Shown piece by piece: positions 1-35,541 of a stretch of 35,541 nt of DNA. Numbering within the stretch: the stretch's first letter is position 1; every line of letters begins with the position of its first letter. Position numbers and translations under genes: made by a program. The notes under the pieces were generated by a model. That model did no database searches, had not been told where the DNA came from, and saw only the letters and a program-made list of their open reading frames with translations. The stretch covers positions 1-35,541 of the forward strand of contig JANXNS010000139.1 in NCBI GenBank assembly GCA_025353965.1, in the 5' to 3' direction. This DNA is from Aquihabitans sp. Lineage in GTDB: Bacteria; Actinomycetota; Acidimicrobiia; Acidimicrobiales; Iamiaceae.

Positions 1-116
1 CGGGTGCCGCCTACGGCGTGCACGTCTCGACGCATGCACGCAACGAGGGCGGGTTCTCTGGCCAGATGAACCCGGGTGGACACCGTGGTTTCTCGGGCTT
101 CGACGAGCACCACTGA
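1..116 (+). CDS. 3' end of an unidentified protein (partial)
   Basis: An open frame enters from the left edge and stops at TGA 114-116, giving about 37 residues rich in Gly and His and ending in GFDEHH. I do not recognise the family. The reading could be a chance open frame in GC-rich DNA; the main support is that no stop interrupts it and that the SHOCT-like segment lies just beyond the stop in the same frame, so the two may once have formed one protein. An opposite-strand open frame over 11-424 shows no family features and is not favoured. Confidence 0.25.
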   Translation, partial: GAAYGVHVSTHARNEGGFSGQMNPGGHRGFSGFDEHH

Positions 117-125
117 CTCGCCTTG

Positions 126-263
126 GTGGTCATCCCCTTGGCCCGCAATGGAACGGACCGGGCGCCCTCGCCGCTTGAGCAGCTCGACGGACGCCTCGCC
201 GCCGGCGACATCAGCGTGGAGGAGTACCGCACCCGGCGGACCGAACTCGAGCACCGTTCATGA
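126..263 (+). CDS. SHOCT-domain mini-protein or gene remnant
   Basis: The frame ending at TGA 261-263 encodes the SHOCT (short C-terminal domain) pattern: PLEQLDGRLAAGDISVEEY followed by RTRRTELE. That is the usual Leu-rich helix, Gly turn and E-E-Y-x-x-R-R helix. SHOCT domains normally sit at the C-terminus of membrane or surface proteins and are thought to aid oligomerisation. Here only about 45 residues precede the stop, beginning at GTG 126 (or TTG 123), with no ribosome binding site. A TGA at 114-116 lies in the same frame upstream. I read it as the surviving tail of a degraded gene; an independent micro-protein is possible. Confidence 0.45.
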   Translation: MVIPLARNGTDRAPSPLEQLDGRLAAGDISVEEYRTRRTELEHRS

Positions 264-471
264 CAAGCCGTCTCGTCGATCTCGATGAGATGGAGGACCG
301 ACCGACGCACCGCTGGCTCGACGAACGGCTGCAAGTCCGCCGATCGAGAACTTCGGGCCGGAGCCATCAGGACCACTCTTAAGGAGCAGTCATGAACGTG
401 ATCATGATCGTTGGATCCAAGCACGGTTCCCGACCCGCAAGGTTCGTGCGGGTATCGATTCGACGCTCAAC

Positions 472-687
472 GTGTCAGTCGTCGATGTTACCGGGTTCGC
501 CCAGAGCGCCGCGCTGGGGATCAGCGAGGTCATGGTCGGGCTTGTCCTCATCGCCGGGGCGGCATGCGTGTGGAACCGTGCGTCGATGGGCTCCGTCGGT
601 ATTCCTATGCTAATCGGGGGCATCGTGATCGCCGCAGCGCTGCCCGTCATAGTCCGCAGCGCCCACCGGGTCGACCGGACCGCCTGA
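472..687 (+). CDS. Small two-helix membrane protein
   Basis: The 71-residue product has two hydrophobic stretches (about residues 13-34 and 42-61) separated by a short polar turn, then a basic tail (RSAHRVDRTA). No enzyme motif is visible. The GTG at 472 has no good ribosome binding site. A strong one (AAGGAG, 381-386) stands 5 bases before ATG 392, but in a different frame. The frame of this protein stays open upstream through that region without a start, so a single-base indel between 392 and 472 may have separated the true start from the body. The DUF1206 gene follows after 36 bases, suggesting a shared transcript. Function unknown. Confidence 0.55.
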   Translation: MSVVDVTGFAQSAALGISEVMVGLVLIAGAACVWNRASMGSVGIPMLIGGIVIAAALPVIVRSAHRVDRTA

Positions 688-723
688 TCCACACCCGAGT
701 TCTCGAAGGAGAGGAGTGTTCAG

Positions 724-1587
724 ATGTCAAGAGCGCACGGGTTGCATCACAACCCGGTCGGTCGTCTCACGGGCGACCATCCGGGGATCGTGAAGTTCGG
801 TCGCGCTGGCTGGTTCGCGAAGGGTGTCGTCTACCTCGTGGCAGGCGTGCTGGCTCTGATGATCGCGGCCAAGGCGTCGGCTTGGTCCAGCGCGGTCACC
901 ACGTCGGCTAAGGAGGCGAGTCCGACCGGGGCATTGAAGACGATCGCTCAGATGACGGGCGGCGCGCTGCTGATGTGGGCCTTGGCGGGGGGCATGCTGC
1001 TCTACGCCTCGTGGCGCGTCGTGTCTGCGCTCCTGCCCGGCGCCAATACCCCCAAGGCGTGGCTCACGCGCATCGGTTACGTGGTCAGCGCAGTGATCTA
1101 CATCACGTTCGCGGTGACGGCGATCTCACTTGCCCGCAGCGCACAGGCCAATGCGAATGGCAACGCCACGGTTTCCTCGCTGTCCGACGGTTTCATGGCG
1201 CATACCGGCGGCCGACTCGTCATCGGCGTCGTTGGAGCAATCACCATCGCAGTCGGGCTGTACCGGCTCAGCAAAGGAGTCCGTGGCGATGTCACCGACG
1301 AGCTCAACCTGTCAACTCTCTCGCAGCGGCGACGCCATTGGACCGAGCGCCTCGGTGCGGTCGGCGAGATCGGGCGCGGCATCGGCATCGGTCTGATCGG
1401 CTTCTTCCTGCTCCGTGCGGCCGCCACCTACGACCTCGCGCAGGCCACCGGTCTGGACGGTGCTCTTCGCCGCTTGGCCACCGAGACCTGGGGCCTCGTG
1501 GTCGTCGTCGTCGTCGGGGTTGGTTTCGCCGCCTATGGGCTGTTCTGCCTGGCGACGTTCACCCATCGCCAACTGCAGGCCCCGTGA
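724..1587 (+). CDS. DUF1206 family membrane protein
   Basis: The 287-residue integral membrane protein has the threefold repeat of the DUF1206 family. Each unit has an aromatic-Gly entry (VKFGRAGWFAKGVVYLVAG near residue 20; TRIGYVVSAVIYITFA near 115; GEIGRGIGIGLIGFF near 215), a charged loop and a second helix, about six membrane segments in all. The family's biochemical role is unknown. GGAGAGGAG at 709-717 gives a good ribosome binding site for ATG 724. Its stop overlaps the GTG of the following PAP2 phosphatase by 4 bases (GTGA, 1584-1587), so translation of the two is probably coupled and the protein belongs to the lipid-phosphatase operon. Confidence 0.85.
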   Translation: MSRAHGLHHNPVGRLTGDHPGIVKFGRAGWFAKGVVYLVAGVLALMIAAKASAWSSAVTTSAKEASPTGALKTIAQMTGGALLMWALAGGMLLYASWRVVSALLPGANTPKAWLTRIGYVVSAVIYITFAVTAISLARSAQANANGNATVSSLSDGFMAHTGGRLVIGVVGAITIAVGLYRLSKGVRGDVTDELNLSTLSQRRRHWTERLGAVGEIGRGIGIGLIGFFLLRAAATYDLAQATGLDGALRRLATETWGLVVVVVVGVGFAAYGLFCLATFTHRQLQAP

Positions 1588-2342
1588 CCACCCCCAGCGG
1601 CGGCCTTCGGGCGACATGGCCCGTGCACCGGCGCCAGAGCTTGCAACTTCTGTGTGGATGGGTCGCGTTGACGATCGTATGGATCGGCCTCGGCGCACTC
1701 GTCACTGGCCCGCTCGCCGGTGGGGCGATTGGGCGCGCCGATGAGCGCGTGGCGCATTGGATGGTCGCGCAGCGGACCCCGACGTGGAACCATGCCACTG
1801 TGTGGGGGTCGCTCATGGCAGAGACGACTACGAAGGTCGTGGTGACGGCGCTGCTCGCTCTCGTGTTCCTGAGGTTGTGGCGACGCTGGTTCGAGCCGGT
1901 CTTCCTCGTCGTCTCGCTCGTCATCGAGGCGGCTGCGTTCGTCGTGGTCACCACGGTCGTCGGGCGGTCGCGACCCGACGTACCCCGGCTGGATGGTTCA
2001 CCTGTGGGTTCCAGCTTTCCGAGCGGGCACACCGCCGCCGCCGCCGCCTATACGGCGATCGCCGTGGTGGTGTTCTGGCACACCCGGAAGCGTTGGGCGC
2101 GGGTCGTGGTTGTGTTCCTGACGGCGCTCGTCCCCGTCATTGTCGGTCTGGCGCGTCTGTACCGCGGCATGCACTTCCTCTCCGACACCATTGCCGGTGC
2201 GCTCTTGGGGGCGGCTGCAGTGGCCCTCACCGCGGGAGTGCTGACACGGTCGCCCGAGGGCACCCAAATCATCAATCCGAGCGCTGACGGCCCGACCGCG
2301 GATGCCCGGGAAGTGGCCGAGCGCGATCGGATTGTGGCGTGA
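1584..2342 (+). CDS. PAP2 family phosphatase (first copy)
   Basis: The 252-residue membrane protein has the PAP2 acid phosphatase layout used on phosphatidic acid, undecaprenyl pyrophosphate or similar lipid phosphates. Visible motifs are GRSRPD (R130-P131), SSFPSGHTA (H149) and RLYRGMHFLSD (H197, D201). The Lys that normally opens the first motif (K-x6-R-P) is Thr123, which is unusual and may affect substrate or rate. Start GTG 1584 overlaps the DUF1206 stop; the frame is open back to 975, but that part lies inside the DUF1206 gene and is a shadow. About five to six membrane segments; the tail after residue 225 is hydrophilic. A second PAP2 gene follows 28 bases later. Confidence 0.88.
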   Translation: MTTPSGGLRATWPVHRRQSLQLLCGWVALTIVWIGLGALVTGPLAGGAIGRADERVAHWMVAQRTPTWNHATVWGSLMAETTTKVVVTALLALVFLRLWRRWFEPVFLVVSLVIEAAAFVVVTTVVGRSRPDVPRLDGSPVGSSFPSGHTAAAAAYTAIAVVVFWHTRKRWARVVVVFLTALVPVIVGLARLYRGMHFLSDTIAGALLGAAAVALTAGVLTRSPEGTQIINPSADGPTADAREVAERDRIVA

Positions 2343-2370
2343 TGCAGCGCTGCTCAGGTGGAGGTAAACG

Positions 2371-3279
2371 ATGCCGATCCTGATCGCTCTCGCCGTGGCG
2401 ACGGTCGTGGTGACCGTTGTCCTCACATTCGTGGCGCGTCGCGGGCGTCGCACCGACCCTGCCGACGTGCGCGCCGGTGCAGACGGTCTCGTCGAACAGG
2501 CGCACCGTCACCCGATGTTGCGACGATTTATCCGCGATCGTCGCGACACCACCAAGGCCACGGGCTGGCTGTTGACGGTTGCGCTCCTCGCGATCGCCGG
2601 TCTCACCCTCGCTGTCGGACTGGTACTCGAGATGGTTCAGACCCACGGAGGGTTCGCCCGGTGGGACGACTCCGCCGCGCGTTGGGGTGCGGCACACACC
2701 ACCGGTCCGAGCGAGTCGGTCCTACGGGTCATCACCCAACTGGGCAGCACACCGGTCGTCATTACGCTCTGCATCGGCGTATCGATCGTCGGATACCGTC
2801 GCCTTTCCACTCAGGCGGTGCCCGCCTTTCTGGCCACCGTCGTCGTGAGCCAACTCGTCATCACCAACCTCATCAAGGCGGCCGTGGGACGTGAGCGCCC
2901 CAACATCGCCCAGCTCGTTACGGCATCAGGCTCCTCGTTCCCCTCCGGCCACACCGCTGCCAGCGCCGCCGCGTACGCAGCAATCGCTCTCGTCGTGGGC
3001 AGCCGCCGCAGCCGTCGCACCAAGGCAGCCCTGGCCGGCGCGGCGGGCGGGATCACCGTCGCAGTCGCGACGAGTCGAGTCCTGCTCGGGGCTCATTGGC
3101 TCACCGATGTAATCGCAGGCGCAGCCGTCGGATGGGCATGCTTCGCGCTGTGCTCGATCGCCTACGGCGGGCGGCTCTTGCACTTCGGCGCACCCGTCGA
3201 ACAGGCCAGCGCCGCCCTCGCCATCGAACCGCCCCCTTCGAACACCCGTGGTTCCCTGACCTCGTGGAGTCACACATGA
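2371..3279 (+). CDS. PAP2 family phosphatase (second copy)
   Basis: The 302-residue membrane phosphatase has an N-terminal anchor (residues 2-22), a cytoplasmic-type linker (about 25-62) and a canonical PAP2 core. The motifs are K169-AAVGRE-R176-P177, SSFPSGHTA (H194) and SRVLLGAHWLTD (R236, H242, D246). Unlike the neighbouring copy all three motifs are intact, so this one is the better candidate for active lipid-phosphate hydrolysis, for example phosphatidate to diacylglycerol. AGGTGGAGG (2355-2363) precedes ATG 2371. The stop overlaps the start of the lipid kinase (ATGA, 3276-3279), which places the two opposing activities in one transcript. The two PAP2 proteins differ outside the motifs and are not a recent duplication. 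Confidence 0.9.
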   Translation: MPILIALAVATVVVTVVLTFVARRGRRTDPADVRAGADGLVEQAHRHPMLRRFIRDRRDTTKATGWLLTVALLAIAGLTLAVGLVLEMVQTHGGFARWDDSAARWGAAHTTGPSESVLRVITQLGSTPVVITLCIGVSIVGYRRLSTQAVPAFLATVVVSQLVITNLIKAAVGRERPNIAQLVTASGSSFPSGHTAASAAAYAAIALVVGSRRSRRTKAALAGAAGGITVAVATSRVLLGAHWLTDVIAGAAVGWACFALCSIAYGGRLLHFGAPVEQASAALAIEPPPSNTRGSLTSWSHT

Positions 3280-4178
3280 CCTCCGTAGCTGTCATCGCAC
3301 ACAGTGCCAAAGTGCTCGGAGGTGGCCTTGGTCGACTGCGGGACGTGCTCACCGAGCAAGGAGTCACCGATCCGATCTGGCTCGAAGTACCGAAGAGCCG
3401 CAAGATGCCCGCCCGCGTGAAAGAAGCGATCAAGAGCGGCGCGGACCTCATCTTCGTTTGGGGTGGCGACGGAAGCGTCCAACGCTGCATCGATGCCGCT
3501 GTCGGATCACCCGTCACACTCGCGATCCTTCCCGCAGGTACGGCCAACCTGCTGGCCAACAACCTGGGTATCCCGATCGACCTCGAACAAGCCGTCGAAG
3601 TCGGCCTGCACGGAAACAACCATACGATCGACGTAGGGAAGATTAACGGCGAACACTTCGCAGTCATGGCCGGCATCGGTCTCGACGCGCTGATGATCCG
3701 CGACGCCGACTCCGCGATGAAAGATCGCTTCGGCCGCGCCGCCTACATCTGGACCGGTGCCCGACACGTCCGCTCGACCCCGGTGAGCACCACAGTCCGC
3801 ATCGACGGCCACACCTGGTTCGACGACAGGGCCAGCTGCGTACTCATCGCCAACGTGGGGTCCATCGGGGGAGGAGTCACCGCCTTCGATCACGCCTCAC
3901 CCGACGACGGCAAGCTCGACGTCGCGGTGATGACCGCCAACGGTGCATGGCAGTGGCTGCGCACCCTCACCCACGTATCCATCGGACACGCCGAGAAGTC
4001 CCCGCTGATCCAGATGACCCAGGCCACGAAGATCACGGTCGAAACCCGCAAACGGCGGCCATACGAACTCGATGGAGGAGCACGTCCGAAGGCGAACAAG
4101 CTGCGGGTCCACGTCGTCCCACACGCTGTGACGATTCGCGTGCCATCTCCCGCGAGCCGCTCGACCGTACCCCGATGA
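3276..4178 (+). CDS. Diacylglycerol kinase-family lipid kinase (YegS/LCB5-like)
   Basis: The 300-residue soluble kinase of the diacylglycerol/sphingosine kinase fold phosphorylates a lipid alcohol from a nucleotide triphosphate. The nucleotide-binding signature is FVWGGDGSVQ (GGDGS 63-67), followed by LPAGTANLLANN (PAGTAN 86-91). The C-terminal half carries the expected beta-rich lipid-binding lobe (SIGGGVTAF, then DDGKLDVAVM) and a late ELDGG. ATG 3276 overlaps the stop of the second PAP2 gene; the frame is open upstream to 3096 only inside that gene. Substrate is not decided by the sequence: diacylglycerol is inferred from the PAP2 partners. Phosphatases and kinase together would cycle phosphatidate and diacylglycerol. 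Confidence 0.88.
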   Translation: MTSVAVIAHSAKVLGGGLGRLRDVLTEQGVTDPIWLEVPKSRKMPARVKEAIKSGADLIFVWGGDGSVQRCIDAAVGSPVTLAILPAGTANLLANNLGIPIDLEQAVEVGLHGNNHTIDVGKINGEHFAVMAGIGLDALMIRDADSAMKDRFGRAAYIWTGARHVRSTPVSTTVRIDGHTWFDDRASCVLIANVGSIGGGVTAFDHASPDDGKLDVAVMTANGAWQWLRTLTHVSIGHAEKSPLIQMTQATKITVETRKRRPYELDGGARPKANKLRVHVVPHAVTIRVPSPASRSTVPR

Positions 4179-4513
4179 CAGCGAGACAGCGAGCTACGAC
4201 CGCTGAGTCACCCCGACCGAGTCTTAGCTTCCCCGCATCCGTGTGCGCCATCATCGGCGGTCTGACCCACAATGCAACCGGCCCTTCGGCTGTCTTCGCT
4301 CTGATCTGTCGACCGGGCCGTGGACCCGACGCTCACCGACCGGTCGGGCGGAGTGACCTCATGGGGGCATCAGGACGGGTCGGAGGTGTAGCTGGGTGTA
4401 GCGTCCGAATCCTGGAGGTCGACCCGCGTCGTGCCGTGCCCGACCCCTGGATGAGCGCCGCTCCGGACGCTGGCAGCGCGTCGATGCACTCCGCAGCGAT
4501 CGAGGAGCGAACG
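4179..4513 (+). other. Intergenic region before the HTH gene
   Basis: These 335 bases contain no convincing gene; the frame open across them lacks a family signature. An imperfect palindrome, GGGCCGTGGACCC at 4315-4327, resembles the DevR-type boxes elsewhere in the window but is one base too short in the spacer. A ribosome binding site (GAGGAG, 4501-4506) serves the gene at 4514. Confidence 0.5.
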
Positions 4514-4849
4514 ATGCCGAAACAAGAACAGTGGATGCGACCCCTCGAACGTCGAATCCAGAGCCTGGCCGAGACCGGCTGTTCGGATCTAGAGATCACC
4601 CGCCGTTTTCGGCGAAGTTCTCCCGGCGTTGCACACGTCCGGGCCTTGGCCGATCTCCACGCCCGGACCAACGGCCGCCTCAACCGGGCCGACCGTCTCC
4701 GTCCGATCGAACGGCGGGTGCTGCGGTGGGTTGACGCTGGCATGGACCCCGCTGAAATCGGTCGGCGCTTCGGGCGCAGCGGTGGGCACATCTCCCGCAT
4801 CGAAGCCCTCGCTCGACGGAAGCTGGCCTCGGTCGCCTGGCCGCTGTGA
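4514..4849 (+). CDS. Small DNA-binding protein with duplicated HTH unit
   Basis: The 111-residue basic protein is built of two homologous units, about residues 9-47 and 63-101. Both follow the pattern RP-[LI]-ERR-[IV]-x6-G-x4-EI-x-RRF-x-RS and end in ALA. Each unit looks like a sigma-factor region 4 or LuxR-style helix-turn-helix (EITRRFRRS; EIGRRFGRS). No sensor domain is present, so it may act as a small transcription regulator or nucleoid-type protein. GAGGAG lies 7 bases before ATG 4514. The stop overlaps the GTG start of the next gene (GTGA, 4846-4849). DNA binding is inferred from the helix pattern; target unknown. Confidence 0.7.
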   Translation: MPKQEQWMRPLERRIQSLAETGCSDLEITRRFRRSSPGVAHVRALADLHARTNGRLNRADRLRPIERRVLRWVDAGMDPAEIGRRFGRSGGHISRIEALARRKLASVAWPL

Positions 4850-5235
4850 ATCGCGTCGGGATCTCATCGAATCACAGGCGGCTCAGTCGAGCACTCCATG
4901 TCGTCGGCGATGTGACCTCTCGCTCCGGCGTTGCCGCGTTGGTCGGTCTTGTCGTTGTGGCGTTTCTGGCGACCCTCGGGGTGGCGGGCTTTCCCGCCTC
5001 GTGGGAGGCCGCGTTCTCAACGGGAGCGGCGGCGGTCACGTTGGTGATGGTGTTCGTCGTTCAGCACACGCAGAGCCGTCAGCAAGTCGCGACGCAGCTC
5101 AAGCTCGACGAGTTGATACGAAGCTCGCCACAGGCGGACGACCTGTTGGTTCACGTCGAGACGGTGCACGACGACGAGTTGCTCGAACGCGAGCAGGACC
5201 AGATCGAGCATCACGTGTCGTTGCGTGAACCGTGA
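4846..5235 (+). CDS. Low-affinity iron permease family protein
   Basis: The 129-residue protein has two membrane helices (about residues 29-48 and 55-73), then the signature stretch VVQHTQSRQQVATQLKLDEL and an acidic C-terminal tail. This is the pattern of the bacterial low-affinity iron permease family, named after yeast Fet4-like transporters; iron transport by the small bacterial members is not well established. GTG 4846 overlaps the stop of the HTH gene, so the two are co-translated. The reading frame stays open for many codons past the TGA at 5233-5235, but without a recognisable domain. Confidence 0.78.
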   Translation: MNRVGISSNHRRLSRALHVVGDVTSRSGVAALVGLVVVAFLATLGVAGFPASWEAAFSTGAAAVTLVMVFVVQHTQSRQQVATQLKLDELIRSSPQADDLLVHVETVHDDELLEREQDQIEHHVSLREP

Positions 5236-5591
5236 ACGAGGCGCGACGACCGACCATTCCTTCCACGACGAGACGGGCCACTCGTCGCGTTCCGATGGCT
5301 CCGTGCCGCCATCACCTTCGTTGCTGCCGAGGCGACCAGCCTCGACGGTGCCCCGGCGCCTCGCACTGCATACTGGGAGGTCCTGCTCGTCCCAAACCTG
5401 GGCCTCGGTCTTATCGTTCCCCCGCCGGCGGCTCTAAGCACTGTGACCATATGCCGCTGGCACGCCGACACGCCCGGCTCGGGTCACCGTCGCCGTCGCC
5501 GTCGCCGTCGCGCCGGCAGGCTGTCCGATCGCGCGGGATCTCCGATTCGATGCTGCCGGCGACATGCCGCTCAGCGGCGGACGACTGACAC
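5236..5591 (+). other. Region without a supported gene; hexanucleotide tandem repeat
   Basis: No convincing coding sequence spans these 356 bases. Several frames are open because of GC content, but none has a family motif or a ribosome binding site. A short tandem repeat of CCGTCG, about four units, lies at roughly 5487-5511. The upstream region of the phospholipase D-like gene falls here, and I see no clear promoter. Confidence 0.45.
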
Positions 5592-7187
5592 ATGCGTCTC
5601 GATGACTGGTTCCTGACCGCGGAGGAGCGGGGCAATAGCCACAGTGCGATTGATCGCCGCCACGGCGGCGTTGCGTGGACTGAAGGCAACCTGGCGGAGG
5701 TGCTCATCGACGGCACCGAGTACTTCACCCGGTTGTACTCGACGCTGTGTTCGGTCGCTCCCGGCGATTCGGTGTACTTGGCTGGCCTCGAAGGTGACGC
5801 CGACGAGCGACTCGCGGGTCCCGGCACCGAGGTGGCCCCGATGCTCGGGAATCTGGCGCAGCAAGGCGTTCGCGTCAGCGGACTGGTGTGGCGCTCCCAC
5901 GGCGCGTCGTATTCGGAGGAGAAAAACCTCATCTTCTCCCGCGCCGTGAACAGCGCGGGCGGCGAAGTGCTCCTCGACAATCGCATACGCCGCGGCGGTA
6001 GCCACCATCAAAAGATCGTCGTCGTCCGACACGAGACCCACCCCGCCGATGACACTGCGTTCGTCGGCGGAATGGATTTGGTGCACGGCCGCCACGACGA
6101 CCATCACCATCACGGGGACCCACAAACCGCCGACCTCGACCACACCGATTACGGGCAACGCCCCGGGTGGCACGACGTCCAGGTCGTGCTGCGCGGGGCG
6201 ACCGTCGACGACATCGCCTTGACATTCGGGGAGCGCTGGGACGATCCGACACCGCTGGACACCCGCAATCCCCTGCGCTGGCTTATGCATCGCCTTTCTG
6301 ATAATCCGGCCGTACGCAAACCGCTCGCTCCCGACCGAGTCAACGCACCACGCCCCGGTCCGCACGCGGTCCAGGTACTCCGCACCTACCCGGCGCGTCG
6401 CAAGCCGTACCCGTTCGCGCCCGATGGGGAACGCAGCATCGCCCGCGCATACATCAAGGCGTTCAGCCGCGCCCGAAGCCTGATCTACCTCGAAGACCAA
6501 TACCTGTGGTCGTTCGACGCGACGCAGGTCATCTGCGACGCGCTGCGGCGAGAACCTGAGCTTCGAGTCGTCATCATCATTCCCCGCTACCCCGACCCCT
6601 CCGGCCGCATCGCCGGCGCCGCGAGCGCCCTCGGGCGCCAGCGCGTACAAGACGCCCTGTACGCGGCAGGTGGAGACCGGGTCGCGATCTACGACGTCGA
6701 GCGGGAGGACGGGACCGCCGTCTACGTGCATTCCAAGGCATGCATCGTGGACGACATCTGGCTCGCCATCGGCTCCGACAACCTCAACCGGAGATCCTGG
6801 ACCCACGACTCGGAAATCTCCTGCGCCATCCTCGACGAAACCCTCGACGAACGCGAACCTCGCGACCCCGCCCGCCTCGACGAGGGCGCCCGCAAACTCG
6901 CTCGCGACACGCGCCTGCGCCTCGCATGCGAGCACACCGGCGGGGTGACCCACCCCGACGAGTTGATCGACCCCCGAGTCTGGTTCGACACACTTCGACG
7001 CAGCGCGGAGAACCTGGATGATTGGCACGGCAAGGCCCAGAGTGGCCCCCGCCCGCCCGGCCACCTGAGAGCCCACCAAATCGAACGAGTCAACGCTGCG
7101 CGGCACGGTCTTCTTCACTGGGTGCACTCACACGTACTCGACCCCGACGGCCGCCCATCGCACCTCAAGCGCGACGGCGCATTTTGA
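5592..7187 (+). CDS. Phospholipase D-family (HKD) protein
   Basis: The 531-residue protein has two PLD half-sites. The first is GSHHQKIVVV (H139, K141) followed by FVGGMDL; the usual Asp of HxK-x4-D is replaced by Arg146. The second is YVHSKACIVDD (H380, K382, D387) followed by IGSDNLNRRSW. The family hydrolyses or transfers phosphodiesters through a phospho-His intermediate; members include phospholipase D and cardiolipin synthase. Residues 166-184 form a His/Asp-rich insert (GRHDDHHHHGD). No signal peptide is visible, suggesting a cytosolic or membrane-face location. No clear ribosome binding site precedes ATG 5592. Position after the PAP2 and lipid-kinase genes suggests phosphatidate metabolism. 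A 518-residue opposite-strand frame is its shadow. Confidence 0.87.
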   Translation: MRLDDWFLTAEERGNSHSAIDRRHGGVAWTEGNLAEVLIDGTEYFTRLYSTLCSVAPGDSVYLAGLEGDADERLAGPGTEVAPMLGNLAQQGVRVSGLVWRSHGASYSEEKNLIFSRAVNSAGGEVLLDNRIRRGGSHHQKIVVVRHETHPADDTAFVGGMDLVHGRHDDHHHHGDPQTADLDHTDYGQRPGWHDVQVVLRGATVDDIALTFGERWDDPTPLDTRNPLRWLMHRLSDNPAVRKPLAPDRVNAPRPGPHAVQVLRTYPARRKPYPFAPDGERSIARAYIKAFSRARSLIYLEDQYLWSFDATQVICDALRREPELRVVIIIPRYPDPSGRIAGAASALGRQRVQDALYAAGGDRVAIYDVEREDGTAVYVHSKACIVDDIWLAIGSDNLNRRSWTHDSEISCAILDETLDEREPRDPARLDEGARKLARDTRLRLACEHTGGVTHPDELIDPRVWFDTLRRSAENLDDWHGKAQSGPRPPGHLRAHQIERVNAARHGLLHWVHSHVLDPDGRPSHLKRDGAF

Positions 7188-7387
7188 TCGAGTGTCCGTG
7201 ACATGACCGAACTGCCGCCGCGGGGAGCCGGAGTCGATCCCGGTAGTGGGCGGGGTCTGCCCAGGGATTGGTTGAGGGTGTCACCGGATCACGCGAGTGT
7301 CATCGTGAGCTCCGCCGGGCCCTCAGCCAGAGGGTTACGGTCCGGTCCCATCGTTGAGCAATGACTCGCTCCATCGCGTGGCCTTGT
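7188..7387 (+). other. Intergenic region between PLD gene and IS remnant
   Basis: Two hundred bases with no coding frame of merit and no clear terminator. A GGGC/GCCC arm pair around 7250-7263 could form a weak hairpin after the phospholipase D-like gene, but it has no T-tract. Confidence 0.4.
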
Positions 7388-7415
7388 GGGGTCTGTTGCC
7401 TTGGCGGTAACCAAG
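7388..7415 (+). repeat. Probable left end of an IS6-like element
   Basis: GGGTCTGTTGCC at 7389-7400 resembles the terminal inverted repeats of IS6-family elements, which typically begin GGnnCTGTTGC. It lies about 40 bases before the transposase remnant, the normal spacing. The overlapping CCTTGG-CGGTAA-CCAAGG (7399-7416) is a perfect 6-bp inverted repeat. No matching right end was found directly after the remnant. Confidence 0.5.
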
Positions 7416-7437
7416 GTTGCCGGGTGAGGCTGGTGGG

Positions 7438-7714
7438 ATGAAGCGCCGCCGGTCCTGTCCACCAATCCAGACAGGGTTCGCGTCGTTTGTCGGGTTCCGG
7501 TTCCCGCCGGACGCGATCTTGTTGGCGGTCTGGGGGTACCTCAGGTTCGGCTTGTCCTACCGCGACTTCGAGGAACTCCTCGCTGAGCGCGGCATCGAGG
7601 TCGACCACGTCACGCAGTTGGTGACCGCTGGTTCGTCGACGAGACCTATGTGAAGGTCGCTGGGGTCTGGCGGTACGTGTACCGCGCTGTCGACCAACAC
7701 GGCCAGTCATCGAC
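7438..7714 (+). pseudogene. IS6-family transposase remnant, internally deleted
   Basis: The frame from ATG 7438 encodes an IS6-type N-terminus (FVGFRFPPDAILLAV, YLRFGLSYRDFEELLAERG, IEVDHVT). Directly after VDHVT, near 7613-7624, homology jumps to another frame with the catalytic-core start DRWFVDETYVKVAG and WRYVYRAVDQHGQ, which holds the first Asp of the DDE triad. The segment normally between these blocks is missing, and a second frame slip follows DQHGQ. Everything downstream, including the other two catalytic residues, is absent. It is therefore an inactive scar with an internal deletion, a frameshift and 3' loss. The stress-protein gene begins 85 bases later. Confidence 0.82.
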
Positions 7715-7725
7715 GGTGCCTATTC

Positions 7726-7739
7726 GGGACCTTCGCCCC
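7726..7739 (+). promoter_or_regulatory. Candidate DevR/DosR box upstream of the USP gene
   Basis: GGGACCTTCGCCCC fits GGGNCNNNNGNCCC except for the inner position 10 on the right arm, which is G in the consensus and still G here; only position 11 (C) breaks arm symmetry. It ends 59 bases before ATG 7799. It shares ten leading bases with the box at 34647 and lies 12 bases past the last recognisable transposase sequence. Function is inferred from motif shape and position. Confidence 0.55.
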
Positions 7740-7742
7740 TGT

Positions 7743-7756
7743 CGGCGGATCCGCCG
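7743..7756. repeat. Perfect 14-bp palindrome in the USP leader
   Basis: CGGCGGATCCGCCG is perfectly self-complementary and lies between the candidate DevR box and the USP start codon. It could be an operator half of the promoter or a short RNA stem in the leader; the sequence does not decide. Confidence 0.5.
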
Positions 7757-7798
7757 GGGGTCGAAGATGGCTTCATCCACACTACCGAGGAGCAGGCC

Positions 7799-8650
7799 AT
7801 GGAACAGGTCGTCGTGGGGTTCGACGGGTCGAAAGCATCGATGGATGCCTTGCGCTGGGCGGCCGGGGAGGCAGAAGCCCGTGGCTTTGACGTCCTGGTG
7901 ATCGAGAGTTGGAACGAGCCGTTCTTCGCCGGTCCGTCGCTCATCGAAGCCTGGGAGGATCCGCTGGCGGCGGAGCACATGGCCCGGCTGGAGCTGGACA
8001 CGAGGGTGGACGAGGTGCAGCGGGAGTTTCCGAACGTCCGGTTCCCGACCGAACTGGTGAGCGATCCTCCTGCGCTGGCGCTCACCGCTGCGTCGCAGCG
8101 CAACCCCTTGGTTGTCGTGGGGGCCAGAGGGCGCGGGGGTTTCGCCAGCCTGCTGCTCGGCTCGGTGAGTCAGCACGTGGCGACCGCTGCTTCATCGACG
8201 GTGGTGGTCGTGAGGGAACCCGGCGAGCCCGACGGCGACGTCGTCGTCGGCGTCGACGGATCCGAGCCCAGCCGACGGGCACTCGTATGGGCGGCCGAAG
8301 CCGCTCACCACCGGAATAGCCGGCTTCGGGTGGTGATGGCCTGGAGCTACCTGAAGCCGATCGGCGAGCACGGTGCCGAGGCCTTCCGTCCCCACTACAC
8401 CGCGACTGATGCTGAAGCGGCAGCTCACGCCATCGTCGACGAGGTCATGGGAGGGGAGGTCGAGGTGACCGTCGAAGCGGTCTGCGATCTCGCGGCGCGT
8501 GCGCTCATTGAACGGGCCGAGAAGGCTGCTCTGCTGGTGGTGGCCCCCCGAGGTTGGACGCGCCATGTTCATATGGATCTCGGGTCGGTGACCCTCCAGC
8601 TGCTGCATCATGCACCGTGTCCGCTGGCGATCGTCCGGACACCCGCTTGA
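7799..8650 (+). CDS. Tandem universal stress protein (two UspA domains)
   Basis: The 283-residue protein has two UspA domains, residues about 1-140 and 145-283. Domain 1 begins VVVGFDGSKASMDALRWA and has the ATP-binding loop GARGRGGFASLLLGS, matching G-x2-G-x9-G-S. Domain 2 begins VVVGVDGSEPSRRAL, but its loop (APRGWTRHVHMDLGS) has lost the first Gly, so only domain 1 is likely to bind ATP normally. Tandem USPs of this size are typical dormancy and hypoxia proteins of actinomycetes. GAGGAG (7787-7792) sits 6 bases before ATG 7799. A DevR-like box and a palindrome precede it, suggesting control by the two-component pair at 32751-34560. Confidence 0.9.
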   Translation: MEQVVVGFDGSKASMDALRWAAGEAEARGFDVLVIESWNEPFFAGPSLIEAWEDPLAAEHMARLELDTRVDEVQREFPNVRFPTELVSDPPALALTAASQRNPLVVVGARGRGGFASLLLGSVSQHVATAASSTVVVVREPGEPDGDVVVGVDGSEPSRRALVWAAEAAHHRNSRLRVVMAWSYLKPIGEHGAEAFRPHYTATDAEAAAHAIVDEVMGGEVEVTVEAVCDLAARALIERAEKAALLVVAPRGWTRHVHMDLGSVTLQLLHHAPCPLAIVRTPA

Positions 8651-8960
8651 GCAACAGTGCGTTGCGGCCACGCCCACGTCGCCAAAGAATTCGCCGAGGC
8701 CGCCGGAAGTACCGCAGGTGTGTCGTGTTCTTCGACCGGCTCTAGGAACCTTCGGAGGGTTGACGTGGTGGATCAACCCTGGACGGGCGATGCGTGTCGA
8801 GTGAGTACGACGAGTTGTCAGCACGTACGGGTAGGCACGGATGCGCCGATAGGTGGCCCGTGCGGAAGGCCCATTGAAATGCGGCGGCCGTACTCCATGA
8901 AGCGTTTGATGTCGGTGACCGCAACGCCCCCACCGCCAACCTCATGGGGCAAGCTTCACC
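8651..8960 (+). other. Intergenic region after the USP gene
   Basis: A 310-base stretch. The open frame at 8657-8986 overlaps the next gene and has no family motif, so I do not call it. The notable structure is the inverted repeat at 8756-8780, listed separately. No clear promoter was recognised before the DsbA-like gene. Confidence 0.45.
8756..8780. repeat. 8-bp perfect inverted repeat (hairpin)
   Basis: AGGGTTGA (8756-8763), a 9-base loop, then TCAACCCT (8773-8780). It lies about 105 bases after the USP stop. Without a T-tract it is a weak intrinsic-terminator candidate; an operator for the downstream gene is equally possible. Confidence 0.45.
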
Positions 8961-9575
8961 ATGAGCACGATCGAGGTCTTCGCTGACATCGCCTGTCCCT
9001 TCGCCCACGTGGGGTTCCGTCGCTTCGTCGCGGAACGGACGGCTCGCTCCCGAGAGGACGTTCAGCTGCACGTCCGAGCCTGGTCGCTCGAACTCGTGAA
9101 CGGGAAGCCTCTCGAAGGCGCGGCGGTGGCCGGCAAGGTCGAGGCGCTTCGAGATTCTGTTGCCCCGGACCTGTTCCGAGGCTTCGATGCGGACACGTTC
9201 CCCCGCACGTCGACCTTGGCTCTGCGCGTCGCCCACGGCGCCTACGCCCAGAGCATTGCCGAGGGAGAGAGGCTCAGCCTTCTCCTGCGCACAGCGCTCT
9301 TCGAGGACGGCCGCGACATCTCCGACAGGGCCGTGCTGCGCGATCTTTGGCCCGACGCAGATGCCTCGGTCGAATCCACGGACCCGGGCCCAGAGGTTGC
9401 CGACTGGAAGGACGGCAAAGCGCGAGGGGTGACGGGGTCACCTCATTTCTTCATCGACCAGGACGACTTCTTCTGCCCGTCCATGACGATCTCCCACCAG
9501 GGCAGCGACGTCGATATTCGCTTCGACGACCAGCGCTTCGACCAGTTCATCGATCGGGCGCTGCACACCAGCTGA
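8961..9575 (+). CDS. DsbA family (FrnE-like) thioredoxin-fold protein
   Basis: The 204-residue protein begins with the DsbA-type strand and motif STIEVFADIACPFAHVGF. The redox site is C12-P-F-A-H rather than CxxC, so only one Cys is present, as in 2-hydroxychromene-2-carboxylate isomerase-type and some FrnE relatives that use glutathione or another thiol, or are not oxidoreductases. The helical insertion spans about residues 45-140, and the cis-Pro loop is GVTGSPHFF (about 155-163). No signal peptide, so cytosolic. The start at ATG 8961 places the first strand at residue 4, as usual for the family. The ribosome binding site is weak. Substrate unknown. Confidence 0.82.
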   Translation: MSTIEVFADIACPFAHVGFRRFVAERTARSREDVQLHVRAWSLELVNGKPLEGAAVAGKVEALRDSVAPDLFRGFDADTFPRTSTLALRVAHGAYAQSIAEGERLSLLLRTALFEDGRDISDRAVLRDLWPDADASVESTDPGPEVADWKDGKARGVTGSPHFFIDQDDFFCPSMTISHQGSDVDIRFDDQRFDQFIDRALHTS

Positions 9576-9731
9576 CCGGTCCTCCTAGGTCGAGATGAAC
9601 CATTGGGGTGAGCGGCGTACCCGCAGATGGCCCATTCGCACGTTGGGTTGGGCGACCTACGGTCGCTGGCGGCCGAGCGGATTAGCCGGCTTCTCCATGG
9701 CCAGGGGTGCAGGGTGCAAACGAGTCGTCAG

Positions 9732-12700
9732 ATGTTCAGGTCTCGGTGGCGCGAGATGCTCGTGGTCGCGTTTCTCGTGCCCGTGCTGACGAGCGCGAAC
9801 GGGGCTCCATCTCAGGCGGCTGCCTCCGGCAGTGGTAGCTGGGGACCTGTCCTCGATTGGGGTCTGCAGGGTAAGCACATGTCGGTGTTGCCCTCGGGCA
9901 AGGTCATCGTGTGGTCCAACGGTGCGAGCGCGCGTGTCTGGGATCCCTCGGCCGGTACGAACGGCGCCTTCACCGCGAACACACCAGCGGTATTCGGCGA
10001 CCTTCACTGCGCTGGTAACGCCCAGCTCGCCGATGGCCGGGTGGTCGTCCTGGGCGGCCAGAACGGCGGGACCCACATAGGCACGTCCGTGACCGCGCTG
10101 TTCGATTCGACCACGGAGACCTGGTCGCAGGGGGCGTCGATGGCCTATTCACGCTGGTATCCGAGCGTCACCGCCCTGGCTGATGGGCGCGTTCTCGCCA
10201 CGTCCGGTGATGACGCCAACGGCAACCGGATTACGACGCCAGAGGTCTATAACCCCAGTACTGACTCCTGGATCCAGCTGACCGGAGCGGTACGAAACCA
10301 GGGGCTCTACCCGCAGATGTACGTCCTACCCAACGGCAAGGTCTACGAAGCCGCTCCCGGGGCGGCGACCGCCATTCTGGACCCATCCGGGACCGGCTCT
10401 TGGACGCCCGGGCCCACCAATGCCTGGGGCACGAACGGCTACTCAGAGTCCTCGGTGATGTACGAGCCCGGCAAGATCCTTCGGGTCGGCGGCGGGGACC
10501 CAGCGATCGCGCGGACCGCCATCATCGACATGAACCAGCCCAATCCCCAGTGGCAGGAGGTAAGCCCGATGGCATTCGCACGGCGTCGCCTGAGCCTCGT
10601 GGTTCTGGCCGATGGCGAGCTGCTGGCGGTCGGCGGCGCGTCGAACTCCGACGACGAAGCCACCGCGCCCCTGCCGGCTGAGATCTGGAACCCGGCGACG
10701 CAGACCTGGCGCGCGGTGGCGGCAATGAGCGAGGCACGCATGTACCACTCGTCCGCCGCGCTGCTCCCTGATGGTCGCATCCTGAGCGCAGGAGGCGAGG
10801 CGACTGGCCGTCTGCACGCCCAGGTCTTTTCACCGCCGTACCTCTCGGCTGGCCCGCGTCCCACGATCACCAACGCACCGTCCACCGCCGCGTTCGGGTC
10901 GTCGATCCAGATCAGCACCCCAGACGCCGCCAGCATCACGTCGGTCGCGCTCATCCGGCTCAACTCCGCTACCCATGCCTGGGACCAGAACCAACGCTAC
11001 GTGTCGTTGTCGTTCACCACGTCGGGCGGCACGCTCACGGCTAGCGCGCCGACGAACGGCAACTACGCACCCCCCGGCGTCTACCAACTGATCGTAAAGA
11101 CCGCGGCCGGTGTCCCGTCGGTGGCGAAGATGATCAAGATCGACTCCGCAGGCGCACTGATGCCGGGCACCGTCACCGGCGTCGTGACCGATGAGACTAG
11201 GACTGCGATCAGCGGGGCAACGGTTGCTACCGCCGGGGCCTCTGCCACCACCGACACCACGGGTGCCTACCGGCTCTCTGGGCTCAGCGGCGGGGAGCAT
11301 GAACTCGTTGCTTCGGCCTCGGGCAAAGCCCAGGTGAGCCGCTCAGTCATCGTCACCGCCGGCGGCACGGTCACCCAGTCGTTTCAGCTTTCGCCTCCCG
11401 GTCGGGTGACCGGCACCATCACCGAGCAGGGGACCGGGGCGGCCATAGCTGGCGCCAGCGTCACCTACCCCGGTGGGGTGGCGACGGCTGACAGCTCCGG
11501 CGCCTACGCCATCGCCGCCCTGCCCGCCGGGCCCTTGACCCTGAACGTCACCGCGCTCGGCCACGCTGGCCAGCAGCGCGACATCACTGTCGTGTCCGGG
11601 GTCTCGGCCACCTCGAACTTCGCCCTCGTGAAAGCCGCTACCTACATCACCGGCGGGCTCTCAGATCAGGTGACTGGCGAGCCGATCATCGGGGCGCCGG
11701 TCTCGGTGGATACCGGGGCGAGCACGGTCACGGACTCGCTGGGTCGTTACCGGTTTTACGTTGCCCCGGGGATGTACGACGTCACTGCTTCTGCCCCCGG
11801 CTACGTCTCGGCCACCAGCCATGCCATCGTCACGGACGGTACCTACACGCTGCTCGACTTCCCGATGGAATCCGTTGCCGTGGTCGGCACCCCGCTCAAA
11901 CGCATCACGTTCGAGGACAGCAGCCTGACCCATCCCACCACCGGAGCTGACAAGGTCTCCGGCTCGGTCACGCTGGACACGGCGGCACCGTTGTCTGGAA
12001 CGGCGTCGGCCAAGTTGACCGCGGCCACCTCCGCCTACCTCGAGGAGACGGTGCCAGCCACCGATGACCTCTCGGTCAAAGCGCTGATCAGACCGGCTTC
12101 CTTGCCGAGCGGCGACGCCCGGATCCTGATGGTCCAAAACGGGAGTACGACGGTCGGCGCGCTCCAGCTTCGGGCGAGCGGCCGGCTCCGGCTCCGCCAG
12201 GGCTCAACCACGATCGGGACGGAGTCTGCCCCGCTCACACCCGGCACGGCCTACCGAATCGGCCTGCGCCAGGTCCGAGGGACGGGCGGAAACGCGATAC
12301 TCGAGGCCTACCTCGCGCCTGCGGGATTGCCCTTCGGGACGCCGTTCGCCAAGACCACCACGGGGACTTGGACCGGCGCTGCTAGCCGGTTGCGCGTTGG
12401 CGTCACCAGTGGCTCCGCCGTGAGCGCGGGCTTCGACGACATCTTCGTGGACTCCGCAGCCACTGGCCCCGGACCCACCACCACCACCACCACGACGACC
12501 ACCGTGCCATCGGGCATGACCATGACGTACGTGCCGATCGCGGACGCGCAGGTCAAGTCCACGAGTCCCGGACAGAACTACGGCACGCTGACTACGCTCA
12601 GGCTCCGGGCCGGGACGGTGTCGTCGCCCGATGAATACCGGAGCTATCTGCGGTTCTCGGTGCCCGACGTGATGGGCCCCGTCACCGTGGCCAAGCTGCG

Positions 12701-12986
12701 GCTCTTCGTGAGCGACGGGAGTACGTCAGGCGGAGCTGTGTTCTCGACCGCTGGGGGTTGGACGGAGGCTGGCATCACCTCAGCCAACGCGCCCGGAGCG
12801 GTCGGCTCCGCTGTGTCGGTCCTCGGCGCGGCCCCGGCTGGGGTCTGGGTCGACTACGACGTGACGGCCGCGGTCCAGAGCGGGACGTTCAACTTCCTCC
12901 TCACCACGTCCTCGAGCGACTCGCTCATCGTCAGCAGCCGAGAAGGCGCCCAGCCCCCACAACTCGTCATCACCCGCGTCGGTTAG
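9732..12986 (+). CDS. Secreted galactose/glyoxal oxidase-like copper-radical oxidase with accessory domains
   Basis: From ATG 9732 the product has 1,084 residues and a signal peptide (MFRSRWREM, hydrophobic LVVAFLVPVLTS, then Ala-rich cleavage region). The frame is open back to 9627, but that would bury the signal. A kelch beta-propeller (about 36-370) and a galactose oxidase-type C-terminal domain (about 375-470) follow. Counterparts of the copper-radical site are visible: C93 (GDLHCAG) and Y143 (SRWYPS) for the Cys-Tyr cofactor, Y338-H339 (RMYHSS), and H415 (SATHAW). Then come three carboxypeptidase-regulatory-like beta domains (about 478-713), a LamG-like domain (about 720-910), a nine-Thr linker (916-924) and a DNRLRE-type domain to the end. 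The expected reaction is alcohol or aldehyde oxidation with H2O2 release outside the cell. Confidence 0.88.
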   Translation: MFRSRWREMLVVAFLVPVLTSANGAPSQAAASGSGSWGPVLDWGLQGKHMSVLPSGKVIVWSNGASARVWDPSAGTNGAFTANTPAVFGDLHCAGNAQLADGRVVVLGGQNGGTHIGTSVTALFDSTTETWSQGASMAYSRWYPSVTALADGRVLATSGDDANGNRITTPEVYNPSTDSWIQLTGAVRNQGLYPQMYVLPNGKVYEAAPGAATAILDPSGTGSWTPGPTNAWGTNGYSESSVMYEPGKILRVGGGDPAIARTAIIDMNQPNPQWQEVSPMAFARRRLSLVVLADGELLAVGGASNSDDEATAPLPAEIWNPATQTWRAVAAMSEARMYHSSAALLPDGRILSAGGEATGRLHAQVFSPPYLSAGPRPTITNAPSTAAFGSSIQISTPDAASITSVALIRLNSATHAWDQNQRYVSLSFTTSGGTLTASAPTNGNYAPPGVYQLIVKTAAGVPSVAKMIKIDSAGALMPGTVTGVVTDETRTAISGATVATAGASATTDTTGAYRLSGLSGGEHELVASASGKAQVSRSVIVTAGGTVTQSFQLSPPGRVTGTITEQGTGAAIAGASVTYPGGVATADSSGAYAIAALPAGPLTLNVTALGHAGQQRDITVVSGVSATSNFALVKAATYITGGLSDQVTGEPIIGAPVSVDTGASTVTDSLGRYRFYVAPGMYDVTASAPGYVSATSHAIVTDGTYTLLDFPMESVAVVGTPLKRITFEDSSLTHPTTGADKVSGSVTLDTAAPLSGTASAKLTAATSAYLEETVPATDDLSVKALIRPASLPSGDARILMVQNGSTTVGALQLRASGRLRLRQGSTTIGTESAPLTPGTAYRIGLRQVRGTGGNAILEAYLAPAGLPFGTPFAKTTTGTWTGAASRLRVGVTSGSAVSAGFDDIFVDSAATGPGPTTTTTTTTTVPSGMTMTYVPIADAQVKSTSPGQNYGTLTTLRLRAGTVSSPDEYRSYLRFSVPDVMGPVTVAKLRLFVSDGSTSGGAVFSTAGGWTEAGITSANAPGAVGSAVSVLGAAPAGVWVDYDVTAAVQSGTFNFLLTTSSSDSLIVSSREGAQPPQLVITRVG

Positions 12987-13657
12987 CGGATTAGGCCGGC
13001 TAGGACGTTGATGGTGGTGGCGACGATGACCGTGCCGAACAGATACGAGAGCAGCGATTGTCGCAGCACGGTCCGGCGTATGTTGGCCGAGGTGATGTCG
13101 GTGTCGGAGATCTGGAAGGTCATGCCGACCGTGAAGGCGACGTAGGCAAAGTCGCGGTAGTCGGGGTGGTCGTCGTCGCTCTTGAAGTCGATCCCACCGA
13201 TCGGTTCCTCGTAGTAAAGGTGGCCGTAGCGGAGGGTGAACAGCGTATGGACCAGCAGCCAGGAGAAGATCACTGTTGTCAGCCCGGAGACCGTGAGAAT
13301 GGTGGAGAGGGTACCGGTGGCGGACTTGGCCTTGACGAATGCCACCAAGACCCCGACCAGGCTGGCGACGCTCGCCAGAAGTAGGAGGAGCCGACTGGCA
13401 TTGCGGCTGCTGTCCTCCCACCGCGCCACCCGCTGCGTCTGTTGAGCATCGAGGTTGACGATGTTGGTCCAGATCCAGACCAGCAAAATCATCGCCACCG
13501 CGTCCCAGCCGAGTAGTCCGGTCAGCTGCCACGGTACGAAGAAGCCGGTTGTGGCTGCGACCGCACTACCAGCGGCACCCGCAACCACAAGCCGGCGGCC
13601 TTCGGACTTGGGCCAGCGTCGGGCCGTCTCCGCGTTGGCTAGGTGATCATTGGTCAC
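12983..13657 (-). CDS. DUF1345 family membrane protein
   Basis: The 224-residue integral membrane protein has the DUF1345 layout: two N-terminal helices, then LLLLLASVASLVGVLVAF, and the family signature LRYGHLYYEEPIGGIDF followed by DYRDFAYVAFTVGMTFQISD. A final helix completes about five membrane segments. No biochemical function is established for the family. I start it at GTG 13657 (VTNDHLANAETARRW) because the frame further upstream, to 13900, is low-complexity and overlaps the opposite PNPOx gene. Its stop overlaps the stop of the copper oxidase gene by 3 bases, tail to tail. It is divergent from the PNPOx-like gene. Confidence 0.82.
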   Translation of the reverse strand: MTNDHLANAETARRWPKSEGRRLVVAGAAGSAVAATTGFFVPWQLTGLLGWDAVAMILLVWIWTNIVNLDAQQTQRVARWEDSSRNASRLLLLLASVASLVGVLVAFVKAKSATGTLSTILTVSGLTTVIFSWLLVHTLFTLRYGHLYYEEPIGGIDFKSDDDHPDYRDFAYVAFTVGMTFQISDTDITSANIRRTVLRQSLLSYLFGTVIVATTINVLAGLIR

Positions 13658-13727
13658 GTCGCGATCATCGCAGGCTTTGATCGAGGGGCGGGGACACGTG
13701 CGGCGAGGGTGCCAGGCGTTTCGGGAA

Positions 13728-13741
13728 GGGTCCAATGGCCC
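13728..13741 (+). promoter_or_regulatory. Candidate DevR/DosR box upstream of the PNPOx-like gene
   Basis: GGGTCCAATGGCCC matches GGGNCNNNNGNCCC exactly, and the flanking A and T extend the arms to AGGGTC/GGCCCT. It ends 70 bases before ATG 13812, like the other boxes of this window. It is 71 bases upstream of the divergent DUF1345 gene, which could share it. Confidence 0.55.
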
Positions 13742-13742
13742 T

Positions 13743-13774
13743 ATCGACCATGAGGACCGCTTCGTATGGTCGAT
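13743..13774. repeat. 9-bp perfect inverted repeat next to the DevR-like box
   Basis: ATCGACCAT (13743-13751), a 14-base spacer, ATGGTCGAT (13766-13774). It begins one base after the extended DevR-like box and ends 37 bases before the PNPOx start. Arm length and position suggest a second regulator's operator or an RNA stem in the leader. Confidence 0.55.
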
Positions 13775-13811
13775 TCCACGGTGAACCACCCGATCCTTAG
13801 GAGGCCGTCCC

Positions 13812-14225
13812 ATGGTGTTGTTCGATGACAGAACAGGTGTCGAGGTGATCGAGCGGCGGGAATGCCTCGAGCTTTTGTCGGCGGAGGAGATCGGTCGCAT
13901 CGCTGTGCTCGAAGGCGGCCAACCACTGATCGTGCCCGTGAACTACGCCCTTGACGGCGATGCCATCGTGTTCCGGACCGGGCCAGGTTCGAAACTTCAG
14001 GCCAGCCACGGGGGACCGGCGTGCTTCGAGATCGACGGGTTCGAACTCGACCGGCACGCGGGGTGGAGCGTCGTCGTCCGTGGGCGACTCGAGGCCGTCT
14101 TGCCAACCGACAGCGTCACCCTCGACCGGGTTGCCGACATGGCCCATCCCTGGATCGGGGACCGTCCCGATGTCGTTCGACTCGCCCCGGAAATTATCAC
14201 CGGGCGCCGTATCCGCCCGGCCTGA
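13812..14225 (+). CDS. Pyridoxamine 5'-phosphate oxidase-fold flavin protein
   Basis: The 137-residue protein has the split-barrel PNPOx-like fold. Family features are the opening helix (RRECLELLSAEEIGRIAV), the strand pair QPLIVPVNYALDGDAIVF, the segment TGPGSKLQA, then FEIDGFELDRHAGWSVVVRGR. Relatives bind FMN, F420 or heme, and some reduce nitroimidazoles; the substrate here cannot be read. AGGAGG (13799-13804) precedes ATG 13812 by 7 bases. The promoter has a DevR-like box, and small PNPOx/nitroreductase-type proteins are common members of hypoxia regulons in actinomycetes. Confidence 0.85.
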   Translation: MVLFDDRTGVEVIERRECLELLSAEEIGRIAVLEGGQPLIVPVNYALDGDAIVFRTGPGSKLQASHGGPACFEIDGFELDRHAGWSVVVRGRLEAVLPTDSVTLDRVADMAHPWIGDRPDVVRLAPEIITGRRIRPA

Positions 14226-14260
14226 CAAGGGCTACCGAGCCCGCCCAGCTGAACGTCGCA

Positions 14261-14277
14261 GGCCTCCGCCGAAGGCC
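14261..14277. terminator. Weak bidirectional hairpin between convergent genes
   Basis: GGCCT, a 7-base loop, AGGCC, followed by CGTTTCG. It lies in the 60-base gap between the stops of the PNPOx-like gene and the minus-strand membrane protein. The 5-bp stem and poor T-tract make it only a modest terminator candidate. Confidence 0.35.
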
Positions 14278-14285
14278 CGTTTCGC

Positions 14286-14903
14286 TCAAGCCGAGTGGGT
14301 CTTGCGGAGGTGGACAAATCCGAGGCCCGTGAGAATCGCCATGAGTGCGGCGCCAGCGAACAGGACCCAGGCGGCGATGCCGGCGATCATGCCGACGGTC
14401 GACCAGGCATAGGCGGAAAGCAGTAGGCCTCGCAGCGTCTCACCCTTGAAGAGCGTGTCCCGCTGACCCTTGAGCTGATCGGCATTGGCCTGCAACTTGG
14501 CGATTGCGGCGGGGCTGGCACCGGACTGCTGGGCCGCTAGAACTTGGGCGGCCGCTCCCCGGTCATCGATCTCGGAGTAGGTCTTGCCGTTGCCAATGCC
14601 CTTGAGGTGGCCAGCGATGTAGCCGGCGTAGGCCTGGGCCTCGCTCCCGGTCGACACCTGGTCCCCGGCCCGTCCGATGAGATCATCTCGCCCTTCCTTC
14701 ATGAGGTCGGCTTTAGCGGGAAAGAAGACGTTTTGTGATGCCAACTCCTTGTGTACGTAGTCGCTGGAGAAGCTCGAACCCCAGGTGAGGAGCCCGCCGG
14801 CGACGAGGAAGACGAGGGTGGCGACAAGGCCGAAGCCAATCAAAACCTCGTCAACTTTACGGCGAGGCAAACGGACCGTTTCTTCTGCTGTCACGGTGGT
14901 CAT
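14286..14903 (-). CDS. Uncharacterised actinobacterial membrane protein
   Basis: The 205-residue protein has an N-terminal membrane helix (about residues 21-43). A long, probably extracytoplasmic region (44-150) follows, with SEAQAYAGYIAGHLKGIGN and an Ala/Gln-rich helix. The C-terminal part is hydrophobic, two helices within about 155-197. There are no enzyme motifs. Similar proteins in actinomycetes are sometimes mislabelled as LigA-type ring-opening dioxygenase; that is from memory, and nothing here supports a dioxygenase. AGAGGA lies 7 bases before ATG 14903. Its promoter carries two DevR-like boxes in tandem, the densest such site in the window. Confidence 0.72.
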   Translation of the reverse strand: MTTVTAEETVRLPRRKVDEVLIGFGLVATLVFLVAGGLLTWGSSFSSDYVHKELASQNVFFPAKADLMKEGRDDLIGRAGDQVSTGSEAQAYAGYIAGHLKGIGNGKTYSEIDDRGAAAQVLAAQQSGASPAAIAKLQANADQLKGQRDTLFKGETLRGLLLSAYAWSTVGMIAGIAAWVLFAGAALMAILTGLGFVHLRKTHSA

Positions 14904-14978
14904 GGGGTGTCCTCTGGTTGCGGTCGCTCAATCGAACGACGTAGTTCGCAAGGTACGGGACCGCCCAGCGGCGAGGTA

Positions 14979-14992
14979 GGGGCAAAGGTCCC
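14979..14992 (-). promoter_or_regulatory. Candidate DevR/DosR box 1 of a tandem pair
   Basis: GGGGCAAAGGTCCC fits GGGNCNNNNGNCCC fully. It lies 75 bases upstream of the minus-strand membrane protein (start 14903) and 110 bases upstream of the Flp pilin start (15103) on the other side. Spacing favours the membrane protein as target. A second, near-match box follows 27 bases away. Confidence 0.5.
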
Positions 14993-15005
14993 AACGCCAA
15001 ACCGT

Positions 15006-15019
15006 GGGCCAAACGGCCT
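15006..15019 (-). promoter_or_regulatory. Candidate DevR/DosR box 2 of a tandem pair
   Basis: GGGCCAAACGGCCT fits GGGNCNNNNGNCCC with one mismatch, the last base. It lies 27 bases start-to-start from the box at 14979. Tandem boxes are common at DosR-type promoters, which raises the chance that both are real. Confidence 0.42.
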
Positions 15020-15102
15020 AGAAATCGCTTTAGGCCTGGTGGCCCGTGCCCGATACAGGTACGAGAGCCTCACACTCCGTGACATTCCTGGAGGGAATCG
15101 AC

Positions 15103-15297
15103 ATGATCATTACCTACAGTTTTCTTGCTGGCTACCTGCGGACGTTCGCCAGTCGAAGCGAACGCGGCGCCTCACTGGTCGAGTACGCCCTGCTCGTTGC
15201 CCTCATCGCCGTCGTGTGCATTGTTGCGGTGACCTACCTGGGCAAGAGTGCGTCGTCCAAGTTCGACACCATTGGAAACTCGATCGCGGCCGGATGA
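15103..15297 (+). CDS. Flp-type pilin (orphan)
   Basis: The 64-residue type IVb prepilin has a short basic leader, the processing site ERG-ASLVEY (cleavage predicted after G22, with Glu at +5 and Tyr at +6 of the mature peptide), and a hydrophobic helix (ALLVALIAVVCIVAVTYLG). Flp pilins form thin adhesive fibres built by Tad machinery. No tadA/B/C, secretin or prepilin peptidase gene lies in this window, so it must use machinery encoded elsewhere if functional. GGAGGG (15090-15095) fixes the start at ATG 15103 rather than the upstream ATG 15046. Its stop faces that of the beta-galactosidase gene 26 bases away. Confidence 0.88.
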   Translation: MIITYSFLAGYLRTFASRSERGASLVEYALLVALIAVVCIVAVTYLGKSASSKFDTIGNSIAAG

Positions 15298-15323
15298 TCC
15301 CCCACGAGGGTGTCGGGCGAGGG

Positions 15324-18215
<2,892 letters not shown>

Positions 18216-18302
18216 TCAGCCGGCTGGTGGATCCCTGTGCGGTACGCGGGTTTACTCATGCGTTCACTTTTGCACGCGGTTGAGACGGGCATGTACGACA
18301 CC

Positions 18303-18318
18303 GCGGTGGCCCCACCGC
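18303..18318. promoter_or_regulatory. Inverted repeat in the lacZ-tat intergenic region
   Basis: GCGGTGG, two bases, CCACCGC: a perfect 7-bp inverted repeat in the divergent promoter region, 91 bases from the lacZ start and 149 from the Tat start. A dimeric-repressor operator is plausible; no regulator gene is adjacent. Confidence 0.4.
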
Positions 18319-18466
18319 TCGAACTCGCGCCGCTCGAGGATCATCCAGGATGGCCTGTTGGTCCGAACAGTCTGGTGGAGTCACTTGGAATCGCTCAACC
18401 CATTCGTACCGATTGCCGCACCTTTGCGGCGACCACGGCCCCCGCTCCGGCCGGGCGGTAGGGCTG

Positions 18467-18757
18467 ATGTTCAACGTCGGAGGCCCCGAAATCATGGTGA
18501 TCCTGGTGATCGCGCTACTGATCTTGGGGCCTGATCAACTGCCCAAGGCCATGCGCACCATGGGGAATGCGCAGGCCCAGATCAAGAAGGTCACCGGTGG
18601 ATTCAAGGATGAAGTGCAGAAGGCGATGATGGCGGCGGAAGTCGGCCTAGAGACTGGCGAGGTGAGTGGGCACGGCGTCGACACAGCCGCACCAGTCCGC
18701 ACCGATGTGACCCATGGTGGCGAGTCCAACGTTGGCCAGAGCGTCCCCGTCGAATGA
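18467..18757 (+). CDS. Sec-independent translocase TatA/TatB family protein
   Basis: The 96-residue protein has an N-terminal membrane helix (FNVGGPEIMVILVIALLIL), the hinge GPDQLPKAMRTMG, an amphipathic helix (NAQAQIKKVTGGFKDEVQKAM) and a polar tail. This is the TatA/TatB architecture of twin-arginine export. FNVGGPE and the LGPDQLP form look more TatB-like, but assignment between the two is uncertain. I use ATG 18467 because translation further upstream, to 18350, has no family similarity. The 3' end overlaps the minus-strand HD-GYP gene by 111 bases. Confidence 0.85.
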   Translation: MFNVGGPEIMVILVIALLILGPDQLPKAMRTMGNAQAQIKKVTGGFKDEVQKAMMAAEVGLETGEVSGHGVDTAAPVRTDVTHGGESNVGQSVPVE

Positions 18758-20140
18758 GGCGCCGCGGCGGTCCACGATCCGGGTGAGCGTGCTCACCACG
18801 AGCGGATCCCATTGCGACCCCGCGTGTTCAGCGAGCACTGCGAGGGCTTTCGCTGATCCCATGCCGTTGCGGTACTGGCGGGTATGCGCCATGGCGTCGA
18901 ATCCGTCGCAGACCGCCACGATCCGTGCCCCGATCGGGATGGCGTCGCCGGCCAGATGGTCTGGATAGCCCATTCCGTCGAACCGTTCGTGGTGGCCGCG
19001 GACGATCGGGGCCACGCCGGCTAACGCCTCGGTTGCCGCCACCAGTTGTTCGCCGTCCACTGTGTGGCGTTTCACGATCTCGTACTCGGCCGGGTTGAGC
19101 TTGCCGGGTTTCTTCAGGACCTGGTCGGGTACGCCGAGTTTGCCGATGTCGTGTAGCAGCGCGCCAAGAATGACGGTAGAAATCTCATCAAATGGCACGT
19201 CCAATTCCTCCGCCACGAGCGCCGCCATGTGCGCAGTCCGAACGACGTGGTCACGGGTGATTGAGTCCTTGGCTTCGAGCGCGGCCACAAAGTCGCGAAC
19301 CAGCGGATCGAGCCCGAATTCGAGTGCCCGTAGGGGCGTGACGGCTTCGACCGGTGCGAGCACTGCCGATAGCGAGCCGGACCGTCGGTACACATTCGCC
19401 CCGATTACCGTGGCCGCTAGGACCCCTGAGATGTCGAGGCCTTGGGCCAGCCAGAACCCCGCAGTCCATGGTCCGGTCCCGAGGAACACGAGGGTGGAGG
19501 AACCCACCATCGCTGCGCCCGCCGAGACCACGAGCGGGCCTCGGCTGCGGGCGACCCAGCAGAGTCGGAGGTGCCGGTAGGACAAGGCCAGGCAAATCGC
19601 CAGTGAGGCGGTAATCCCAGCGATGGCGCCGGGGCTGGCCATGGCCGGAACGGGAATGGCGTTTGGCGCGGCTAAGGCGAGGGTGAAAATTGCTGCCAGC
19701 AGCACAAGGTGGGCGACTACCAGGGTGCGCCACTGTGCCATGGCCTGATTGGCCCACCGCGACCGCTGGGGTAGCAGCGGCAAGATGGCCACGCCGCCAA
19801 GGGGAACGGCCCAAAAAACGGTGGCCATCGTGGCCGTATTCGGTCCGTAGAGGATGCCGGGAACGGTGATCCCATGGGCAAGCGGCAACAGCGAGACCGC
19901 CATGAAGAACGAACCCAGGAGGGTGACTTCAGCGACGCCGGCGGACCAGCCCCGCCACATCAGCGTCCCTGAGGTGACCACACAACCGCTGGCCGCAAGC
20001 ACCACGAGCCAGAACAAAACGGTGGGCCGCTCCCAACTGAACGTGGACGAACGAACCAGCAGAAGTTCGCCGCCGGCCAGCAAAACCCAGCTGGTGGCCC
20101 ACGCTTTGCGCCACGGCTTGCGGCGCGTCGGAGCAGTCAT
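18647..20140 (-). CDS. Membrane-anchored HD-GYP domain phosphodiesterase
   Basis: The 497-residue protein has about seven or eight membrane helices (residues 15-250) and then an HD-GYP domain (about 280-450). Metal and catalytic residues are present: H298 (TRDHVVRTAHMA), H330-D331 with K334 (LLHDIGKLGVPD), H359, H383-H384 (GHHERFDGMGYP) with an intact G-Y-P, and D412. HD-GYP enzymes hydrolyse cyclic di-GMP. The membrane part is probably a ligand or membrane-state sensor of MASE-like character. No GGDEF or EAL partner lies nearby. The final 111 bases lie opposite the end of the Tat gene. Confidence 0.88.
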   Translation of the reverse strand: MTAPTRRKPWRKAWATSWVLLAGGELLLVRSSTFSWERPTVLFWLVVLAASGCVVTSGTLMWRGWSAGVAEVTLLGSFFMAVSLLPLAHGITVPGILYGPNTATMATVFWAVPLGGVAILPLLPQRSRWANQAMAQWRTLVVAHLVLLAAIFTLALAAPNAIPVPAMASPGAIAGITASLAICLALSYRHLRLCWVARSRGPLVVSAGAAMVGSSTLVFLGTGPWTAGFWLAQGLDISGVLAATVIGANVYRRSGSLSAVLAPVEAVTPLRALEFGLDPLVRDFVAALEAKDSITRDHVVRTAHMAALVAEELDVPFDEISTVILGALLHDIGKLGVPDQVLKKPGKLNPAEYEIVKRHTVDGEQLVAATEALAGVAPIVRGHHERFDGMGYPDHLAGDAIPIGARIVAVCDGFDAMAHTRQYRNGMGSAKALAVLAEHAGSQWDPLVVSTLTRIVDRRGASFDGDALANVGLATMGHIGADWCGCVDAVPTHLASL

Positions 20141-20177
20141 GATTTCCCTGTCGGCCCGCCAACCCTGGATGTGACCA

Positions 20178-20618
20178 TTGCGAGCACTTTGGGCCGTTTG
20201 GCAGAGGTCAAGGCCCAGCTGGGGTCATCGTCGTACAGTTCCCGGTATCGAACGCCAGCCGGAAGCGACGCAAGCATCTCCTGATCGGGAGCCGGATGTT
20301 CGCTTCTCGTACGCCAACGAGCGCACGTTCCTAGCTTGGAACCGAACCGCGCTGGCGTTGGTGACCGCCGGCCTCGCCGTCACGCAGCTGCTCCCGCCGT
20401 TCGATGTCCCGGGGGGCCGTCGGATGATCGGCTTGCCGCTCATCGCCATGGGCACGCTCGTCTCCGTCGCCAGCTTCTTCCAATGGCGTCGCAACGATCA
20501 AGCCATGAGGGCCGCACGCCCGCTCCCACGGTCTGTGCTCCCTGCTCTTGTTGCCATGGTGATTGCCGTCAGCGCGGGGATTGCCTTGGGCCTGGCCGCC
20601 ATTGGTGGTGGGGGATAG
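20178..20618 (+). CDS. DUF202 family membrane protein (YidH-like), first copy
   Basis: The core RFSYANERTFLAWNRTALALV is the DUF202 signature, followed by two more membrane helices (three in all). The role is unknown. The only standard start in frame is TTG 20178, which adds about 23 residues with no family likeness and lies only 37 bases from the divergent HD-GYP start. The family N-terminus would fall near residue 24, where codon 20247 is ATC. A TANNNT -10 (TACAGT, 20234-20239) lies 7 bases before it. Leaderless translation from a non-standard start, or a sequence error in an ATG, is therefore possible. It is followed after 2 bases by a second DUF202 gene. Confidence 0.75.
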   Translation: MRALWAVWQRSRPSWGHRRTVPGIERQPEATQASPDREPDVRFSYANERTFLAWNRTALALVTAGLAVTQLLPPFDVPGGRRMIGLPLIAMGTLVSVASFFQWRRNDQAMRAARPLPRSVLPALVAMVIAVSAGIALGLAAIGGGG

Positions 20619-20620
20619 CC

Positions 20621-20974
20621 ATGATCGACGAGTCACCCGAGCCCGAACCTGAAATTGCCCTCGGCCTTGCTGCTGAGCGCACGGAGCTGGCGTGGGGCAG
20701 AAGCTCGTTGGCCCTACTTGGTTGTGGTGCGGCGGTGGCGAAGGGACTGGACAAGGTCACCGGAACTACGGGCCGGCCGCTGGTGGGCGCGGTACTCCTT
20801 GCGCTCGGTGGTGTGGCCTGGCTCTCTGGTCTTCCGTACGCTCGGGTACGGGCCCAAGCCACCCGAGATGGCCGTCGAGCCCCGGTGCGAAAGCGAGAAC
20901 TTGCCATCATCGCCGCGGGTACGGCCATTGTGGGCGCCGCCGGTCTGGTCGTCGCTGCCTTCTTCCCTGCGTAG
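20621..20974 (+). CDS. DUF202 family membrane protein, second copy
   Basis: The 117-residue protein opens with an acidic segment (DESPEPEPE), then LAAERTELAWGRSSLALLG. This is the DUF202 signature in its variant form, with three membrane helices. The pair of adjacent DUF202 genes, one NERTFLAW and one AERTELAW, is a common arrangement and suggests a two-subunit membrane complex. ATG 20621 is preceded by GGTGGGGGA (20605-20613). The frame is open further upstream only within the first copy. Function unknown. Confidence 0.8.
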   Translation: MIDESPEPEPEIALGLAAERTELAWGRSSLALLGCGAAVAKGLDKVTGTTGRPLVGAVLLALGGVAWLSGLPYARVRAQATRDGRRAPVRKRELAIIAAGTAIVGAAGLVVAAFFPA

Positions 20975-20993
20975 GTCGGCCACACTGTCGGCC

Positions 20994-21734
20994 ATGGACG
21001 TTCGCTACGACGGCAAAGTTGCACTGGTCACGGGAGCGTCGAAGGGAATCGGGCGAGCCATTGCCGTTGAGTTGGTGGCCAGCGGGGCATCAGTGATGTT
21101 GTCGTCGCGCAAGGCCGAAGTTCTAGAAGCAACCTGCGCAGATATCGGTGGGGACACGGCCTGGTTCGCCGCCAACGCGGGAGATCCGGACGACGCCGCC
21201 GCCTGCGTCGCCGCCACCATCGAACGGTTCGGACGGATCGATGTGCTCGTCAACAACGCCGCTACCAACCCCTACGGGGGGCCGACGTTGGGCATCGACT
21301 TGGCCCGGTTCGACAAGACGGTGAAGGTCAATTGGCGAGGCCCCCTCGTTTGGTCGCAAGAGGTCTGGTCGCAGTGGATGAGTGAGCACGGCGGCGTGAT
21401 CTTGAACGTTGCATCCATCGGCGCCCTCTCGGTCGAGCCCACCATCGGGATCTACAACGGCACCAAGGCGGCCCTCGTCCATTTGACCAAGCAGCTCGCC
21501 GGGGAACTATCGCCCGGGGTGCGGGTCAACGCCGTCCTCCCCGGCCTCGTCAAGACCGATATGGCCAAGGCGCTCTGGGAAAGAGGCGAAGAAGCCATCG
21601 CTGCCCACGTGCCGCTACGCCGCTTGGGCCTCGCGGCAGACATCGCCAAAGCGTCGACGTTTCTCTGCTCGGATGACGCCTCCTGGATCACCGGCACCAC
21701 CCTGGTGGTAGATGGCGGAATGCTCCTGCGGTAG
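20994..21734 (+). CDS. Short-chain dehydrogenase/reductase
   Basis: The 246-residue classical SDR has the cofactor loop TGASKGIG (13-20), NNAA (87-90), the catalytic Ser141 (NVASIG), Tyr154 and Lys158 (YNGTK), and PG-x-x-x-T after the active site. SSRK after the second strand suggests NADP preference. The C-terminal ITGTTLVVDGG is typical of FabG-like enzymes. Substrate cannot be inferred from neighbours. ATG 20994 lacks a ribosome binding site; CACACT lies 7 bases upstream, where a leaderless -10 would sit. The longer frame from 20655 is a shadow of the DUF202 gene. Confidence 0.88.
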   Translation: MDVRYDGKVALVTGASKGIGRAIAVELVASGASVMLSSRKAEVLEATCADIGGDTAWFAANAGDPDDAAACVAATIERFGRIDVLVNNAATNPYGGPTLGIDLARFDKTVKVNWRGPLVWSQEVWSQWMSEHGGVILNVASIGALSVEPTIGIYNGTKAALVHLTKQLAGELSPGVRVNAVLPGLVKTDMAKALWERGEEAIAAHVPLRRLGLAADIAKASTFLCSDDASWITGTTLVVDGGMLLR

Positions 21735-21795
21735 GCGGCGGCTGCAGTCCCTGGGAACTCACCCCGTCACCCCACCCGGGTCGGGCTGAGACGAG

Positions 21796-22371
21796 TCAGT
21801 TTCCGGAGTCTAGAAGGCCTTGCATGGTGGAAATTTCTGCCTTCTGCGCCTTGATGATGTCTCCTGCCAGAGCCTTGGCATCTGCACTTTTACCTTTGGC
21901 CTGCTCGGTCTGGGCCATGGTGATCGCCCCGGTGTGGTGCTGAATCATCATCTCCAGGAACATATTGTCGAAGGTTGCGCCGGTGGCCTTCTCTAGGTCG
22001 CCCATCTCGCCTGCCGACATCATTCCGGAGCCCTTGCTTGCGTCGCCCATGTGGTTCATCCCGCTCTCGGCGGTGATCTTCTTGCCCCAGGCCTTGAGCC
22101 AGCCGGTCATGGTCTTGATTTCCGGGTCCTGGGCGGCCTTGATCTGCTTGGCGAGCCCGACGACCTCGGCTGACTTGGCGTGCATGAGGGCGAGGTCGGC
22201 CATCTCCACGGCCTGCTGGTGATGCGGGATCATGTCTTGACTAAAGGTGACGTCGGCATCGTTGAAGTTGCTCGCCCTTTTTATGGTCGAGCCTGACCCG
22301 GCCGAATCTGATCCACCGCAAGCGGCGAGCAGGAGGGCCGAGGCAAACAGAACGGTCAGCAAACGCTTCAC
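21796..22371 (-). CDS. DUF305 domain lipoprotein
   Basis: The 191-residue secreted lipoprotein has a signal peptide with lipobox LLAAC (C18), then two ferritin-like DUF305 helical halves. Their signatures are TFSQDMIPHHQQAVEMA (H50-H51) and FLEMMIQHHTGAI. The central part is Met/His-rich (GMNHMGDASKGSGMM), and members are often linked to copper handling, which would suit the copper enzymes in this window. The start is GTG 22371, with AGGAG about 10 bases upstream. Inverted repeats at 22409-22449 lie in its promoter region. Confidence 0.85.
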   Translation of the reverse strand: MKRLLTVLFASALLLAACGGSDSAGSGSTIKRASNFNDADVTFSQDMIPHHQQAVEMADLALMHAKSAEVVGLAKQIKAAQDPEIKTMTGWLKAWGKKITAESGMNHMGDASKGSGMMSAGEMGDLEKATGATFDNMFLEMMIQHHTGAITMAQTEQAKGKSADAKALAGDIIKAQKAEISTMQGLLDSGN

Positions 22372-22408
22372 AGGGGAGTACTCCTGGATCGAGGTGCCGT
22401 CAGCCTAG

Positions 22409-22424
22409 CTACGACGCCTCGTAG
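22409..22424. promoter_or_regulatory. Palindrome upstream of the DUF305 gene
   Basis: CTACGA-CGCC-TCGTAG is a perfect 6-bp inverted repeat 38 bases upstream of the DUF305 start. Its size and place suit a dimeric metal-responsive regulator, but no such gene is adjacent. Confidence 0.45.
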
Positions 22425-22428
22425 TAGG

Positions 22429-22449
22429 TGCATGCCGTCGATGCATGCA
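22429..22449. repeat. 7-bp perfect inverted repeat
   Basis: TGCATGC, seven bases, GCATGCA. It lies between the DUF305 promoter palindrome and the end of the propeller gene (22482). It may form the transcript-end hairpin of the minus-strand sulfatase operon, though a T-tract is lacking, or be a second operator. Confidence 0.45.
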
Positions 22450-22481
22450 TGAGGGGGCGGGCTCGAGGGGGATGGGGTGGG

Positions 22482-23699
22482 CTAGCCGGTTACGGCTACT
22501 CGGGTTATGGCTAGGAAGGTGCAGAGGTAGATGTCTCTGGCGAAGCCGGGGGCGGGGAAAAGGACGGACTGGACGCCGCCTTGGCTGTCGGCCCGGGCCA
22601 GTTCGGTGCCCGTGACGATGTCCAGGATCACCACGTCGGTGTGGTCGGCGGTCACGAGCTCGCCGGTACCGGTGTAAAGCAGGACGTGGCTGCCGTGGTC
22701 CTGGTCTCGGCGCCAGAGCACCGCCAGCGTGTCGAGGTCGAACCCCACCAGCACGCCGTTGCCGCTGTCGTAGCCGACCACGACACGACGGTCTTCATCG
22801 ACCACTGGGGGGTTGGCGACGAGCCCACCCGGGAGGCCGCAGATCTCGGTCAGGGTGACGGCGGAGGTGGCCAGGTCTACCCGCACAAGGTGGAGTGGAG
22901 CGGTGGAGATGCCGTTGCCGCGAAGGGTGCCGGTGTAGCCCTCACTGCCGTCGCCGTTGTCGAGGAACCAGGCGGCTCCGGCGGCGATGACGCAGTCCCA
23001 GCCGTAGGTCTGGCCCTCGATCGTTCGATACCGCGCCGTGAACGACGTGTCGAGCTCGAGCGAAACGGAGCCAGCGTCCCAGCGGACGCGGAGGAGGCTG
23101 GTATCGCCGACGACGTAGATGTCGTTGCCATCGGCAGAAAGGCGGGCGATGGATGGTTCGGGGAGGACGAGCCGGGCGACGATGGCCAGCGTCTCGGGGT
23201 CCAAGATCAGTAGCTCGCAGGGCTCGCGGTCGCCCGCCGCAATGACCAGCCCGGGCCGGGAACCGCCGAAGTCTTTGGTTGCGAGGTGGCCGCTAGGGAG
23301 CGTGACGAAGCTGTTGTAGGGGCGGTTGCGGGGGAGGGCGGTGGAGGCCAGCACCTGCAGGCCTGTGCTGAGCCGATGCGCATGGTTGCCGAATACGACG
23401 TGCAGTGAACCATTGGCGTGGACACCGATCCCGCCCGGCCAAACCGGTCCGGCCGGGAGCTCCACTGAGGTGGCGATCGGCTCCAAGGTTATGGGGTCGA
23501 TCTCCTCGACCAAGGCAATGGCGCCGTCTCCTGCGGTGTGGCGTAGGAGGAACACTTGGCCGGCATCGTTGGTGACGGCCATGGTGACCGCGGGCGCCGT
23601 GCGTGCCGTGACGGTGAGGGTGCTGCTGGGCCTGATGTCCAGGCCGCCGGGAACGAGTTGGGTGCGACGGGGCCCGCCGTCTTCGTGAGGCCAGCTCAC
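22482..23699 (-). CDS. Predicted beta-propeller protein linked to a sulfatase
   Basis: The 405-residue protein has repeated strand units ending in patterns such as VFGNHAHRL, LLILDPETLAIVARL, IYVVGDTSLLRV, VVVGYDSGNGVLVGFDLDTLAVLW and HTDVVILDIVTGTELA. They resemble the blades of a WD40, PQQ or NHL-type beta-propeller. No signal peptide or catalytic motif is visible. I start it at GTG 23699 (VSWPHEDGG), which overlaps the sulfatase stop by 4 bases; the frame is open to 24131, but that part is a shadow of the sulfatase. It is the third gene of a tight operon and may bind or monitor the sulfatase or its substrate. Function inferred only from context. Confidence 0.68.
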   Translation of the reverse strand: MSWPHEDGGPRRTQLVPGGLDIRPSSTLTVTARTAPAVTMAVTNDAGQVFLLRHTAGDGAIALVEEIDPITLEPIATSVELPAGPVWPGGIGVHANGSLHVVFGNHAHRLSTGLQVLASTALPRNRPYNSFVTLPSGHLATKDFGGSRPGLVIAAGDREPCELLILDPETLAIVARLVLPEPSIARLSADGNDIYVVGDTSLLRVRWDAGSVSLELDTSFTARYRTIEGQTYGWDCVIAAGAAWFLDNGDGSEGYTGTLRGNGISTAPLHLVRVDLATSAVTLTEICGLPGGLVANPPVVDEDRRVVVGYDSGNGVLVGFDLDTLAVLWRRDQDHGSHVLLYTGTGELVTADHTDVVILDIVTGTELARADSQGGVQSVLFPAPGFARDIYLCTFLAITRVAVTG

Positions 23700-25228
23700 A
23701 CCGGCGCCTCGAGCTGGAGGCGGGGGTTGCGGACCGAGGGCTGGCTGTCCCAGAGGTCCGCAAGGAGGTCCGACTGGATGGTGCTGCAGGCGGGATCGGC
23801 CCAGCGGTTGTTGCGTTGGAGCGGGTCCTCGGCCAGGTCGTAGAGCTCGCCTTCGGTTCCGTCGTGGACGGTCCCTGGTTTGTAAGCGGTGCAGACCCAG
23901 CCATCTCGGGTGATGGTTCGAACGTGAACGCCGACCCCCCAAAGCTCGCTGTCCCATTCGGTCAGGACCCGTTCGGGGCCGCCGTTGCTGTCCACGGGGA
24001 GGGCCCCGCCTTGCATCCAATCCGTGGCATCGAGGCCGGCGATGGCGCAGAAGGTTGGCGCCAGATCGACCAACCCGACCGGAGTGCTCACCACCGAAGG
24101 GCTTACCCCTGCGCTGGGCGCGGGCCGCCACACAAGCGGCAGCCGCATCAATCCGTCGACGTGGTACGGGCCCTTGAACATAAGGCCGAAATCCCCGCCG
24201 AGTTCGCCGTGATCGGTGGTGAACATGATGTCCACATCGTCAGCCCAGCCCCGCGCCGCGATGGCGTCCAAGACTCGGCCCAGGGCTTCGTCGATCAGCT
24301 CGCATTCCACCGCATTACGGGCGGTGATTTCGCGGACCTGATCGGCGGTCATGGTGGCGGGAACCCAGTTGGCGGGGGCCTCGTAGTTGGACACGAGGGA
24401 GCCGTCGTACCAGAGCTTCCAGTGGCGCGGTTTGGCATCGAGAATGGCCTCGCGCTCCGACGCCGACTCGGGGTAGTTCTCCGGTAGCGGCACCTCTCGC
24501 CAGTCGATGCGTCCGACCTCCGCTTCGGGCGGATCCCAGGGATGGTGGGGGTCGGGGAAGCTCATCCAGCAGAACCAATCGTCGTTGGCTTCGAGCGAAT
24601 CCAGCCAGGAGATCGTGCGGTCTGCCACCCAGTCAGTGTGATAGCAGTCCAGCGGGACGGCGTTGCTGTGGACTTGGGGTGCGCCCGTGTCTCCCCCGCC
24701 GGCGGAGCTGACCTGCAAACTGGCGTCTATCGCGGCATAGAACATGCCGATTAATTCGGGGTGGTTGGCCTGAATCCAGCGGGCGTAGTGGGTGGCGCCG
24801 GCTACGCCGTGCGTGGCAAATTCCAGATGCTCGAAACCGCGGTGCGTGCCACCGGGTGGGGTGGTGCCGGTGGAGGAGAGCGCGTTTTCCGCAAAGCGCA
24901 GGAATGGGTCTATGTATGGCTCGAAGTGGGCCTTGCCGACTAACGCGGTCCGGTAGCCGGCGTCGTGCAGGACCTCGGCCACCGATGGTGCATCCTCGGG
25001 CAGGGGGACCCCGTTCATCCACACGCCGTGGGTGCTTGGGTGCTGGCCGGTAATGATGGTGGACCGCGACGGCATGCAGACGACCGACTGCGGGATGGCT
25101 CGTTCGTAGCGGATCCCGGTGGCGGCCAGGCCGTCCACGACGGGGGTCCGGGCGATGGTTCCGCCGTTACAGCCAAGCGTGTCGTAGCGCTGCTGGTCGG
25201 TGGTGACCAGGAGGATTTTGCGACCCAT
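23696..25228 (-). CDS. Sulfatase (formylglycine-dependent arylsulfatase family)
   Basis: The 510-residue alkaline-phosphatase-fold sulfatase has metal ligand D11 (VTTDQQRYDTLG), the formylglycine site C51-M-P-S-R (VVCMPSRSTIITG), a HGVWMNG block, SFPDPHHPWDPP and TTDHGELGGDFGLMFKGPYH for the second metal/sulfate site. The catalytic Cys must be converted to formylglycine; no converting enzyme (FGE) lies in the window. No signal peptide is present, so the enzyme is cytosolic, as for choline-sulfatase-like members. It starts one base inside the stop of the SRPBCC gene (TGATG at 25228) and overlaps the propeller gene by 4 bases. Substrate not determinable. Confidence 0.9.
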   Translation of the reverse strand: MGRKILLVTTDQQRYDTLGCNGGTIARTPVVDGLAATGIRYERAIPQSVVCMPSRSTIITGQHPSTHGVWMNGVPLPEDAPSVAEVLHDAGYRTALVGKAHFEPYIDPFLRFAENALSSTGTTPPGGTHRGFEHLEFATHGVAGATHYARWIQANHPELIGMFYAAIDASLQVSSAGGGDTGAPQVHSNAVPLDCYHTDWVADRTISWLDSLEANDDWFCWMSFPDPHHPWDPPEAEVGRIDWREVPLPENYPESASEREAILDAKPRHWKLWYDGSLVSNYEAPANWVPATMTADQVREITARNAVECELIDEALGRVLDAIAARGWADDVDIMFTTDHGELGGDFGLMFKGPYHVDGLMRLPLVWRPAPSAGVSPSVVSTPVGLVDLAPTFCAIAGLDATDWMQGGALPVDSNGGPERVLTEWDSELWGVGVHVRTITRDGWVCTAYKPGTVHDGTEGELYDLAEDPLQRNNRWADPACSTIQSDLLADLWDSQPSVRNPRLQLEAPV

Positions 25229-25632
25229 CAGTGAGGTCCTTCCAGGGTGATGCGGAGGTGTTCGAGCGCGCTACCAGCGGCTCCGGCGATGACCAGGGCC
25301 ATGGTGGAGGGGATGGCGTCGGCGCTGTAGATCGCCAGGCAGGTGCCGTCTTCGAGGTCGATCACGTCGATGGTGGAGAGGTGTTCTTGAACGATGCCTC
25401 CCGTGATCCGATATTGGAACCGGCGTTGGATTGGATCATCGGTGACGATCTCTTCGGGGATGGGGATGCCGCTTCGGGTGGTGATCACCCGGGTCGTTCC
25501 GTCGACCGTGCAGGACTCGATCCCGATGAACCATTCGTGGACGCGGGCGGGGTCCCCGATGGCTTCCCACACGTCCTCGGCCGTGCGGGCAATGTGGACG
25601 TGACGCCTTACGGTTCCTCGTGGTGAGGTCAT
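25228..25632 (-). CDS. SRPBCC family (START-like) protein
   Basis: The 134-residue protein has the SRPBCC hydrophobic-pocket fold: opening HVHIARTAEDVWEAIGDP, the turn RVHEWFIGIESC, the central REITRRSG-like strand region and RRFQYRITGG, and a C-terminal helix (SALEHLRITLEG). Such proteins bind lipids, polyketides or other hydrophobic ligands. It is the first gene of an operon with the sulfatase and propeller genes (1-base and 4-base overlaps), which suggests a shared substrate such as a sulfated lipid or steroid; that is inference. It is divergent from the response regulator gene at 25733. Confidence 0.78.
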   Translation of the reverse strand: MTSPRGTVRRHVHIARTAEDVWEAIGDPARVHEWFIGIESCTVDGTTRVITTRSGIPIPEEIVTDDPIQRRFQYRITGGIVQEHLSTIDVIDLEDGTCLAIYSADAIPSTMALVIAGAAGSALEHLRITLEGPH

Positions 25633-25718
25633 CCCCCGAGCCTAAACTATTGGCAGAGTCGATGTCATTAGATGTCGAGCGTCGACCGAGGTATCCACCC
25701 CAGAGCGGGGGCCTGTCG

Positions 25719-25732
25719 TACGGTGGCCGTTC
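25719..25732 (+). promoter_or_regulatory. Possible leaderless promoter of the first response regulator
   Basis: TACGGT (25719-25724, TANNNT type) lies 8 bases before GTG 25733, and no ribosome binding site is present. This is the arrangement of leaderless transcripts, which are common in actinomycetes. No clear -35 is seen. Confidence 0.4.
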
Positions 25733-26470
25733 GTGAGCCCTACCCACGGCATCAGCCTGCTCGTCGTCGAGGACGATCCTTCCATTGGTGATCCCTTGGT
25801 GGAGGCGCTCGTCCATGAGGGCTTCACCGTCCAGTGGGTGACCAGCGGGACCGAGGCGTTGTCGGCCCCTTTGGCCGATCTCATCCTGCTTGATCTTGGC
25901 CTCCCGGACCTTGATGGCCGGGAGGTCTGCCGCCGTCTACGCGATCGCAGCCCGGTACCGATCATCGTGTTGACGGCCCGCGACGATGAGTTGGAACGGG
26001 TGCTCCTGTTGGAATCGGGCGCCGACGACTACGTGCTCAAGCCATTTGGCTTTCGCGAGTTGGTGGCGCGGATCAGGGCCGTGCATCGGCGGTCTGTTGG
26101 AGGGGGAGGGCCCTCGGCAGAACCGGGTGGCGCGACCGCGCCCCCACCGCGGGATGAGGCTGGATTGCTGGTGGACGGGCGGAGCCGTCGGGTGCTGTTG
26201 GACGGTCGGGAACTTGACTTGGCGCCTAAGGAATTTGACCTGTTGGCCATGCTGGCCAGCGAGCCCGGTCGGGCTATTCCGCGTGCAGCCATCATCGAGA
26301 AGGTGTGGGACGAGAACTGGTGGGGTCCAACCAAGACCCTCGATGTTCATATCGCCGCGCTCCGCCGCAAGCTCGGTGAGCCTGGGTGGATCACGACCCT
26401 GAGAGGCGTTGGGTACCGCCTCGACCCGCCTCCTGGATGTGGTGCCCCGACCGTCATCGAGGCGTCGTGA
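25733..26470 (+). CDS. OmpR-family response regulator, pair 1
   Basis: The 245-residue protein has a receiver domain (about 8-120; acidic pocket E13-D14-D15, phospho-site D54 in LILLDLGLPD, K103 in YVLKPFGF). A flexible Gly/Pro linker and a winged-helix DNA-binding domain (about 140-235) follow. The DNA-binding part has KEFDLLAMLAS, then VWDENWWGPTKTLDVHIAA and RGVGYRLD. The WDENWWG-TKTLDVH block is nearly identical in the second regulator at 30727, so the two may recognise related sites. It overlaps or abuts the kinase at 26481, its likely partner. Target genes are probably the nearby redox genes, by inference. Confidence 0.92.
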   Translation: MSPTHGISLLVVEDDPSIGDPLVEALVHEGFTVQWVTSGTEALSAPLADLILLDLGLPDLDGREVCRRLRDRSPVPIIVLTARDDELERVLLLESGADDYVLKPFGFRELVARIRAVHRRSVGGGGPSAEPGGATAPPPRDEAGLLVDGRSRRVLLDGRELDLAPKEFDLLAMLASEPGRAIPRAAIIEKVWDENWWGPTKTLDVHIAALRRKLGEPGWITTLRGVGYRLDPPPGCGAPTVIEAS

Positions 26471-26480
26471 ACGAGCCGTT

Positions 26481-27860
26481 GTGACTCGCCGCCTGCTCCT
26501 GACCTACCTCACCATCACGGCGTTCACCTTGGTGATTGTTGGGTTGCCGCTCGGTCTCACCTTTGCCACTCGCGAGCGAGACCGATTGATTTTCGACCTT
26601 GAGCGCGATGCGCAAGCCGTGGCCTCGCGGTCAGAGGACGATCTGGAGGAGAACCGTCCGCCGGACCTTGCGGAAATCTTCAAGAAGTTCAAGGTTTCTG
26701 GTGCTCGAATTTTGGTGGTCGATCGGGATGGTCGCTCGGTTGCGGATTCGAAGCCCGGTTCTCTTGGCCGTGATTATTCCAGCCGGCCCGAGGTGGCCCG
26801 GGCCTTGGCGGGCCAGCGGGTGACGGGCAGCAGGCGCTCGAACACCCTGCATATGACGCTCGTGTACGTGGCCGTACCGGTGGCTTCGAAGGGTCTGGTT
26901 CATGGCGCAGTCCGGATCACCCTTCCCACCTCCACCGTCGATGCCCGGGTCCGCTATACGTGGCTTCGACTGGCGGCACTGTCCGCAGTCGTGATGGCCA
27001 CGGTTGGCGGTGTCGGCCTGGTCTTGGCCCGCGGGGTTACCCGTCCCGTGCGTAAGGTCACCGAGGCGGCCCGACGGCTGGCGGCAGGAGATTTGGAGGC
27101 GCGTGCCGGCACGGTTCGGGGGGCGCCGGAATTGGCCACATTGGCCCGACAATTTGATGCCACCGCGGAGCGGCTCAAACAGCTGGTTGAGGCCCAGCGG
27201 AGATTTGTGGCCGATGCGTCGCACCAGTTGCGTACGCCCCTCGCCGCGCTGCGCCTTCGATTGGAAACCTTGACCCCGAGTACCGACGACGAGCCGCGAG
27301 TTGCCGCCGCCTTGGCGGAGACGGACCGGCTCGCTGGCCTCGTTCAGTCGTTGTTGGTGATTGCCCGTTCGGATTCCGCAGAGCCTGAGTTGGCCGACGT
27401 GGACTTGATGGCTGTCGCGGTTGGGCGCCAGGAGACCTGGTCTGCGCCGGCCGCCCAGCGCCGGGTGGCGATCACCATTGATGGCCCGGTTCGGCTGGAG
27501 GTCCGGGCGGTGCAGGGCGGGGTCGAGCAAATCATTGACAACTTGGTTTCGAATGCGTTGGCGGTGGTTGGAGAGGGCACCACGATCGCTCTTTCTTTCG
27601 CGCGGCGCCCCGACGGTGGTGGCCTGATGACCGTTACCGATCAGGGACCGGGGATGACGGCCGACGAGCGCTCCCGGGCTACGGGCCGTTTCTGGCGTTC
27701 TCCCGGCGCAACCAGTTCGGGGTCCGGCCTTGGCCTGGCCATCGTGGATCACCTGGTGTTGGCGGGTGGTGGGCGCCTTTTTTTGGATTCGGGGCCGAAT
27801 GGGTTGGGCCTCCACGTCGTGGTCGACTTTGCTCCCCCCGAGGGCGGATCTGCTTCCTAA
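26481..27860 (+). CDS. HAMP sensor histidine kinase, pair 1
   Basis: The 459-residue membrane kinase has TM1 at about 8-27, an extracytoplasmic sensor (28-160, with VSGARILVVDRDGRSVADS), TM2 at about 162-184 and HAMP to about 237. The dimerisation domain with H248 (ADASHQLRTPLAAL) and an ATPase domain follow: N box DNLVSNAL, G1 DQGPGM, G2 SGSGLGLAIV. All catalytic elements are intact. I use GTG 26481, 10 bases after the regulator stop, since it places the first helix at the N-terminus; the frame is open to 26409. It should phosphorylate the regulator at 25733. The signal is unknown. Confidence 0.92.
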   Translation: MTRRLLLTYLTITAFTLVIVGLPLGLTFATRERDRLIFDLERDAQAVASRSEDDLEENRPPDLAEIFKKFKVSGARILVVDRDGRSVADSKPGSLGRDYSSRPEVARALAGQRVTGSRRSNTLHMTLVYVAVPVASKGLVHGAVRITLPTSTVDARVRYTWLRLAALSAVVMATVGGVGLVLARGVTRPVRKVTEAARRLAAGDLEARAGTVRGAPELATLARQFDATAERLKQLVEAQRRFVADASHQLRTPLAALRLRLETLTPSTDDEPRVAAALAETDRLAGLVQSLLVIARSDSAEPELADVDLMAVAVGRQETWSAPAAQRRVAITIDGPVRLEVRAVQGGVEQIIDNLVSNALAVVGEGTTIALSFARRPDGGGLMTVTDQGPGMTADERSRATGRFWRSPGATSSGSGLGLAIVDHLVLAGGGRLFLDSGPNGLGLHVVVDFAPPEGGSAS

Positions 27861-27947
27861 CCTCCTCCTTACCTCGGCCTTGGCTGGTGCTAGTGGTCGG
27901 TCCCGTACTTTCAATGACGTAAGCAACCCAGACCAAGGAGTCCCCCC

Positions 27948-28457
27948 ATGAAACGTCGACAAGCGGTTACTGCCGCTGCGGCTGCCTCAGTCATTTTTTT
28001 GCTTGGTGCCGCTGGCCTCACGGCCAATGCCGCGATTCTTGGCAGCCATCCTGATGGTGGCGTGGGTCGGATTAGCCCGATTGCGGCCACGGTTGCCGTC
28101 CCTCTGAGAGCCAGTGGCTCCGCAGACATGTCGACCACCACGCTCGAGCCCGTCGGCCCGGCTACAACGGTTTCCGCCCCCCTTGCGGGTGCGGCCGCCG
28201 CTCCGGTGATCAGCCCCGCTCAGGTCGGCTCGTCGAACCCGAGCGTCGGTTCCACCGGCAATCCTGGACCGAGCGACGATCCTTCAGGCGATCCGGACCC
28301 AGTCGTCGTGCCCGCGACGGTACCCCCGCAACCCGCGCCGCCCACCACGGTGAGGTCGTCCGATGGCTCTGGGCCGGAAGACGATGCCACCGAGACCGGA
28401 CTTCCCGACGATGGTTCGAGCCATGACGGGCTCGGAGACTCTCTCGCTGATGACTGA
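27948..28457 (+). CDS. Secreted low-complexity protein
   Basis: The 169-residue product has a signal peptide (MKRRQAVTAAAAASVIFLLG, cleavage near ANA). A Ser/Pro/Val/Asp-rich body without a fold signature follows (for example PSDDPSGDPDPVVVPATVPP), and an acidic end. No cysteines or cofactor motif. CAAGGAG lies 8 bases before ATG 27948. It sits between the kinase and the ferric-reductase-like protein, where related actinobacterial clusters often carry an FMN-binding protein, but I see no FMN-binding motif here. It may be a surface linker protein; function unknown. Confidence 0.7.
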   Translation: MKRRQAVTAAAAASVIFLLGAAGLTANAAILGSHPDGGVGRISPIAATVAVPLRASGSADMSTTTLEPVGPATTVSAPLAGAAAAPVISPAQVGSSNPSVGSTGNPGPSDDPSGDPDPVVVPATVPPQPAPPTTVRSSDGSGPEDDATETGLPDDGSSHDGLGDSLADD

Positions 28458-28589
28458 ATCACGGGCTAATCCGTCGAGGCCGGCGCTGGGATCCGCCGCC
28501 CGTCCTCGCCATCGGCCTCACGCAGCCCTGGCCGGGCGAGTTCGCTCCCGCCCACGACCGCGGTGACCACTACCACAGGAAGCTAGCCC

Positions 28590-29141
28590 GTGACCCCTAA
28601 ATTCTGGTGGTACACGGCCCGGTCGACCGGCATCGTGGCTTGGGGCTTGGCGGCAGTTGCCGTGATCTGGGGGCTCCTGTTGAGTACCCGTTCAGCCCGT
28701 GGTCTGGCCAAGCCCGTTTGGGTGCTGGACCTCCACCGGTTCCTTGGTTTTCTCTCCCTCGTTGCCGTGGCCGCGCACCTTGGTGCGTTGGTGGGCGATA
28801 ACTTTGTGCACTTCGGTCGGGCGGATCTGTTCATCCCGTGGGCGTCGCAATGGAAGACCGGGCCAGTTGCCTACGGGATCGCGGCCTTCTGGTTGCTGGT
28901 GATTGTTGAGGTGTCGTCGCTGCTCAAGAAGCACCTCTCCAAGAATCTTTGGGCCCGCCTGCACCTGCTCAGCTTTGCGGTGTACGTGCTGGCCACGGTG
29001 CACTATCTCCAGGCCGGTACCGAGCGGTCCAACCGGGCGATGCTCTACACCGTCTCGGCAGTGAGCGCCGTGGTGCTGTACCTCACGCTGTTGCGGGTGC
29101 TGGCACCGGGCCGTCGTGCTCCGGGTCGGCGTCGAGCGTAG
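28590..29141 (+). CDS. Ferric reductase-like transmembrane protein
   Basis: The 183-residue protein has five membrane helices with the paired histidines of the ferric reductase-like (MsrQ/FRE) fold. H49 (DLHRFLGFLSL) and H63 (AAHLGAL) stand in one helix, H125 (WARLHLLSF) and H138 (ATVHYLQAG) in two helices. They would ligate two haems and carry electrons across the membrane. No flavin-reductase domain is fused. AGGAAG (28575-28580) precedes GTG 28590. The 3' end overlaps the apbE-like gene on the other strand by 59 bases. The neighbouring flavin transferase suggests an electron-transfer module. Confidence 0.85.
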   Translation: MTPKFWWYTARSTGIVAWGLAAVAVIWGLLLSTRSARGLAKPVWVLDLHRFLGFLSLVAVAAHLGALVGDNFVHFGRADLFIPWASQWKTGPVAYGIAAFWLLVIVEVSSLLKKHLSKNLWARLHLLSFAVYVLATVHYLQAGTERSNRAMLYTVSAVSAVVLYLTLLRVLAPGRRAPGRRRA

Positions 29142-30021
29142 AGAAAATCTCGCCATCGGCGGTGATGGCCAGGGCTTGGGCATCGTGGGCGGTGAGGTAG
29201 TCGAGCGCCCGCTCGCCGCCAACCAGAAGGGTGGCGGTGGCGAGTGCTTCGGCCTGCCAGCCCGTTGCCGCGATCACCGTCACGGCGGCCAGGTCGGTGT
29301 CGGACTGGCGCCCGGTTTCAGGGTCGATCACGTGATGGCGCGCCAAGCCGTCCTGGGCCCAACGGCGAGTGCGGGTACTCGAGGTGGCGACGCCACCTCC
29401 GTTGATTTGCAGGGTGCACAGATCCGCCTCGGGCGTCCAAGGGTCTTCCACCGTCACGAACCAGCCGTGTGGATCGGGGGCTTGGCCCACGGCCACCAGG
29501 TCTCCGCCGATGCTCACGAGCGCGCCCTTGGCTCCGTGGTCTAGAAGCAAACGCGCCGTTATGTCGCCGGCCAGGCCCTTGCCGATCCCCCCGGGGTCCA
29601 GCGTCAAGCTTGGCGGCAGCGTGATGGTGGAGGACGCGGGGTCGATCTGGATCTGGCCGAGGTCCCCGCCAATTTCTGCGCCGCGGGACAGCACCGTGAC
29701 CCTGGTGCGATCGTCGATGCTGGCGTTGTAGCCACTGGCGACGAGTGCGGGCAGGGTGGTGGGGTCGTAGCGGCCGCCGGTCAGATGCCAGGCCTTGACC
29801 ATGGTGGTCACGAGCAGAAGCGTGTCGACGTGGACGGCGATGGCGGCTCCGCCAGCAGCGTTGAGCCTGCTGATGTCGCTCGTCGGAAGGAATCGGCTCC
29901 ACGTCTGCTCGAGGTGAGTGAGCTGGTCCAGCGCCAGTTTGGTCAAGCCCGCGGGCGCATCGACGAGGAGGATCTGGCCTGCGCTGGCCATGACCCGGAA
30001 TCGCTGGTCAGTGACTCCCAC
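29083..30021 (-). CDS. apbE: FAD:protein FMN transferase (ApbE family)
   Basis: The 312-residue protein fits the ApbE family, which attaches FMN covalently to Thr/Ser of target flavoproteins. Visible blocks are TWSRFLPTSDISRLN, TGGRYDPTTLPAL, the FAD-binding LDPGGIGKGLAGD (about 141-153), IGGDLVAVGQ, GGGVATSSTRTRRW and HHVIDPETG (229-237). I start it at GTG 30021; the frame is open to 30372, but that part overlaps the Pro-rich gene. No lipobox or signal peptide is seen. An FMN-binding substrate domain is not encoded in the window, so the target lies elsewhere or beyond the edge. Its start overlaps the end of the Pro-rich protein gene by 14 bases. Confidence 0.9.
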   Translation of the reverse strand: MGVTDQRFRVMASAGQILLVDAPAGLTKLALDQLTHLEQTWSRFLPTSDISRLNAAGGAAIAVHVDTLLLVTTMVKAWHLTGGRYDPTTLPALVASGYNASIDDRTRVTVLSRGAEIGGDLGQIQIDPASSTITLPPSLTLDPGGIGKGLAGDITARLLLDHGAKGALVSIGGDLVAVGQAPDPHGWFVTVEDPWTPEADLCTLQINGGGVATSSTRTRRWAQDGLARHHVIDPETGRQSDTDLAAVTVIAATGWQAEALATATLLVGGERALDYLTAHDAQALAITADGEIFSTLDADPEHDGPVPAPATA

Positions 30022-30445
30022 TGGTCCTGGCCGCCGGTGCGCTGGTGGGTGGTGGGATGACCACACGAGTGACCACGCGGGTGGTGGGCGATGGCTGTAG
30101 TTGCCCAAAGACCTGGGTGTCAGGGACGGCCGTGGCTGGTGGGGGCAGGAAGGTACCGGGGGCGGCCGCAGTGGGACCGGCCGTGGCCGCGGGGGTGGTG
30201 GGCTCCGTGGCACCGCTGTGAGCGAAGCCCATTGCCGCCACGAGACCGAACATCGTGGTGACGCTGAGACCGGCGGCGAACCGGCGGGACCGGGCAGCTG
30301 GGTGCGGGCGTCGCCGCCGGGCGCCTGGAGCGGACGTGTGAGGCCGCGGCGAGGGTACGGGGCCCGCCGCACGTACCGGGCGCGAGGCGGTTGGCGTAGG
30401 CCGGGGTTGGTTTCGTGGTGGCGGGGGTGGCAGGTAGCCGGTCAT
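30008..30445 (-). CDS. Proline-rich single-helix membrane protein
   Basis: The 145-residue protein has a long Pro/Arg-rich cytoplasmic-type head (TGYLPPPPPRNQPRPTPT; residues 1-60), one membrane helix (about 61-80, RFAAGLSVTTMFGLVAAMGF) and an Ala/Pro/Thr-rich outer segment. GGAGA precedes ATG 30445 by 6 bases; the frame is open to 30577, but that region has the promoter of the operon. It overlaps apbE by 14 bases, so the two are co-translated. It may present or anchor redox partners; function not known. Confidence 0.7.
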   Translation of the reverse strand: MTGYLPPPPPRNQPRPTPTASRPVRAAGPVPSPRPHTSAPGARRRRPHPAARSRRFAAGLSVTTMFGLVAAMGFAHSGATEPTTPAATAGPTAAAPGTFLPPPATAVPDTQVFGQLQPSPTTRVVTRVVIPPPTSAPAARTSGSH

Positions 30446-30692
30446 CGGGTTTCTCCGATTGCGTTCAGATTCTGCGTTGAACGTACGGAGGCTCCGGCGA
30501 GTGCCCGGCGAGTGTCGGGCTAAAGGTGGGTTAGCGCTGGCGGGGAGGACGACATGGTCGAAGCCAACGGTCCACACTGGACCTGCGGGTTTACTGGGCG
30601 CTTACCGTTCGTGTGCCGGCCGTTGTTCCTCGATCCGCGACCGTCAGACGTTCCCCTTACTTGAAGGATCTGTAGAGCATGCTGGCTCACCC

Positions 30693-30706
30693 GGCGCTTC
30701 GGCGCC
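30693..30706 (+). promoter_or_regulatory. UUCG tetraloop hairpin in the leader of response regulator 2
   Basis: GGCGC-TTCG-GCGCC, a 5-bp stem closed by the unusually stable C(UUCG)G tetraloop, ends 20 bases before ATG 30727. It could set mRNA stability or translation of the regulator, or end an upstream transcript. No T-tract follows. Confidence 0.45.
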
Positions 30707-30726
30707 CTGATAGCGAGGCCTGAGCT

Positions 30727-31413
30727 ATGGCCCAGGTGTTGATCGTTGAGGACGACGACCTCATAGCGTCAAGCTTGGCTCGCGCGTTGGGCGCCGCTGG
30801 CCATGAAGTGACGGTGGCGGGCACCGTGGCCGAGGCCTCGTTGTTGCTGGCCGACGCAGACCTGGTGTTGTGCGATCTGGGCTTGCCCGATGGCGACGGC
30901 CTGGACCTGATCTCACGCATGGCGGAGGAGCACCCGGCGGTGCCGGTGATTGCGCTTACGGCGCGGGCGGAGGAAGCCGATGTGGTGGCTGGCCTCACCA
31001 GCGGAGCGGTGGACTACGTCACCAAGCCATTTCGATTGGCTGAGCTCCAAGCGCGGATCGACGCGCAGCTGCGTCAGGCTGCCGCCGCCGCGCCTCGTAC
31101 GGCCACGGTGGGGAAGGTCACGGTCGCTGATCTGGAGCTGGACCTCGGCGCCCGCCAGGTGTTTGTGGCCGGAAACTTGGTGGACCTTCGGCCTCGTGAG
31201 TTCGACTTGCTCGCTCGTTTGGCAGCCGATGTGGGCAACGTGGTTCGGCGCGAGGACATCATGAGCGACGTATGGGATGAGAACTGGTGGGGGTCCACCA
31301 AGACGCTCGATGTTCACCTCAATGCGATCCGTCGGAAGCTCGGCGAGGAGGCCGGTTCACCCAGCCGGATCACTGCGGTACGAGGCGTGGGTTACCGCCT
31401 CGAGCGGGGATAG
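30727..31413 (+). CDS. OmpR-family response regulator, pair 2
   Basis: The 228-residue protein has a receiver domain (about 1-115; E8-D9-D10, phospho-site D50 in LVLCDLGLPD, K100 in YVTKPFRL) and a winged-helix domain (about 125-225) with RPREFDLLARLAA, then VWDENWWGSTKTLDVHLNA and RGVGYRLE. It is a paralogue of the regulator at 25733, most alike in the DNA-contacting part. ATG 30727 is preceded by GAGG at 30715-30718. The stop lies 3 bases before the partner kinase. It is divergent from the Pro-rich/apbE operon, whose promoter it may control, by inference. Confidence 0.92.
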   Translation: MAQVLIVEDDDLIASSLARALGAAGHEVTVAGTVAEASLLLADADLVLCDLGLPDGDGLDLISRMAEEHPAVPVIALTARAEEADVVAGLTSGAVDYVTKPFRLAELQARIDAQLRQAAAAAPRTATVGKVTVADLELDLGARQVFVAGNLVDLRPREFDLLARLAADVGNVVRREDIMSDVWDENWWGSTKTLDVHLNAIRRKLGEEAGSPSRITAVRGVGYRLERG

Positions 31414-31416
31414 CCA

Positions 31417-32739
31417 GTGCGAACGCGGCTCATGTTCGGCACGGTTCTGCTGGCCGTCGCGGCCATCGCCGCCTTCTTTGTGCCCGCGGCCATAGCTTTG
31501 TCGAAGGCGGAAGGCGAGGCGCAGGTGGTGGAACTACAACGCGAAGCGTCCGACGCCGCGGCGCGGCTGGATCCGCGGGTGGCCGATGCAGACGGTCGCT
31601 CCGCCGAGGCGGGCCATGGCGGTCAGGGCGATTCCGAGCGCCTGGAGCGGCCGGCGTTGTCGGGACACCGCCACGACTACGCGGTCTATGACGCCGCGGG
31701 CAAGAAGTTGTCCGGCACCGGCCCGTCCGTTGCCGATGTTGCTGTTCGCGCCGCCATGGCGGGCACCTCGACCACGGGTCTGGTTGGTCGTGAACGGGTG
31801 GCCGCGGTGCCGCTTTCTGGCGGCGGGGCGGTGCGCGCTGCGGAGCCGGCCAGCGAAGCCGAAAATCGCACCCGCGGCGCGGTGATACGGCTTGGCCTGG
31901 CGGCGTTAGTGGTGCTCGTCGCTGGTTCTCTAGCGGCATGGCTACTGGCCCGCCGGTTGACGGAGCCGCTGCGGCAGTTGGGCCGGTCGGCGGCGCGGCT
32001 CGGGGGTGGAGATTTCACGGCTACGGCGGCCACCACGGGAATCACCGAGATAGACGAGGTGGCCGAGGCGCTCAATTCCAGCGCCACCCGTATCGGCACG
32101 TTGGTGGAGCGGGAGCGTCGGCTCACCGCGGATTCGTCGCATCAGTTGCGCACGCCGATTGCGGGCTTGCGGTTGGCGTTGGAGGGCGAGTTGGCGGCGC
32201 CGAGGCCAGATCCAACGGCGCTGATTCGCGAGGCGCTCGGTGCGGTCGATCGCTTGGAGGACACGGTCACGTCGCTCACCGATTTGGCCCGAGACGTCGC
32301 GTCGACGGAACCGTTTGAGGTGGACGGCGTGATCGCTGCCGCCGTGCATCGTTGGCAGCCATTGTTCAGCCGCGCCGGCCGCTCGATCAACATCGGTCCT
32401 CTCACCCAGGCCACCAGCCCAACGCGACGGGCGGCCATTGAGACCATCCTCGACGTGTTGTTGGACAACGCCCTTCACCACGGACGGGGACGCGTTTCGA
32501 TCGAAACCGACACGGCCAGTGGGAGCGCTCGGCTATCGGTGGCCGACGAGGGGTCCTGCCTGCTGGGCGACGACCGCCTGTTCGAACGGCATCAATCCAG
32601 CACGGGCAGTACCGGCATTGGGCTGCACCTGGCGCGGTCGCTGTCGGAGGCCGAGGGCGCCCGGCTTCGCCTGATCCGGCCGACCCCGACAACGTTCCAA
32701 CTTCTGCTCCCCCTCCAACGTTCCGGAGCAACCACGTAG
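31417..32739 (+). CDS. HAMP sensor histidine kinase, pair 2
   Basis: The 440-residue membrane kinase has TM1 at about 5-27, a short extracytoplasmic sensor (28-155), TM2 at about 157-178, HAMP to about 230, and the phospho-acceptor H242 (ADSSHQLRTPIAGL). In the ATPase domain the N box (LLDNALHHG) and G2 (GSTGIGLHLA) are present. The G1 box reads ADEGSCLLGDD instead of DxGxG, so nucleotide handling may be altered. It starts at GTG 31417, 3 bases after its regulator. The ligand is unknown; the pair resembles the 25733/26481 system. Confidence 0.9.
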   Translation: MRTRLMFGTVLLAVAAIAAFFVPAAIALSKAEGEAQVVELQREASDAAARLDPRVADADGRSAEAGHGGQGDSERLERPALSGHRHDYAVYDAAGKKLSGTGPSVADVAVRAAMAGTSTTGLVGRERVAAVPLSGGGAVRAAEPASEAENRTRGAVIRLGLAALVVLVAGSLAAWLLARRLTEPLRQLGRSAARLGGGDFTATAATTGITEIDEVAEALNSSATRIGTLVERERRLTADSSHQLRTPIAGLRLALEGELAAPRPDPTALIREALGAVDRLEDTVTSLTDLARDVASTEPFEVDGVIAAAVHRWQPLFSRAGRSINIGPLTQATSPTRRAAIETILDVLLDNALHHGRGRVSIETDTASGSARLSVADEGSCLLGDDRLFERHQSSTGSTGIGLHLARSLSEAEGARLRLIRPTPTTFQLLLPLQRSGATT

Positions 32740-32750
32740 TCTGGGTCGAT
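32737..32750 (+). promoter_or_regulatory. Possible leaderless promoter of the GAF kinase
   Basis: TAGTCT (32737-32742) lies 8 bases before ATG 32751, with no ribosome binding site. It overlaps the stop codon of the upstream kinase gene. The arrangement matches that at 25719. Confidence 0.35.
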
Positions 32751-33893
32751 ATGGACGGGTTGGGGCATACCGGGGCGGTCAACCTCCGCCGGTTGGTCGG
32801 TGCAGTCGTTGCGGTCGGGGCGGATCTTGATCTGGCTGTGGTGCTGCAGCGGATTGTGGACACCGCGGCGGAATTGGTGGGGGCGACGTACGGCGCGTTG
32901 GGGGTGCTCGATCCATCGGGAACTCACCTTTCGGATTTCATCACGGTGGGGCTGAGCGACGAACAACACGACAAGATCGGTGCCCTCCCCGAGGGCCATG
33001 GCCTCCTGGGCTTCCTCATCACTGATCCCAAGCCGATCCGCTTGCCGGACCTCTCCGCCCATCCGGACAGCTTCGGTTTCCCGCCTGGTCATCCACCGAT
33101 GACTTCGTTTCTCGGCGTTCCGCTGTTCATCCGGGGTGAGGTCTACGGGAACCTCTATATGACCGATAAGAGTGATGGTGAGGAGTTCACAGAGGTAGAT
33201 GAGGAGCTGGCGGTTGGGCTGGCTACGGCGGCGGCGGTGGCCATCGACAACGCCCGGCTCCATGCCCGGGTGCGTGAGTTGGACTTGGTTCGCGATCGTG
33301 AGCGGATTGCCCGTGATTTGCACGACACCGTGATCCAACGACTCTTTGCTACGGGCTTGTCGCTGCAGGGCGCGGCCCGATTGATCGACCGGGACGAGGC
33401 TCGAGGTCGGGTCGAGTCGGCCATCGATCAGCTCGATACGACCGTGCGGGAGATTCGGACCGCCATCTTTGAGCTCCAGGCCACCGATGTCTTGGATCGG
33501 AGTGCTCGGCGAAAGTTATTGGCGTTGGGGGCAGAGGTTGCTGAGGCGATCGGTAGGGCGCCGACCTTCCGCTTTGAGGGGCCGGTCGACACGCTGCTCG
33601 GGGCGGAGGAGTTGGCTCAGGTCATTGCCGTGGTCCGTGAGGGCTTGTCCAATGTGGCCCGCCACGCGCCGATGGCTGCTTCGGTGGTGGTGGTATCGGT
33701 GGTCGGCGGCGTTCTGGCGGTGTTGGTCGAGGATGCTGGCCCCGGCCCGGGACCGGCTCGGCTCGAGGGCCGAGGGTTGGCAAATTTGGCGGCACGGGCC
33801 CGCCATCTTGGGGGCTCCTCGGTGCTCGAAGCGGGTACCGGTGGCGGTACTTGTTTGCGCTGGGAAGTACCACTCGCCGCGGCCTCCCGGTGA
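32751..33893 (+). CDS. devS: GAF-domain sensor histidine kinase, DevS/DosS-like
   Basis: The 380-residue soluble kinase has one GAF domain (about 28-170), a HisKA_3 dimerisation region with H191 (RERIARDLHDTVIQRL) and a HATPase domain (REGLSNVARHA; GRGLANLAARA). The GAF segment ISDPKP-type DPKPIRLPDLSAHP, FGFPPGHPPM and FLGVPLFIRGEVYGNLYMTDK closely resembles the haem-binding GAF of mycobacterial DosS/DevS. H114 in GFPPGHPPM corresponds to its proximal haem His, from memory of that family. It probably senses O2, NO, CO or redox state. Mycobacterial proteins have two GAF domains; here there is one. Its stop is 1 base from that of the response regulator on the opposite strand, its likely partner. 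Confidence 0.88.
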   Translation: MDGLGHTGAVNLRRLVGAVVAVGADLDLAVVLQRIVDTAAELVGATYGALGVLDPSGTHLSDFITVGLSDEQHDKIGALPEGHGLLGFLITDPKPIRLPDLSAHPDSFGFPPGHPPMTSFLGVPLFIRGEVYGNLYMTDKSDGEEFTEVDEELAVGLATAAAVAIDNARLHARVRELDLVRDRERIARDLHDTVIQRLFATGLSLQGAARLIDRDEARGRVESAIDQLDTTVREIRTAIFELQATDVLDRSARRKLLALGAEVAEAIGRAPTFRFEGPVDTLLGAEELAQVIAVVREGLSNVARHAPMAASVVVVSVVGGVLAVLVEDAGPGPGPARLEGRGLANLAARARHLGGSSVLEAGTGGGTCLRWEVPLAAASR

Positions 33894-33894
33894 G

Positions 33895-34560
33895 TTAGCT
33901 GGTGCCCGCACTGTGGTCCGGGTGGCGGGCGGCGTACACAGCGGCTTGCGTGCGGCGTTGCATGCCCATCTTCATGAGCAGATTGGACACGTAGTTCTTC
34001 ACGGTCTTCTCGGCCAGGTGCATGGCTTCACCGATCTCACGGTTGGTGAGGCCGTCGGCCAGAAGGTCCAGGATCTTGCGTTCCTGCGGGGTGAGCGAGG
34101 AAAGGCGGTGGTCTGCTTCTGGGCCGCGACGTAGGCGTTCGAGCACGGTGGCGGTCACGTGGGGGTCCAGGAGTGTCTGTCCGGAGGCGACCTTGCGGAT
34201 GCCGTCCAGGATGTCGTTTCCGCGCACTTGCTTGAGCACGTAGCCAGCGGCGCCGGCCACAACGCTGTCGAGCAGCGCCTCGTCGTCGGCATAGGACGTG
34301 AGCATGAGGCAGGCGATCTCGGGATGGGAGGAACGGATGTCCCGGCAGACCTCTATGCCGGACCCATCGCCGAGTTGTACGTCCAAGATGGCGACCTGTG
34401 GGGCACAGGCGGGGATGCGGCGAAGGGCTTCTGCGACCGACCCGGCCTCGCCGACGACGTGGAGGTCGGGCTCGCCGTCGATGAGGTCGCAGAGCCCGCG
34501 GCGGACGACCTCATGATCGTCGAGGAGGAAGACGCCGATCGGGTGGACGGGGGTGGTCAT
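33895..34560 (-). CDS. devR: NarL-family response regulator, DevR/DosR-like
   Basis: The 221-residue protein has a receiver domain (about 7-120; D14-D15, phospho-site D60 in AILDVQLGDGSG, K110 in YVLKQVRG) and a LuxR-type HTH (about 154-212). The recognition helix AEKTVKNYVSNLLMKMGM, followed by RRTQAAVYA, is almost that of mycobacterial DosR, including the Lys and Asn residues that read the DNA box. Phosphorylated DosR activates dormancy genes under low oxygen or NO. It is convergent with the GAF kinase gene, not in one operon. It shares its promoter region with the multicopper oxidase, where a DevR-type box lies, suggesting self-control. Confidence 0.92.
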   Translation of the reverse strand: MTTPVHPIGVFLLDDHEVVRRGLCDLIDGEPDLHVVGEAGSVAEALRRIPACAPQVAILDVQLGDGSGIEVCRDIRSSHPEIACLMLTSYADDEALLDSVVAGAAGYVLKQVRGNDILDGIRKVASGQTLLDPHVTATVLERLRRGPEADHRLSSLTPQERKILDLLADGLTNREIGEAMHLAEKTVKNYVSNLLMKMGMQRRTQAAVYAARHPDHSAGTS

Positions 34561-34646
34561 GGCCCAACTCTCCCCTAGGAGCTACGAGGCCGCCAGTGCC
34601 GAACGTCCCGACCTGGACAGGTACGTGACCGCCGTCCCTCGAGTTT

Positions 34647-34660
34647 GGGACCTTCGGCCC
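34647..34660 (+). promoter_or_regulatory. Candidate DevR/DosR box between devR and the copper oxidase
   Basis: GGGACCTTCGGCCC matches GGGNCNNNNGNCCC exactly. It ends 74 bases before ATG 34735 and starts 86 bases upstream of the devR start on the other strand, so it could serve both. It shares its first ten bases with the box at 7726. Confidence 0.6.
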
Positions 34661-34734
34661 TGCCGGTGAGCCCGGCCGGGGGCGACCATCATGGAGGTTC
34701 CCTATTCCTGTTTCTGTCGAGAAAGGCCTCACTG

Positions 34735-35541
34735 ATGAGTGCTCCCAACCAGACACTGCTGGTCCGTTTCGCTGTAGCCGCATCGATCTTTGCGATGCTG
34801 ATTGCCGTCGTTGCCGTGTCGGGCGACAAAGGATCTTCCGGCAGTAATGCCGTGGTCACCGCCCCAGTTGCGGTGGGGTTGAGTGAATTTACGCTGACCC
34901 CTGAGGCAATCACGGTCCCGAAGGGTGGCTCGTTAACCGTCACCAACAACGGCACCATGGTTCACAACGTGGCCATTACGAACACGTCCGTGAAGATCAA
35001 AGATCTGGCGGCAGGCGAAAGTGCCACAGCAGATGTGTCGGCATTGAAGCCCGGCGAATACGAGATTTTCTGTTCTATTCCGGGTCACAAAGACTCTGGA
35101 ATGAAGGGCACGCTCATCGTGAGTGACGGCAGCGGTGCCAGCGCCGACGCGGCCGCAGCCGATACCAAGACCGCCATGGACCACAGCACCGCCGGTGCGG
35201 ACATTTCCACCATGGAGGCGTCGGACCCGCAGGCCAAGGCCATGAACAAGCGGATGGAGGAGTCAATGACCAAGGGTGTCTCCACGTTCCTGGACTACGC
35301 GGACCTCTATACGGCGGGCAAAATCAAGGCTGGCAACGAGCCACTGGAGCCCAAGATCCTGCCGGATGGAACCAAGGAATTTGCCCTCACGGCGGCCATC
35401 ACCGATTGGGAGGTAAGCCCGGGCAAAGTGGTGAAGGCTTGGACGTATAACGGCCGGGTGCCGGGGCCGTGGATTCGGGTAAATCCTGGAGACAAGGTGT
35501 CGGTCAAGCTCACCAACAACCTTCCCATCAGCACCGACATT
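34735..35541 (+). CDS. Cupredoxin-multicopper oxidase fusion (partial, runs off the window)
   Basis: The first 269 residues are present. An N-terminal membrane anchor (about 8-29) leads to a plastocyanin-like domain (about 45-130) with type 1 copper ligands H77 (MVHNVAI), C113, H118 and M123 (FCSIPGHKDSGM). A Met/His-containing linker follows (KTAMDHSTAG). The start of a multicopper oxidase or nitrite-reductase-type domain then begins at about 215 (WTYNGRVPGPWIRVNPGDKV, then LTNNLP). The rest lies beyond the edge, so the reaction cannot be fixed: a laccase-like oxidase or a NirK-like nitrite reductase are both possible. GAAAGG precedes ATG 34735 by 8 bases. A DevR-type box in the promoter would link it to hypoxia or NO. 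Confidence 0.85.
   Translation, partial: MSAPNQTLLVRFAVAASIFAMLIAVVAVSGDKGSSGSNAVVTAPVAVGLSEFTLTPEAITVPKGGSLTVTNNGTMVHNVAITNTSVKIKDLAAGESATADVSALKPGEYEIFCSIPGHKDSGMKGTLIVSDGSGASADAAAADTKTAMDHSTAGADISTMEASDPQAKAMNKRMEESMTKGVSTFLDYADLYTAGKIKAGNEPLEPKILPDGTKEFALTAAITDWEVSPGKVVKAWTYNGRVPGPWIRVNPGDKVSVKLTNNLPISTDI

Follow-up and report, generated by a model that had tools for sequence, protein, structure and literature searches.

A conserved SRPBCC–sulfatase gene pair and its optional beta-propeller partner: a probable, apparently undescribed desulfation unit of known protein families

Three consecutive genes on the minus strand of a contig from Aquihabitans sp. (JANXNS010000139.1; the whole stretch of 35,541 nucleotides is referred to as the window) run into one another and raise the question of whether their products work together and, if so, on what. 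The original prediction held that a hydrophobic-ligand (SRPBCC) protein, a formylglycine sulfatase and a propeller protein are fixed in stoichiometry by the overlaps of their genes – one base and four bases, both confirmed from the window sequence – and form an undescribed unit for desulfation of a lipid-like or aromatic sulfate ester. The features of the locus are as follows.

25228-25632, minus strand: SRPBCC (Polyketide_cyc2) protein of 134 aa, ATG start; usually paired with the sulfatase
23696-25228, minus strand: type I (S1) sulfatase, ATG start, 510 aa; match to PF00884
22482-23699, minus strand: beta-propeller protein, GTG start, 405 aa; optional sulfatase-associated partner
25228, minus strand: one-base stop/start overlap between the SRPBCC and sulfatase genes (TGATG)
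23696-23699, minus strand: four-base overlap between the sulfatase stop and the propeller GTG start (GTGA)

The mechanically called propeller frame (22482-24131) extends further upstream; the coupled GTG start is at 23699. No signal peptide is visible by eye at the N-terminus of any of the three proteins, and a scan for promoters and terminators found none.

Overlaps of this kind are ordinary in compact bacterial operons: it is their conservation, and not the overlaps themselves, that constitutes evidence. Genes in relatives were called with a home-made codon scorer and checked with profile HMMs. Of 89 loci, 86 of them unique, 85 have 350 bases or more of upstream sequence and were retained; this sample mixes loci found via the sulfatase with loci found via the propeller. 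The SRPBCC gene lies directly upstream of the sulfatase gene in 77 of these 85, and in 47 of the 77 the gap is exactly -1. Sulfatases only approximately 61% identical to that of the window, and SRPBCC proteins only 31% identical, still form the pair, often with the one-base junction. An ABH gene replaces SRPBCC at five of the 85 loci, and in deeper branches of the sulfatase tree (FastTree, midpoint-rooted, read by eye) the position is occupied by a haloalkane-dehalogenase-like hydrolase; the divergent sulfatase copies examined gave no SRPBCC match, those of three genomes from outside the class (G133, G101, G123) included. Within the order the sulfatase is present in 79 of 298 genomes. The best copy was examined in 67 of the 79 carriers, 12 being left out; for four of the 12 (G041, G598, G535, G657) a copy was inspected and showed no SRPBCC match. 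A propeller match adjoins the sulfatase in 13 of the 67, three of these being truncated, broken or remnant (the sums 13/67, 59/67, 12/79, 20/79, 48/79 and 48/219 were counted by hand). The usual unit is the SRPBCC–sulfatase pair, to which the propeller is an optional addition, and the trio as an indivisible unit was rejected. Fixed stoichiometry does not follow: the overlaps indicate coupled translation, and in the order-wide sample most sulfatase copies have beside them no propeller, or only a truncated or decayed one.

The central protein belongs to the Pfam Sulfatase family (PF00884; 113 bits, cut-off 25) and carries the C/S-x-P/A-x-R signature as CMPSR (C51-M-P-S-R55). All 88 aligned sequences share C51, P53 and R55, and likewise D11, Q12, N72, K99, H101, H228, D339, H340 and K352. 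Among these positions are the counterparts of Asp14, Gln15, Cys54, Asn75, Lys102, His104, His201, Asp296, His297 and Lys309 of choline sulfatase (active-site residues from an excerpt of PMC5870055); K99, H101, D11, D339 and H340, which answer to the arylsulfatase Lys/His pair and metal ligands, align with SpAS1. The type I active site, as read from the sequence, is complete and of the choline-sulfatase/SpAS1 kind, and for this reason the predicted sulfatase is likely to hydrolyze a sulfate monoester. The Sinorhizobium meliloti choline sulfatase and the dimeric arylsulfatase SpAS1 – S1 members of the alkaline phosphatase superfamily – resemble the window sulfatase in fold and in active-site residues at every compared position, but share only about 22% identity with it in Foldseek alignments; the window enzyme, unlike them, adjoins an SRPBCC gene and, in some lineages, a propeller gene. 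Its score against the choline-sulfatase model TIGR03417 (124.9 bits) falls below the curated cut-off of 433.45.

A plasmid search with the sulfatase returned 13 records, all below 60% identity; the ten listed range from 29 to 33%. One of these proteins, 31.6% identical and encoded in a sugar-transporter cluster, is from Shinella, a genus for which an excerpt of PMC11500405 describes a formylglycine-dependent type I acesulfame sulfatase in a small catabolic cluster; the likeness of that enzyme to the present one lies in this setting. The 31.6%-identical protein sits on a different plasmid from the acesulfame cluster, and identity with the acesulfame enzyme is not implied. In Bosea the same reaction is, according to the same excerpt, performed by an MBL-type enzyme.

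The SRPBCC protein scores above the cut-off for Polyketide_cyc2 (PF10604; 54.4 bits against 27.4), and is in this respect like other ligand-binding proteins of the family. Among solved structures it has no characterised close homologue, the best match being 2le1, an 'uncharacterized protein'; our literature search found no sulfatase with a characterised SRPBCC protein as its partner. The propeller, by comparison, exceeds the cut-off of no Pfam or NCBIfam family: its score against PQQ_2 (BamB, PF13360) is 21.6 bits for a cut-off of 27.6. The AlphaFold2 model (pLDDT 96.4, pTM 0.94) gave VIA-align Z scores of 37.5 with Rv3035 of M. thermoresistible, 36 with YxaL and approximately 30 with BamB, and it superposes on known propellers over the greater part of its length (on 9p3g: Z 37.5, rmsd 2.6, 346 residues aligned); the fold predicted by the model is BamB/YxaL/Rv3035-like. 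An arylsulfotransferase-like propeller was set aside: no arylsulfotransferase is among the 50 VIA-align matches listed and no invariant His is listed, although absence from such a list excludes nothing. Identity to BamB, YxaL and Rv3035 is 12–17%, and the window propeller differs from them in adjoining sulfatase genes. The likeness to Rv3035 (13% identity) is one of fold only. Rv3035 is reported to belong to a FecB-AftB assembly (PMC12802301), and for the orthologue in M. marinum a lipoprotein signal peptide is predicted, of which the window propeller shows no visible counterpart.

Propeller matches above 200 bits gave 74 loci (69 unique), of which 67 have at least 1 kb upstream. An S1 sulfatase lies directly upstream in 41 of the 67: in 28 it is of the window type and in 13 of a PAS-like type, the two types being only 21% identical. 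The 28 loci, from related actinobacteria, show that the trio recurs, and the objection that it might be found nowhere else fails. Of the 27 other loci with a listed propeller start, a few of which appear in the list twice, 23 place it at -4, one at -1 and three between +16 and +34. Matches also occur outside the class (G257, G397, G412), where the neighbourhood was inspected for one (L158). The propeller looks sulfatase-linked; since no sulfatase lies directly upstream in the other 26 loci, it may also act more broadly.

A further question concerns activation. The formylglycine originally proposed is a reading of the CMPSR motif: no recognised maturase – neither FGE nor anSME – was found in the window genome, which is 99.2% complete and encodes seven further full-length S1 sulfatases plus one weak partial match. 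It is one of 48 among the 79 carriers of the order that have neither enzyme by the tests used, two single-contig genomes among them (the FGE and sulfatase searches covered 298 genomes each, taken as the same 298). The nucleophile cysteine never varies. A PF03781 match in the window genome was rejected as FGE: by eye it is a fusion frame of 790 aa whose domains we take to be EgtB and EgtD. Elsewhere, EgtB-like matches were separated from FGE by their missing Cys pair. We set the cut for FGE at 236 bits ourselves; every fetched match of at least 242 bits that was read has the Cys pair, while the FGE matches of G533, G569, G591, G626, G642 and G657 were counted unread. Long-frame PF03781 matches of 226–233 bits in G050, G479, G582 and G602 were counted, unread, as EgtB-like, and two anSME matches under the cut-off (a truncated contig-end match in G608 and a 218-bit match in G066) were not counted; with all six included the 48 become 42. 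The two models may also have missed a divergent FGE or anSME. We suggest, tentatively and at less than an even chance, that these sulfatases are activated by a third formylglycine-generating system or work with a bare cysteine. FGE-independent formylglycine formation occurs in E. coli, its agent being described as unidentified in an excerpt of PMC6189696. Neither SRPBCC nor the propeller is supported as the missing maturation factor, because six genomes without either at the sulfatase locus (G560, G519, G069, G090, G624, G067) also lack FGE and anSME over the thresholds; many of the 48, moreover, have no propeller.

How might the cassette work? In our estimate there is an even chance that the locus encodes a cassette for desulfation in the cytosol, with SRPBCC and S1 sulfatase as core and the propeller in a subset. 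The helix-grip SRPBCC protein and the sulfatase would be translated as a coupled pair, the SRPBCC pocket taking up an amphipathic sulfate monoester by its hydrophobic part, or else the alcohol or phenol set free from it, and handing it to or from the enzyme. The sulfate would be held between a divalent metal (D11, D339, H340) and N72/K99/H101; the attack on sulfur would come from residue 51, as formylglycine or perhaps as the unmodified cysteine, and H228-K352 as general acid would expel the leaving group. The propeller, presumably co-translated with the sulfatase in a subset of lineages including that of the window, is most likely a docking or assembly scaffold, given that the same family also follows the very different PAS-like sulfatase. 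Recurring neighbours in relatives are TetR-like, ABH, MBL, DUF2855, DinB_2-like and SDR genes; the cassette often has beside it the TetR-like gene and genes for hydrolases of the haloalkane-dehalogenase-like and RNase-Z-like MBL kinds, a setting that would suit catabolism or detoxification. As to the substrate, a lipid-like or aromatic compound is a guess drawn from the fold of SRPBCC and from the hydrolases and dehydrogenases neighbouring the genes in relatives. The gene order and how far it is conserved, the families, the folds as predicted and the residues of the active site are what the analysis shows; that the enzyme is active as a sulfatase, the class of its substrate, and the carrier and scaffold roles of SRPBCC and propeller are deduced from these.

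Other readings merit weighing. The sulfatase-fold enzyme could chiefly be a phosphonate monoester hydrolase or phosphodiesterase, in which case the compound handled by the cassette would be a lipid phosphodiester or phosphonate. Foldseek places a promiscuous phosphonate monoester hydrolase first for the (moderate, pLDDT 76.5) model, and the NCBIfam PehA and choline-sulfatase matches are alike sub-threshold. Among PDB profile matches, however, SpAS1 and SpAS2, both from Silicibacter, rank best, and the counterparts of Lys102 and His104, K99 and H101, never vary; these two we take to be the active-site positions at which the phosphonate monoester hydrolase RlPMH differs. With RlPMH sharing only 9 of 11 active-site residues (excerpt of PMC5870055), we regard this reading as quite improbable. 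Alternatively, the operon may be an old one of separately acting proteins, a general sulfatase scavenging sulfur while SRPBCC and propeller do unrelated work. Loss or decay of the propeller in many sulfatase-bearing lineages, and the propeller loci without an upstream sulfatase, are in keeping with this, but persistence of the pair down to the identities given above, and adjacency of the propeller to two very different S1 sulfatases, make it rather doubtful.

The propeller could itself be an enzyme, of the lactonase, hydrolase or dehydrogenase type, with the desulfated product as its substrate. Many propellers are enzymes; tetrathionate hydrolase and quinoprotein dehydrogenase are among the structural neighbours, and propeller genes without a window-type sulfatase occur beside SDR, P450, MBL, fatty-acid desaturase or Amidohydro_2 genes. 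Yet the protein reaches no family cut-off, and its invariant positions – mostly Gly, Trp, Pro, Asp and Asn – form by eye no obvious catalytic set: such a role seems unlikely.

The preferred reading, then, is of a conserved desulfation cassette whose parts belong to known families and which, as a combination, appears not to have been described before. Our literature search found no description of the SRPBCC–sulfatase–propeller combination, in line with the novelty originally claimed, although the usual core is a pair. A conserved SRPBCC–sulfatase pair and a sulfatase-associated propeller family are thereby defined in a little-studied actinobacterial order, and a protein of unassigned role gains a testable partner. 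The locus coordinates in one single-contig genome (G003) are those of the Aquihabitans sp. G128 locus, and the carriers without FGE or anSME include an isolate suited to the genetics of FGE-independent formylglycine formation.

The trio of SRPBCC, sulfatase and beta-propeller genes is arranged as follows:

25733 (start), divergent from the trio: response-regulator gene
25228-25632, minus strand: SRPBCC gene (Pfam Polyketide_cyc2)
23696-25228, minus strand: sulfatase gene (Pfam Sulfatase, PF00884)
22482-23699, minus strand: propeller gene with a GTG start and only a weak Pfam match (PQQ_2)
21796-22371, minus strand: DUF305 gene, directly downstream of the trio

The one-base and four-base overlaps of the original prediction are confirmed: the SRPBCC and sulfatase genes share one base (TGATG), the sulfatase and propeller genes four (GTGA). 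The prediction further held that the three genes form one desulfation unit, and here the comparison with relatives calls for a correction. Of 298 genomes from the order, 79 carry the sulfatase family (profile A2, E <= 1e-120); at phylum level 27 of 396 do (E 1e-70). The neighbourhood of the best copy was read in 67 of the 79: 60 loci plus seven from the propeller search, which belong to the same order-wide sample. While the trio does recur, SRPBCC lies directly upstream of the sulfatase in 59 of the 67 loci (52/60 and 7/7), whereas a propeller match lies directly downstream in only 13 (6/60 and 7/7, the latter seven having themselves been found through the propeller). The conserved core is thus the SRPBCC-sulfatase pair, with the propeller an optional, sulfatase-associated addition.

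Across all 85 unique loci the direct upstream neighbour of the sulfatase is SRPBCC in 77 (the junction being exactly -1 in 47 of these), a haloalkane-dehalogenase-like hydrolase in five, a TetR-like gene in one and no tested family in two. None of the divergent sulfatase copies inspected, among them copies from three genomes outside the class, has an SRPBCC match. Five loci (L245, L246, L247, L248 and L249) carry a TetR-like gene, a haloalkane-dehalogenase-like hydrolase and the sulfatase with no SRPBCC pair: apparently one sulfatase partner has been swapped for another.

Of the 99 genomes in the relatives search 19 carry the propeller, the own genome among them, and so do 18 of 396 from the phylum (E 1e-10). 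It also occurs at 49 loci of a named species collection, some from the same genomes; the titles of these 49 are mostly Acidimicrobiia, Acidimicrobiales or Actinomycetota, with a few named otherwise. Counted over all unique loci with 300 or more downstream bases, it follows the sulfatase in 31 of 85, a figure inflated by the many loci that the propeller search itself contributed. The 13 matches at best copies include a partial one (L213) and three broken, truncated or remnant genes adjoining SRPBCC-sulfatase pairs:

L151, 7409-8682: propeller gene split by stops
L148, 7219-7467: short N-terminal piece
L194, 6665-6763: 28-bit remnant

Such copies suggest that the propeller is dispensable. Propeller-bearing copies are scattered inside one large part of the sulfatase tree which, read by eye, points to an old gain followed by repeated loss.

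An S1 sulfatase lies directly upstream of the propeller in 41 of 67 unique propeller loci: 28 of these enzymes belong to the window's type and the other 13 to a type of 755 aa, only 21% identical to the window sulfatase, whose best solved relatives are arylsulfatase structures 4cxk/1hdh (the Pseudomonas enzyme PAS). As those 13 stem from a handful of closely related lineages, they are not 13 independent events; at one (L047) the 755-aa-type sulfatase and propeller frames likewise share four bases. The remaining 26 propellers have no sulfatase directly upstream; in its place are TetR-like, RNase-Z-like (MBL) or haloalkane-dehalogenase-like (ABH) genes in six cases and no tested family in 20. 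The propeller, while sulfatase-associated, may have a role wider than one enzyme. Its structure model is very good (pLDDT 96.4, pTM 0.94); phmmer found no solved relative by sequence (E 1), and the VIA-align neighbours of the model include mycobacterial Rv3035 (Z 37.5), YxaL (36), tetrathionate hydrolase (32), BamB (about 30) and designed eight-bladed propellers. Since Rv3035 is reported in a FecB-AftB assembly (PMC12802301), a scaffold role is plausible, by analogy only. Elsewhere in the window, 9756-12986 encodes a 1076-aa protein with kelch/galactose-oxidase-like, CarboxypepD_reg and CBM96 domains.

The window sulfatase has D11, Q12, C51, N72, K99, H101, H228, D339, H340 and K352 at the choline-sulfatase active-site positions, as given in PMC5870055 (C51 matched by motif, the other nine via the SpAS1 alignment), and none of the ten varies across the 88 aligned sequences. 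It falls far under every cut-off of the equivalog models for choline sulfatase, arylsulfatase PRK13759 and PehA. Its structure model is moderate (pLDDT 76.5), and Foldseek returns phosphonate monoester hydrolases and sulfatases intermixed, one of the former ranking first.

The own genome has nine PF00884 matches; the eight strong ones, the window's among them, all have the Cys-type signature. It has no match to the maturase anSME (sulfatase_rSAM), and its sole PF03781 match was rejected as FGE: a single 790-aa open frame (contig C166, L073, about 909-3000), it looks like a fused EgtB-EgtD of ergothioneine synthesis. Among the 79 carriers FGE (PF03781 >= 236 bits, a threshold we set) was found in 12, anSME (over the model's own cut-off) in 20 and both in one; at these thresholds 48, including the single-contig genomes G003 and G489, show neither although the sulfatase cysteine is invariant, the built-in controls of each search being positive in 2 of 14 known genomes at the E-values used. 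FGE is no commoner in carriers than in other sampled genomes (48/219, same threshold), and absence of both maturases tracks neither SRPBCC nor propeller. Divergent maturases, assembly gaps or catalysis by unmodified cysteine are possible explanations: PMC6189696 describes multiple turnover by unmodified choline sulfatase and an unidentified formylglycine-forming activity in E. coli. Among the loose ends of the cassette, this gap in maturation is the most interesting.

No SRPBCC-sulfatase(-propeller) unit is described in titles or abstract starts among the open-literature matches listed; the parts are ordinary, and the unit is apparently undescribed so far. Frequent neighbours of the pair in relatives are a TetR-like gene, whose TetR_N score of 21-22 bits just misses the cut-off of 24, and a divergent DinB_2-like one (17 bits against a cut-off of 24.8), with MBL (369 bits, cut-off 363), ABH (468 bits, cut-off 265), DUF2855, SDR, DSBA-like and large sulfatase genes as variable neighbours; a profile search found none of these in the window. 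The fullest cassette, TetR-MBL-ABH-SRPBCC-sulfatase-propeller, occurs at L156 and L038, the latter with DUF2855 ahead of TetR. These recurring neighbours argue for a pathway that breaks down or detoxifies an amphipathic ester.
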